A program made the translations under genes and the position numbers. 47,881 nucleotides of DNA, taken from Pseudomonadota bacterium. GTDB taxonomy: Bacteria > Pseudomonadota > Alphaproteobacteria > SP197. How positions within the stretch are numbered: the first letter of the stretch is position 1; each line of letters opens with the position of its first letter. The DNA is taken from contig JAQCLG010000008.1 of assembly GCA_027592745.1 (NCBI GenBank), forward strand, positions 1 to 47,881, given 5' to 3'. Of the stretch, positions 1-47,881 are shown piece after piece. Under the pieces are notes generated by a model. That model saw only the letters and a program-made list of their open reading frames with translations, did not search any database and was not told the origin of the DNA.

Positions 1-2
1 GA

Positions 3-66
3 TAGAGCAAATTCACATCCTTCTGCGCAATCGCGAAGCGATTCCGCAGAAGGATGATTTGCTCTA
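3..66. repeat. 64-nt palindromic intergenic repeat, family A, copy 1
   Basis: The element starts TAGAGCAAAT and ends with its reverse complement ATTTGCTCTA. Between these lies a long imperfect stem: ATCCTTCTGCG (17-27) pairs with CGCAGAAGGAT (45-55), and AATCGC/GCGATT close on a GAA loop. The left arm carries an unpaired TCAC and the right arm a single G. A second copy lies at 15796-15859 and differs only at the paired positions T24/A48, which become C/G there, so the stem is preserved by covariation. It sits just past the terminator of the solute-binding protein gene. Confidence 0.85.
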
Positions 67-70
67 GCGC

Positions 71-104
71 ACAAAAGAAAGGAGGGAGCCCGAAGGCTCC
101 CTCC
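71..104 (-). terminator. Rho-independent terminator of the solute-binding protein gene
   Basis: Read on the minus strand there is a perfect 10-bp stem, GGAGGGAGCC / GGCTCCCTCC, with a TTCG tetraloop, followed directly by TTTCTTTTGT. It begins 25 nt after the stop codon. The U-rich tail lies on the minus-strand side, so it terminates the gene read from 1769 to 129. Confidence 0.93.
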
Positions 105-128
105 CGATAGCCACGATCTGCGCCTGGA

Positions 129-1769
129 TCAGGCGTTGATCGCGATGGTCTCGCCGAAGATGTACGAGGTCGGATGCATCTGGTAGCCCTGCACCCGGGT
201 ATCGGCGGCGCAGTAGATCGCACGCCAGACCGGCTGCACGATCGGGCCGTCTTCCTGCATAATCATCTCGAGCTCGGCCATGACCTCGCGACGGGCATCG
301 ATATCGAGGATGCCTTCCGCTTGCGTCAGCTTGGCGTCGAACTCGGGATTGGCGTAGGCCGACTCGTTCCATGGCACGCCCGAGCGATAGGCCAGGCCAA
401 GGACCATGAAGCCCAGGGGGCGATGGGTCCACGCGGTGTAACCGAACGGCACCTTGTCCCAGACCTCCCAGAACTGGTCGGACGGCATCACGTTGATGGC
501 AACGCGGATGCCGGCGTCCTTCCACTGTTCGACCATGGCCTGGACGGAGAGCAGCTCCCAGGCCGGGTCCTTCTTGCAGGCGATCTCGACGTCGATGCCG
601 TCGGGATGGCCGGCCTCGGCGAGCAGCGCCTTGGCCGCCTCGACGTCGCGGGCCATGAACGGCAGCTCGGCGTAGTCGGGATGAATCGTCGAGACGTGAT
701 GATGCTCGCCGGCGCTGCCTAGACCCCCATGGGCCGCCTGCAGGACCGACGGCGAGTCGACCGCAAGGCGCATGGCCTTGCGCACCTTCGGATTGTCGAA
801 GGGCGCGGTGTCGCAGCGGCCACGGGCCACGGCGGTCTGTGCCGTGTTGGCCGGGATGATCTCGACATGCGGCATGGCCTTGAAGGCGTCGAGCTGGACG
901 ATGTCGCCCTCGTCGATCGCATGGACCTGCTTGGACGCAAGGGCACCGATGGCCGCCGAGGGATCGTCACCCAGATCCATGAACTCGATGCGGTCGAGGT
1001 AGGGGCCCTCGCCGTACCAGGTCTCGTTCTGGGCGTTCTCAAGCACCGCCCGCTCCGCGACGACATGCTCGACCAGCTTGAAGGCGCCTGTGCCGTCGGA
1101 ACCGACGCCGAAGGACCCGTTGTCGGCCGGATTGATGATGAGCAGCGGATAGTGGAAGAGATGCTCGGGGATCGCGACGTTGGGGTTGCGCGTGTTGAGG
1201 CGGATCGTGTGGTCATCGACGATCTCGATCGCGTTGGCGTCCCAGAGGGCGGTGCCCTCGTCGTTCATCATGTAGCCCTTCATCAGGCCCAGGACGGACG
1301 AGCCGGCTTCCGGGGTGAGCACGCGGTTGAGGTTCCACGCCACGTCCTCGGCCGTGAAGTCACGTCCGCTGTGCCACTTCACGCCCTTGCGGACATTCAG
1401 CGTCCAGGTCAGCAGATCTTCCGAGGCCTCCCAGCCTTCGAGCAGGTCGGGGCGGGTGACGTTGTCGGTACCGGTGCGGGTCAGGTAGCCGCAGACCTGG
1501 CGGACGATGTTGGAGTCGATGACCCACGAGAAGGTGTGGGGATCGTTGACCGCCGTCACGCGCATGGCGATGCGGATGGTGCCGCCCATGGGCATGTCCT
1601 GAGCCTGCGCCCGGGGCACAAAATCCTCGCCGGTGATCTTGCCGGCGAAGGCGTAGGCGCTCGCCGCGGAGACGCCGAGCAGGGACGCGAAGCGAACGAA
1701 TTCGCGGCGATCCAGGCGGCCTTCCACGAGCTGCTCCTGCAGCTTCGAATAATATGGATGCTGGGACAT
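129..1769 (-). CDS. ABC transporter substrate-binding protein, family 5 (peptide/opine type), Tat-exported
   Basis: Periplasmic solute-binding protein of the DppA/OppA family (SBP_bac_5), 546 residues, typical length. The N-terminus carries a twin-arginine signal (RREFVRFASLLG followed by a hydrophobic alanine-rich stretch), so it is probably exported folded via Tat. The family core follows, including DLLEGWEASED and LTWTLNVRKGVKWHSG near residues 110-135. An ATG at 1799 is in frame, but the ATG at 1769 has AAGGGAGGAG about 8 nt upstream and puts the Tat motif at the usual distance, so I chose it. No permease or ATPase genes adjoin it and a terminator follows the stop, so it is an isolated binding protein whose transporter must lie elsewhere. 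The ligand cannot be read from sequence. Confidence 0.92.
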   Translation of the reverse strand: MSQHPYYSKLQEQLVEGRLDRREFVRFASLLGVSAASAYAFAGKITGEDFVPRAQAQDMPMGGTIRIAMRVTAVNDPHTFSWVIDSNIVRQVCGYLTRTGTDNVTRPDLLEGWEASEDLLTWTLNVRKGVKWHSGRDFTAEDVAWNLNRVLTPEAGSSVLGLMKGYMMNDEGTALWDANAIEIVDDHTIRLNTRNPNVAIPEHLFHYPLLIINPADNGSFGVGSDGTGAFKLVEHVVAERAVLENAQNETWYGEGPYLDRIEFMDLGDDPSAAIGALASKQVHAIDEGDIVQLDAFKAMPHVEIIPANTAQTAVARGRCDTAPFDNPKVRKAMRLAVDSPSVLQAAHGGLGSAGEHHHVSTIHPDYAELPFMARDVEAAKALLAEAGHPDGIDVEIACKKDPAWELLSVQAMVEQWKDAGIRVAINVMPSDQFWEVWDKVPFGYTAWTHRPLGFMVLGLAYRSGVPWNESAYANPEFDAKLTQAEGILDIDARREVMAELEMIMQEDGPIVQPVWRAIYCAADTRVQGYQMHPTSYIFGETIAINA

Positions 1770-2025
1770 TAGGTTATTCTCCTCCCTTGTGACACTCATG
1801 GTGACGTTTTACCCCGAACGCCAACCGGGAACCGGAACGTGGCGTCCATTGTCGCCATTGTTTTCTCACTAGAGCCGTTGTCAACAGTATTGGCGCGTCG
1901 GGGCTGGGGAAGACATGGTTGTGGCCCGAATCCGACACCGACTGCCCGGCAGCCGCCAGGCCGGCGTTGTACGGCCGGATCAAACGCCCGATGATGCCGC
2001 CATGCCGGAAAAGGGCTCCACCCAA

Positions 2026-3084
2026 ATGGCGCTGCTCAACTTCGCCCTCTACGCGGCCATCGCCACGCTCACCTTCTATCTGCTGATCGTCGGCAAGGCG
2101 CTGATCCTGCCGTTCGTCGTGGCAATCGTGTTCTGGTACATGATCGCGACCCTGGCGCGTCTCTACGGCCGGGCGGGAACCTGGGGCATGCGCATGCCCT
2201 CCTGGCTCGCCACCGTCTTTGCCGTGCTGACCTTCGTTGCCCTGCTCTCGGGCTTCATCGACCTCACCCGCGACAACATCAGCCAGGTCGTGGCGGTCGC
2301 GCCGATCTACCAGGCCAACCTGGAGAATCTTGCGGAGCGGCTGGTGACGCTGACCGGCTACCACATTCCCACGCTCGACCAGGTCATGGAGCAGGTCGAC
2401 CTGGGCGCCATGGCCGGCACGCTGGCCTCCTCGCTCACCGCCTTTGCCGGCAATGTCGGCATCATCCTGGTCTATGTCATCTTCCTGCTGTTCGAGCAGA
2501 AGGGATTTGCTGCCAAGCTCGATGCCATCGTCACCGATCCGGCACGGCGCGAGCGGGTACGCAGCACGTTGCGCCGCATCAACGGTGACGTGCGCACCTA
2601 CATCTGGGTCAAGACCGTCCTTTCGGTCGCGACGGGCTCGATCTCCTACGCCGTCATGCGTCTGGTCGGGCTCGACTTTGCGGAGTTCTGGGCGGTGGTG
2701 ATTTTCCTGCTCAACTTCATTCCGACCATCGGCTCGATCCTGGGCATCGTCTTTCCCACGCTGCTGGCGCTGGTGCAGTTTCCCGACGACCTGACGCCGT
2801 TCCTCGTGGTCCTGGTCTGCCTGGGCGCCACGCAGGTCATCACCGGCAATGTCGTCGAGCCGCGCATGATGGGCCGTTCGCTCAACCTCTCGCCGCTCGT
2901 CATCATCCTTTCGCTGGCGGTCTGGGGCAGCATCTGGGGCGTCATCGGCATGTTCCTCTCGGTCCCCATCACGGTCATCGCCATGATCGTGATGGCCCAG
3001 TTCCAGGTGACCCGCCCGCTTGCCATCATGCTGTCGAGCGACGGCATCGTCAGCGGCGATCCCGAACGCCGGGAGATCGCCTGA
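2026..3084 (+). CDS. AI-2E family (PerM-like) membrane protein
   Basis: Polytopic inner-membrane protein of the AI-2E/PerM/YdiK family, about 352 residues from this start. Two N-terminal transmembrane segments (LTFYLLIVGKALILPFVVAI) are followed by a soluble stretch, then a C-terminal cluster of helices holding the family hallmark PTIGSILGIVFPTLLALVQF and the VVEPRMMGRSLNLSPLVIIL segment. Earlier in-frame starts exist (GTG-like start at 1915 and ATG at 2002), but they add a polar, arginine-rich leader not typical of the family. The ATG at 2026 has AAAAGG upstream and gives the usual length. The family is named for autoinducer-2 export, but members include Na+/H+ antiporters, so the transported species is unknown. 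It is divergent from the solute-binding protein gene. Confidence 0.88.
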   Translation: MALLNFALYAAIATLTFYLLIVGKALILPFVVAIVFWYMIATLARLYGRAGTWGMRMPSWLATVFAVLTFVALLSGFIDLTRDNISQVVAVAPIYQANLENLAERLVTLTGYHIPTLDQVMEQVDLGAMAGTLASSLTAFAGNVGIILVYVIFLLFEQKGFAAKLDAIVTDPARRERVRSTLRRINGDVRTYIWVKTVLSVATGSISYAVMRLVGLDFAEFWAVVIFLLNFIPTIGSILGIVFPTLLALVQFPDDLTPFLVVLVCLGATQVITGNVVEPRMMGRSLNLSPLVIILSLAVWGSIWGVIGMFLSVPITVIAMIVMAQFQVTRPLAIMLSSDGIVSGDPERREIA

Positions 3085-3179
3085 ACCACGGGGGCTGGAA
3101 TGGCACCGCGGCGATGCCATATCGCCGGTAGCGGCATGGTGCGGGAGTGAGCAGGTTGACGGAACGGAGGGATGCGCCC

Positions 3180-4625
3180 GTGCGGGCGCCCGAGATCGCG
3201 CGGCCCGCGATGACCTGGTTCAACGTCGACGCGCCGCTGTCGCTGACCGATCTGCGCGGCCGCATCATCATTCTCGATTTCTGGACCTTCTGCTGCATCA
3301 ACTGCATGCATGTCCTGCCGTCGCTGGCCCGGGTCGAGGAACGTTTCCCCGACGATGTCGCGGTGATCGGCGTGCATTCGCCCAAGTTCTTTGCCGAGCG
3401 CGATCCCGACAACGTCGCGGCTGCGATCGCCCGCTACGGCATCCGCCATCCGGTGGTCCACGATCCCAACATGACCCTGTGGCGCGAGTATGCGGTGCGC
3501 GCCTGGCCGACCCTGGTGTTCCTCGATCCCGAGGGTTACGTCATCGGCCAGTTCTCCGGCGAGCCCGATGCCGATCGCCTGGTCGCCGCGGTGGGCGATC
3601 TTGTGGAGCAGGCGCGCGGGCGTGGTGTCCTCGAACCCGGACCCTTGCTGTTGCAGGAAGCGCCCCGGCTGGAAGGCACCCTTGCCTTTCCGGGCAAGAT
3701 CAAACCCCTGCCGGGCGGCGGCTGGATCATCGCCGACAGCGGCCACGACCGCATCGTGGTGGCCGATGCCGCGGGACGTTTCCAGGTCGCCTATGGCAGC
3801 GGTGAAGCAGGCTTTGCCGATGGCGATGCCGACACCGCGCGTTTCCGTGCGCCACAGGGCCTGGTCGCCGACGCCACGACGATCTATGTCGCCGACACCG
3901 GCAACCATGCGGTGCGTGCGATCGACCGCGCGAGCGGGAGGGTCAGCACGCTCGCCGGCACCGGCCGGCGCGGCACGGTGCTGGGTGGTCCGGTACCTGC
4001 GGCCGCGACGGCCCTGGCCTCGCCCTGGGACCTGGAGATCGCCGGGACGCGTCTCCATGTCGCCAACGCCGGAAGCCACCAGCTTGGGGTCATCGACCTC
4101 TCCGCGGGCACGCTCGCCCGCCTGGCGGGCAATGGCGCGGAAGCGCTGGTCGATGGCGAGGCGCAGGAAGGCGCCGCGCTTGCCCAGCCCAGCGGCCTGG
4201 CGCTCGATCCCGATCGCAAGCGCCTCTACTTCGCCGACAGTGAAACCTCCGCCGTGCGTGTGCTCGACCTCGAAGCCGGGCAGGTCACCACCCTGGTCGG
4301 CGCGGGCCTCTTCGATTTCGGGCACAAGAACGGCCCCTTCGCGAATGCGCGCCTGCAGCATGCTCTTGGGCTGGCCTGGACCGAGAGGGGCCTGGTCGTT
4401 GCCGACAGCTACAACCGCGCAGTGCGCCTGCTCGAGCTCGACTCGGACCAGGCCAGCGACATCGAGCCGGGCCTGACCTGCCAGGATCCGGTCTGCCTGC
4501 CGCTGGGGGAACCCGCCGGCATCGCCGATGCCGGGAACGGTCTCCTGCTGCTGGCCGATACCAACAACCATCGCATTCTCGAGCTCAATCCCGCCGGGGC
4601 GAGCTACCGCACCTGGATGCGCTGA
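3180..4625 (+). CDS. Thioredoxin-like / NHL-repeat protein (NHLRC2-like)
   Basis: Two-part protein of about 481 residues. Residues ~15-140 form a thioredoxin-like fold with the motif FWTFCCINCMH, giving a CINC (CxxC) redox site. The remainder is a chain of NHL beta-propeller repeats (LPGGGWIIADSGHDRIVVAD, TIYVADTGNHAVRAID, GLVVADSYNRAVRLLELD, LLLADTNNHRILELNP). This is the architecture of NHLRC2-type proteins; the physiological substrate is not established. No signal peptide is evident, so it is probably cytoplasmic. A GTG at 3147 is in frame, but the GTG at 3180 has GGAGGG at ideal spacing, so I prefer it. It lies on the same strand as the methyltransferase 9 nt downstream and may be cotranscribed with it. 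Confidence 0.9.
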   Translation: MRAPEIARPAMTWFNVDAPLSLTDLRGRIIILDFWTFCCINCMHVLPSLARVEERFPDDVAVIGVHSPKFFAERDPDNVAAAIARYGIRHPVVHDPNMTLWREYAVRAWPTLVFLDPEGYVIGQFSGEPDADRLVAAVGDLVEQARGRGVLEPGPLLLQEAPRLEGTLAFPGKIKPLPGGGWIIADSGHDRIVVADAAGRFQVAYGSGEAGFADGDADTARFRAPQGLVADATTIYVADTGNHAVRAIDRASGRVSTLAGTGRRGTVLGGPVPAAATALASPWDLEIAGTRLHVANAGSHQLGVIDLSAGTLARLAGNGAEALVDGEAQEGAALAQPSGLALDPDRKRLYFADSETSAVRVLDLEAGQVTTLVGAGLFDFGHKNGPFANARLQHALGLAWTERGLVVADSYNRAVRLLELDSDQASDIEPGLTCQDPVCLPLGEPAGIADAGNGLLLLADTNNHRILELNPAGASYRTWMR

Positions 4626-4634
4626 CCACAAGGG

Positions 4635-5306
4635 ATGGAAGCCATGCGACGCAAGACCATCGGGCTGGACGATGCCCTCTACGACTATGTCGTGGCGACG
4701 ACGCTGCGTGACGACGACATCCTGGCGCGCCTGCGCGAGGAAACCGCGGCCCTGGAATGGGGCCGCATGCAGATCGCGCCCGAACAGGGCCAGTTCATGG
4801 CCATGCTGACGCGCCTGGTGCAGGCAAGGAAGGCCATCGAGGTCGGTGTCTTCACCGGCTACAGCGGCCTTTCGGTTGCCCGCGCCCTGCCCGAGGACGG
4901 CAGGCTGGTGGCCTGCGACGTCAGCGAGGAGTGGACCGCCATCGCCAGGCGCTACTGGAAGGAAGCCGGCGTCGATGGCCGCATCGACCTGCGCCTGGCA
5001 CCCGCGACGGAAACGCTGGACGCGCTGATCGCCGGGGGCGGTGCGGGCACCTACGACATCGCCTTCATCGATGCCGACAAGGCCAACTACGATGCCTACT
5101 ACGAGCGCTGCCTGACGCTGCTGCGCAAGGGCGGCCTGATCCTGATCGACAACGTCCTCTGGGGCGGCTCGGTGATCGACGAGAGCGACCAGAGCGAGGA
5201 CACCAGGGCGATCCGCGCGCTCAATGCCAAGGTTGGCAGGGACGACCGCGTTGCCTGCGTCATGCTGCCGGTGGGCGACGGCCTGACCCTGGCGATGAAG
5301 CAGTAG
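4635..5306 (+). CDS. SAM-dependent O-methyltransferase, caffeoyl-CoA OMT-like
   Basis: Class I methyltransferase of the caffeoyl-CoA/catechol O-methyltransferase family (Methyltransf_3), 223 residues, normal length. The SAM-binding motif is KAIEVGVFTGYSGLSVARAL at about residues 70-90. The metal-binding and catalytic segment is DIAFIDADKANYDAYYE at ~140-156, followed by GGLILIDNVLWGGSV. These enzymes usually need a divalent metal and methylate catechol-like hydroxyls; the acceptor here is unknown. An in-frame ATG at 4644 is an alternative start with GGAAG upstream. It lies directly downstream of the NHL protein gene. Confidence 0.92.
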   Translation: MEAMRRKTIGLDDALYDYVVATTLRDDDILARLREETAALEWGRMQIAPEQGQFMAMLTRLVQARKAIEVGVFTGYSGLSVARALPEDGRLVACDVSEEWTAIARRYWKEAGVDGRIDLRLAPATETLDALIAGGGAGTYDIAFIDADKANYDAYYERCLTLLRKGGLILIDNVLWGGSVIDESDQSEDTRAIRALNAKVGRDDRVACVMLPVGDGLTLAMKQ

Positions 5307-5314
5307 GCTGGCGG

Positions 5315-5338
5315 CGCCCGGCGATCGCGCGCCGGGCG
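5315..5338. terminator. Terminator-like hairpin between convergent genes
   Basis: A 9-bp GC stem CGCCCGGCG / CGCCGGGCG with loop ATCGCG lies in the 39-nt gap between the O-methyltransferase stop and the stop of the cyclodeaminase-family gene. There is no strong U-run on either side, so its efficiency is uncertain, but its position suits a shared bidirectional terminator. Confidence 0.55.
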
Positions 5339-5345
5339 TCTGTCT

Positions 5346-6347
5346 TCAGGCATAGGGCAGGGTGTGGCCGATGCCCAAACGGTCGGCCTTGGTCAGCATG
5401 GCGTGGGCAAGCGCGATGTCGGAGGTCGAAAGGCCGCGGTGCCAGAGCAGGATGGTCTCCTCGTCGCTCTCGCGCCCGGGAAGCAGGCCGGCGCAGATCC
5501 GGCCCAGTTCGCCGTGGATGCTCTCCTGCGTGACGCGCCCCGAATCGATGTGGCGGCGCAGGCAGCCGAACGGGCCGATCAGGCACTGGCCCCAGTCGTC
5601 GACCACGATCTTGGTCATGATGTCGGTCAGGTCGTCCTCGACCGAACTGACCGTGCCGTAGGGGATCACCAGGGCGCCCGGCTTGACCCAGGAGGTCTTG
5701 AAGAGTTCGGTCGGGGTGTCGAGCCGGGAGGCCTCGACCATGATGTCGGCACCCTCCAGGCAGTCCTGCCAGGTGTCGACGGCGGTGACGGGTTTGCCGA
5801 GGTCGGCGGTGAGCTTCTCGGCGAAGGCGCGCTGGCTTTCGGGCCGGCGGGAATGGACGCGGATTTCCTCGAAATCGAACAGGTGGTCGAGCAGGCGCAC
5901 GTTCCAGTAGGCCGTGCCGCGCGCGCCGATGTGGCCCAGCCGGCGCGGCTTGGATGGTGCAAGGTACTTGGCGCCGATGGCGGTGACCGCGCCGGTGCGC
6001 ATCTCGGTGATCGCCGTGGCGTCGATGATCGCGGTGGGCGTGCCGGTCCTGGCATCGAACAGGTTGACCAGTGCCATCTCGGAAGGAAGGTCGCGCTGCC
6101 AGTTGTCGATGTAGTCGGAGACCACCTTCACGCCGGCGACGCCGAGCGGGGCGATGTAGCCGCGCAGGACGTTGAAGTGGCCGCGGAACGCCTTGTCGGC
6201 GACCAGGTGCATGCGGGGCTCGACCACGGTCTCGCCCCGTCCCTGGGCGGCCAGGCTGCCCTCGATGGCATCGAGGATCTCCTCGTTGGTCAGTTCCAGG
6301 GCCGCCACGTCGTGGCCGCTGAGGTAGCGCAGGTTAATCTCCGGCAT
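5346..6347 (-). CDS. Ornithine cyclodeaminase / mu-crystallin family protein
   Basis: NAD(P)-dependent enzyme of the ornithine cyclodeaminase / mu-crystallin superfamily, 333 residues, full length. Visible features are the substrate-side ALVNLFDARTGTPTAIID and EMRTGAVTAIGAKYLA segments and the dinucleotide-binding GHIGARGTAYWNV around residues 135-147. The family includes ornithine cyclodeaminase, alanine dehydrogenase, ketimine reductases and opine-type enzymes, so the substrate cannot be assigned. The start ATG overlaps the last 14 nt of the upstream Sel1 gene, which suggests translational coupling. Confidence 0.9.
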   Translation of the reverse strand: MPEINLRYLSGHDVAALELTNEEILDAIEGSLAAQGRGETVVEPRMHLVADKAFRGHFNVLRGYIAPLGVAGVKVVSDYIDNWQRDLPSEMALVNLFDARTGTPTAIIDATAITEMRTGAVTAIGAKYLAPSKPRRLGHIGARGTAYWNVRLLDHLFDFEEIRVHSRRPESQRAFAEKLTADLGKPVTAVDTWQDCLEGADIMVEASRLDTPTELFKTSWVKPGALVIPYGTVSSVEDDLTDIMTKIVVDDWGQCLIGPFGCLRRHIDSGRVTQESIHGELGRICAGLLPGRESDEETILLWHRGLSTSDIALAHAMLTKADRLGIGHTLPYA

Positions 6348-7641
6348 CGGTGGCCTCTTCCTGTTCGGTGAGTCGTTCGCGGGTTGCCGCCAGAAGCGCC
6401 TCGACCAGGAGGTCGTCGATCCGGCCGTCGCGCGGCAGGCCGGCATCGCCCTGGAAACGGCTGGCGGCAGCGACGGTGCCGGGGCCGGCGATGCCGTCCA
6501 CCGTGCCGTCGAGGTAACCCAGGACATTGAGGTAGCGCTGCGCCGCGATGACGGGCGCGCCCAGTTCCTCGGTGCGCACGGGCATGCGCTGGGCGTCCTG
6601 CAGGCGGGCCACGGTGGCACTGACTTCCTGGCGCAGCGCCGTGGCCCGGGCGATGGCGTCATGGCGCATGGCGAGGTCCAGCCGCGGCTGCAGGCGCACG
6701 GCGTATTCCGAGGCGATCGCCGAGGCTTCGGCATCGCCGCCGACCCGGGCGAGCAGGAGCCAGGCGTAGGATTCCAAGGCATCGGGCTCGACGCCGATGC
6801 CGTTGGCCAGCGCCTGGGCGTAATTGACCTGGCCGAAGGGATTGCCGCCGAAGGCCGCCTGCTTGTAGAGCACGGCGGCAGCGACCGGGTCGCGCGTCAG
6901 TCCCTCGCCGTATTGCATGAGCTGGCCGAGGTTGTTCTGGGCGATGGCCAGGCCCTGGTCCGCGGCGCGCCGGTACCACATGGCGGCTGCGGCGATGTCG
7001 CGGCCCACCCCCTGGCCGCGCTCGAAAAGCAGCCCCAGGTTGTTGGCGGCTTCGGCAAGGCCGGCTTCGGCGGCCGCGCGGTACCAGCCCATGGCCTCCG
7101 CGGTTGCAGTCCCGCCGGCGGCCATGGCCAGCCGGCCCATGGCGTAGGTTGCCTCGGGCAGGTCCTGGGTCGCGGCCCGCTGGTACCACATCGCGGCGAG
7201 GTCGGGATCGAGCGGCAGGCCCTCGCCGCGTTCGTAGGCCACCGCCAGATTGTACTGCGCCGGTGCGTAGCCCGCTTCCGCAGCCTTCATCAGGAGGTCG
7301 GTGGCGAGTTCGAGGTCGGCCTCGACCCCTTCGCCGGCGGCCAGCATGCGCGCCAGGCGCGTCTGCGCGGCTGCCAGTCCACGGCCGGCCGCGGCGCGGT
7401 ACCAGTCCAGCGCGGCCTGCCGGTCGACCTCGCCCAGCAAGCCCGATTCGTGCAGCAGGCCGAGCGCGAACTGCAGGTCGAGGTCGCCCCTGCGGGCGCC
7501 GTCGATCCAGGCATCCCGGGCGCCCGCGGCATCACCGGCGTCGAGCGCCGCCCAGCCGCCCAGATAGTCGGCCCGCAGGGGGCCGGCCAGCAGCAATGCA
7601 GTCAGGACAAGGGTCGTGAGGAAACGGCCGGGCATGCCCAT
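6334..7641 (-). CDS. Secreted Sel1-like repeat protein with C-terminal peptidoglycan-binding domain
   Basis: About 435 residues: an N-terminal signal peptide (FLTTLVLTALLLAGPLRA), then about seven Sel1/TPR-like repeats of ~36 residues with the pattern A..W(Y/L)..AA..G...A...L, for example AMGWYRAAAEAGLAEAANNL and AAMWYRRAADQGLAIAQNNL. At ~350-415 there is a peptidoglycan-binding (PG_binding_1-like) module, ALRFLN-type here as AAQRYLNVLGYLDGTVDGIA. Predicted periplasmic scaffold that binds cell wall; Sel1 proteins often act as interaction adaptors. An upstream GTG (7650) and an ATG (7635) are alternative starts. Its stop overlaps the start of the cyclodeaminase-family gene, an unexpected operon partner. 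Confidence 0.87.
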   Translation of the reverse strand: MGMPGRFLTTLVLTALLLAGPLRADYLGGWAALDAGDAAGARDAWIDGARRGDLDLQFALGLLHESGLLGEVDRQAALDWYRAAAGRGLAAAQTRLARMLAAGEGVEADLELATDLLMKAAEAGYAPAQYNLAVAYERGEGLPLDPDLAAMWYQRAATQDLPEATYAMGRLAMAAGGTATAEAMGWYRAAAEAGLAEAANNLGLLFERGQGVGRDIAAAAMWYRRAADQGLAIAQNNLGQLMQYGEGLTRDPVAAAVLYKQAAFGGNPFGQVNYAQALANGIGVEPDALESYAWLLLARVGGDAEASAIASEYAVRLQPRLDLAMRHDAIARATALRQEVSATVARLQDAQRMPVRTEELGAPVIAAQRYLNVLGYLDGTVDGIAGPGTVAAASRFQGDAGLPRDGRIDDLLVEALLAATRERLTEQEEATDAGD

Positions 7642-7719
7642 CCGTCGCACGGGTCAGGGATGCGGGCAAGGGTGTGGCGGCGGTCGCCGGCCCCGACGCC
7701 GGCAGGGTAGTCTGACGCC

Positions 7720-8325
7720 ATGAAACACGTCCTGGATGCCACGGCCTGGACGGCCGGCTGCCGTCATCTGGCTGCCGCCGATCCCGTGCTGGCCGGCCTG
7801 ATCGATGCCTATGGCGAGGAACGCCTGGCGCCGCACGGCGATGTCTTTGCCACGCTGGCGCGGGCGATCGCGGGCCAGCAGATCTCGGTGCTGGCGGCCG
7901 AGCGCATCTGGCAGCGCCTGCTGGACCGTCTGGGCCGCGCCACGCCCGCCGCCGTGCTGGTCGCGGGCGAGGCGGACCTGGCAGCCTGCGGTCTGACGCG
8001 GCGCAAGGCGGCTGCGCTTTCGGCCATCGCTGCCGGACTCGAGGCCGGCGCCGCGATCCCCGATTCGCGCGAGGCGCTCCTGGCCCTGCCCGGAGTCGGA
8101 CCCTGGACCGCCGACATGGTGGCGATTTTTGCCCTGGGCGCGCCGGACGTGTTGCCGCTCGCCGACATCGGCCTGCATCGCGCCATCGCCGGGCACTATG
8201 GCGTGCCCCGTGAGAACCTGGATCCCGAAGGCCTGCAACGTGTCGCGGCTCCGTGGCGGCCGTGGCGCAGCATCGCCGTCTGGTATCTCTGGCGCGCGCT
8301 CGATCCCGTGCCCGTCAGCTACTGA
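7720..8325 (+). CDS. DNA-3-methyladenine glycosylase II (AlkA-like, HhH-GPD family)
   Basis: Base-excision repair glycosylase, 201 residues; this is the compact form lacking the N-terminal domain of E. coli AlkA. The helix-hairpin-helix reads LLALPGVGPWTADMVAIF at ~125-142 and the catalytic aspartate lies in LPLADIGLHRAI at about residue 149. AIAGQQISVLAAERIW is the conserved N-terminal helix of the HhH-GPD fold. It should remove alkylated purines and leave an abasic site. No Shine-Dalgarno is obvious. A TAGTCT hexamer ends 6 nt before the ATG, so a leaderless message is possible, although I see no good -35. Confidence 0.92.
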   Translation: MKHVLDATAWTAGCRHLAAADPVLAGLIDAYGEERLAPHGDVFATLARAIAGQQISVLAAERIWQRLLDRLGRATPAAVLVAGEADLAACGLTRRKAAALSAIAAGLEAGAAIPDSREALLALPGVGPWTADMVAIFALGAPDVLPLADIGLHRAIAGHYGVPRENLDPEGLQRVAAPWRPWRSIAVWYLWRALDPVPVSY

Positions 8326-8406
8326 GCAGCCTCCGGTCCGGTCCGGGGAACCTTCGTTCCGCCGGGCCGGGTCGGACCTGCCCCAAGGCCCATGGGACGC
8401 CCAGGC

Positions 8407-8703
8407 TCAGTTGTGGTCGCGCAGGAACCAGGCCAGGCAGACAAAGGCGGCAAGCGCGCCGGCCACCCCGGCCAGGATCGGATTGATCCCAAGCAGGGCG
8501 TCGACCTGAATGTTGATCCAGCGCGTCAGGCTGTTGTTGGTGCGCCCCGTTCCCGCCAGGCCCTGGGCAATCAGCACACCGCCCCACGTGGCGAATGCGA
8601 TGATGGCCGTGGCCGCGGTGAAGGAAAGGATGCGCTTGCCCAGCCTACGGTGAGGGGCGGGCGAGGCAAAGATCGAACGTCTGGAACGTGTGGCAGCAAA
8701 CAT
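8407..8703 (-). CDS. Small two-helix membrane protein downstream of a predicted c-di-GMP riboswitch
   Basis: I do not recognise the family. The 98-residue product has a basic N-terminus (ATRSRRSIF), a hydrophobic segment at ~27-50 (ILSFTAATAIIAFATWGGVL), a polar middle, and a second hydrophobic segment at ~72-93 (ILAGVAGALAAFVCLAWFL), ending in RDHN. That predicts an inner-membrane hairpin protein. Evidence that it is real: ATG with AAGGG 8 nt upstream, two well-placed hydrophobic helices, and a structured leader matching the c-di-GMP-I aptamer. The SD is at the 3' edge of the aptamer, so ligand-dependent control of translation is plausible. It is convergent with the glycosylase gene. Confidence 0.7.
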   Translation of the reverse strand: MFAATRSRRSIFASPAPHRRLGKRILSFTAATAIIAFATWGGVLIAQGLAGTGRTNNSLTRWINIQVDALLGINPILAGVAGALAAFVCLAWFLRDHN

Positions 8704-8708
8704 CGTCG

Positions 8709-8824
8709 GTTCCCTTCGGTGGCCCCGCTACCCGCCGAGGATCGGCGGGCCGGAGGCTTTACCTTGCCCGTGGGCGAAGGCCGGAGGCTTTGCGTCCCGG
8801 CGTTGCCGCCGGTTTGCCGTTATC
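8709..8824 (-). promoter_or_regulatory. Predicted c-di-GMP-I (GEMM) riboswitch with internal direct duplication
   Basis: Read on the minus strand the leader contains GGCAAA, then the stem CCGGCG-GCAA-CGCCGG with a GNRA tetraloop, then GACGCAAAGCCTCCGGCC. This matches the c-di-GMP-I consensus and is nearly identical to the same segment of the Vibrio cholerae Vc2 aptamer. The 3' part is GGTAGCGGGGCCACCGA, again Vc2-like. Between them is an extra 31-nt unit: the 13-mer AAAGCCTCCGGCC occurs twice (8779-8791 and 8748-8760). The second copy is followed by hairpin CGCCGA-TCC-TCGGCG, so either CTCCG could pair with CGGGG. The leader ends at the SD of the small membrane protein gene. The rest of the 8704-9009 gap shows only a small hairpin at 8837-8852. 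Confidence 0.8.
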
Positions 8825-9009
8825 GGGGACATCCTTCATCCCTTGCGGGATGCCGCGCTCGCGGTTGGCCCACGGGACACAGGTTAGGTCCGGGTTCCCC
8901 CGCCGCATGTGATCTGCGTTACATCCGGTAGCGATTTCCTGCCGGCTTGACGCTCGGGAGCGTGCGCCGCCATGATCCGCGCCTCCCATCCCGCATTGCG
9001 AGGCCCTCC

Positions 9010-10188
9010 GTGGCGCTGCAGGCCAATCCCCGAGTCGACGCCGTCCAGGCGCCGCCGATCCCCGAAGCCTGGAGCTGGCTCGACGGCATCGTGCTGCCGC
9101 CGGAGCGGCCCCTGCTCGACGTCTGCCAGGCGGTGCCGGCGGACCCGCCGCCCGAAGCCCTGCGCCGTCACGTCGCCGAACGGGCGCTCGATCCCGCCAC
9201 CGCGCGCTACACCGAGATCTTCGGCATGCCGGCGCTGCGCGAGGCCCTGGCCGGCGACATCGCGGCGCTCTACGGCGGCGATGTGGCGGCGGCCGACTGC
9301 ATGGTTATGGCCGGCTGCAACCAGGCGTTCTTCAATGCCATGGTGGCGCTCTCGGGCCAGGGCGACGAGGTCATCCTGCCGGCTCCCTGGTACTTCAACC
9401 ACCAGATGACCTTGCAGATGCTGGGTGTGAAGGTGGTGCCGCTGCCCTTTCGCGCCGACCGCGGCGGCGTGCCCGATCCTGCCGACCTGCGCGCCCTGGT
9501 CTCGGACCGCACGCGGGCGATCGTCATGGTCTCGCCCAACAACCCCACGGGTGCGCGCTATCCCGACGACGTCATCGACGCGGTGTTCGAGATCGCGCGC
9601 GAGGCCGGATGCGCCCTTGTGCTCGATGAGACCTATCGCGATTTCCTGGCGCCGGGGCAGGCGCCCCACGGCCTCTTCACGCGGCCCGACTGGCGCGACA
9701 CGCTGGTCCATCTCTACAGCTTCTCGAAGGTCTATTGCCTGACCGGCTACCGGGTCGGCGCCGCGGTGGGCGGCCCGGTCTTTCGCGCCGCGATGGAGAA
9801 GGTCACCGACTGCGTCCAGATCTGCGCGCCGCGCCTGGGCCAGGAGGCGGCCCTCTACGGCATCGGCCACCTCGATGCCTGGCGCAAGGCCAATGCCGCG
9901 GTCATGGCCGGGCGTGCGCAGGCGCTGCGGCAGGCCTTCACGCGCGACGACCTGACCTTCGAACTGGTCAGCGCCGGCGCCTACTTTGCCTATGTCCGCC
10001 ATCCCTTCGCGGGCGTGCCCGCGGCCACGGTCGCCCGTCGGCTGGCCCAAGAGTTCGGGCTGCTGTCCCTGCCGGGAAGCTGGTTCGGACCGGGCCAGGA
10101 GGATTACCTGCGGTTTGCCTTCGCCAATCTCGATGCATCGGCGATGCCGGCGATCGCGGCCCGTCTGGTCGAAGGCCAGCAGCTCTAG
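9010..10188 (+). CDS. PLP-dependent aminotransferase, class I/II
   Basis: Fold-type I aminotransferase of 392 residues from this start. The PLP lysine lies in LYSFSKVYCLTGYRVG (around residue 241). Other family landmarks are MVMAGCNQAFFNAMVAL, VSPNNPTGARYP (the conserved NNPTG) and CALVLDETYRDF (the aspartate that pairs with the PLP pyridine nitrogen). An in-frame TTG at 8947 is possible, but the GTG at 9010 has GCGAGG at good spacing and gives the usual N-terminus. The amino donor is not predictable. Its stop codon overlaps that of the convergent secretion-adaptor gene within a shared CTAG. Confidence 0.92.
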   Translation: MALQANPRVDAVQAPPIPEAWSWLDGIVLPPERPLLDVCQAVPADPPPEALRRHVAERALDPATARYTEIFGMPALREALAGDIAALYGGDVAAADCMVMAGCNQAFFNAMVALSGQGDEVILPAPWYFNHQMTLQMLGVKVVPLPFRADRGGVPDPADLRALVSDRTRAIVMVSPNNPTGARYPDDVIDAVFEIAREAGCALVLDETYRDFLAPGQAPHGLFTRPDWRDTLVHLYSFSKVYCLTGYRVGAAVGGPVFRAAMEKVTDCVQICAPRLGQEAALYGIGHLDAWRKANAAVMAGRAQALRQAFTRDDLTFELVSAGAYFAYVRHPFAGVPAATVARRLAQEFGLLSLPGSWFGPGQEDYLRFAFANLDASAMPAIAARLVEGQQL

Positions 10189-11474
10189 CGTTCGCGGAAG
10201 GCCTCGCTCTTGAGCTTGAGCACCGGCTTGAGCAGATAGTGCATCACCGTGTTGGTGCCGGTGTGGATGTCCAGGGTGGCCTCCATGCCCGAGGTGATCG
10301 GCAGGTCGCCGGGCTCCTGGCCCATGTAGGTGCGGTCGGTCGCGGCGATGACACGGAAATAGGTGTTGCCGTTCTCGTCCTGGTGGGAGTCCGGCGAGAC
10401 CAGCATCACCGTCGCCTCCAGCACGCCGTAGCGGATGTAGTCGTAGGTCGAGATCTTGACCACGGCAGGCTGGCCGACGCGGACGTAACCGACATCCTGG
10501 GGATTGAGGCGCGCCTCGATGACGAGCTGTTCGTCGGACGGCACGATGTCCATGATCGCTTCGCCCGGGCGCACCACGGCCCCGATGGTGTGGAAGCGCA
10601 GGCTCTTGACCACGCCGTCGATCGGGCTGGCGATCAGCGTGCGGCGCGACACGGCTGTGGCGCGCGTCAGTTCCTCGCGCGTCGTCTCGATCGCCAGGTC
10701 GACGCTGGAAAGTTCCTCCAGGGCATTGCGCTGGAAGGCCAGATGGGTCTCGTTCAGGCGCTCGCGCGCCTCGACCAGCGCGGACTCGGCGCTGGGCAGG
10801 CCTTCGCGCGTCGAGGAGAGCTGGCCCGACAGGCGTTCGACCTCGGACTGGGCGGCGAGGTGGTCGAGCTTGGAGATCAGGCTGTCCACGATCAGGTCGT
10901 TGGCGATCTCCAGGTTCTGCTGGGCCAGCGCGAGCTGCTCGCGCAGGGTCGCCTCCTCGGCCTGCATCTGGCGCAGGTCGGACTCGCGCTGCTTGATCTG
11001 CTCTTCCAGCGAATTGAGCGCGCTGCGCTGCTCGGCGATGCGGGCGTTGAAGGCATTGCGTTCGTTCTGCGCCGAGGCCGGCCGGCGCTCGGCGACCTCC
11101 TGGGGAAACGACAGCTCGGTATCGTGGGCCTCTGCATCGAGGCGCGCCCGGCGCAGCACCAGCCCGTCCAGCGTGACCGAGAGTTCGGCTTCGCGGGTGT
11201 CGGACTCGGTGAGGTCGAGGCGGACCAGCGGGCTTCCCGTGGTCACCAGGCTGCCCTCGGTGACGAACATCTCGGCGATGATGCCGCCTTCGAGATGCTG
11301 GATCGTCTTGACCTGGCCGACCGGGATGACCTCGCCGAAGGCTGTGGCGACCTCGTCGAGCCTGGCCTGCGAGGCCCAGAGCAGCGCGACGGTCAGCAGC
11401 AGCACGATGGCCCAGGCAAACAGCGTCAGGGCGGAGGGCTTGTTGCGGGCGATGAGGTCGTCGAGTGCGCTCAT
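10185..11474 (-). CDS. Type I secretion periplasmic adaptor, HlyD family
   Basis: Membrane fusion protein of 429 residues. One N-terminal transmembrane helix (LTLFAWAIVLLLTVALLWAS, ~15-35) precedes the split lipoyl/biotinyl-like motif GQVKTIQHLEGGIIAEMFV, a hallmark of HlyD/PrtE adaptors. A long coiled coil (~110-290, rich in E/Q/L/R) follows, then the second half of the lipoyl domain and a beta-barrel (RRTLIASPIDGVVKSL, GMEATLDIHTG). It bridges the ABC exporter and TolC. It starts one base after the stop of the ABC exporter gene, so the two form an operon. Confidence 0.95.
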   Translation of the reverse strand: MSALDDLIARNKPSALTLFAWAIVLLLTVALLWASQARLDEVATAFGEVIPVGQVKTIQHLEGGIIAEMFVTEGSLVTTGSPLVRLDLTESDTREAELSVTLDGLVLRRARLDAEAHDTELSFPQEVAERRPASAQNERNAFNARIAEQRSALNSLEEQIKQRESDLRQMQAEEATLREQLALAQQNLEIANDLIVDSLISKLDHLAAQSEVERLSGQLSSTREGLPSAESALVEARERLNETHLAFQRNALEELSSVDLAIETTREELTRATAVSRRTLIASPIDGVVKSLRFHTIGAVVRPGEAIMDIVPSDEQLVIEARLNPQDVGYVRVGQPAVVKISTYDYIRYGVLEATVMLVSPDSHQDENGNTYFRVIAATDRTYMGQEPGDLPITSGMEATLDIHTGTNTVMHYLLKPVLKLKSEAFRER

Positions 11475-11475
11475 C

Positions 11476-13221
11476 TCAGGCACCCGCGGCTTCGCTGGCA
11501 CGGGCGGCGGGGGCCGCGCCGTCGCGCTGCTTGCCGAAGACCTTGGCCAGCACGTCGCGCGTCGGCCCGGCGATGGCGACCTTGCCCTTTTCCAGCCCCA
11601 GGACATGGGTGCAGGCCGCCAGCAGCACCGGCGTGTGCGTGGCGACCAGGATGGTGTGGTCGCGGCTGAGGCGCACCAGGGTATCGCGCAGGGCCGCCTC
11701 GGCATCGCGGTCGAGGTTGCTTGCGACCTCGTCGAGCAGCAGCACAGGCGGGTCGTTGAGCAGGGCGCGGGCCACGGCGATGCGCTGGCGCTGCCCCCCC
11801 GACAGGCGCATGCCGGCCTCGCCGATGTCGGTGCCGTAGCCGTCCGGCAGGTCGCCGATGAAGCCGTGGGCGCCGGCCGCCTTGGCCGCCGCGACGATAC
11901 GTTCGTCGGAGACCTCGTCGTTCATGCCGGCGATGTTGTCGCGGATGGTGCCGTGGAAAAGGGCGGCCTCCTGGGGCACGTAGCCGATCCAGGGCGCCAG
12001 GTCGTGGCGGGTGTACTGGCTGATGTCGGAACCGTCGAGCAGGACCCGTCCCTGGGCGGGCTGGTAGAGACCCTGCATCAGCTTGAGCAGGGTCGTCTTG
12101 CCCGAGCCGTTTGGGCCGATCAGGCCGATGATGCCGCCCGGCTTGATCTTCATCGAAATGCCGTCGATCACCTTGGTGCCCTCGGCGGTGAAGGCGAAGG
12201 AGACGTTCTCGACCTCGAGAACGCCTTCGGGCCGTGCCAGCGTGATGGTCGCGTTCTGGCGCTCCTCGGCCAGGGCGAAGGCCTCGGTCAGGCGGGCGAG
12301 CGATTGCTTGTAGAGCGCGTAGTTGCGCCAGGTGCCGACAAGCTGGTTGAGCGGCGAGATCAGCCGGTTCGAGAGCATGTTGGTCGCGATCAGCGCACCG
12401 ATGGTGATCTCGTTGTTGAGGATCGCGATGGCGCCAACCGTGGTCATCGCGACGGTCGTGATGAACGACATGCTCATCGAGATGTTGGCAAAGCTGTCGG
12501 ACCAGAAGCCGCGGTCGAGCGAGCGGGAGATGACGCTGGCGTGGCGGCCCTCCCAGCGCTGCTTGAAGCCAGCCTCGATCGCCAGGGCCTTCATGGTGGT
12601 GCGCCCGCCCAGCATCTCCTGGAGCATCGCCTCGCGGTCCAGGATCTGCTCCTTCTCGTGCCGGCTGGCGCCGTCGAGCACGCTGCCCGAGAGCCAGGCG
12701 ATGAGCAGGAAGGCCGGCACGATCACCAGCAGGACCCAGGCGATGGGTGCGGCGATGACGAAGATGATGACGATGAAGATCGGGATGAAGGGCAGTTCGG
12801 CGGCCAGCACCGCGGTGGGGCCCGAGAAGATGTTGCGCACCGTGTCGGCATCGCGAAACAGCGAGGCCCAGTAGCTCTGCGGCCGGCTTTCCAGGGTGAG
12901 CAGGGGCAGGGCCGTGACCTTGTCGAACAGGCTGCGTCCCAGGCGCACGTCGATGCCCGTGGCCGCCCGCTGCAGCACCCGGCTGCGCGCCTGGCGCAGG
13001 ATCAGGTCGAAGGCGATGACGATGGCCACGCCCATGACCAGGGCAACCAGGGTCTTCACGCCATGGTAGAAGACCACCCGGTCGTAGACCTGCAGCACGA
13101 AGATCGGCAGGCCCAGTGCCAGGAGGTTGACGAACAGCGACATCACGGCGACCTCGCGGAAGGCCGGCATCAGCGGCTTCAGCAGGGGCTTGAGCCAGGT
13201 CTTGGTCGTGAATGTCGCCAT
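11476..13221 (-). CDS. Type I secretion ABC transporter, permease/ATPase fusion (PrtD-like)
   Basis: Inner-membrane exporter of 581 residues. An ABC transmembrane domain occupies ~20-310 (LFVNLLALGLPIFVLQVYDR is typical of the PrtD/LapB group), followed by a nucleotide-binding domain. Walker A is GPNGSGKTT, the signature is LSGGQRQRIAVARALL, and Walker B is PVLLLDEVASNLD, all intact. The short N-terminus shows no C39 peptidase domain, so substrates should keep a C-terminal signal rather than a cleaved leader. No RTX-type substrate gene is seen in the window. It forms an operon with the adaptor and is divergent from the adenylate cyclase. Confidence 0.95.
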   Translation of the reverse strand: MATFTTKTWLKPLLKPLMPAFREVAVMSLFVNLLALGLPIFVLQVYDRVVFYHGVKTLVALVMGVAIVIAFDLILRQARSRVLQRAATGIDVRLGRSLFDKVTALPLLTLESRPQSYWASLFRDADTVRNIFSGPTAVLAAELPFIPIFIVIIFVIAAPIAWVLLVIVPAFLLIAWLSGSVLDGASRHEKEQILDREAMLQEMLGGRTTMKALAIEAGFKQRWEGRHASVISRSLDRGFWSDSFANISMSMSFITTVAMTTVGAIAILNNEITIGALIATNMLSNRLISPLNQLVGTWRNYALYKQSLARLTEAFALAEERQNATITLARPEGVLEVENVSFAFTAEGTKVIDGISMKIKPGGIIGLIGPNGSGKTTLLKLMQGLYQPAQGRVLLDGSDISQYTRHDLAPWIGYVPQEAALFHGTIRDNIAGMNDEVSDERIVAAAKAAGAHGFIGDLPDGYGTDIGEAGMRLSGGQRQRIAVARALLNDPPVLLLDEVASNLDRDAEAALRDTLVRLSRDHTILVATHTPVLLAACTHVLGLEKGKVAIAGPTRDVLAKVFGKQRDGAAPAARASEAAGA

Positions 13222-13352
13222 GGCGCCGATCTTGCCACCCCGCAGCCGCGGAAGCTATGGCCCAGAGCGCCCCTGCGGACCCCTTCACCTTGGCGCTTCT
13301 GGTGGGCCGGCGCTGTGCTAGAGTGAACCGGACGGGGGAATACAGGGCGCCC

Positions 13353-15611
13353 ATGAACCGGTTTTTCACAAGCTGGAAGTTCACCTATGCGCTGGCTTTC
13401 GCGCTGCTGGTCGGCATGTTCGCCCTGCGGGCGGATGATCCGTCGCCGCTGAAGATCCTGCGCAACAAGACCTTCGACGTGATGCAGCGCGTGTGGCCGC
13501 GCGAGCCTCCGCCCGAGGGTTATCCCATCAACGTGCGCATCATCGACCTCGACGACGAAAGCCTCGAGGCGATTGGCCAGTGGCCGTGGCCGCGCACCCG
13601 GGTGGCCGAACTGGTGCGTATTCTGGTCGACGACTACCACGTCGCCGCGGTGGCCTTCGACATCGTGTTCGCCGAACCCGACCGGACGGCGCCGGCGCAG
13701 CTCGTCGAGAGCCTCGAGGACATCACGCCGGAGATCCGCGCGGCCCTGCTCAGATTGCCCGACAACGACCAGGTTCTGGCCGAGACCATCGCCGGTCGCC
13801 CGGTGATCCTGGGCCAGGCGACCATCCCGCGCGGCGACCCCCCCGCGGAAGGCGACATTCCCCGCGTCGTGGGTTTCGGCATCAAGAACAACACGCCGGG
13901 CGACGAGGGCCAGCCGCGCAACCATCTCCTGAACTTCCGCAACATCGAGCGCAACCTGCCCGAGCTGGAAGCCAACGCGCCGGGCATCGGCATGTTCTCG
14001 TTCTCCCCCGACGAGGACAACATCGTGCGTCGTGTGCCGCTGGTCGTGGCGGTCAACGGCGAGCTTTACCCCGCACTCAGCGTGGAATCCCTGCGTGTCG
14101 TCCTGGAGCGCCTGCAGGGCACCAGGCTCTCCCTGTTCTTCCAGTACGGCAGCGAGGGCGCGCGTTCGGTCGCCTTCCAGGGCAGCCAGTTCAGCCTGCC
14201 GACCGATGCCAGCGGCCATGCCTGGGTCTACTACGCACCCTATACGCGCGACCGCTACGTGTCGGCCAAGGACGTGATGGACCATTCGGCCGACCCGGCC
14301 CTGCTAGTCAACACCATCGTCATCCTCGGCACCTCGGCGGCCGGCCTGCAGGACATTCGAGCGACGCCGCTTTCGGAAGGCCTGCCGGGCGTGGAGGTGC
14401 ACGCCCAGATTCTCGAGAACATCCTCTCCAACGTCTTCCTCACCCGTGACCAGTACGCACCGATGATCGAGCTGGCAGCGATCATCGTGGCGGGTCTTGC
14501 GATCATGGTGGTCCTGCCCCTGGGCGGCGCCTTGTGGAGCCTCTTTGCCGTCATCCTGGTCAATGCCGGCCTGATGGGCTTTTCCTACTACCAGTTCCGC
14601 GAGGAATACCGCCTGGTCGGCTTCGTCTACCCGCTGCTCTGTTCGGTGCTGCTCTACACCTTCCTCACGATGATGAACTACATGCGCGAGGAGCAGGCCA
14701 AGAAGCAGGTGCGCGGCGCCTTTGCCCAGTACCTCTCGCCTGCCATGGTCGAGGAACTGGCGTCCAATCCCGAGCGCCTGAAGCTGGGCGGCGAGATGCG
14801 CAACATGACGCTGCTGTTCTCCGACATCCGCGGCTTCACCGCGATCTCCGAACAGTTCCGCGGCAATGCCGTGGGCCTGGTCAGCCTGATCAACCGCTTC
14901 CTGACGCCCATGACCGGGATCATCCTCGATCGCAAGGGCACCATCGACAAGTACATGGGCGACTGCATCATGGCGTTCTGGAACGCGCCGCTGCTCGACG
15001 ACGAGCAGGTCGACCACTCGATCGACGCGGCGCTGGCCATGACCGAGGAGGTCGAGCGCATCAACGTCATCATCGAGGCCGAGGCCAAGGCCGAGGGACG
15101 CCGTTTCTTCCCGATCAAGGTCGGCGTCGGCATCAACACCGGCGAGGTCTTCGTCGGCAACATGGGTTCGGACCAGCGTTTCGACTATTCGGTCATCGGC
15201 GACGACGTGAACCTGGCCTCGCGCCTGGAAGGCCAGTCGAAGACCTACGGCGTGATCATCGTCATCGGTCCCAACACCCATGCCGTCGCTGCCGATCTCT
15301 ATGCCACGCTCGAACTCGACAAGATCCAGGTCAAGGGGCGGCAGGAGGCGGTGACGATCTACACGGTGCTCGGCCGCAAGGACATGCTGTCGGACCCGGC
15401 CTACATCGCGTTCAAGGCAAAACACGACGCCATGCTGGTGGCTTACCGGTCGCAGGACTGGGACCTTGCTGAAAGCCTGCTGGCGGAATGCCGGCAGATG
15501 TGGCCCTCGCTCCACGGCCTCCACGATCTCTATGCCGAGCGTATTGCCGAGTTCCGCATCAACCCGCCCGGAGCCGACTGGGACGGCGTCTACGTCGCGA
15601 CGTCGAAGTAG
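13353..15611 (+). CDS. CHASE2-domain membrane adenylate/guanylate cyclase
   Basis: 752 residues: an N-terminal transmembrane helix (~9-25), a large periplasmic CHASE2 sensor domain (~30-365; VRIIDLDDESLEAIGQWPWP, GVEVHAQILENILS), three transmembrane helices (~370-445), and a class III cyclase domain from ~480 (MTLLFSDIRGFTAISEQ). Both metal aspartates (FSDIRGF, MGDCIMAFW) are present. Lys in IDKYMGD and Asp in IGDDVNLASR are the usual adenine-selecting pair, so adenylate cyclase is more likely than guanylate cyclase. I chose the ATG at 13353, directly before the first helix; a weak extended -10 (TGCTAGAGT at 13316-13324) would place transcription just upstream. The gene lies between the two halves of a type I secretion system. 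Confidence 0.93.
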   Translation: MNRFFTSWKFTYALAFALLVGMFALRADDPSPLKILRNKTFDVMQRVWPREPPPEGYPINVRIIDLDDESLEAIGQWPWPRTRVAELVRILVDDYHVAAVAFDIVFAEPDRTAPAQLVESLEDITPEIRAALLRLPDNDQVLAETIAGRPVILGQATIPRGDPPAEGDIPRVVGFGIKNNTPGDEGQPRNHLLNFRNIERNLPELEANAPGIGMFSFSPDEDNIVRRVPLVVAVNGELYPALSVESLRVVLERLQGTRLSLFFQYGSEGARSVAFQGSQFSLPTDASGHAWVYYAPYTRDRYVSAKDVMDHSADPALLVNTIVILGTSAAGLQDIRATPLSEGLPGVEVHAQILENILSNVFLTRDQYAPMIELAAIIVAGLAIMVVLPLGGALWSLFAVILVNAGLMGFSYYQFREEYRLVGFVYPLLCSVLLYTFLTMMNYMREEQAKKQVRGAFAQYLSPAMVEELASNPERLKLGGEMRNMTLLFSDIRGFTAISEQFRGNAVGLVSLINRFLTPMTGIILDRKGTIDKYMGDCIMAFWNAPLLDDEQVDHSIDAALAMTEEVERINVIIEAEAKAEGRRFFPIKVGVGINTGEVFVGNMGSDQRFDYSVIGDDVNLASRLEGQSKTYGVIIVIGPNTHAVAADLYATLELDKIQVKGRQEAVTIYTVLGRKDMLSDPAYIAFKAKHDAMLVAYRSQDWDLAESLLAECRQMWPSLHGLHDLYAERIAEFRINPPGADWDGVYVATSK

Positions 15612-15660
15612 CGTGCCGATCCGCTGCGGTCGCGCGGCGGCACCGGTGCCCCAGAACGAA

Positions 15661-15692
15661 AACGGCCATCGCCCTGCGGCGATGGCCGTTTC
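15661..15692 (+). terminator. Rho-independent terminator of the cyclase gene
   Basis: A perfect 14-bp stem AAACGGCCATCGCC / GGCGATGGCCGTTT with loop CTGC starts about 50 nt after the cyclase stop. The stem ends in TTT and is followed by CCTT. Because its ends are A3/T3 it could also act on the opposite strand. Confidence 0.88.
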
Positions 15693-15720
15693 CTTGAGGT
15701 GTGCCGGACGCGGAAGCGTC

Positions 15721-15784
15721 TAGAGCGGATCACGATCAGCCGGAACCGCTCGGCGGTTCCGGCCAATCGTGTGAATCCGCTCTA
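15721..15784. repeat. 64-nt palindromic intergenic repeat, family B
   Basis: It starts TAGAGCGGAT and ends ATCCGCTCTA. Inside, CACGAT pairs with ATCGTG, and GCCGGAACCGC pairs with GCGGTTCCGGC around a TCG loop. The right arm has an unpaired TGA just inside the outer 10-bp stem. Length (64 nt), TAGAGC ends and the asymmetric bulge next to the outer stem are shared with the family A repeat, but the inner core sequence is unrelated. Only 11 nt separate it from family A copy 2. Confidence 0.75.
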
Positions 15785-15795
15785 CATCAACAAGA

Positions 15796-15859
15796 TAGAG
15801 CAAATTCACATCCTTCCGCGCAATCGCGAAGCGATTCCGCGGAAGGATGATTTGCTCTA
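15796..15859. repeat. 64-nt palindromic intergenic repeat, family A, copy 2
   Basis: Same sequence as positions 3-66 except C at 15817 and G at 15841, which pair with each other and replace the T-A pair of copy 1. The right-hand TAGAGC end, read on the minus strand, supplies the TAG stop codon of the tolC-like gene. The repeat therefore forms the 3' boundary of that coding region. Confidence 0.85.
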
Positions 15860-17488
15860 GTCGAAGCTCCAGGAGCGCGTGAGGTTGGCGTCGGCATCGC
15901 TGTCGACGATGGAGCCTGCGATCAGCGATGCCTGGACCGCATCGTCGCTGCCCGAAGCCTCGGCGACGGTCTCGACTTCGGTCTCGGGCCATGCCAGGGG
16001 CTCGCTGGCCGCGACGATCTCGACGCTCTCGGCAACCGTGGCGGTCTCGCTCACCGCGACGGTCTCGACGGCCTCGGCCGGTGCGCTTTCGGGCATGGGC
16101 TCGGAAGCCAGGGCAACCGTCGCCTGATCGGCGCTTGCGGTCAGGTTGATCTCGGAGGCATCGGAATCGAGCGCGGAAATGTCCTGGGGCGCCGTCGCGC
16201 CGATCCGGTCGGGGGTCAGGCGGCCCATGGCCTGGAGCAGGCGATAGACGCCCAGGTATATGTCGTACTGTGCGCCGACCAGGTTGATCTGGGCGTTGAA
16301 CACGTCGTTCTGGGCGTCGAGCACGTTCAGGACCGTTTCCTGGCCGGCATCGCGCAGCCGGACCCGTGCGCCATGGACCTCGATGGCGATGTTCACGGCA
16401 TTTTCCAGCAGCTCGACCCGCTCGCGCGAGGTCGTGTACTGTTCCCAGGCAAGTTCGGTGTCGCGGATCACCACGCGCGACATCGCCGTGCGGTCGTTGA
16501 CCGCCGCGACGTACTGATAGGCCGAGCGGGCGACGCCGGCATCGGTGGCAAAACCGCTGAAGATCTGCCAGTTGGCCTCGACCAGAACGGCGGCGTCGCG
16601 GCGCACGCCTTCGGTGCCGTTGACGTCGTCCTCCCAGTTCAGGCGGCCGACCAGGTCGACCGTGGGATAGTAGCCCGAGCGCGCCGCGATGCGGGCCTCC
16701 TCGGCGAACTGGACGTTGTAGTCGCTGCCATAGCCGCGCGGATTCTCGGCTTCCGCGATGGCGACGGCCTCGGCCAGGGTCGCCGGAATCTCGGCCTCGG
16801 GAACCGGGGGCAGGCTCATCGCCGGAATTACCGGGTCGTGCCCGAACAGGCGGCGGTAGCGGGCAAGCTGCTGGTCGAGATTGCCTTCGAAGGCGACCTT
16901 GCGCTCCTGGGCGATCTGCAGGCGGGTCTTGGCCTGCAGCTCATCGAGCGTGATGCCCGAACCGCGCTCGACACGCTCGGTCTCGAGGTTGAGCTGGGTC
17001 CGGATCACCGACACGTTCTGTTCGGCAAGATCGATCAGGGCGCCGTCACGCAGCACCTCGAGATAGGTGCTGATGCCCTGGAACATCAGGTCCTGCGTCG
17101 TGTTTTCCAGGGTCGCATCGGCGACCTCACTGGAAAGCTGGGCGCTGTCGTAGTTCGACTGCGTGCCCCAGCCGTCGAAGAGGCGCTGGCGCAGCGTTGC
17201 CGTGACCCGGCGGCGCGTCAGGTCGACGTCCTCGCTGTCGGTCGGCGCTTCGGTGTGTTCGTAGCCGACGTCGCCCGACAGGTCGAGGGTCGGCAGGAAG
17301 CCGGCATAGGCCTCGTTGATGGTCTCGTCGGAGGCATAGGCCTGATTGCGCAGGCTGTTGATCTCGGGGCTGTCGGCAAGCAGCACGCTCATCTCGTCGC
17401 TCAGGCTCTGGGCCCGTGCGTGCTGTGCGCCGAGCGCCATGCCCACCACCAGAGCAAGACGCGATACCGACGAAAAACGCAAGGCCAT
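15857..17488 (-). CDS. TolC family outer membrane channel with long acidic C-terminal tail
   Basis: Outer-membrane efflux/secretion duct, 543 residues. A signal peptide (residues 1-27, LALVVGMALGAQHARAQ) precedes two OEP repeats (~30-430), with the TolC-typical SEINSLRNQAYASDETINEA region, TVDLVGRLNWEDD and ETVLNVLDAQNDVFNAQINL. After VYRLLQAMGRLTPDRI, where most TolC proteins end, a tail of about 115 residues follows that is rich in A, S, V, E and D (for example EAVETVAVSETATVAESVE) and ends RSWSFD. I chose the ATG at 17488 because GGGGAG lies 7 nt upstream; a TTG at 17503 is in frame. It is probably the outer-membrane partner of the nearby adaptor and ABC exporter. The stop codon is supplied by a palindromic repeat. 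Confidence 0.92.
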   Translation of the reverse strand: MALRFSSVSRLALVVGMALGAQHARAQSLSDEMSVLLADSPEINSLRNQAYASDETINEAYAGFLPTLDLSGDVGYEHTEAPTDSEDVDLTRRRVTATLRQRLFDGWGTQSNYDSAQLSSEVADATLENTTQDLMFQGISTYLEVLRDGALIDLAEQNVSVIRTQLNLETERVERGSGITLDELQAKTRLQIAQERKVAFEGNLDQQLARYRRLFGHDPVIPAMSLPPVPEAEIPATLAEAVAIAEAENPRGYGSDYNVQFAEEARIAARSGYYPTVDLVGRLNWEDDVNGTEGVRRDAAVLVEANWQIFSGFATDAGVARSAYQYVAAVNDRTAMSRVVIRDTELAWEQYTTSRERVELLENAVNIAIEVHGARVRLRDAGQETVLNVLDAQNDVFNAQINLVGAQYDIYLGVYRLLQAMGRLTPDRIGATAPQDISALDSDASEINLTASADQATVALASEPMPESAPAEAVETVAVSETATVAESVEIVAASEPLAWPETEVETVAEASGSDDAVQASLIAGSIVDSDADANLTRSWSFD

Positions 17489-17603
17489 GGCCGAACTCCC
17501 CAAAAGTCTGGAATGCGGAAGTTACTGCACGCGCCCGCCGAAACCGGTCGAAATCCCAGCGGCGAGCCGGTCGCTGCCGCGCCCCCATACCAGTCGAAGC
17601 CTC

Positions 17604-17638
17604 ATATTAGCACAGCGATGTCGCCGCGCAATGCGACA
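17604..17638 (-). promoter_or_regulatory. Putative promoter and overlapping dyad upstream of tolC
   Basis: On the minus strand, TTGCGC (17626-17631) and TAATAT (17604-17609) are separated by 16 nt, a reasonable sigma-70 arrangement about 115 nt upstream of the tolC ATG. An inverted repeat TGTCGC / GCGACA with an 8-nt spacer (17619-17638) covers the -35 and may be an operator. Nothing else is recognised in the 203-nt gap between ccr and tolC. Confidence 0.4.
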
Positions 17639-17691
17639 ACTGTGCGAATATCGTTACCTAAAGGCCTGATTCCGGCTGGTTTTTCCCCTTG

Positions 17692-18930
17692 TCAGGCGGT
17701 ACGTCCCTGTCCGCTCCCGGTCGCGTTGACCAGGCATGCCATGTTGCCGGCGGGGTGTTTGTTGTCCCGCATCAGCTGGTGGGCGTGGCCGATCTCGTCG
17801 AAGCTGAAGGTCTCCGACAGGCAGGGGTCGATCTTCTTGTCGATCATCAGCTGGTTGACCGCGGCCGCCTGCTCGTCGTTGGAGAGATGGCTGCCCTGCA
17901 GGCGCTTCTGGCGCATCCAGTGGTAACGCAGATCCATGGTGATGTTGTAGCCGGTGGTGCCGGCGCAGATCACGATCATGCCGCCGGTCGCGGCGACGAA
18001 ACCCGAGGTCGGAAGCGTCGACTCGCCGGGATGTTCGAAGACGATCTGCGGCGAGACCTTCTCGCCCACCGCGTCCCAGATCGCCTTGCCGAAGGCGCGC
18101 GCGCCCTTGGCCCAGGTGCCGTATTCCTTGCTCTCGGTGTCGGGCATCTTGCCCCAGTGGTCGAAGTCGTTGCGGTTGATGACGCCGACCGCGCCGTTGT
18201 CCAGGCAGAACTGGCGCTTGGCGTCGTCGGAGACCACCGCGACGGCCTTGCCGCCGAGCGCGCGGGTGATCTGCAGGGCATAGGTTCCCAGGCCGCCGGC
18301 CGCGCCCCAGACCAGGACGACGTCGTCCTTCTGGATCGTGTTGGGCGCCCAGCCCATCAGCATGCGGTAGGCCGTGGAGGCGCACAGCAGGTAGCAGCCG
18401 GCTTCTTCCCAGGAGAGATGTTTCGGCTTGGGCTGGCACTGGTGCGCCTGCGCCTTGGCGAACTGGCAGTAGCTGCCGTAGTTGGTCTGGTAGCCCCAGA
18501 TGCGGGTCGAGTCGGCCAGCATCGGGTCCTTGCCCGAGAGCACCCAGGGATCATCCGGGCGCCACCAGCCCGAATGCACGACCACCTCGTCGCCGGGCTT
18601 CACGTTGGTCACGGCAGACCCGACCTTGAAGACGATGCCGGAGCAGTCCGAGCCGCCGGCATGGAAATCTTCCGATTCGCCGAGGTTCTTCTGGCGCTCG
18701 GCGATAACGTCGACCGGGAAGCCCAGCGCCGCCCAGACGTTGTTGTAGTTGATGCCGGTTGCCATGTTCCAGATCAGCACCTCGTCGGGTCCGATCTGGG
18801 GAACCGGGATGACCTCGCGCTGCCAGGCGCTCAGCGGCTCGCCGAAACGGTCCTGGCGCACCAGGAAGGCATGCATCTTCTCGGGCGCCTCGCCCAGGGG
18901 GGGCATGTCGCCAAGTGCGCAGAGTTCCAT
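17692..18930 (-). CDS. ccr: Crotonyl-CoA carboxylase/reductase
   Basis: NADPH-dependent reductive carboxylation of crotonyl-CoA to ethylmalonyl-CoA, the key step of the ethylmalonyl-CoA pathway for acetyl-CoA assimilation. 412 residues, MDR superfamily. Ccr-specific features are [59 protein letters not shown]-site [21 protein letters not shown] and [19 protein letters not shown]. The first Asn, the Glu of FEHPGE and the His of GHAH correspond to residues known to bind CO2 in characterised Ccr. An upstream in-frame start (19002) is disfavoured because GGGAG precedes the ATG at 18930. It is divergent from a PadR-like regulator; the other pathway genes are not in the window. Confidence 0.95.
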
Positions 18931-19052
18931 GGGGGTCTCCCGTAGCGGTGTTGCAGTGCGGTATGGGCGCGAGTTGTCCCCTGATAAGGCAGGTGGCGTC
19001 AAGGTTGGCGAGGCACCGCCGGGTCCGGAAACAACGTGCAGGCGACATGTCG

Positions 19053-19082
19053 TTGTGATGATCCCCGGCGTCGCGGTACACT
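19053..19082 (+). promoter_or_regulatory. Putative sigma-70 promoter for a leaderless message
   Basis: TTGTGA (19053-19058) and TACACT (19077-19082) are separated by 18 nt. Only 6 nt lie between the -10 and the ATG at 19089, so transcription would start at or next to the start codon. No Shine-Dalgarno is seen, which agrees with leaderless translation. Confidence 0.5.
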
Positions 19083-19088
19083 GTTGCG

Positions 19089-19628
19089 ATGCAACGTGAC
19101 CGCACCCTGATGCCCGCCGAGGCCCTGCGTCTGGCCGCGCTCGGCATTCTCGCCGCCCGCGGGAACACGGCCTATGGCGCGCTGGCGACCGAGGTGCGCC
19201 TGTTCACGGCCTCCTTCGGCGGTTCGCCGGTCGATGTCATGGCGTCCTCGATCGAACTGCTGCGCTTCGAGGGGTTGATCGCCGTTGCCGAGAAGGCGGC
19301 CGAACCGGGCGATGCCATCGTCGAGCTGACCTGGGAGGGCAGGGGCGAACTCGCACGCCTGCTCAACGCCCCGCTCAAGCCGACCGGCGCCTATGCCAAG
19401 CTGCTGATCGCCCTGAAGATGCGCTTCCTCCACCTGCTGCCGCCCGAACAGCGCGGCCTGCAGTACGGACTGATGGCCGAGGCGCTGCGCACCGATCTCG
19501 CCCGCCTGCTCGACCTGCGCCAGCGCATGGCCGACGAGCATCCGGATTTCCTGGCCTGGCTCGACCGCGACATCGACCGTGCCCAGGCAGAGCTCGCCTG
19601 GTTCGAGCGGCGCGACACGGCGGAGTAG
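19089..19628 (+). CDS. PadR-like transcriptional regulator
   Basis: 179 residues. The N-terminal ~90 residues resemble a PadR winged helix ([20 protein letters not shown], then [20 protein letters not shown] with a short wing). The C-terminal part is helical and charged like the PadR dimerisation domain ([34 protein letters not shown]). The assignment rests on fold pattern, not a strong motif, so confidence is moderate. It is divergent from ccr with 158 nt between starts, so it is the obvious candidate to regulate ccr (inference). The start has no SD and lies just past a promoter-like -10. Confidence 0.65.
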
Positions 19629-19634
19629 CTGGCG

Positions 19635-19760
19635 ATGAGACTGTTGATCGTGGTTCTGGCGGTGATGGCGGGCCTGCTCCCTGCCGCCTGCAAGACGCGG
19701 GAACCCACGCAGCCGACCGGCGGTGCCGATGGCACCGCCGTGGAGTCTCCCGACCTCTAG
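19635..19760 (+). CDS. Small lipoprotein, 41 residues
   Basis: ATG follows the PadR-like gene by 6 nt. The predicted product is MRLLIVVLAVMAGLLPAAC, then a short polar tail rich in P, T and G ending SPDL. The hydrophobic stretch and lipobox LPAAC make a convincing lipoprotein signal, so the mature peptide would be about 23 residues with a lipidated cysteine. Function unknown. The stop TAG overlaps the stop of the convergent gene in a shared CTAG. It is probably cotranscribed with the PadR-like gene. Confidence 0.65.
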   Translation: MRLLIVVLAVMAGLLPAACKTREPTQPTGGADGTAVESPDL

Positions 19761-20041
19761 TCCGACGCGCGTTCCGCTCCATTCCGCTGGGCCTGGCCGG
19801 CGCGGCGTTCCTGCGGGCTGATCACGCTTTCCAGGTTGGCCAGGTCGCGGCGGGCCGCAGCGTGGCCGGCCTCGGCGGCGGCGGTCAGGACTGCCCAGGC
19901 GGTTGCCCGATCCGGTTGCCCCAGTTCGCCCAGCGCAAGGGCCCGGCCCAGGGTCGCCAGGGCCTCCAGGTCTCCCGCTGCCGACCGCCGACGCAGGGAA
20001 CTCAGCGCCATGATCCGCTTCTTGTTCGTGGTTTCGCTCAT
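19757..20041 (-). CDS. Small Sel1-like repeat protein
   Basis: 94 residues from the ATG at 20041 (an upstream GTG/ATG-type start at 20074 is in frame). After a basic N-terminus (TNKKRIMALSSLRRRSAAGD) there is one helix pair with the Sel1/TPR pattern (ALATLGRALALGELGQPDRA, TAWAVLTAAAEAGHAAARRD), then a polar tail. It has no signal peptide, so it is probably a cytoplasmic interaction module. Function unknown. It is convergent with the small lipoprotein and shares the CTAG stop overlap. Confidence 0.65.
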   Translation of the reverse strand: MSETTNKKRIMALSSLRRRSAAGDLEALATLGRALALGELGQPDRATAWAVLTAAAEAGHAAARRDLANLESVISPQERRAGQAQRNGAERASD

Positions 20042-20173
20042 GGCCCTGGCTTCCTGATCTGTCGCCACGATCATAGCTTTTGCCTATCCCCGACCCAGGA
20101 AAAAACCGTTGGCCTTTCCACGGTGGCCCGGCAAGACTCGCGGCAATGCAACAAGGTGCGAGGGAGAGAAACC

Positions 20174-21574
20174 ATGCTCAGGAATGTGAAGTACGACGCC
20201 CAGGACCTCTGGCAAAAGGACCACGACCACGTCATTCATCCGTGGACGAATTTCGCCGACTGGGACTCCAAGGGTTCGGACATCATGGCCGAGGCCGAGG
20301 GCATCCACGTCTATGATACCAGCGGCAACAAGTACATCGACGGCATCGGCGGCTTGTGGTGCGTCAACATCGGCTACGGCCGCGAGGAGATGGCCGAGGC
20401 GGTGGCGGAGCAGATCCGCGCCATCCCCTACTATTCGCCGTTCAACCACCTGGGCACGCCGCCCCAGGCGCTGCTGGGCGCCAAGATCGCCGAGCTGACC
20501 CCAGGCGACCTCAACCATATGTTCTTCGGCACCGGCGGCTCGATGGCCAACGACACGGCCATCCGCTTCGTCCACTTCTACTGGAACAACCTGGGCCGTC
20601 CGACCAAGAAGAAGATCATCAGCCGTGTCGATGCCTACCACGGCACGACCTACATGACGGCCGCGCTGACCGGCATCGCCTTCGACAAGATCGGCTTCGA
20701 CCAGGCCGACCATCTCGTCGAGTATGTCGCCTGCCCCTATCCCTACCGCCGCCCCGACGGCATGAGCATCGAGGAATTCGGCGACTGGCTGATCGAGGAT
20801 CTCCGCAAGAAGATCGAGACCGTGGGCGCCGAAAACATCGGCGCCATGATCGCCGAGCCGATCATGGGTGCGGGCGGCGTCATCGTGCCGCCGCCGGGCT
20901 ACCACAAGCGTACCCGGGACCTCTGCGCGCAGAACGACATCCTCTACATCTCCGACGAGGTCGTGACCGGCTTCGGCCGCCTGGGCCACTTCTTTGCCTC
21001 CGAGGCGGTGTTCGACCTAATGCCCGACATCATCACCTCGGCCAAGGGCATCAGCTCGGGCTACCAGCCGCTTTCGGCGACCATCATCAACGAGAAGATG
21101 TACGAGGTGCTCTCCACGCCCCAGCAGGAGGGTGCCCTGTTCACCACGGGCTTCACCTATTCGGGCCATCCGGCGTGCTGCGCGGCGGGGCTGAAGAACA
21201 TCGAGATCATGGAGCGTGAGGACATCCCCGGCCATGTCCGCAAGGTCGGTCCCTACTTCGAGAAGAAGCTCCATGAGCTGGCCGACATGCCGCTGGTCGG
21301 CGAGGTACGCGGCAAGTGTTTCATGATGTGCATCGAGAACGTCGCCGACAAGGCGACCAGGGCGCTCCTGCCGCCCGAGGTCAATGTCGGCGGACGTATC
21401 GCCGCCCATGCCCAGAAGATGGGGCTGATCGTGCGCCCGCTGGGCCATCTCAACATCATGTCGCCGCCGCTGATCATGACCGAAGCCCAGATCGACGAGT
21501 TCGTCGGCATCCTCAAGACCTCGATCGAGAAGACCCAAGACGACCTCGTGCGCGAGAACCTCTGGCACGGCTGA
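20174..21574 (+). CDS. Class III omega-aminotransferase, PLP-dependent
   Basis: 466 residues, fold type I, class III aminotransferase. Landmarks are YIDGIGGLWCVNIGYGREEM near the N-terminus, the phosphate-binding FFGTGGSMANDTAIRF, RVDAYHGTTYMTAALTG, the Asp in ILYISDEVVTGFGRLGHFF, and the Schiff-base lysine in IITSAKGISSGYQPL (around residue 290). Relatives use pyruvate as acceptor with taurine, putrescine, beta-alanine or similar omega-amines; the donor cannot be read here. The start has AGGGAGAG 6-8 nt upstream. It stands alone on its strand and is followed by a GC-rich hairpin. Confidence 0.93.
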   Translation: MLRNVKYDAQDLWQKDHDHVIHPWTNFADWDSKGSDIMAEAEGIHVYDTSGNKYIDGIGGLWCVNIGYGREEMAEAVAEQIRAIPYYSPFNHLGTPPQALLGAKIAELTPGDLNHMFFGTGGSMANDTAIRFVHFYWNNLGRPTKKKIISRVDAYHGTTYMTAALTGIAFDKIGFDQADHLVEYVACPYPYRRPDGMSIEEFGDWLIEDLRKKIETVGAENIGAMIAEPIMGAGGVIVPPPGYHKRTRDLCAQNDILYISDEVVTGFGRLGHFFASEAVFDLMPDIITSAKGISSGYQPLSATIINEKMYEVLSTPQQEGALFTTGFTYSGHPACCAAGLKNIEIMEREDIPGHVRKVGPYFEKKLHELADMPLVGEVRGKCFMMCIENVADKATRALLPPEVNVGGRIAAHAQKMGLIVRPLGHLNIMSPPLIMTEAQIDEFVGILKTSIEKTQDDLVRENLWHG

Positions 21575-21598
21575 GCCCGGACGCGATCGGCTTGACGC

Positions 21599-21630
21599 GG
21601 GAGCCTCCGGCCGCTCGGCCGGGGGCTCCC
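21599..21630 (+). terminator. Terminator-like hairpin after the class III aminotransferase gene
   Basis: A 14-bp stem, GGGAGCCTCCGGCC / GGCCGGGGGCTCCC, with one T-G wobble and loop GCTC, starts about 25 nt after the stop. No U-run follows, so termination may be inefficient. Confidence 0.6.
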
Positions 21631-21753
21631 TGCACAAGGGGCTCGTGCACAACAATTTTTCGTGCCGGGCGCCTGCAGGACCCGGCAACCCTTTTCCTTT
21701 TGCACGGGATGGCCACATGATGGTCCGTGCCCGCACGCTTGCCTCTTGCCCGG

Positions 21754-23334
21754 ATGTTCCTTCGCAGCCCCCTGTCTTTCGCGCTGCTGCTTTGTGCCGG
21801 GTTCGCAATGGCCTCGCCATCGCTGCCGGCCGCCGAAACCGACAACTGGGCGGCGGTCATCGTCGAGGGCCGCACGGCGCTTGAATCGGGCGATGCGGCG
21901 ACCGCCCTGGAGCGTTTCCGTGCGGCATGGACCCTGGCCCAGGGGGCCGGGCACAGCGACTACGACCGTATCGTCTCGCTGACCTCTCTGGGCCTGGCCT
22001 ATGCCGCCCTGGGGCGTTACGACCTTGCCGGCGACTACCACGAACGCTCCCTTGCCCTGCGCCAGAAGGTCTATCCCGAGCAGTCCATGGCGGTGGCGAC
22101 CGGGCTGCGCAACATCGCCGCGGTACGCCAGCGCCAGGGCCAGCTTGCCGAGACCGCCACGCTGTTGCGCCGCGCCCTCGACATCCTGCAGGCGGTGCCC
22201 GAGGAGAGCGCCGAGGACCGTGTCGCCGTCGGCATCGATCTGGCATCGACCTACCACGGGCTCGCCCGCTACCGCGATGCCCTGGCGACCTACGACAGCC
22301 TGGATGCGCAGGCCGCCGAAGTCTCCGTCGCCAAACGCATCAACCTGCTGACCGGCCAGGCCACGGCCCATGCCGCCCTGGGCGATACCCTGGCGGCCGA
22401 ACCGCTGCTGCGCGATGCCCTCGGGCAGGCGCGCGCCGAACTCGGCGCCGGCGATCCGACCACCGCAACCGTGCTCAACAGCCTGGCCGAACTGCTGCGC
22501 AGCACCGGCCGGCCCGACGAATCGATCCCGCTCTACGAGGAAGCGCTGGCGATCCGCGAGCGCGACTACGGCCCCCGGGATCCCCGGGTCGCCCCGATCC
22601 TCAACAACCTGGCGCTGGCCGAACACGAGACCGGCAACACCCTGGCGGCCAGCGAACACATCAAGGTCGCCTTCGAGATCGCGACTGTGGCCTATGGCGA
22701 CAGCCATCCTGCCGTCGCCACGGTGCTGGCGAACCTCGCCGACATCGCCGAGGGTGCGGGCGACCTGCGCACGGCACTGGAATCGAGTCTGGCGGCAGTC
22801 GGCATCCTGGAGGCCCAGTACGGGCCGCAGCACCTGGAGGTCGCGCGACTGAAGAACGCCCTTGCCCGCCGCCTGATCGCGGTCGGCGCGGCCGACGAGG
22901 CGGCAGCCCAGGTCGATGCCGCGCGCGCCGTGCTCGAGGCGCGTTTCGGCCATGACAATCCCGAGGTCGCCGAGGCGATCGGCAACCAGTCCGAAGTGGC
23001 GCGCCTGCGTACCGACTATGCCGAGGCCCTGGCGCTCAACGGCGAGGCGCTGGCGATCATGGAGAAGAGCCTGCCGGGCGACAGCCCGGAGGTGGCGGTG
23101 CTGCTGTCCAACAGGGGCGCCCTGCTGAAGACCATGCGCCGCATGCCCGAGGCCGCGGAGGCCTATGGCGCGAGCCTGGCGATGCGCGAGACGCTGTTCG
23201 GACCCGACAGCCTGCGGCTGGTGCGCACGCTGCGCGACTATGCCTTCGTCCTGCGCCGCTTGCGGCGCGGCGACGAGGCCGCGGTGCTGGAAGAACGCGC
23301 CGCCCGTATCGAGACCGACGGGGCCGGCGTCTGA
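21754..23334 (+). CDS. Secreted tetratricopeptide-repeat protein (kinesin light chain-like repeats)
   Basis: About 526 residues. A signal peptide (LRSPLSFALLLCAGFAMA) precedes a nearly continuous array of ~42-residue TPRs of the kinesin-light-chain type. Examples are SLGLAYAALGRYDLAGDYHE, LNSLAELLRSTGRPDESIPL, LNNLALAEHETGNTLAASEH and LSNRGALLKTMRRMPEAAEA, each followed by spacer wording such as GPRDPRVAPI or GDSHPAVATV. Predicted periplasmic protein-protein interaction scaffold; partners unknown. An in-frame GTG at 21727 is an alternative start; neither has a strong SD. It is convergent with hupE. Confidence 0.85.
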   Translation: MFLRSPLSFALLLCAGFAMASPSLPAAETDNWAAVIVEGRTALESGDAATALERFRAAWTLAQGAGHSDYDRIVSLTSLGLAYAALGRYDLAGDYHERSLALRQKVYPEQSMAVATGLRNIAAVRQRQGQLAETATLLRRALDILQAVPEESAEDRVAVGIDLASTYHGLARYRDALATYDSLDAQAAEVSVAKRINLLTGQATAHAALGDTLAAEPLLRDALGQARAELGAGDPTTATVLNSLAELLRSTGRPDESIPLYEEALAIRERDYGPRDPRVAPILNNLALAEHETGNTLAASEHIKVAFEIATVAYGDSHPAVATVLANLADIAEGAGDLRTALESSLAAVGILEAQYGPQHLEVARLKNALARRLIAVGAADEAAAQVDAARAVLEARFGHDNPEVAEAIGNQSEVARLRTDYAEALALNGEALAIMEKSLPGDSPEVAVLLSNRGALLKTMRRMPEAAEAYGASLAMRETLFGPDSLRLVRTLRDYAFVLRRLRRGDEAAVLEERAARIETDGAGV

Positions 23335-23337
23335 GTG

Positions 23338-23363
23338 CCGGCCGGTACCTGCGCACCGGCCGG
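23338..23363. terminator. Shared hairpin between TPR gene and hupE
   Basis: A 9-bp perfect stem CCGGCCGGT / ACCGGCCGG with an 8-nt loop lies in the 43-nt gap between convergent stops. It is symmetric and without a U-run, and may serve both genes. Confidence 0.55.
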
Positions 23364-23377
23364 TTCGACTCAGCCGA

Positions 23378-23965
23378 TCAGATCACGCCGGCAAGCATGC
23401 CGACGCCGGCCAGCGCCATGACGCTGCCCGCCGAACGCACGGCCCACTGGCCCGTGCGGCGGCTGCCGTAGCCGGCGGCCATGCCGATCGCGATGCCGAT
23501 GCCATGGAGCATGGCGGTGGCGGCAACGAAGCCGGCGGCATAGGTCAGCGCCGAAGCACCTGCGGGAATCTCGGCCCCGTGGGCATGGCCATGGAACAGG
23601 GCAAAGGCGCCAACCAGCGCCATGGCGCCCGCCACCGGCAGGCTCAGGCGCAGGGCGACGGCCGCGCCCAGAACGACGACCGAAAGGGCGATGCCGAGTT
23701 CGACCATCGGCACCTGGATGCCGGCCATGGCAAGGGCGCCGCCACCGGCCATCATCGCGACGAAGGCGAGCGGAACCAGCCACAGCGCCTTGCCGCCGCG
23801 CGCGGCGGCAAACAGGCCCACCGCGATCATCGCCAGCAGGTGGTCGAGACCGAGCAGGGGATGGGTGAAACCGGCGGCAAGACCGCCGTGGGGGCCCACG
23901 CCGGTATGGGCGAAGGCAGGCATGGCCGTTGCTACGAGAGTAGCGGCAACAAGAACGATACGCAT
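23378..23965 (-). CDS. hupE: HupE/UreJ family metal transporter under B12 control
   Basis: 195 residues. A signal-like N-terminus (LVAATLVATAMPAFAH) is followed by about six hydrophobic helices. The family signature is HPLLGLDHLLAMIAVGL after HTGVGPHGG, and a second histidine cluster FHGHAHGAEIP lies at ~120-131. HupE/UreJ proteins are nickel or cobalt permeases. Here a cobalamin riboswitch directly upstream points to cobalt uptake for B12 synthesis rather than nickel for hydrogenase or urease. ATG at 23965 has AAGGA 7 nt upstream. Confidence 0.92.
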   Translation of the reverse strand: MRIVLVAATLVATAMPAFAHTGVGPHGGLAAGFTHPLLGLDHLLAMIAVGLFAAARGGKALWLVPLAFVAMMAGGGALAMAGIQVPMVELGIALSVVVLGAAVALRLSLPVAGAMALVGAFALFHGHAHGAEIPAGASALTYAAGFVAATAMLHGIGIAIGMAAGYGSRRTGQWAVRSAGSVMALAGVGMLAGVI

Positions 23966-24015
23966 GAGAAGTCCTTTCCCGGGGCCCGCCGCCCCGTCGT
24001 TGTGGTCGTGACGCG

Positions 24016-24165
24016 TGACGGCCGGTCTCCTGGCTCGAAGCCTGGCTGTCTGCCTTCCCAGCCCTGGGGCCAGTGGCATCGTGATAGCAAGATTGCTTCC
24101 TACAGTCGCGGGGGCGGCGCCGGAATCGGACCGGCTTCCCGTTTCACCTCAAGGCGAGGCACCGT
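24016..24165 (-). promoter_or_regulatory. Cobalamin (AdoCbl) riboswitch upstream of hupE
   Basis: On the minus strand the leader runs GGTGCC (24163-24158), then AAACGGGAAGCCGGT, CCGATTCCGGCGC, GCCCCCGCGACTGTAGG, a variable stem, GGAAGGCAGACAGCCAGG, and the B12 box GAGCCAGGAGACCGGCC (ending near 24021). Order and spacing of all conserved cobalamin-riboswitch blocks are present. The aptamer ends about 50 nt before the hupE ATG. High B12 should repress hupE. This occupies most of the 257-nt gap between the DUF1028 gene and hupE. Confidence 0.93.
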
Positions 24166-24222
24166 CGCCGCGCTCTGCACGGCGGCCCGTGGGGGGGCAA
24201 GGGCGACCTTTCGGACGGGCGT

Positions 24223-24897
24223 TCAGGGATCGCCGGGAACGCCGTAGCTGGGGGTGTCGCGCGGGTCGATGGCGCGCTGGACATAGGCCGGCATCTGCGG
24301 CCGGTAGACGTCCCAGACGCGGCGCAGTTCGGCAATGGGTTCGTCGTGCCAGTCGACCCGCAGTTCGCAGATCGGCCAGTCGTGTTCGTGGCAAACCTTG
24401 ACGCCCACCGAACGGACGTCGCCTTCCTCGCCGCCGGCATCGAGGCCGCCCTCGACGGCGCGCAGCAGGCGCTCGACCAGGTGTTCGTCGGGGTCGGCCA
24501 TGAAGGCGCTGACCATGGCCGCGGGCACGTCGCGGGTGCTGAGCAGGTTGCCCGCGGCGATGCAGTTCTCGCCCTCGATGACGTTGTTGGTGCCCAGGGT
24601 GTGGGCGCCGGAGTGATGGGCGGTATGGCCCAGGCGGTCGATGATGGTGAGCTGGCGGTAGTCGGAGAATTCCTTGGCCTCGATCATCACCTTCATCGCC
24701 GCGCGCGCACCATAGCCGCGCGCCATTAGGTCCAGCCCCATCAGGCCCAGCCCCGGATCGGTGATGTTCTGGGTGGCCACGGCGCCGACATGGCCGCGCA
24801 CCCAGGCGCAGCGCGCCGCCACGGCGGGGCTGGAGGAGGTCACGACGACCCCGAACATGCCGGTGCGGGCACAGCGGCCGGTGAGCGAGAAAGTCAT
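24223..24897 (-). CDS. DUF1028 family protein (Ntn-hydrolase-like)
   Basis: 224 residues, close to family length. Conserved DUF1028 features are the N-terminal FSLTGRCARTGMFGVVVTSS, HVGAVATQNITDPGLGLMGL, RQLTIIDRLGHTAHHSGAHT, and the GENCIAAGNLLS motif (ENCIAAGN is strongly conserved). A C-terminal extension ends near PQMPAYVQRAIDPRD. DUF1028 proteins have an Ntn-hydrolase-like fold and often sit in amino-acid or peptide catabolic clusters; the reaction is unproven. SD GGAGGAGG precedes the ATG. It is the last gene of the putative HpaB-RidA-DUF1028 transcription unit. Confidence 0.88.
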   Translation of the reverse strand: MTFSLTGRCARTGMFGVVVTSSSPAVAARCAWVRGHVGAVATQNITDPGLGLMGLDLMARGYGARAAMKVMIEAKEFSDYRQLTIIDRLGHTAHHSGAHTLGTNNVIEGENCIAAGNLLSTRDVPAAMVSAFMADPDEHLVERLLRAVEGGLDAGGEEGDVRSVGVKVCHEHDWPICELRVDWHDEPIAELRRVWDVYRPQMPAYVQRAIDPRDTPSYGVPGDP

Positions 24898-24970
24898 GAG
24901 TCGTCCTCCTCCAGGATCATGGTCATCGGCGGATCGTTCCTGCGCTGGGCCCGAGGCCGACAGCGGCAGG

Positions 24971-25387
24971 TCAGGCCTCGTCGTCGGGAATGACGGCGTC
25001 GACGTCGATCTCCATCACCATCTCGGGCTTGGCCAGGGCCTGCACGACAAGGCCGGTCGAGACCGGATAGACGCCCTTCAGCCACTTGCCGATGACGTTG
25101 TAGACCGGCTCGCGGTAGCGCGGATCGGTCAGGTAGATCGTGATCTTGCAGATGTGCTCCAGCTTGCCGCCGGCTTCCTCGATCAGGCGCTTGACGCAGC
25201 TCATCGCCATCTCGGCCTGGACTGCGGGGTCGCCCACGCCATGGAAGCTGCCGTCGAGGTCGAAGCCGGTCTGGCCGCGCATGAAGATGTGCTTGCCCGC
25301 ACGCACGACCATGCACAGGTCGTTGTCGAGGCTCTGCTCGGGATACATCGCCTTGGTGTTGAACTTGCGGAAGCGCTGGTGCGCCAT
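24971..25387 (-). CDS. RidA family (YjgF/YER057c/UK114) protein
   Basis: 138 residues, complete. Family features are YPEQSLDNDLCMVVRAGKHI, FMRGQTGFDLDG, AEMAMSCVKRLIEEAGGKLE, HICKITIYLTDPRYREPVYN and the C-terminal KPEMVMEIDVDAVIPDD. The RidA arginine that binds substrate carboxylates would be the one in ITIYLTDPRYR. RidA proteins hydrolyse reactive imines/enamines; members in catabolic operons can be specific deaminases (for example of 2-aminomuconate). It lies between an HpaB-type monooxygenase and a DUF1028 gene, so clearing a reactive intermediate of that pathway is a reasonable inference. Confidence 0.9.
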   Translation of the reverse strand: MAHQRFRKFNTKAMYPEQSLDNDLCMVVRAGKHIFMRGQTGFDLDGSFHGVGDPAVQAEMAMSCVKRLIEEAGGKLEHICKITIYLTDPRYREPVYNVIGKWLKGVYPVSTGLVVQALAKPEMVMEIDVDAVIPDDEA

Positions 25388-25436
25388 GGTCTGGTTTCCC
25401 CTTCGGAATCGGTGTGGTGGAAGCTTACAGCAACCG

Positions 25437-25478
25437 GCCCCGGCCCTCCCACCGCTTCGCGGCGGAGAAGGCCGGGGC
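25437..25478 (-). other. Intercistronic stem-loop between the monooxygenase and ridA-like genes
   Basis: GCCCCGGCC pairs with GGCCGGGGC, and inside CTCC/GGAG and CCGC/GCGG stack around a TTC loop. It lies in the 118-nt gap between the flavin monooxygenase stop and the RidA start. It has no U-run and could be a processing or mRNA-stability element that gives the two genes different expression. Confidence 0.5.
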
Positions 25479-25505
25479 TGTTGGCAACCTGTGGCCGCTG
25501 TCGCG

Positions 25506-26957
25506 TTACTTCTTGCCCAGGACGCGGTCGGAAAGGCCCGCGGCCGTCTTCACGAAACCCAGCGCATTGTCGAAGTCGAAGTTGCGGTAGACCGCGCCGA
25601 GATGGGCAAAGGGCGCCGACTGGGCAAAGAGCTGGAAGGTCAGCTTGTGGCCGGCGTAGTCGGAGTTCATCAGGTCGCGGCCGAAGGCGAGCAGCTTGCG
25701 CCGGTCCTCGGCCTGCCAGTCGTCGTTGACGCTGTAGAACTTCGCCATCCACTCGGCGGTCTCAGGCGCGTTGAACGCCGAGCTGTCGGGCGTCACGCAG
25801 ATCTGGCCGCCGCACAGTTCGCGCGCGATGTGGACCATGGCCGGAAGCTGGCTGCAGGCCAGCACACGGCCGGTGTAGAGCAGGGACTGGTTGGGCATCA
25901 GGAAGCCGCCGGGGCTTTCCTGGGCAAGGGCGATGGCGCCGGAGAGATGGGCGTTGATGCCCTCGCGGTAGCAGGCGAGCTGGGCCAGCTTCTCCTGCAC
26001 GGCCTGCTGCTTGTCGAGGCCCGTCTGGCGCACGTTGAACAGCGCCGTGCCGATCAGCAGGTCGGCGATGTGCATGATGCGCAGTACGAACATGTAGGCG
26101 CTGTAGCGGTGCAACGTGCCGCGGATGAAGGTCGCCGCCGCGGTGTGGCGGTAGAACAGCATGTTCTCCCAGGGCACTAGGACGTTGTCGAAGACGAGCA
26201 GGGTATCGACCTCGTCGACCCGGTTCGACAGCGGATAGTCGGCGGCCGGCTTCACGCCGGCAAAGCCGTTGCGGCAGATGTGCTTGAGGCCCGGCGCGTT
26301 CATCGGGCAGATGAAACCCAGCGCGTAGTCCGACAGCTTGTCGTTGCCCCAGTTGGCGATGGTCGGCTTGACGAAGGCCTGATGGGCATAGGCCGCGGCC
26401 GTCTCGTACTTGGCGCCGCGCACCACGACGCCGGCGTCGGTCTCCTTGACGACATGGAGCAGCATGTCGGGGTCCTGGTCCTGGGGCGCCTTGGAGCGGT
26501 CGCCCTTGGGATCGGTGTTGGCGCTGACGTGGAAGATGTCGTTCTTCAGGACGTTCTGGATGTGGTTGTCGATGTTGGCGGCCCAGGCATTGTCGACTTG
26601 GTTGAGGATGTCCTTGCCGTCGGCTAGCGACCACATCTCGCCCACGGTCTCGTCGCCCACGCGGGTGACGACGCCGCCGATCTCGCGCATCACCATGCTC
26701 ACCCAGTCGCGCTTGGCCCACCAGTCAGCCTGGGTATGCGGCGGCTGCCAGGAGGTGGCGAACTTCTCGCCGTCCCTCTCGTAGGCCATGGTGCCGGCGA
26801 ACTTCACCTCGTGCGCCATGTCGTAGATGCGCGCGCGGACATCGACGATGGGCTTGAAGGAGCGATGGCTGGGAACGTCCTTGACGACCTCGCCGTCGAT
26901 GAAAACCTCCCGCCCGTCGCGCAGGGAGTCGCGGTACTGGTCGCCGGTCATCAGCAT
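25506..26957 (-). CDS. HpaB/PvcC-type FAD-dependent monooxygenase family protein
   Basis: 483 residues, full-length member of the 4-hydroxyphenylacetate 3-monooxygenase (HpaB) / PvcC / 4-hydroxybutyryl-CoA dehydratase superfamily. Features are MLMTGDQYRDSLRDGREVFI, the FAD-region FICPMNAPGLKHICRNG, LVFDNVLVPWENMLFYRH, and the C-terminal domain HIARELCGGQICVTPDSSAF. These enzymes use FADH2 supplied by a separate reductase (HpaC type) to hydroxylate phenols; no such reductase is in the window. The start has AGGAG 8 nt upstream. It is divergent from a LysR regulator and upstream of the RidA and DUF1028 genes. The substrate is unknown; the retention of CoA-dehydratase-like members in the family makes function ambiguous. 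Confidence 0.88.
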   Translation of the reverse strand: MLMTGDQYRDSLRDGREVFIDGEVVKDVPSHRSFKPIVDVRARIYDMAHEVKFAGTMAYERDGEKFATSWQPPHTQADWWAKRDWVSMVMREIGGVVTRVGDETVGEMWSLADGKDILNQVDNAWAANIDNHIQNVLKNDIFHVSANTDPKGDRSKAPQDQDPDMLLHVVKETDAGVVVRGAKYETAAAYAHQAFVKPTIANWGNDKLSDYALGFICPMNAPGLKHICRNGFAGVKPAADYPLSNRVDEVDTLLVFDNVLVPWENMLFYRHTAAATFIRGTLHRYSAYMFVLRIMHIADLLIGTALFNVRQTGLDKQQAVQEKLAQLACYREGINAHLSGAIALAQESPGGFLMPNQSLLYTGRVLACSQLPAMVHIARELCGGQICVTPDSSAFNAPETAEWMAKFYSVNDDWQAEDRRKLLAFGRDLMNSDYAGHKLTFQLFAQSAPFAHLGAVYRNFDFDNALGFVKTAAGLSDRVLGKK

Positions 26958-27050
26958 GGGAATAACTCCTAATCGCGTTGGCGGGCAGATTGCCCTGTGA
27001 CATCACCCAGACAAATTATTATCTTCATCGGTGCAGCATAGGATTTTCCG

Positions 27051-27968
27051 ATGAACTACACGCTCAAGCACCTGCGCTACTTCACCGCCGCGGCGGAAGT
27101 CGGCAGCGTCACCGGCGCTTCCGAAATCTGCCACGTCTCGCAGCCGTCGGTCTCGGCCGCCATCGCCCACCTGGAGGACGTCTTCGGCGTCCAGCTCTTC
27201 ATCCGCCACCATGCCCAGGGGCTTTCGCTCACTCCCGCGGGGACCCGGCTCTGCGCGGCCGCCCGCGACCTGCTGACCCATGCCGAGGAACTCTCCCAGG
27301 ATGCCGCCGGCCTGGCCGAGGGGCTCAGTGGCGAGCTCGATGTCGGCTGTTTCGTCACCTTCGCGCCCTTCGTCCTGCCCGGCCTGCTGCGGGTGCTGGC
27401 CGGCGAACACCCCGCGATCCGCGTGCGCCCGCACGAGGACGACCTGCGTGCCGTGCTCGAGGGGCTGCGCCGGGGGCGCTACGAGATCGCGGTGACCTAC
27501 GATCTCAGCCTTTCCCAGGACATCGCCTTCGAGCCGCTCGTCACCGTGCCGATCCATGCCGTGCTGCCGGCGGCCCACCGCCTTGCCCGCCGCCGCAGCG
27601 TCCGGCTGGCCGAACTGGTCGAGGAGCCGCTGGTGCTGCTGGCGCTGCCCGAAAGCCGCAGCCACTTCCTCTCGGTCTTTGCCGAGGCCGGGCTGGAACC
27701 CAACATCGCCTACGAGACCGGCTCCTTCGAGATGGTCCGGGGTCTGGTCGCCAACGGCTACGGCTACGGCCTGATGCATTCGCGCGCACCCCATCACCGG
27801 GCGCTCGACGGCACGCCGCTGGCCTGCGTGCCGATCTCCGAGCCGCACCGTGAGATGCACATGGGCCTGGCGCGCCTGGAGAGCACTCGTGCGACCCGCA
27901 TGGGCCTTGCCTTTGCGCAGACCTGCCGCAGCCACCTTGCCGCCCTGCTCGACACGCCCCGGGGGTAG
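27051..27968 (+). CDS. LysR family transcriptional regulator
   Basis: 305 residues. The N-terminal winged helix-turn-helix is MNYTLKHLRYFTAAAEVGSV, followed by ICHVSQPSVSAAIAHLEDVF. The effector-binding domain (~90-295) begins SGELDVGCFVTFAPFVLPGL. The gene is divergent from the flavin monooxygenase with 93 nt between starts, the classic arrangement for a LysR activator of the neighbouring catabolic operon. It converges with the SDR gene with 5 nt between stops. Confidence 0.93.
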   Translation: MNYTLKHLRYFTAAAEVGSVTGASEICHVSQPSVSAAIAHLEDVFGVQLFIRHHAQGLSLTPAGTRLCAAARDLLTHAEELSQDAAGLAEGLSGELDVGCFVTFAPFVLPGLLRVLAGEHPAIRVRPHEDDLRAVLEGLRRGRYEIAVTYDLSLSQDIAFEPLVTVPIHAVLPAAHRLARRRSVRLAELVEEPLVLLALPESRSHFLSVFAEAGLEPNIAYETGSFEMVRGLVANGYGYGLMHSRAPHHRALDGTPLACVPISEPHREMHMGLARLESTRATRMGLAFAQTCRSHLAALLDTPRG

Positions 27969-27973
27969 GGCCC

Positions 27974-28798
27974 TCACATCTTCCGGTTCTCGGGCACCTC
28001 GTTGTGCTTCCTGACCCAGAGGAAGAGGTCGCTGGTCGCCTGGTTGCCGCCGGCCACCACCAGGGTCTGGCCGGAGGTCCAGCCGGCCTCGTCGGAGCAG
28101 AGATAGACCGCGGCCGCGGCGATGTCCTCGGGCTTGCCGACCCGGTTGATGGGATAGAACGATGCGCGCGTCTTGCGGTCCTCCTCGGTCTTGAGATGGC
28201 GCGCGACCAGCGGCGTGTCGATCAGCGCCGGGGCGATGGCGTTGATGCGCACGTTGTGGCGGCCGTATTCGATGCCCATGGTCTGGGTCAGGCTGACCAG
28301 GGCCGCCTTGGCCGAACCGTAGATCGCCTCGCCCGGTGCGGCATGCACGCCGTCGATGGAGACGATGTTGAGGATGGCGCCGCCGCCGCCCGCGGCCATG
28401 TGGTCGGCGACCTTGCGGGCACAGAAGAAGGGCGCGCGCACGTTGAGCTGGTAGATCGCGTCGAAGCCCTCGATCGTGGCCTCTTCCAGCGGTCCGATAC
28501 CGCCCTTCACGGAGGAGCCGCCGCCGGCATTGTTGACCCAGACGTCGATGCGGCCCATCGCGGCGATGGCGCTGTCGATCAGGCCCAGGGCGGCATCGAG
28601 ATCGCCCATATCCGTGACGATCGGCCAGGCCCGGCGCCCCAGGGCCTCGATCTCGCCGGCGACCGCGTCGATCTGCTCGCGCGTGCGGGCGGCCAGCACG
28701 ACATCGGCGCCCTGGCGTGCGAAATCCAGGGCGATCTGCCGGCCGATGCCGCGGCCCGCGCCGGTCACGACGGCCTTCTTGTCTGCGTAGGAAAACAT
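27974..28798 (-). CDS. Short-chain dehydrogenase/reductase
   Basis: 274 residues, classical SDR. The cofactor motif is VVTGAGRGIGRQIALDF (TGxxxGIG), and NNAG appears as VWVNNAGGGSS. The catalytic set includes Ser in LNIVSIDGVHA and Tyr/Lys in AIYGSAKAALVSL (YxxxK). An Arg after the Gly-rich loop region (AARTREQID) favours NADP(H), though this is only suggestive. A short C-terminal tail (WVRKHNEVPENRKM) exceeds the usual end. AAGGAG lies 7 nt before the ATG. Substrate unknown; possibly part of the catabolic region on both sides. Confidence 0.92.
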   Translation of the reverse strand: MFSYADKKAVVTGAGRGIGRQIALDFARQGADVVLAARTREQIDAVAGEIEALGRRAWPIVTDMGDLDAALGLIDSAIAAMGRIDVWVNNAGGGSSVKGGIGPLEEATIEGFDAIYQLNVRAPFFCARKVADHMAAGGGGAILNIVSIDGVHAAPGEAIYGSAKAALVSLTQTMGIEYGRHNVRINAIAPALIDTPLVARHLKTEEDRKTRASFYPINRVGKPEDIAAAAVYLCSDEAGWTSGQTLVVAGGNQATSDLFLWVRKHNEVPENRKM

Positions 28799-28918
28799 GC
28801 ACTGGCTCCTTGGTGTCAGGGACTGGGGATGTCAGGGACCGGTCGATCCTTGACCGCTTCGCCATGCGGAACAAGCGGTCGCGCGAGCGTGAACACGCCT
28901 CCCCATCCTGTCGCACGG

Positions 28919-29857
28919 TCAGGCACGGGCGGGTGGCTCGTCGTCCTCCCGTTGCGTTTCCGGGTCGAGAAAGCGGCGCATCTCCTCCTTGTGGGTGCGG
29001 CAGGCCCCGACCAGCCAGGCGGCGAAGAGATCCATGGCCTCGTCGTTCTCGGGGTCGCGCCGCGCCAGCACGTAGGTGCCGCCCTCGAAGGTGACCGCGA
29101 AGGGCCGCATCAGGGTGCCGTCGCGCAGTTCCGGGGCGCTGACGATGTCGTCGCCGACCATCACGCCTTCGCCGCGCACGGCCGCGGCATAAGCCTCTCC
29201 CGATGCCAGGAAGACCGCGCCGCTGGTGGTCTCGACATCCTCCAGACCGGCAAGGTCGAGCCAGCGCTGCCACCAGTCGACCGAGCCCTCGTGGAGCAGG
29301 CGGTGCCGCGAGAGGTCGGCCGGCTCGCGAAGGCTGGGCTCGCCGGCAACCAGGGCGGGACTGCACACAGGAAAGACCGTGTCACGGAACAGCACGTGGC
29401 GCCGCGCCGTCGGTTTCAGGTTGGTGCCGTAGTAGATCACGCCGTCCAGGCGCGCGTTGCTGTCGTCGGCCCAGACCAGTTCGACCGCGACCGTCGGGTG
29501 CCGGGCGCGGAAGGCATCCAGGCGCGGCGCCAGCCAGCGCTGGCCGAAGACGGGATCGACACCGATGCGCAGGGTCAGGCGGCCGGCCTGCAGGCGGCTG
29601 CGTGCCACGGCCCGGCCGATGATGGCGAAGGCCTGGCCCAGTTCCTGCGCCAGCGCCTGCCCCGCCGGGGTCACCGCTACGCGCCGGTGATGCCGCTCGA
29701 AGAGGGCGAGCCCCAGGTCCTGTTCCAGCGCCTTGACCTGGCGCGTCACCGCGACCGGCGTCACCGAGAGTTCCTCGGCGGCCCTCTTGAAGCTCTCGTG
29801 GCGCGCCGCCGCCTCGAAGGTGCGCAGCGCGGCAAGACTTGGAAGCCGGGACGTCAT
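28919..29857 (-). CDS. LysR family regulator, GcvA-like
   Basis: 312 residues. The N-terminus SLAALRTFEAAARHESFKRA followed by AEELSVTPVAVTRQVKALEQ is the GcvA-type wHTH signature. The effector domain includes LTLRIGVDPVFGQRWLAPRL. It is divergent from the tandem Rieske oxygenase genes, with a TTAACC-type dyad in between (29868-29880) that fits a LysR T-N11-A box. The dyad lies only about 10 nt from this start, so autorepression is likely, with activation of the oxygenases as the expected output (inference). Confidence 0.92.
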   Translation of the reverse strand: MTSRLPSLAALRTFEAAARHESFKRAAEELSVTPVAVTRQVKALEQDLGLALFERHHRRVAVTPAGQALAQELGQAFAIIGRAVARSRLQAGRLTLRIGVDPVFGQRWLAPRLDAFRARHPTVAVELVWADDSNARLDGVIYYGTNLKPTARRHVLFRDTVFPVCSPALVAGEPSLREPADLSRHRLLHEGSVDWWQRWLDLAGLEDVETTSGAVFLASGEAYAAAVRGEGVMVGDDIVSAPELRDGTLMRPFAVTFEGGTYVLARRDPENDEAMDLFAAWLVGACRTHKEEMRRFLDPETQREDDEPPARA

Positions 29858-29867
29858 GACCCTTAAT

Positions 29868-29880
29868 TAACCAGAGGTTA
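29868..29880. promoter_or_regulatory. Putative LysR-type operator (T-N11-A dyad)
   Basis: TAACC-AGA-GGTTA is a perfect 5-bp inverted repeat around 3 nt with the T-N11-A form typical of LysR regulator boxes. It lies between the GcvA-like regulator start (29857) and the first Rieske oxygenase start (29972). It is AT-rich relative to its surroundings (TTAATTAACC). Confidence 0.5.
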
Positions 29881-29971
29881 TGCAGGGTGTCAGCCGAAAT
29901 CAGTTGCGCGCAAGGCCCCCGGATCGGGACAATTGCCCATCCGAACAGCAATTGTGGCAGGGGAGGCGGCG

Positions 29972-31129
29972 ATGGCCGAGGCGATGCGTCTGGACGCGTG
30001 GGACGAGCGCCCCGTTGCGGCCGATCCCGAACAGTCGTTCACCCTGTCGGGCCGCCACTACAGCGATCCCGCGGTGTTCGGGGCCGAGAAGGAGCGCATC
30101 TTCTACCGTAGCTGGCAGTATGCCGGCCATGTCGCCGACCTGGAGCAGCCCGGCGACTACATCACCGTGTCGATCGTCGACCAGCCCGTCGCCGTGGTGC
30201 GCGGGCGCGACGGCGTGCTGCGCGGCTTCCACAATGTCTGCCGCCACCGTGCCCATGAGCTGCTGCGCGGTCGCGGCAACCTCAAGGCGGTCATCACCTG
30301 CCCCTACCATGCCTGGGCCTATGGCCTGGACGGCGCCCTGCGCAGCGCGCGCAACTGCAAGAACGTCAAGGGCTTCGACAAGGCCGATTTCTCCCTCAGC
30401 CCCGTGCGGGTCGACGTCGCGCTCGGCATGGTCTTCGTCAACCTCGATCCGGATGCTGTCTCGCTGGCCGAGCAGGCAGGCGACATGTTCACCGATATCC
30501 TGGCCGACCTGCCCGGGGTCGAAAGCCTGCGGCCGTGGCGCGATCCCGCTGCCGCGGCAGCGGGCGGGGAGGTGCGCCGTGGCGGCATGGCCTTCAACTG
30601 GAAGGTGCTCTGCGACAACTGCCTGGAATGCTACCACTGCGAACCGGCCCATCCGGCGTTCTGCGACCTGATCGACATGGACAGCTACCGCACGACGCTG
30701 CACGGACACTGGTCGGTGGCCAAGAGCCGGCTTCTCAGGGGTGACAACGCCGCCTACCCGGTGGACGAGGGGGCGCCTAACAAGCTCGGCAACTTCTGGT
30801 TCCTGTGGCCCAACATCTCCTTCGGCTGCATGCCGGGCCAGGCCTCGCTCGGCGTCTTCGTCATCGATCCCGTCGATGCCGAGACGACGCAGACCCGGGG
30901 CGACATCCTCACCGTGCCCGGCCAGGCGCCCGATCCCCGGCGCTCGGCCTATGGCCGCGGCGTCCTCTGGCCCGAAGACCAGGGCATCTGCGAGGCCGTG
31001 CATCGCGGCCTGAAGTCCCGCGGCTACCACCAGGGCCGCTTCATCGTGGACGAGGGACGCAGCGAGATCAGCGAACACGGCGTCCACCACTTCCAGCGGC
31101 TCTACGCGCAGGCCATGGGCCTCGTCTGA
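29972..31129 (+). CDS. Rieske-type ring-hydroxylating/demethylating oxygenase, alpha subunit (paralog 1)
   Basis: 385 residues. The Rieske [2Fe-2S] ligands are CRHRAH (~90) and CPYHAW (~110). The mononuclear iron ligands lie in DNCLECYHCEPAHPAF (~214-229), and ENWK-type FNWKVLCDNCLECYHC resembles choline monooxygenase, GbcA and carnitine oxygenase more than classical dioxygenases. Several in-frame starts precede it; the ATG at 29972 has GGGGAGG at good spacing. No beta subunit, ferredoxin or reductase gene is adjacent. It is followed 53 nt later by a close paralog and controlled, by inference, by the divergent LysR. Confidence 0.92.
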   Translation: MAEAMRLDAWDERPVAADPEQSFTLSGRHYSDPAVFGAEKERIFYRSWQYAGHVADLEQPGDYITVSIVDQPVAVVRGRDGVLRGFHNVCRHRAHELLRGRGNLKAVITCPYHAWAYGLDGALRSARNCKNVKGFDKADFSLSPVRVDVALGMVFVNLDPDAVSLAEQAGDMFTDILADLPGVESLRPWRDPAAAAAGGEVRRGGMAFNWKVLCDNCLECYHCEPAHPAFCDLIDMDSYRTTLHGHWSVAKSRLLRGDNAAYPVDEGAPNKLGNFWFLWPNISFGCMPGQASLGVFVIDPVDAETTQTRGDILTVPGQAPDPRRSAYGRGVLWPEDQGICEAVHRGLKSRGYHQGRFIVDEGRSEISEHGVHHFQRLYAQAMGLV

Positions 31130-31182
31130 GACGCTCCGCCGGGTCCGCCCGGCTCCGACACAACGCATTCAGGAGAACGCCG

Positions 31183-32334
31183 ATGGCACACGCCGCGACG
31201 ATGAAACGGTCCGACGAACATGTCGTGGATCGCGATGCGGAGACCGCCTGGACCCTGCCGGGCCGACTCTACCACGACCCGGCCGTCTACGAGGCCGAGA
31301 TGCGCACGATCTTCTCGGCAAGCTGGCAATACGGCTGCGCCGCCGCCGATGTCGCGGCTCCCGGCGACTATGTCACGATCGACCTGCCGGCCGATGCCGT
31401 CTTTGTCGTGCGCGGGCGCGATGGCGTGCTGCGCGGCTTCCACAACGTCTGCCAGCACCGCGCCCATCGCCTGCTGGAAGGCAGGGGCAACGTCAAGGCG
31501 GTGGTGACCTGCCCCTATCACGCCTGGGCCTTCGGCCTCGACGGCGCCCTGCGTGCCGCGCGCAACAGCGAAAACGTGAAGGGTTTCGACAGGACGGCCT
31601 TCGGCCTGCGGCCCGTGCAGGTCGAGGTCCATCTCGGCATGGTCTTCGTCAATCCCGACCTGGCCGCGGCCTCGCTGGAAGCCATGGCCGGCGACATGTT
31701 CGCCGATATCGCCGCGTCGCTGCCCTGGCTGGACGAACTGGCGCCCTACCGCGAGACGCGCCAGGACGTCGGCTTCACCTTCGAGGACGACATGGCGTTC
31801 AACTGGAAGGTGCTGATCGACAACTGCCTGGAATGTTACCACTGCGCGCCGGCGCATCCGGCGTTCTGCGACCTGATCGCCATGGACAGCTATCGCACGA
31901 CCGTGCACGGCCTGTGGTCCTCGGCCAAGAGCCGGCTCAACAGACACGACAATGCCGCCTATCCGGTCGCGGCCGATGCCGAACAGACGCGCGGCGACTT
32001 CTGGTACCTGTGGCCCAACATGACCTTCGGCACCTTCCCCGGGCAGGCCAATTTCCTCGCCTTTGCGGTCGAGCCGACCGGTCCGGAAACCACGACCACG
32101 CGCAGCGACTACTTCATGCGCCCGGGCGAACTGGTCCACCCCAGCCGCAGCAACTACGGCCGCGACGTGCTCTGGCCCGAGGACAAGGCGATCTGCGAGG
32201 CCGTCCATCGCGGCCTGAAGTCGCGCGGCTACGGCCAGGGCCGCTTCATCGTCGATCAGGGGCGCAGCGAGATCAGCGAACACGGGGTGCATCATTTCCA
32301 GCGCCTCTACGCGGAAGCGATGGGCATCGGCTGA
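31183..32334 (+). CDS. Rieske-type oxygenase, alpha subunit (paralog 2)
   Basis: 383 residues. All metal ligands are kept: CQHRAH (~90), CPYHAW (~109) and DNCLECYHCAPAHPAF (~212-227). It aligns end to end with paralog 1 and shares long blocks such as VVRGRDGVLRGFHNVC, HPAFCDLI.MDSYRTT.HG, and the C-terminal EISEHGVHHFQRLYA, so it arose by tandem duplication. Differences concentrate in ~150-205 and 260-310, the region lining the substrate pocket. AGGAG precedes the ATG. The pair may be subunits of one heteromer or two enzymes with different substrates. Confidence 0.93.
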   Translation: MAHAATMKRSDEHVVDRDAETAWTLPGRLYHDPAVYEAEMRTIFSASWQYGCAAADVAAPGDYVTIDLPADAVFVVRGRDGVLRGFHNVCQHRAHRLLEGRGNVKAVVTCPYHAWAFGLDGALRAARNSENVKGFDRTAFGLRPVQVEVHLGMVFVNPDLAAASLEAMAGDMFADIAASLPWLDELAPYRETRQDVGFTFEDDMAFNWKVLIDNCLECYHCAPAHPAFCDLIAMDSYRTTVHGLWSSAKSRLNRHDNAAYPVAADAEQTRGDFWYLWPNMTFGTFPGQANFLAFAVEPTGPETTTTRSDYFMRPGELVHPSRSNYGRDVLWPEDKAICEAVHRGLKSRGYGQGRFIVDQGRSEISEHGVHHFQRLYAEAMGIG

Positions 32335-32413
32335 CGCAGGCGTTGCCGGTTGCACCGGCTTCTGCCACAAGGCTCGCCCTTCTCAGGAGGCCGGTGGGAC
32401 AACCGGCGCGACC

Positions 32414-33802
32414 ATGGAAACAACACTGGCGGCAGGCTGGCGCAAGGAGACCGGGCGGACCCTGACGCTCGCCCTGCCGATGGTCGGCGCCTATGTCGCC
32501 GAACTGGGCATGTGGTGGACCGACCAGGCCATCGTCGGGCGCCTGGGGGCCGACGAGCTGGCCGCGGCCGGCCTGTCGGGCAGCGTCATGTTCCAGGGGC
32601 TGATGGTCTCGATGGGCCTACTCTCGATCGTGGCGGTGCTGGTCGGCAATGCCTTCGGTGCGGGCAAGCCCGAGGCGGTCGCCGGCGCGGTGCGCCAGGG
32701 TCTCCACATCGCGACCCTGACCGCCCTGGTCGTGATGGTCTTCACCTGGTTCGTGCCCAACATCCTGGCGCTTTCCGGCCAGGAGCCGGTGATCGTCGAT
32801 CTCGCCGCGCAGTATGTCCGTGCCTTCCTCTTCGGCATTGCGCCGATGCTCTACTTCACCGTGTTGCGTGGCTTTGTCGTGGGGGTCTCGCGGCACCTGA
32901 TCGTCACCCTGATCACGGTGGCGGCGATCCCGCTCAACCTCGGCATCAACATCGTCCTCGTGTTCGGCGCGACGCTGCCTCTGGGGTTCGGGGCCGTGGA
33001 GATTCCCGCCATAGGGATCGCCGGCGCCGCCTGGGGCTCGACCCTGGTCAACTGGCTCATGCTGGCCGCGCTGGTGGCCGACAGCCTGTGGATGCCTGCG
33101 GCAAGGCCCTACCGGGTGTTCGCCGGCCTGCTGCGCCATGATCGCCACGAATGGCGCACCATCTGGCGCCTGGGGCTTCCCGTGGGCATGTTGAGTTTCG
33201 TCGAGGGCGCCATGTTCGTCGTCGTCAGCATGCTCGCCGGCCTGATCGGCATCGCCACCCTGGCGGCCAACCAGGTCGCGGGCAATGTCGTCGGACTGAG
33301 CGCCATGATCGCCATGGGCATCGGCGAGGCCGCTGCGGTGCGTGTCGCCCAGGAAATGGGTGCCAGGCGGCTGGCAGGAGCCCGGGTCGCCGGTTTCGTC
33401 GCCATGGGCCTGGGTGTCGTGGTCGCCCTGGTGCTGGCCGTACCCCTGCTGGCCGTGCCCGAATTGCTGGCCGCCATGTTCCTCGACATCGAGGATCCGG
33501 CCAATGCCGAGGCGCTGCGGATCACCGGCGTGCTCTGCGCGATCGCCGCGCTCTTCCTGGTCTTCGACTGCGTGCAGATCGTCGCGGTCCGCGCCCTGCG
33601 CGGCCTGCACGACACCGTCAGGCCGGCCTGGATCTCGGTTGCCGGCTACTGGGTGCTCGCGGTGCCCCTGGCCGCGCTGCTTGCCTTCCCGCTCGGCATG
33701 GAAGGGCCGGGCTTGTGGCTGGGCATGGCTGCCGGCCTTGCCGTCGCGGCCGTCTGGCTGTGGCTGCGCTTTGCCCGCCTGTCGTCGCGCGGCGGCTTCT
33801 GA
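32414..33802 (+). CDS. MATE family efflux transporter
   Basis: 462 residues with about twelve hydrophobic segments in two homologous halves. The N-terminal PMVGAYVAELGMWWTDQAIV and the second-half LPVGMLSFVEGAMFVVVSML are characteristic of MatE domains. Na+- or H+-coupled export of cationic or aromatic compounds is the known family role. It follows the Rieske genes by 79 nt on the same strand and may export a substrate or product of that region, though housekeeping drug efflux is equally possible. Confidence 0.93.
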   Translation: METTLAAGWRKETGRTLTLALPMVGAYVAELGMWWTDQAIVGRLGADELAAAGLSGSVMFQGLMVSMGLLSIVAVLVGNAFGAGKPEAVAGAVRQGLHIATLTALVVMVFTWFVPNILALSGQEPVIVDLAAQYVRAFLFGIAPMLYFTVLRGFVVGVSRHLIVTLITVAAIPLNLGINIVLVFGATLPLGFGAVEIPAIGIAGAAWGSTLVNWLMLAALVADSLWMPAARPYRVFAGLLRHDRHEWRTIWRLGLPVGMLSFVEGAMFVVVSMLAGLIGIATLAANQVAGNVVGLSAMIAMGIGEAAAVRVAQEMGARRLAGARVAGFVAMGLGVVVALVLAVPLLAVPELLAAMFLDIEDPANAEALRITGVLCAIAALFLVFDCVQIVAVRALRGLHDTVRPAWISVAGYWVLAVPLAALLAFPLGMEGPGLWLGMAAGLAVAAVWLWLRFARLSSRGGF

Positions 33803-33813
33803 AGCCCGATCTC

Positions 33814-34356
33814 TCAGCCCGCCTTGCGCAGCCCCGCGGCCAGCATCACGGCGGTCCAGCCGGTGAAGAGCAGGCTGATGCCGACCAGCAGGCCGATCGC
33901 CCACAGCGCGGTGCCGGGCAGGCCCGCCCACAGGACCACGCCGAGCACGACATCGACCAGGCCGCTGACCAGCATCCAGACCCAGCCGTCGGCCGGGCGC
34001 ATGTTGATCGCGCCGATCATCTTGATGACGCCCTCGGCCAGGAACAGGGCGATGACGACGACGGTCAGCGTCAGCACGCCCTCCAACGGATTGACCAGCA
34101 ACAGCACGCCGGCGATCACGGCGAGCGCGGCGGCCAGGATATGCCAGAGGTGCGAGCCGGCATCGCCGCCGCTCAGGCAGCGCCACAGGCGGATGACACC
34201 GCCCACCAGCAGGAGCACGCCGACCAGGGTGGTGACCGCCAGCGAGAAGAGGCCGGGCAGGATCACGGCGATGCTGCCGAGCACGATGAGCGCGATGCCC
34301 TCCCACATCAGGGTCGAGGCAACCTTCCTTGCAGGACTTCCGGCACTGTCGGTCAT
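33814..34356 (-). CDS. HdeD family (DUF308) membrane protein
   Basis: 180 residues, six predicted transmembrane helices in three DUF308 pairs, for example LIVLGSIAVILPGLFSLAVT, GVLTLTVVVIALFLAEGVIK and GLVDVVLGVVLWAGLPGTAL. HdeD is linked to acid resistance in E. coli; the general role of the family is unclear. GGGGAG precedes the ATG. It converges with the MATE gene (11 nt between stops) and lies downstream of the HD-GYP/GNAT/SDR operon on the same strand. Confidence 0.88.
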   Translation of the reverse strand: MTDSAGSPARKVASTLMWEGIALIVLGSIAVILPGLFSLAVTTLVGVLLLVGGVIRLWRCLSGGDAGSHLWHILAAALAVIAGVLLLVNPLEGVLTLTVVVIALFLAEGVIKMIGAINMRPADGWVWMLVSGLVDVVLGVVLWAGLPGTALWAIGLLVGISLLFTGWTAVMLAAGLRKAG

Positions 34357-34408
34357 GGTCGTGATCTCCCCGATGGCTTGGCGCGCCGGGCGACGCCCGG
34401 CCGGGCGA

Positions 34409-35152
34409 TCATATCAGATGCTGGCCGCCGGTGATCATGATCTCGGTGCCGCTGACGTAGGCGGCATCGGGACCGCACAGGTAGAAGATCGCGCCGGCGA
34501 CATCCTCGGGTGCGCCCATGTGGCCCATGGGGATGCGCGGCATCAGGTCCTCGTATTCGGGCGAGAGCATGGCGGTCTCGATCTCGCCGGGACAGACCGC
34601 GTTCACGCGCACGTCCAGATGGGCAAACTCCACGGCCATCTCGCGCGTCAGGGCCGACAGCGCGGCCTTGGAGCAGGCATAGGCACTGCCGGCAAAGGGA
34701 TGGACACGGTGGCCCGCGATCGAGGTGACGTTGACGATCGCCCCCTGGCCCCGATGCAGCGGTGCGGCGAACCCGCGCGCCAGCAGCAGCGGGGCGAAGA
34801 AATTGAGCTCGAACACCTCGCGCCAGTGGTCGAGGCTGCCGTTGAGCGTGCCCAGGCGTTCCTTGAAGCTGGTTTTGGGCGAGACCCCGGCGTTGTTGAC
34901 CAGGGCGTGCACCGGGCCGCTGCCGAGCGTCTCGTTGGCCTCGGCGATGAAGGCGTCGATGCTGTCGCCGTCCGACAGGTCGGTGGGGATGTGGCGATGG
35001 GCCATCGGGCCGACCTTGCACTCGACCGGGATGTCCTCGCGCGAACAGGAGATGACGCGCCAGCCCGCCCGGGCAAAGCGGATCACGGTCTGGTGGCCGA
35101 TGCCGCGGCTGGCTCCGGTGATGACGACGGTGCGCATGCTTTCGGCGGTCAT
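34409..35152 (-). CDS. Short-chain dehydrogenase/reductase
   Basis: 247 residues, classical SDR: VVITGASRGIGHQTVIRF (TGxxxGIG), VNNAG in HALVNNAGVSP, catalytic Ser in NVTSIAGHR and YACSKAAL (YxxxK). The C-terminus GTEIMITGGQHLI is normal. Its ATG overlaps the TGA of the GNAT gene (ATGA), so translation is probably coupled; an internal ATG at 35137 is less likely. Substrate unknown. Confidence 0.92.
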   Translation of the reverse strand: MTAESMRTVVITGASRGIGHQTVIRFARAGWRVISCSREDIPVECKVGPMAHRHIPTDLSDGDSIDAFIAEANETLGSGPVHALVNNAGVSPKTSFKERLGTLNGSLDHWREVFELNFFAPLLLARGFAAPLHRGQGAIVNVTSIAGHRVHPFAGSAYACSKAALSALTREMAVEFAHLDVRVNAVCPGEIETAMLSPEYEDLMPRIPMGHMGAPEDVAGAIFYLCGPDAAYVSGTEIMITGGQHLI

Positions 35153-35598
35153 TGGGAATTCCAGCGGTAAGCGATGTCGGCCTCCTGCTCCTGTTCGCTG
35201 AAGCCGCGCCCGGTTTCGACGCAGCCCCGCCGTTCGTAGAACGCCCGCGCGGCAAGGTTCTTCTCGAAGGTATAAAGCCTGAAGCCGTCCGGCCGAAGCG
35301 TCTTGACGTCGTCGAGCAGCAGGCTGCCGATGCCCTTGCCCTGCCAGCCGGGCAGGACGAAGAGCTGGTCGAGAAGGTCGCCCTCCAGGCAGGCAAAACC
35401 GACGGGTTGGCCATCGGCGATGGCGACGCGCACCGCATTCCAGGTCGGCAGGGTCGCTGCGATGAAGGCCGCATAGCTGTCGTCGTCATGGCTCCAGGCT
35501 ATGAAGGTGTAGGCCTGCCGCGTCGCGCTGCGCAGGATGGCCGCGACCGCTTCCAGGTCGTCGGGCGCGAAATCGCGCACCGTTGCCGGTGGGCTCAT
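35149..35598 (-). CDS. GNAT family N-acetyltransferase
   Basis: 149 residues, one Gcn5-related acetyltransferase domain. The acetyl-CoA pyrophosphate-binding motif A is LDQLFVLPGWQGKGIGSLLL (Q/R-x-x-G-x-G/A pattern WQGKGIG), followed by RLYTFEKNLAARAFYERRGC. The substrate is unknown. The start overlaps the stop of the HD-GYP gene and its stop overlaps the SDR start, both as ATGA, so it is the middle gene of a tightly coupled three-gene operon. Confidence 0.92.
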   Translation of the reverse strand: MSPPATVRDFAPDDLEAVAAILRSATRQAYTFIAWSHDDDSYAAFIAATLPTWNAVRVAIADGQPVGFACLEGDLLDQLFVLPGWQGKGIGSLLLDDVKTLRPDGFRLYTFEKNLAARAFYERRGCVETGRGFSEQEQEADIAYRWNSQ

Positions 35599-37784
35599 TC
35601 GGTCTTGCGCCCCAGCACGGCGTCGACGTCGATGGCGTCGATCTGTTCGGGCCTGAGGAAGCGGTGGGCGTAGTCGAGATAGACCCCCGATTCGATGAAC
35701 AGGTCGAAGAGGTCGGGGTCGATGTGGTTGTCCCTTTTCATGAAGGTCATGATGCGGATCGATTCCGAAAGGGTCTTGGGCTGCTTGTAGGGCCGGTCGG
35801 CGGCGGTCAGCGCCTCGAAGATGTCGGCGATGGCCATGATGCGCGCCGGCACCGACATCTGGTTGCGGGTCAGGCCGCGGGGATAGCCGGTGCCGTCCAT
35901 CTTCTCGTGGTGCAGGCCGGCGAACTCCGGCACGCGGCGCAGCGACTTGGGGAAGGGGAGCTGCTCGAGCATCTCGATGGTGATCTCCATGTGGTCGGTG
36001 ATCACCTTGCGCTCCTCGGCCGTCAGCGTGCCCCGCTCGATGCAGAGGTTGTAGACCTCCTCCTGGGAGAGCAGGGGCGTGACGCGCCCGCCGGCGTCGC
36101 GCCAGGTCCGCTCGGCGATCCGCTGGACGCGCTCCTTCTTCTCGGGCGCCATGAACTCGCCGCCGATGTTGGCGAGCTGGAGAAAGGCCAGATCGTCGTC
36201 CAGCTCCGCGGTATGGGCGCGCCAGGCGCGCTCCAGGGCCTGGGGATCGGCGCCGTCCTCCTGGCATGCGCGCAGGAAGGCGATCTCGGCGTCGCGCTTG
36301 GCTGCGGCGAACCGTGTCTCGACCTCGCCGATGCGGTCGTGGATCGTCTCCAGCTTGGTCGCCTTGTCCATGACGTGTTCTGGCGTGGTGACCTTGCCGA
36401 TGTCGTGGAGCCAGCCTGCGACATGGAGCGCGAACTTCTGCTCTTCGCTGAGGTTGAAGGTGCGCAACGGCCCGCTGACCGCCTTGCAGGCCGCTTCGGT
36501 CAGCATCTCGGTCAGCGCCGGGACGCGTGTGCAATGGCCGCCCGTATAGGGCGACTTGCGGTCGATGGCGTCGGCCATGACCCGCATCAGCGATTCGAAG
36601 AGCTGGCTCTGGGCCGCGAGCAGAAGCCCGTTGTAGAGCGAGACCGCGGCCTGTGAGGCCAAAGCCTCGACATCCTCCTGCAGCGTCGGGTCGAAGGGCA
36701 CCACCCTGCCGTCCTCGTCCCTGGCGTTGATGAGCTGGAGCACGCCGATCACCTCGCCCTTGCGGTCCTTCAGCGGCACCGTCAGGAACGAGGTCGAGCG
36801 GTAGCTGTTCATCTCGTCGAAGCGCCGGGTGCCCGAAAAGTCGAAACCCTCGGCGTTGTAGGCGTCGGCGATGTTGACCGTGTCGCCGGTCAGGGCGGCG
36901 AAACTCGCGACGTTCTTGTGGTTGGGTTCGCCCGTCTCGGGGTCGTAGAGCGGCAGCCGGGGCAGGGTGATGTCCTTGCCGGAACTGCCGCCCATGGCGA
37001 TGCCCAGGGTGTCGTTGCGCAGGATCGCAAAGCGCAGCATCTCGCGCGGCCGGCGCCGGTCGATCCCGCCGCGCCGGTCGCTGCCGCTGCGCCGCTCGGC
37101 GATGCCCTCGGGCGGGCACGAAACCAGCTGGCGCCGGTCGCCCAGGCGCCGGTCGCCGCCGGTGCGCCGGTCGATGCGCTTGCCGTCGACCAGCACGGGC
37201 TCGCCGGGTTCCTCGACCTTGAGGTAGATCGTGCCGCCGTCGGCAGCGGTCAGCACCTTGGCCTCCAGCATGATCATCTCGATCAGGGTATCGAGGTCCT
37301 TCTCGCCGGTCAGGGCGACACTGATCTGGTTCATGCGGCGCAGGCGCTGGCGGCTCAGGCGCAGTTCCCGTTCGCGGCTGTAGAGATCGGTGATGTCGTT
37401 GTAGACCGCGACCAGACCGTCGCCGGATGCCGAGACGCGCACCCGCAGCACCTGCCCGTCGCTCAGCGCCTGATCGAAGCTGTTGCCGTGGCCGTGGGCC
37501 GCCGTCATGCGGCGCAGCCAGACATCGGGCTGCTCGGGGCCAAGGTCGATGGCGCCGTTTTCGAGCAGGCCGTGCAGCAAGGCGTCCAGGCTGACGCCGA
37601 CCGCCAGGACACCGCCCCGGCTTTCGAGGAGCACGCTGGCGGGCTGGTTCCAGGCGGCGATGTTGCGGTTTTGGTCGAACAGCACCACGGCGCCGGGCAG
37701 ATGGTCGAAGGCCGCAGCGATCAGACGGCCGGAACCGCCATGGTCCGACTCCGACCTGGCCTTGATGCCTGTTTCACTTGGCAC
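35595..37784 (-). CDS. PAS-GAF-HD-GYP protein, predicted c-di-GMP phosphodiesterase
   Basis: 729 residues starting at a GTG. A PAS-like domain (~20-135) contains FDQNRNIAAWNQPASVLL. A GAF domain (~150-390) is interrupted at ~198-245 by a basic/acidic insert with repeated DRR units (IDRRTGGDRRLGDRRQ, SGSDRRGGIDRRRP). The HD-GYP domain (~400-690) keeps HD in VAGWLHDIGKV (~460) and HHEKMDGTGYPRGL (~631), so it should hydrolyse c-di-GMP. About 170 residues separate HD from GYP, much more than the ~55 in RpfG-type proteins, with an extra helical segment (LERAWRAHTAELDDDLAFLQ). GAF and PAS imply ligand control. First gene of the operon with GNAT and SDR. Confidence 0.92.
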   Translation of the reverse strand: MPSETGIKARSESDHGGSGRLIAAAFDHLPGAVVLFDQNRNIAAWNQPASVLLESRGGVLAVGVSLDALLHGLLENGAIDLGPEQPDVWLRRMTAAHGHGNSFDQALSDGQVLRVRVSASGDGLVAVYNDITDLYSRERELRLSRQRLRRMNQISVALTGEKDLDTLIEMIMLEAKVLTAADGGTIYLKVEEPGEPVLVDGKRIDRRTGGDRRLGDRRQLVSCPPEGIAERRSGSDRRGGIDRRRPREMLRFAILRNDTLGIAMGGSSGKDITLPRLPLYDPETGEPNHKNVASFAALTGDTVNIADAYNAEGFDFSGTRRFDEMNSYRSTSFLTVPLKDRKGEVIGVLQLINARDEDGRVVPFDPTLQEDVEALASQAAVSLYNGLLLAAQSQLFESLMRVMADAIDRKSPYTGGHCTRVPALTEMLTEAACKAVSGPLRTFNLSEEQKFALHVAGWLHDIGKVTTPEHVMDKATKLETIHDRIGEVETRFAAAKRDAEIAFLRACQEDGADPQALERAWRAHTAELDDDLAFLQLANIGGEFMAPEKKERVQRIAERTWRDAGGRVTPLLSQEEVYNLCIERGTLTAEERKVITDHMEITIEMLEQLPFPKSLRRVPEFAGLHHEKMDGTGYPRGLTRNQMSVPARIMAIADIFEALTAADRPYKQPKTLSESIRIMTFMKRDNHIDPDLFDLFIESGVYLDYAHRFLRPEQIDAIDVDAVLGRKTE

Positions 37785-37851
37785 GAACCGTTGTCCCGCT
37801 GCATGGACGCTGCGTAGCGCGGGCCGGTTGCCCGACCGTGACGAATCGTAC

Positions 37852-37876
37852 CGCTTGTCCCGAAGCGGGACAAGCG
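37852..37876 (-). terminator. Hairpin after the universal stress protein gene
   Basis: An 11-bp perfect stem CGCTTGTCCCG / CGGGACAAGCG with a 3-nt loop lies about 25 nt after the universal stress protein stop and 68 nt before the HD-GYP start. There is no U-run, so it is a terminator-like or mRNA-stabilising hairpin separating the two genes. Confidence 0.55.
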
Positions 37877-37901
37877 TGGTCGCGCAGGAACGTGACGGCG
37901 G

Positions 37902-38765
37902 TCAGTGGGTGAACAGGACGGGCAAATCCGCATGGTTGAGCATGAACCGCGTCGCCCCGCCCAGGATCAGCTGGCGCAGCTTGCCCTGGCTGAAGGCGCC
38001 CATGACGATGAACGCCGCCTTTTCCTGGTGGGCGACCTCGAGCAGCACATCGCCGATATGGGTCCAGTTGGAGGGCAGGTTGTGGACGTGGCAGTGGATG
38101 CCGTGCAGCGCCAGATAGGCCGCCAGGGCCTCCGGCCCGGGGCCGCGCATCGAACCTTCCTCGGGCGCCATGATGGCGACCTCCTTGGCCTGGACCAGAA
38201 GCGGCATGGCCCGGTGCACGGCGCGTGCCGCCTCGGCGCTGCCGTTCCAGGCGATGGCGGCATTGCCCGAAAGATCGGTGACCGAACCCGAGGGCACCAG
38301 CAGCAGGCCGCTGCCCGATTCCATGAGCACCGATTCGGCAACCACCTCTTCCTTGGCATCGCCGTCGGCGGTGGGCCGCGCGGCGATCACCAGGTCGCAC
38401 ATGCGGCCGCGTTCGGCGATGACCTCGTCCTCGCGTCCTTCGTCGACCCGGAAGGTGACCGAGAGTTCACCCGCCAGCGGATGGCTGGTGATCGGCACGC
38501 CATGGCGCTCGGCCACGGCATGCAGGTCGTCCTCGGCCTTGTGGGCGCGCCGTTCGATGTCCTGTTCGGCGGTGGCGATGATCTCCTCGATCACCGCCCC
38601 GGTCATGCCCTCGGTCATGAAGGCGACCGCATCGCGCGGATTGCGCCGCACGTTGATCGCCTCGACATGGGCGTTGAAACGCTTGGCGAGCAGGAAGGCG
38701 GTCTCCAGGGCCGCGCGGCCCTCGACGGTGCCGCTGGCTGCCACCAGAATCTTGGCGATGCTCAT
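37902..38765 (-). CDS. Universal stress protein, tandem UspA domains
   Basis: 287 residues, two Usp folds in tandem. The first is degenerate (SIAKILVAASGTVEGRAALE); the second (~150-285) keeps the end motif FIVMGAFSQGKLRQLILGGA-T, equivalent to the G-x2-G-x9-G(S/T) ATP-binding motif, followed by RFMLNHADLPVLF. This suggests ATP binding by the second domain only. Tandem Usp proteins are typical stress or stationary-phase proteins. SD GGGGAG lies 7 nt upstream of the ATG. Confidence 0.9.
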   Translation of the reverse strand: MSIAKILVAASGTVEGRAALETAFLLAKRFNAHVEAINVRRNPRDAVAFMTEGMTGAVIEEIIATAEQDIERRAHKAEDDLHAVAERHGVPITSHPLAGELSVTFRVDEGREDEVIAERGRMCDLVIAARPTADGDAKEEVVAESVLMESGSGLLLVPSGSVTDLSGNAAIAWNGSAEAARAVHRAMPLLVQAKEVAIMAPEEGSMRGPGPEALAAYLALHGIHCHVHNLPSNWTHIGDVLLEVAHQEKAAFIVMGAFSQGKLRQLILGGATRFMLNHADLPVLFTH

Positions 38766-38836
38766 GTTGGTCTCCCCAGGTGCCTCGATTTTTCGGCAAT
38801 GTTACGCAGCTTGCGCCCTCTGCGCCATGAAACGCT

Positions 38837-40366
38837 TCAAAGCGCCTTGCGTGCGTCTTCGGCCACGGCCTGCGGCCCCTGCCGCGTATCGAGCCTCGGC
38901 CAGGCGAGATTCCCGGGGTCCTGGCGGGCCTGCAAATCGACGACTTCGGCGTCGGCATCGGAGGCATCGCGGCGGCGCTCCTCGACCCTGTCACGCAGGG
39001 TCGCCTGGGGAGCCTCCAGCCAGAAGGCCGCGAACGGGCATTCCGCCCGGCGTGCCACCGCGGCGATCGCCTCGCGTTCCTCGTTGCGCAGGAACACGGC
39101 ATCGGCGATGACCGAAAGACCGGCGTCCAGGCCCCGAGCGACAACCGCTTCGAGGCGGTGGTACACGGCGGCCGAGGCTTCCCGGGTGTAGTTGCCGCGC
39201 GGCAGCGGTTCCTCGAACGGCACACCGGCCAGTTGCTTGCGCAGGACGTCGCTGCGCACCACCAGGGCGCCGGGAATGCCGGGGCGTTCCTCGGCCAGGG
39301 TCATCGCCAGGGTCGTCTTGCCGGTGCCCGAGAGGCCGCCCAGGGTGAGCAGTGCCGGGGCCGGCCGCTGCAGGCAGGCCAAGGCAAGATCGAGATAACT
39401 CCTGGCCTGACGGTGCTGCTCGCCAGCCGCCTCCGGGCTTTCCTGCACCTGGGCGGCCCAGAGCGAGGTCTTGGCCCGGATTGCGGCGCGGCATGACAGG
39501 AAAAGCGGCAGCAGGGGCAGGCCCTGCCAGTCGGCGGTGCGCCAGAGGTAGCGGTTGAGCACCCGGTTGGCGTGGCTGCGGTGGCCGCGTGCCCACAGGT
39601 CCATCACCAGGAAGGCAAGGTCGTAGAGCAGGTCGCAGCAGGCGATGCAGTCGTTGAACTCGATGGCGTCGAACAGGGTCGGCACGCCCTCGACCAGGCA
39701 GATGTTGCCCAGGTGCAGGTCGCCATGGCAGCGCCGTGTCATGCCCTCCCGGCGGCGCTGCTCCAGCAGGTCGCCATGGCGCGCCAGGGCATCGCGGCTC
39801 GCGCGGGCCAGGGCCGCGGCGGTCGCGGCATCGACCTGCTTGCCGCCGGCCTCCTCCAGGGCTGCGACATTGCCCTCGACGATCCAGCGCATGTCCTCCA
39901 GGCCGCCGTGGTCCGGGGTGGCTTCCGCCACGTCATGGAGGCGGGCAACCGCATCGGCGGCGCCATCGACCAGCGTGGCGGTCAGGCGGTCCTGTTGCGC
40001 CAGGTCCCGGTACAGGCCGTTCTCGTCGAAGCGGCGCATGAGCACGACCCAGTCGATCGCCTCGCCCTTGCCGCCCAGCGCCAGTTCGCCGTTCTGCTCG
40101 CGCGTGACCGCCAGCACGTCGCGGTAGAGACCGGGCGCGCTGCGGCGGTTGACCGCCAGTTCGTCCATGCAGGCCTGGCGCCGCCTGGCGGGCGTGCCAT
40201 AGTCGAGCAGGTCGTTGATGAGGGCCCGCTTGAGCTTGAGAACACGGTCGCCGGCGATCGTCACCACGGAAAAATGGGTATCGATGCGCTGCACGGGCGC
40301 CGCGCCGCCGAAGGCCGCGGGCGAGGCGAGGAAGGCGATGGTCGCATCCTGCTCGGGGGTTGCCAC
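38837..40366 (-). CDS. Bifunctional aminoglycoside phosphotransferase-like / AAA kinase fusion (COG2187-COG0645)
   Basis: 509 residues starting at GTG. The N-terminal half (~1-330) is a phosphotransferase-like fold with RCHGDLHLGNICLVEG (catalytic HGDLHxGN) and TLFDAIEFNDCIACCDLLYD (metal-binding D). The C-terminal half (~345-505) is a P-loop kinase with Walker A LGGLSGTGKTTLA and DVLRKQLAG. The fusion is common in proteobacteria and often annotated as a predicted kinase; the substrate is unproven and antibiotic resistance should not be inferred. It starts one base after the stop of the CDF transporter gene, as the third gene of an operon with pdxH. Confidence 0.9.
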   Translation of the reverse strand: MATPEQDATIAFLASPAAFGGAAPVQRIDTHFSVVTIAGDRVLKLKRALINDLLDYGTPARRRQACMDELAVNRRSAPGLYRDVLAVTREQNGELALGGKGEAIDWVVLMRRFDENGLYRDLAQQDRLTATLVDGAADAVARLHDVAEATPDHGGLEDMRWIVEGNVAALEEAGGKQVDAATAAALARASRDALARHGDLLEQRRREGMTRRCHGDLHLGNICLVEGVPTLFDAIEFNDCIACCDLLYDLAFLVMDLWARGHRSHANRVLNRYLWRTADWQGLPLLPLFLSCRAAIRAKTSLWAAQVQESPEAAGEQHRQARSYLDLALACLQRPAPALLTLGGLSGTGKTTLAMTLAEERPGIPGALVVRSDVLRKQLAGVPFEEPLPRGNYTREASAAVYHRLEAVVARGLDAGLSVIADAVFLRNEEREAIAAVARRAECPFAAFWLEAPQATLRDRVEERRRDASDADAEVVDLQARQDPGNLAWPRLDTRQGPQAVAEDARKAL

Positions 40367-40367
40367 G

Positions 40368-41315
40368 TCAGGTCGCGGGCTGCACCGGGGTGTGGGGTTC
40401 CTCGTGACCCAGCGGGTCCTGGTGGATGATCACTTCGGCACCGGGGAACTCGTTCATGATCAGCAGTTCGACCTCGTCGGAAATCTCGTGGGCACGTACC
40501 AGCGACAGGTGGGGGTCGAGCACCAGGTGGAGCTGGATGAAGGGCTGGATGCCCGAACTGCGGGTGCGCAGGTCGTGCAGGCCGCGCGTCTCGGGATGGC
40601 CCCAGACGATGGTCTTGATGCGCTCGCGCACGTCGTCGGGAAACTCGTGGTCCATCAGGAGGTTGTAGGAGCGCAGCCCGACCTTCCACGAACTCCAGCC
40701 GATGTAGGCCGAGATCGCCAGGGCGACGACGGCGTCGAACCACCACAGGCCGAACTCGCCCGCGGCCACCAGCGCGGCGATGACGCTGAGGTTGAGCAGG
40801 ATGTCCATGCGGTAGTGGATGGCATCGGCGCCGATCGCGGTGGACCCGGTGCGGCGCACCACATGGTTCTGGAAGGCGACCAGCACCAGGGTCAGGACCA
40901 GCGACAGCACCATCACCGCGATGCCGATGTTGCTGTTCTCGATCGGCTCGCCGCTGCCCAGGCGATGGATCGCCTCGATGGCGATGAAGACACCCGAGCC
41001 GGCGATGAATGCCGCCTGGGCAAGGCCCGCCAGGGGTTCGGCCTTGCCGTGGCCGAAACGATGTTCCCGGTCGGCCGGCTGCAGGGCGTGGCGCACCGCA
41101 AGCAGGTTGATGATGGAGGCGAAGGCATCGAGCAGGGAATCGACCAGGGACGACAGCAGGCTCACCGAGCCGGTCATCATCGCGGCCGCGATCTTGGCGA
41201 CGATCAGCAGGCAGGCGACCGAGACTGAGGCCACCGTCGCCAGGCGCATCAGCCGGGCGCCGGGACCGTCGACGGTGCCGACCATCGTCGTCTTGATGTC
41301 CTCGTGCGAAACCAT
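40368..41315 (-). CDS. Cation diffusion facilitator (CDF) metal transporter, FieF-like
   Basis: 315 residues. Six transmembrane helices (~25-230) include the metal-site segments LLSSLVDSLLDAFASIINLL and REHRFGHGKAEPLAGLAQAA (the conserved HRFGHGKAE), with DAIHYRMDILLN in TM5 (H/D metal ligands). A C-terminal cytoplasmic dimerisation domain (~235-300, HPETRGLHDLRTRSSG) follows. Likely proton-coupled export of Zn2+, Fe2+ or similar ions. It lies 9 nt after pdxH and 1 nt before the kinase fusion gene. Confidence 0.93.
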   Translation of the reverse strand: MVSHEDIKTTMVGTVDGPGARLMRLATVASVSVACLLIVAKIAAAMMTGSVSLLSSLVDSLLDAFASIINLLAVRHALQPADREHRFGHGKAEPLAGLAQAAFIAGSGVFIAIEAIHRLGSGEPIENSNIGIAVMVLSLVLTLVLVAFQNHVVRRTGSTAIGADAIHYRMDILLNLSVIAALVAAGEFGLWWFDAVVALAISAYIGWSSWKVGLRSYNLLMDHEFPDDVRERIKTIVWGHPETRGLHDLRTRSSGIQPFIQLHLVLDPHLSLVRAHEISDEVELLIMNEFPGAEVIIHQDPLGHEEPHTPVQPAT

Positions 41316-41324
41316 GGCGTCTCT

Positions 41325-41921
41325 TTAGGGGAACAGGCGCTGCGTCGTCCACGCCGCATCGTCGGAAACGCGCGTGAAGACGATGCGTTCGTGCAGCCGG
41401 AAGGGCTTTTCGCTCCAGAACTCGATGAGATGGGGCACGATGCGGAAGCCCGACCAGTAGGGCGGGCGCGGCACGCTGCCGATGGCGTAACGCGCCGCGT
41501 ACCTGGCGACGTTCTTCTCAAGGTCGTAGCGCGTTTCCATGGGGCGCGACTGCTGGCTCGCCCAGGCCCCGATCTGGCTGTCGCGGTGACGGCTGGCGTA
41601 ATAGGCGTCGGCTTCCTGCGCGCTGACCTGTTCGGCGCGGCCCTGGATGCGCACCTGGCGGCCCAGCGGCATCCAGTGAAAGGTCATCGCAGCCTTCGGA
41701 TTGGCCAGAAGTTCCTGGCCCTTGCGGCTTTCGTAGTTGGTGTAGAAGACGAAGCCGTCGGGGCCATGGCTCTTGAGCAGGACCATGCGCAGCGACGGCT
41801 GGCCTGCCGCATCGGCGGTTGCCACGGCCACCGCCGTGGGCTCCTTGATGCCGCAGTTCTGCGCCTCGCCGTACCACTCGGCGAAGAGTTCGAAGGGATC
41901 GCGCTGCTCCAGCCGGCTCAT
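41325..41921 (-). CDS. pdxH: Pyridoxamine/pyridoxine 5'-phosphate oxidase
   Basis: FMN-dependent oxidation of PNP/PMP to PLP, the last step of vitamin B6 synthesis. 198 residues from the ATG at 41921, which has GGAG 6 nt upstream; an earlier ATG at 41954 is less likely. Features are FVFYTNYESRKGQELL, FHWMPLGRQVRIQGRAEQVS, ASRHRDSQIGAWASQQSRPM and the C-terminal PPYWSGFRIVPHLIEFW...RLHERIVF...RLFP, all PdxH landmarks. First gene of the operon with the CDF transporter. It lies next to the dnaJ-like/fabI/aroC block, as in many alphaproteobacteria. Confidence 0.97.
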   Translation of the reverse strand: MSRLEQRDPFELFAEWYGEAQNCGIKEPTAVAVATADAAGQPSLRMVLLKSHGPDGFVFYTNYESRKGQELLANPKAAMTFHWMPLGRQVRIQGRAEQVSAQEADAYYASRHRDSQIGAWASQQSRPMETRYDLEKNVARYAARYAIGSVPRPPYWSGFRIVPHLIEFWSEKPFRLHERIVFTRVSDDAAWTTQRLFP

Positions 41922-42107
41922 GCAAATCTCCATTTCCGGTGCAACGGGCATCACACCAGGGGCGTTTCATCGGGTAACGACCGACACCATTTATCATATG
42001 GCATGCAGGTGAACGGTCTGCCATGTTCTGGCCGGAATCCAAGCCTATCCATTCCGAAGCGGTGCTTCCCGTTTCACCACGTCGCGACAAACCATAGGTG
42101 ACGCCCC

Positions 42108-42578
42108 ATGACGAAACTGAAATTCATCGCGCTGGCCCTGGCCGGTGCCCTCAGCCTGACGGCCTGTGAAGGCGCCGGCGGCAAGGAAACCGCTGGCACG
42201 CTGCTGGGCGCCGCCGGTGGTGCCCTGCTGGGCTCCCAGGTCGGCGGCGGCAGCGGTCAGATCCTGGCGGCGGTGGCCGGCGGTCTCGCCGGTGCCTTCC
42301 TCGGCAACCAGATCGGTTCCTCGCTCGACAAGGCCGACCAGGCCTATGCCGAACAGGCGACCCGGCAGGCCCAGGCCGCCCCGGTGGGCCAGACGATTTC
42401 CTGGAACAACCCCGAATCGGGCAATTCCGGCACGATCACCCCGACCCGCGACGGTTCGGACGCCGCCGGCAACTATTGCCGCGAGTACCAGACCACCGTC
42501 ACCGTGGGCGGCGAGGTGCAGAAGGCCTATGGTACCGCCTGCCAGCAGCCCGATGGTTCCTGGAAGGTCCTGAACTGA
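42108..42578 (+). CDS. Glycine-zipper surface lipoprotein (RT0821/Lpp0805, 17-kDa antigen-like)
   Basis: 156 residues. A lipoprotein signal peptide with lipobox LTAC (cysteine at residue 20) is followed by a glycine-zipper region (LLGAAGGALLGSQVGGG, LAAVAGGLAGAFLGNQIGSS, ~33-75) and a C-terminal domain with CREYQTTVTVGGEVQKAYGT and two further cysteines. The family comprises outer-membrane lipoproteins of the rickettsial 17-kDa antigen type. A strong terminator follows the gene. Divergent from pdxH. Confidence 0.93.
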   Translation: MTKLKFIALALAGALSLTACEGAGGKETAGTLLGAAGGALLGSQVGGGSGQILAAVAGGLAGAFLGNQIGSSLDKADQAYAEQATRQAQAAPVGQTISWNNPESGNSGTITPTRDGSDAAGNYCREYQTTVTVGGEVQKAYGTACQQPDGSWKVLN

Positions 42579-42599
42579 GGCCCTGCGATACCTACATAA

Positions 42600-42633
42600 G
42601 GGGCGGCGCCGGGGTTCCGGTGCCGCCCTTTTT
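42600..42633 (+). terminator. Rho-independent terminator
   Basis: Stem GGGCGGC-G-CCGG with loop GGTT pairs with CCGG-T-GCCGCCC and is followed by TTTTT. It lies about 20 nt downstream of the surface lipoprotein stop and upstream of cbpA. Confidence 0.93.
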
Positions 42634-42667
42634 CGTATCTTAAAGCAAGGTTGTGAGGGGAATCCCC

Positions 42668-43600
42668 GTGAGCGATCCCTACGAAACCCTCGGAGTTGCC
42701 CGCTCTGCGAGCCAGGACGAGATCAAGTCGGCCTACCGCAAGCTGGCCAAGAAGCTCCATCCCGATCTCAATCCGGGCGATGCCAAGGTCGAATCGAAGT
42801 TCAAGGACGTCTCGGCGGCCTATGAGCTGCTCTCGGATGCCGAGAAGCGCGGGCGCTTCGACCGCGGCGAGATCGACGCCTCGGGGGCCGAGACCCAGCG
42901 CGGTTTCTACAACGCCTATGCCGGCAGCCAGGAAGGCGCCAAGTACCGTACCCGCCAGGGCGGCCCGCAGATGGGCGGCATGGGCGAGGACGACATGGAG
43001 GACATCCTCGCCAGCATGTTCGGCGGCGGCGCCCGCCGGCGGGGCGGCGCGGGCATGAAGATGCGCGGCCAGGATCTCAACTACAGTCTGGCGGTGGATT
43101 TCCTCGATGCCGCGCGCGGCGCGACCAAGCGCATCACACTGCCCGAAGGCGGCCAGCTCGACGTCAAGATCCCCGCCGGGATCGAGGATGGCGCCAGCCT
43201 GCGCCTGACCGGCAAGGGCGGCCAGGGGTTCAACGGCGGACCCCAGGGCGACGCCTTTGTCACCGTCCAGATCCGCCCCCATGCCGTCTATCGGCGCGAG
43301 GGGCGCGACATCCACATCGACCTGCCGATCACCGTGGCCGAGGCGGTGCTGGGCGGGCGCGTCGCCGTGCCGACGATCGACGGCAGCGTCCAGATGAACG
43401 TGCCCAGGGGCTCGAGCACAGGCAAGACGCTGCGCCTCAAGGAGAGGGGCCTGGCCGGCAAGGGCGGCCGCGGCGACCAGTTCGTCCATCTCCAGATCAT
43501 GCTGCCCGACCAGCCCGACGAGGCGCTCGAGGCGGCCCTGCGGGACTGGGCCGCGGATCACCCTTATGATCCCCGGGCGGCCCTCAAGCGCGCGACATGA
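42668..43600 (+). CDS. cbpA: DnaJ-class co-chaperone, CbpA type
   Basis: 310 residues. A J-domain (~3-68) contains YETLGVARSASQDEIKSAYR and the Hsp70-stimulating HPD in KLHPDLNPG. A glycine-rich linker follows, then the DnaJ C-terminal domains (GATKRITLPEGGQLDVKIPA, RREGRDIHIDLPITVAEAVL). The zinc-finger of full DnaJ is absent, which defines the CbpA/type II group. GTG at 42668 has AGGGG 7 nt upstream; an earlier in-frame GTG at 42653 would remove that logic. Coupled by ATGA overlap to the CbpM gene. Confidence 0.9.
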   Translation: MSDPYETLGVARSASQDEIKSAYRKLAKKLHPDLNPGDAKVESKFKDVSAAYELLSDAEKRGRFDRGEIDASGAETQRGFYNAYAGSQEGAKYRTRQGGPQMGGMGEDDMEDILASMFGGGARRRGGAGMKMRGQDLNYSLAVDFLDAARGATKRITLPEGGQLDVKIPAGIEDGASLRLTGKGGQGFNGGPQGDAFVTVQIRPHAVYRREGRDIHIDLPITVAEAVLGGRVAVPTIDGSVQMNVPRGSSTGKTLRLKERGLAGKGGRGDQFVHLQIMLPDQPDEALEAALRDWAADHPYDPRAALKRAT

Positions 43601-43911
43601 TGACGCTCGACGATATCGTGGTCTCCTGCCGCGTGCGCCGCATCGAGGTCCGCCGCTGGGTCCAGGCCGGATGGCTGCTGCCGGTAGAGGTCGATGGCGA
43701 CCTGCAGTTCGCCGAGGTCGATCTGGCCCGTGCCCACCTGATCCGGGACCTGCGCCGTGCCCTGGGCATCAACGAGGCCGCCATTCCCGTCATCCTGGAC
43801 CTGATCGACCAGCGCCAGGCAACCGAGCAGCGCCTTCGCCGTGTGCTGGAGGCGCTGGCCGACCAGCCCGACGACCTGCGCGATGCCGTGCTGGCGCGTC
43901 TGCACCGCTGA
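43597..43911 (+). CDS. cbpM: Chaperone modulator CbpM (MerR-like)
   Basis: 104 residues. An N-terminal MerR-type winged-helix half (VVSCRVRRIEVRRWVQAGWL, FAEVDLARAHLIRDLRRALG) and a helical C-terminus (PVILDLIDQRQATEQRLRRV) match CbpM, which binds the J-domain of CbpA and inhibits it. The ATG overlaps the cbpA stop; a second ATG follows immediately at 43600. Its position directly behind cbpA supports the call strongly. Confidence 0.9.
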   Translation: MMTLDDIVVSCRVRRIEVRRWVQAGWLLPVEVDGDLQFAEVDLARAHLIRDLRRALGINEAAIPVILDLIDQRQATEQRLRRVLEALADQPDDLRDAVLARLHR

Positions 43912-43916
43912 GGCCG

Positions 43917-44771
43917 TCAGCTCGCGTAGCTGACGAAGACGCGCACCTCGATGCTTTCGCGCGGCGCCGCGCCGGCCGGCGTGTCGGGGTGGTCGAAGGC
44001 GGTATGCGGCGTGAAGCGCGCCCGCCCGTCGGTCATGGAATCGTAGCCCTTGATCAGGATCGCCTCGTCCGGCGTCATCTCCGGCGCGTAGAACCAGCGA
44101 TGCCGCGGGTTGTGCACGATGTGATAGATCTCGCCGGTGCGCTCGGGATAGACCAGATCGACCGCCACGATGTCGTGGTGCGAAAGGCTTGAGGCATCGG
44201 CCAGCGCCAGCGGCGCCTGCTCCACCGGCCCCTTGATCGGGCGCCACAGGTTGATCTCGACGACCCGCCCTCCAAGCCAGCGTTCGGCCTCCTCCGGCCC
44301 GACCAGTTCGCGCACGCGCCTGGGGCCGGAATCATGGGTGTAGTCGTTGTGCACCAGGCGCACCGGCGCCCGGTGGATGGTGTCCTGGGCCTCCATGTTG
44401 CCCTCGATGCGGATCGTGTGGTCGAAGACCACGGCCCGGCTGGCGCCGGTCGCAGCCTTCACCACGTCGGCGACCTCGGGGTAGTAGACCGCCGCAACCT
44501 CCTCGGCGTCGTAGAAGTCGCGCACCGCGCTGTGCTGGCGGATCAGCCGGAAACCCTCGCGGTTGAGCGAAAGATCGCCCGCGATCGGGCGCATGTTGCG
44601 CACCGGCATGGCAAAACCGGCATAATTGCCCACCCTGCGCGGCGGCCCGGGCTGGTCGTAGTAGATCACCGGGCGGACGTCGAGATTGGCCAGGTAGACC
44701 AGTTCGGCTTCGATGTCGTGGCCCGCCGACAGCGGGGGCGTGGCCAGGGCGGGGCAGGTCTGCACGGTCAT
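43917..44771 (-). CDS. CmcJ/NvfI (AsaB-like) family oxidoreductase
   Basis: 284 residues. Family landmarks are RLVHNDYTHDSGPRRVRELV (HNDYT), WLGGRVVEINLWRPIKGPVE (NLWRPI.GPV), PLALADASSL and EIYHIVHNPRHRWFYAPEMT. The family includes CmcJ of cephamycin synthesis, fungal AsaB and related oxidases or hydroxylases of secondary metabolism; the substrate here is unknown. I chose the ATG at 44771 because GGAG lies 7 nt upstream; an earlier start (44852) adds a non-conserved leader. The gene is inserted, in opposite orientation, between cbpM and fabI. Confidence 0.85.
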   Translation of the reverse strand: MTVQTCPALATPPLSAGHDIEAELVYLANLDVRPVIYYDQPGPPRRVGNYAGFAMPVRNMRPIAGDLSLNREGFRLIRQHSAVRDFYDAEEVAAVYYPEVADVVKAATGASRAVVFDHTIRIEGNMEAQDTIHRAPVRLVHNDYTHDSGPRRVRELVGPEEAERWLGGRVVEINLWRPIKGPVEQAPLALADASSLSHHDIVAVDLVYPERTGEIYHIVHNPRHRWFYAPEMTPDEAILIKGYDSMTDGRARFTPHTAFDHPDTPAGAAPRESIEVRVFVSYAS

Positions 44772-44893
44772 GGGGCACTCCACGGGGGACGATGCGGCTG
44801 TCTGGGATATGGCGCTGCGGCCTGCGGCCACAAACGACGATAACTCAGTCATGACCTAGAAAATCTAATCTGTAACGGCTTCGGCCTCCTGCG

Positions 44894-44922
44894 TTGGCCG
44901 CAAGGCGGCTTTTGTGTAGGAT
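44894..44922 (+). promoter_or_regulatory. Putative fabI promoter
   Basis: TTGGCC (44894-44899) and TAGGAT (44917-44922) are separated by 17 nt. Predicted transcription start is about 44930, giving a 5' leader of about 60 nt to the fabI ATG at 44991. Confidence 0.45.
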
Positions 44923-44990
44923 CGACCCTCTGCGGTTCTTCGGGCTTTGTGGTTCCGCACAGCGACAAAACACCAAACGATGAGGATGGC

Positions 44991-45806
44991 ATGACCGAGC
45001 CGGGCTCTCTCATGGCTGGCAAGCGCGGGTTGATCATGGGCGTGGCCAACGACCGCTCGATCGCCTGGGGCATTGCGCGCACCCTGGCCCAGCACGGCGC
45101 CGAACTCGCCTTCACCTACCAGGGCGAGGCCCTGGGCAAGCGGGTCAAGCCGCTGGCCGAAAGTGTCGGCTCGAAGATGGTGCTGGAATGCGACGTCACC
45201 AGCGAGGCCAGCATGGATGCCGTGTTCGAGGAGGTCGGCCGGACCTGGGGCGGGCTCGATTTCCTGGTCCACGCCATCGCCTTTGCCGACAAGGAGCAGC
45301 TCAAGGGCCGCTACGCCGACACGACGCGCGAGAACTTCCTCAATTCGCTCGATATCTCCTGCTACAGCTTCACGGCCTGCGCCCGCCGCGCCGTCGACCT
45401 GATGGGCGAGAACGGCGGCAGCCTGATCACGCTCACCTACTACGGCGCCGAACGCTGGATGCCCCATTACAACGTCATGGGCGTGGCAAAGGCCGCACTG
45501 GAGGCCTCCGTGCGTTATCTCGCAGCCGACTTCGGCGAGAAGAAGGTGCGCGTCAACGCCATCTCCGCCGGTCCGATCAAGACCCTGGCGGCCTCGGGCA
45601 TCGGCGACTTCCGCTACATCCTGAAGTGGAACGAATACAACTCGCCGCTGGCCCGCAACGTCACCATCGACGAGGTCGGCGGCTCGGCGCTCTATCTGGC
45701 GTCCGACCTCTCGACGGCGGTCACCGGCGAGGTCCATCACGTCGACTGCGGTTACCACATCGTCGGCATGAAGAACCCCAAGGCGCCCGACATCACGGTC
45801 GTCTAG
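44991..45806 (+). CDS. fabI: Enoyl-[acyl-carrier-protein] reductase (NADH), FabI type
   Basis: Last reduction of fatty-acid elongation, trans-2-enoyl-ACP to acyl-ACP. 271 residues. NADH-site features are [20 protein letters not shown] and [13 protein letters not shown]. The catalytic Y-x6-K is in [36 protein letters not shown] is the FabI substrate-binding loop. ATG at 44991 has GAGG upstream. It lies 7 nt before aroC on the same strand. Confidence 0.97.
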
Positions 45807-45813
45807 GCCGGCC

Positions 45814-46884
45814 ATGTCGCACAACACCTTCGGCCATCTCTTCCGGGTCACGACCTGGGGCGAAAGCCACGGCCCCGAGATCGGCTGCGTCGTCGACGGC
45901 GTGCCGCCGCTGATCCCGGTCGAGGCCGCCGAGATCCAGCACTGGATGGACCGCCGCCGCCCGGGCACCTCGCGCTTCACGACCCAGCGGCGCGAGCCCG
46001 ATGCCGTGCGCATCGTCTCGGGCGTCTTCGAGGGAAAGACGACCGGCACGCCGGTCGCCATGATCGTCGAGAACGTCGATCAGCGCTCCAAGGACTACGG
46101 CGAGATCGCGCAGAAGTACCGGCCGGGTCACGCCGACTACACCTATGACGCCAAGTACGGCATCCGCGACCACCGCGGCGGCGGCCGCTCCAGCGCCCGC
46201 GAGACCGCCATGCGCGTCGCCGCAGGCGGCCTGGCGCGCAAGGTGCTGGGGCAGGGCATCGTCATCCGCGGCGCCGTGGTCCAGATCGGTCCGCACCGCA
46301 TCGATCCCGGCCGCTGGGACTGGGCGGAGACGGAGAACAACCCGTTCTGGAGCCCCGACGCGCAGGCTGCCGCGCAGTGGGAAGGTTTCCTCGACGACGT
46401 GCGCAAGCGCGGCAGCTCGGCCGGTGCGGTGGTCGAGGTCCACGCCTCCGGCGTTCCCGCCGGCTGGGGCGCCCCGCTCTACGGCAAGCTCGACACCGAC
46501 CTTGCCGCGGCCATGATGTCGATCAACGCGGTCAAGGGCGTCGAGATCGGCGACGGCTTTGCCCTTGCCGGCGAACCCGGCGAGACCGCTGCCGACGAGA
46601 TGCGCCAGGGCAACGACGGCCCCATCTTCCTCTCCAACAAGGCCGGCGGCGTGCTGGGCGGCATCTCCAGCGGCCAGGACGTGGTGGTGCGTTTTGCCGT
46701 GAAGCCGACCAGCTCGATCCTGACCGAACGCCAGACCATCGACAGCACCGGCGCCGAGACCACCGTGCAGGTCAAGGGCCGCCACGACCCCTGCGTCGGC
46801 ATCCGCGCCGTGCCGGTGGGCGAGGCGATGATGGCCTGCGTCCTGGCCGACCACATGCTGCGCCACCGCGCGCAGATCGGCTGA
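45814..46884 (+). CDS. aroC: Chorismate synthase
   Basis: Converts EPSP to chorismate using reduced FMN, last shikimate step. 356 residues. Signatures are [20 protein letters not shown] (first PROSITE region), [20 protein letters not shown] (second), [20 protein letters not shown], and [20 protein letters not shown] near the C-terminus. All typical segments are complete. Probably cotranscribed with fabI and the small downstream gene. Confidence 0.98.
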
Positions 46885-46888
46885 TCCC

Positions 46889-47191
46889 GTGATCGTGCGC
46901 CTGTGGCGCGGCTGGGTGTGCCCCGCCGATGCCGACGCCTACGAGGAGCGGCTCAAGACCTTGACCTTTCCCTCCTACGTCGCGCGCGGCGTCGCCGGCT
47001 ACCGCGGCGCCCGCGTCCTGCGCCGCGACCTCGGCGAGGAGGTCGAATTCCTCACCGTCCTGGAGTTCGACGACATGGCCGCCGTCCACGCCTTCGGCGG
47101 CAGGGACTGGGAGACGCCGACGGTGCCCGAGGCCGCGCGGCAGGTCCTCCTGCGCTGGGACGAACGCTCCGCACATTACGAGACCCGCTGA
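46889..47191 (+). CDS. Small ABM-like dimeric alpha-beta barrel protein
   Basis: 100 residues from a GTG 4 nt after the aroC stop. The pattern VRLWRGWVCPADADAYEERL, then GYRGARVLRRDLGEEVEFL and TVLEFDDMAAVHAFGGRDWE, matches the antibiotic-biosynthesis-monooxygenase/ferredoxin-like fold. The catalytic role is not predictable at this size; many such proteins are heme-binding or of unknown function. Probably the last gene of the fabI-aroC operon. Confidence 0.75.
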   Translation: MIVRLWRGWVCPADADAYEERLKTLTFPSYVARGVAGYRGARVLRRDLGEEVEFLTVLEFDDMAAVHAFGGRDWETPTVPEAARQVLLRWDERSAHYETR

Positions 47192-47203
47192 CCCTTCCCT
47201 TCC

Positions 47204-47295
47204 TCATTCCCGCGCACGCCGGAATTCAGGGCGATCCTCGCCATGGGCTTGTGGCGCGCAGTCAACCCTGGACCCCTGCGTGCGCAGGGGGTGAG
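47204..47295. repeat. Imperfect ~90-bp inverted repeat, intergenic
   Basis: Left arm TCATTCCCGCGCACGCC (47204-47231, continuing GGAATTCAGGG) pairs with right arm CCCTGGACCCCTGCGTGCGC (47266-47295). About three quarters of positions match. It resembles the dispersed proteobacterial intergenic element with ends like ATTCCCGCG...GGAATCCAG. It lies between convergent genes and could also serve as a terminator. Confidence 0.55.
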
Positions 47296-47315
47296 GAACA
47301 TCGGGGTGGCTGGGC

Positions 47316-47881
47316 TCAGGCCGCCCGCTTGAGCGCGCCCTCGAAGTCGCGGCGCCAGTCGGCGGCGTCGGCGACGTAGTTGTAGCCGGCCACGATGGCC
47401 GGCTTGTGCCTCTCGACGATGGCCAGCAGGCGGTCGCCTTGCGCAAGCGTCGCAGCCTTGTCGCCGAAGGGGTTGAGGCGTATGCGCTCACCCGGCGGGA
47501 AGGCATAGTCGCAGGCAAACAGCACATCCTCGAAGAGATAGGCGGTCCAGCCCGGCGTGTGGCCGCCGATGTGGAAGGCCTTGAGGCCATCGACCTCGAA
47601 ATCGCCGGTGAAGGCGTCGTCCACGGGGAAGGCCGCGACCAGGGGATGGTCCGTCTCGGCCTCGTGCAGGTGGACCCGGGCGTCCCACAGGGCTCGGTAC
47701 TGGTTGGAGGCGCCGAGGAAGTCCTTGTGCGTGAAGTAGATGTCGCTGACGGGATCGAGGTCGCGGTTGAAGGCGCTGGGACAGTCGATCCAGACCGCCT
47801 TGTCGCCCATCGCGATGCGGTAGGCGGCATGTTCGATGCCCAGGCGCGGCACCGAGCGCAACTGCGTCACCGTGTCGGTCA
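47316..47881 (-). CDS. Metallo-beta-lactamase-fold protein with degenerate metal motif, 5' end at window edge
   Basis: At least 184 residues. MBL-fold landmarks remain: KAVWIDCPSAFNRD, GLKAFHIGGHTPGWTAYLFE, and VLFACDYAFPPGERIRL. Where active MBL enzymes have THxHxDH, this one has YFTHKDFLGASNQYRALWD, so most zinc ligands are missing. Either it is an inactive or repurposed member, or it uses other ligands. A GTG at 47870 is an internal start; the last bases read xTG-ACC-GAC-ACG in frame, so the true start may be an ATG whose first base is just outside the window. Converges with the ABM-like gene. Confidence 0.75.
   Translation of the reverse strand, partial: TDTVTQLRSVPRLGIEHAAYRIAMGDKAVWIDCPSAFNRDLDPVSDIYFTHKDFLGASNQYRALWDARVHLHEAETDHPLVAAFPVDDAFTGDFEVDGLKAFHIGGHTPGWTAYLFEDVLFACDYAFPPGERIRLNPFGDKAATLAQGDRLLAIVERHKPAIVAGYNYVADAADWRRDFEGALKRAA

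Follow-up and report, generated by a model that had tools for sequence, protein, structure and literature searches.

The stretch of DNA analysed here (in the following, the window) comprises 47.9 kb of the genome of a marine, uncultured alphaproteobacterium (G000; 3.85 Mb in 263 contigs). An open reading frame on its minus strand (8407-8703) encodes a protein of 98 residues, designated class A below. According to its hydropathy profile, the protein possesses a basic N-terminus, a transmembrane segment at about residues 25-48, an amphipathic stretch, a second transmembrane segment at about 75-95 and a charged C-terminus (RDHN). AlphaFold2, run with eight sequences, predicts helices at 20-50, 56-71 and 75-97, although with low confidence (pLDDT 61). 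No significant match was found in Pfam, NCBIfam or PHROGs, and a search for remote homology did not reveal any relative; the gene thus proved to be what a first-pass annotation had taken it for, a small membrane protein of an unfamiliar family. In the conserved class A locus, the gene order is cyclase, ABC transporter, HlyD, aminotransferase, RNA leader with the small gene, DNA glycosylase, Sel1 protein and OCD-type enzyme. In the window, HlyD (10185-11474, minus strand), the ABC transporter (11476-13221, minus) and a CHASE2-nucleotide cyclase (13212-15611, plus) were assigned with Pfam and by synteny in relatives, and an outer-membrane efflux protein (15857-17503, minus) with Pfam. In this conserved neighbourhood (10185-17503), type I secretion genes stand beside a CHASE2 cyclase, close to the small gene with its CRP-type box (see below). 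The class A orthologs, found in syntenic positions, are mostly 34-73% identical, compared to mostly 50-92% for the neighbours, and most of them have 98-99 residues. Hence, the small protein evolves fast yet stays in frame.

The leader of this gene had been read in the first-pass annotation as a c-di-GMP-I riboswitch on the basis of conserved core motifs (GGCAAA, a stem with a GCAA tetraloop, and others), and a covariance search had been named as the way to check it. All these motifs are present in the sequence. Furthermore, a cmscan of the entire window against Rfam returned a significant match to RF01051 (c-di-GMP-I, GEMM-I) at 8828-8715 on the minus strand, with 56.4 bits (gathering score, 35 bits), an E value of 1.8e-8 and coverage of model positions 1-87 of 87. 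The first hairpin is CCGGCG-GCAA-CGCCGG and thus carries a GNRA tetraloop. In Vc2 numbering (the offset between G20 and A47 being 27), G20 corresponds to 8818, G21 to 8817, C46-A47 to 8792-8791 and C92 to 8719. The residues known to contact c-di-GMP, i.e., G20, A47 and C92 (PMC4744006, PMC9049102), are all intact. We conclude that the window RNA is almost certainly a genuine c-di-GMP-I riboswitch, which, judging from these residues, would bind c-di-GMP. The element had originally been placed at 8709-8824; the site was right, but with helix P1, delineated by comparative analysis, the riboswitch spans 8829-8711, and a 31-nt duplication at 8778-8748 had been missed. This insertion in the P3 loop duplicates AAAGCCTCCGGCC and offers a second possible 5' strand for P3. 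The only other Rfam family detected in the 47.9-kb window is a cobalamin riboswitch (24003-24181, minus; 114.6 bits), which precedes a gene for a HupE/UreJ-type membrane protein (23378-24079, minus), probably a cobalt/nickel transporter.

Four RF01051 matches above the cut-off are present in the genome of the window (80.6, 66.2, 56.4 and 50.2 bits). Besides, the RNA was found in 11 of the 16 genomes examined from the same family and was absent from the other five. GGDEF domains, the mark of c-di-GMP-producing enzymes, are encoded in exactly the same 11 genomes and in none of the five genomes without the RNA. The naive probability of this co-occurrence (1/4368) is inflated by relatedness, as all five negatives belong to one genus. 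The first-pass annotation considered an alphaproteobacterial case notable. Indeed, such RNAs are uncommon, but they are neither unique to this family nor exceptional, since matches above the cut-off turned up in 34 of the 386 alphaproteobacterial genomes sampled; c-di-GMP-I RNAs are therefore uncommon but established in Alphaproteobacteria. Close leaders were found in metagenome-assembled genomes of uncultured Rhodospirillaceae, Rhodospirillales and Alphaproteobacteria as well as in the isolate Phenylobacterium sp. Root700. In the open-access texts searched, no joint mention of Alphaproteobacteria with either the name c-di-GMP-I or RF01051 was found, which by itself does not establish its absence from the literature.

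The small protein is closely tied to this RNA. A profile of the protein and its paralogs detected members in eight of the 16 genomes of the family, and nowhere else among the 386 alphaproteobacterial genomes sampled. Two classes can be distinguished: class A, which contains the window gene and ends in RDHN or RDH, and class B, ending in WVRGR. All eight genomes carry RF01051, and their class A and class B genes are located directly behind the RNA, with the ATG 12-14 nt past the aptamer core in nearly all leaders. The leader-gene pair, which we had been advised to look for in relatives, thus recurs in eight genomes. Two weaker paralogs (G004 and G007, ~39 bits) have no detectable RNA upstream.

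Some copies of the RNA deviate from the consensus. The fourth RNA of the window's genome (L004, G000:C201:20630-20705, plus; 50.2 bits) shows GGCAACC and GCAGAG deviations. Behind it lies what seems to be a degenerate class B gene: the reading frame opens as in class B (MSASRTPTGTT) and then diverges. Its neighbour encodes a sensor-type membrane protein truncated at the end of the contig. Two sister leaders, L016 (1501-1586, minus) and L043, have GACAAA (G21A, opposite C46), and L016 additionally has C92U, an altered Shine-Dalgarno sequence and no convincing CRP box. Their ligand sites are possibly altered or decaying. A natural c-di-AMP switch was considered for these two leaders and rejected: the deviations are G21A (and C92U), and a DAC gene is absent from the family. 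Furthermore, two divergent leaders below the threshold (L099 in G004:C61 and L100 in G007:C196; 26-28 bits), with ATGACTAACC replacing GGCAAACC, precede a class D gene of ~90 amino acids and possibly represent a variant aptamer.

The Shine-Dalgarno sequence of the small gene (GGGA, 8714-8711) adjoins the 3' end of the aptamer and is followed by 7 bases and the ATG at 8703. The aptamer had been described as stopping at the Shine-Dalgarno; the two do abut, but the comparison of leaders predicts that the Shine-Dalgarno itself belongs to helix P1. The RF01051 model omits P1. The flanks of 59 alphaproteobacterial leaders were compared. Their consensus is U9 C10 C11 (C/U)12 C13 G14 on the 5' side and C93 G94 A95 A96 (G/A)97 G98 G99 A100 on the 3' side, where positions 97-100 are the Shine-Dalgarno. 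In the window, the putative P1 strands are U9 C10 C11 C12 C13 G14 (8824-8829, minus), the strand complementary to the Shine-Dalgarno, and C93 G94, bulged A95 A96 and G97 G98 G99 A100 (8711-8718, minus). They would form six pairs (9-100, 10-99, 11-98, 12-97, 13-94 and 14-93) interrupted by the 2-nt bulge, with UCCC (8829-8826) facing GGGA. The G14-C93 pair is present in 58 of the 59 leaders and C13-G94 in 56 (plus one U-G), and position 12-97 covaries (C-G 16, U-A 14, U-G 13, A-U 2, G-U 1). In the four-pair extension of P1, 192 of 236 cells are paired; its score is 177, while permutations average 165 (sd 3.3) and the neighbouring registers reach 144.5 and 118. After dereplication to 49, 25 or 16 sequences, the permutation p value is 0.001-0.003 and the register is still the best one. 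Note that UCC and GGA are poorly complementary in a fair share of the leaders from outside the window's family. As the pairing covaries and survives dereplication, it is very probable that P1 uses the Shine-Dalgarno as its 3' strand.

The window RNA resembles Vc2 and Vc1 of Vibrio cholerae in its two-hairpin core, GNRA tetraloop, G20/A47/C92 and lack of a terminator context. Vc1, however, has no apparent anti-Shine-Dalgarno sequence (PMC4744006), whereas in the alphaproteobacterial leaders the Shine-Dalgarno is predicted to double as the 3' strand of P1; a separate expression platform would then not be needed. What is new here is this comparative case for an expression platform apparently built into P1. 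Upstream of the aptamer, a leader hairpin CATCCC-GCAA-GGGATG (8837-8852, minus) is found, with compensatory CATTCC/GGAAT in a sister species. Its UCCC could serve as an alternative partner for the Shine-Dalgarno.

Further upstream, a candidate CRP-type operator, TGTAACGCAGATCACA, is located at 8908-8923 on the minus strand. This box (TGTAA-N6-TCACA) matches TGTGA-N6-TCACA in 9 of 10 positions and is the only 16-mer with at least 9/10 matches in the 47.9-kb window. A candidate -10 hexamer, TAACCT (8881-8886, minus), lies 29 nt from the operator centre, a spacing identical in six orthologs, and transcription would start near 8874. In class II CRP promoters, the operator is centred near -41.5; relative to the candidate hexamer, the box sits in this geometry. 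Class A orthologs have the box as well, and in six of them (the window gene included) exactly 21 bases separate it from a -10-like hexamer. In fact, boxes with 8-10 matches are found upstream of nearly all leaders of the family, in all gene classes, and of several leaders outside it. A box with at least 9/10 matches is present in 23 of 59 leaders, compared to 0.4-1% of background stretches. The genome of the window encodes one CRP-type protein (C204:10518-11168) with a recognition helix of the RETV-x-R type (RETVAR), and its cyclic-nucleotide cassette looks canonical. Of the 11 family genomes with the RNA, 9 encode CRP homologs (E value 1e-20 or better), and the five without it encode none. 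These observations suggest CRP control of the small gene, and a CRP-family protein is likely to be a second regulator.

Our preferred explanation, which we consider reasonably probable as a whole, is that a canonical c-di-GMP-I riboswitch controls translation of the two-transmembrane protein as an OFF switch under a CRP-type promoter. A CRP-family protein bound at 8908-8923 would activate this promoter, with transcription probably starting at the site predicted above. The aptamer would then fold in the mRNA, and c-di-GMP, held via G20 and C92, would stack between P1 and the junction, around A47, while in outer P1 the UCCC would be paired to the GGGA of the Shine-Dalgarno. Ligand binding would stabilise P1, hide the Shine-Dalgarno and thereby decrease translation; at low c-di-GMP, P1 would open and the protein would be made. 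If the ligand lowers translation in this way, the protein would belong to the low-c-di-GMP state and would need the CRP signal too. As a weakly held guess, it may be an envelope regulator tied to the adjoining secretion/cyclase locus.

The proposed polarity follows from the class I fold, whose junction and P1 become more stable once c-di-GMP is bound. With the Shine-Dalgarno in P1, the ligand is expected to hide it, and translational OFF polarity appears fairly probable. When the top of P1 was locked in ViennaRNA foldings of predicted transcripts, pairing of the Shine-Dalgarno increased in 19 of 34 leaders and decreased in 7; in the window copy, it rose from 0.54 to 0.89. The predicted change is modest and non-uniform because the Shine-Dalgarno is already ~60% paired on average in ligand-free folding. 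Its partners there are mostly the 3' strand of P3 or downstream or upstream sequence, and the thermodynamic polarity across leaders is mixed, without a uniform direction. The opposite behaviour is therefore a standing rival, although we regard it as rather unlikely: without ligand, the Shine-Dalgarno would be sequestered by other sequences, either C92-C93 (in a CC-GAAG-GG mini-hairpin) or the UCCC in the hairpin upstream of the aptamer, and c-di-GMP would recruit C92/C93, free the Shine-Dalgarno and raise the protein level. Besides the free-folding partners, the leader L030 of an ortholog (with an upstream GUCUCCC as a perfect Shine-Dalgarno partner) and the positive action of Vc1 (PMC4744006) speak for such an ON switch. 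However, the competing pairs are short and their positions are not conserved, whereas the UCC/GGA pairing of P1 is conserved and covaries. Terminator-based control was ruled out, as no terminator is present between the aptamer and the ATG, the sole terminator-like site on the same strand being inside the reading frame. In this respect, the leader differs from the Clostridium difficile class I switches (zmpI, flgB), which share the aptamer class but use transcription termination and, where functional, are OFF switches (PMC6366702); zmpI, encoding a surface-protein protease, is one of these and offers a parallel to the OFF polarity proposed here. Class I switches of both polarities are known, including ones that do not act by termination, and polarity should not be extrapolated from one to another (PMC6366702).

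The duplication in P3 raises the question of whether the window copy is weakened or dying. In such a case, the second GCCUCCGG copy would take the 3' strand of P3 and move A47 off the pocket, and a higher ligand concentration would be needed or switching would be abolished. Indeed, the first register forms the known core, but copy 2 can replace copy 1 and, in that arrangement, runs on into a strong hairpin, and its register is better by ~3.8 (about 4) kcal/mol according to nearest-neighbour energies. Furthermore, the Rfam score of the window copy is 56.4 bits versus 65.6 in the sister leader, and the duplication is confined to the window copy; the orthologous leader in the sister species (protein 73% identical) lacks it, as do all others. 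The inserted stretch resembles P3 of the leaders of ParA-class genes; at a guess, it arose by recombination. If the duplication is real and not an assembly error, ligand affinity would be shifted a few hundred-fold or the switch would be disabled. Nevertheless, we consider a weakened or dying switch unlikely: the contact residues and P1 are all intact, as are the downstream reading frame and the CRP-type box, and high-affinity ligand binding could pay for 4 kcal/mol, so that the set point would be shifted and the function kept. It is very improbable that the RNA senses another cyclic dinucleotide, e.g., 3',3'-cGAMP. The GEMM-Ib riboswitches of Geobacter, which bind 3',3'-cGAMP, share clan and architecture with it, A20-bearing c-di-GMP-I relatives bind cGAMP (PMC7288161), and two sister leaders (L016 and L043) deviate at G21, one of them also at C92. 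The window copy, however, has G instead of the GEMM-Ib hallmark A20 at 8818, and its G20, G21 and C92 are all of the c-di-GMP type; c-di-AMP is an unlikely ligand, the DAC enzyme being absent from the family. That chance or non-RNA conservation (a protein-binding site or a repeat) was mistaken for an aptamer is hardly conceivable. Nothing was found in favour of this possibility, and it is contradicted by the full-length covariance match, the four copies in the genome, the P1 covariation in 59 leaders and the absence of matches above the RF01051 cut-off in all 14 control genomes.

Other genes are found behind this RNA as well and, judging from their position, would be controlled by it. In the family, one kind of product is a ParA-type ATPase that carries a leader segment and scores best, though under the cut-off, with the NCBIfam model ParA_partition; another is a soluble protein of ~90 residues without a known family. 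In other Alphaproteobacteria, these genes encode a LapG-like Peptidase_C93 (E value 1.3e-18), a response regulator, a PilZ-like protein just under the Pfam cut-off and other small proteins. In L017, L032, L084, L085, L118 and L122, the RNA directly precedes LapG-like genes, and RNA-level control of adhesin release is possible at these loci. In the LapD/LapG system, c-di-GMP keeps the periplasmic protease inactive, i.e., LapG acts at low c-di-GMP, and OFF polarity of an RNA in front of LapG-like proteases fits this behaviour. The likeness to LapD/LapG lies in the same RNA leader preceding a LapG-like gene in other Alphaproteobacteria; the difference is that the mode there would be translational control at the RNA level, and that the window gene does not encode a protease. 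Furthermore, L110 contains two RNAs before two short tandem PilZ-like reading frames, and the leader in L103 precedes an open frame of 437 residues resembling the N-domain of a secretion ATPase; these products are possibly c-di-GMP sensors under a c-di-GMP RNA.

Flagellin is absent from all 16 family genomes, and the c-di-GMP circuit is therefore not flagellar. A family-wide regulon, in which each gene has a CRP-family box and a c-di-GMP-I RNA with the Shine-Dalgarno in P1, with a non-flagellar output and with the small membrane proteins, the ParA-like ATPase and the ~90-aa soluble protein as its targets, is plausible, although on balance slightly doubtful. Such a regulon would place a coherent set of genes from uncultured, little-described Alphaproteobacteria under a classical second-messenger riboswitch. 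Its genes are new candidates for c-di-GMP outputs, among them two paralogous classes of small membrane proteins that occur almost only behind the RNA. With the Shine-Dalgarno sequence inside P1, ligand binding would be coupled to translation in about the simplest way, and the resulting polarity prediction is clear and can be tested cheaply. Finally, the recurrence of CRP-type boxes points to the integration of two nucleotide signals on one mRNA in these bacteria.
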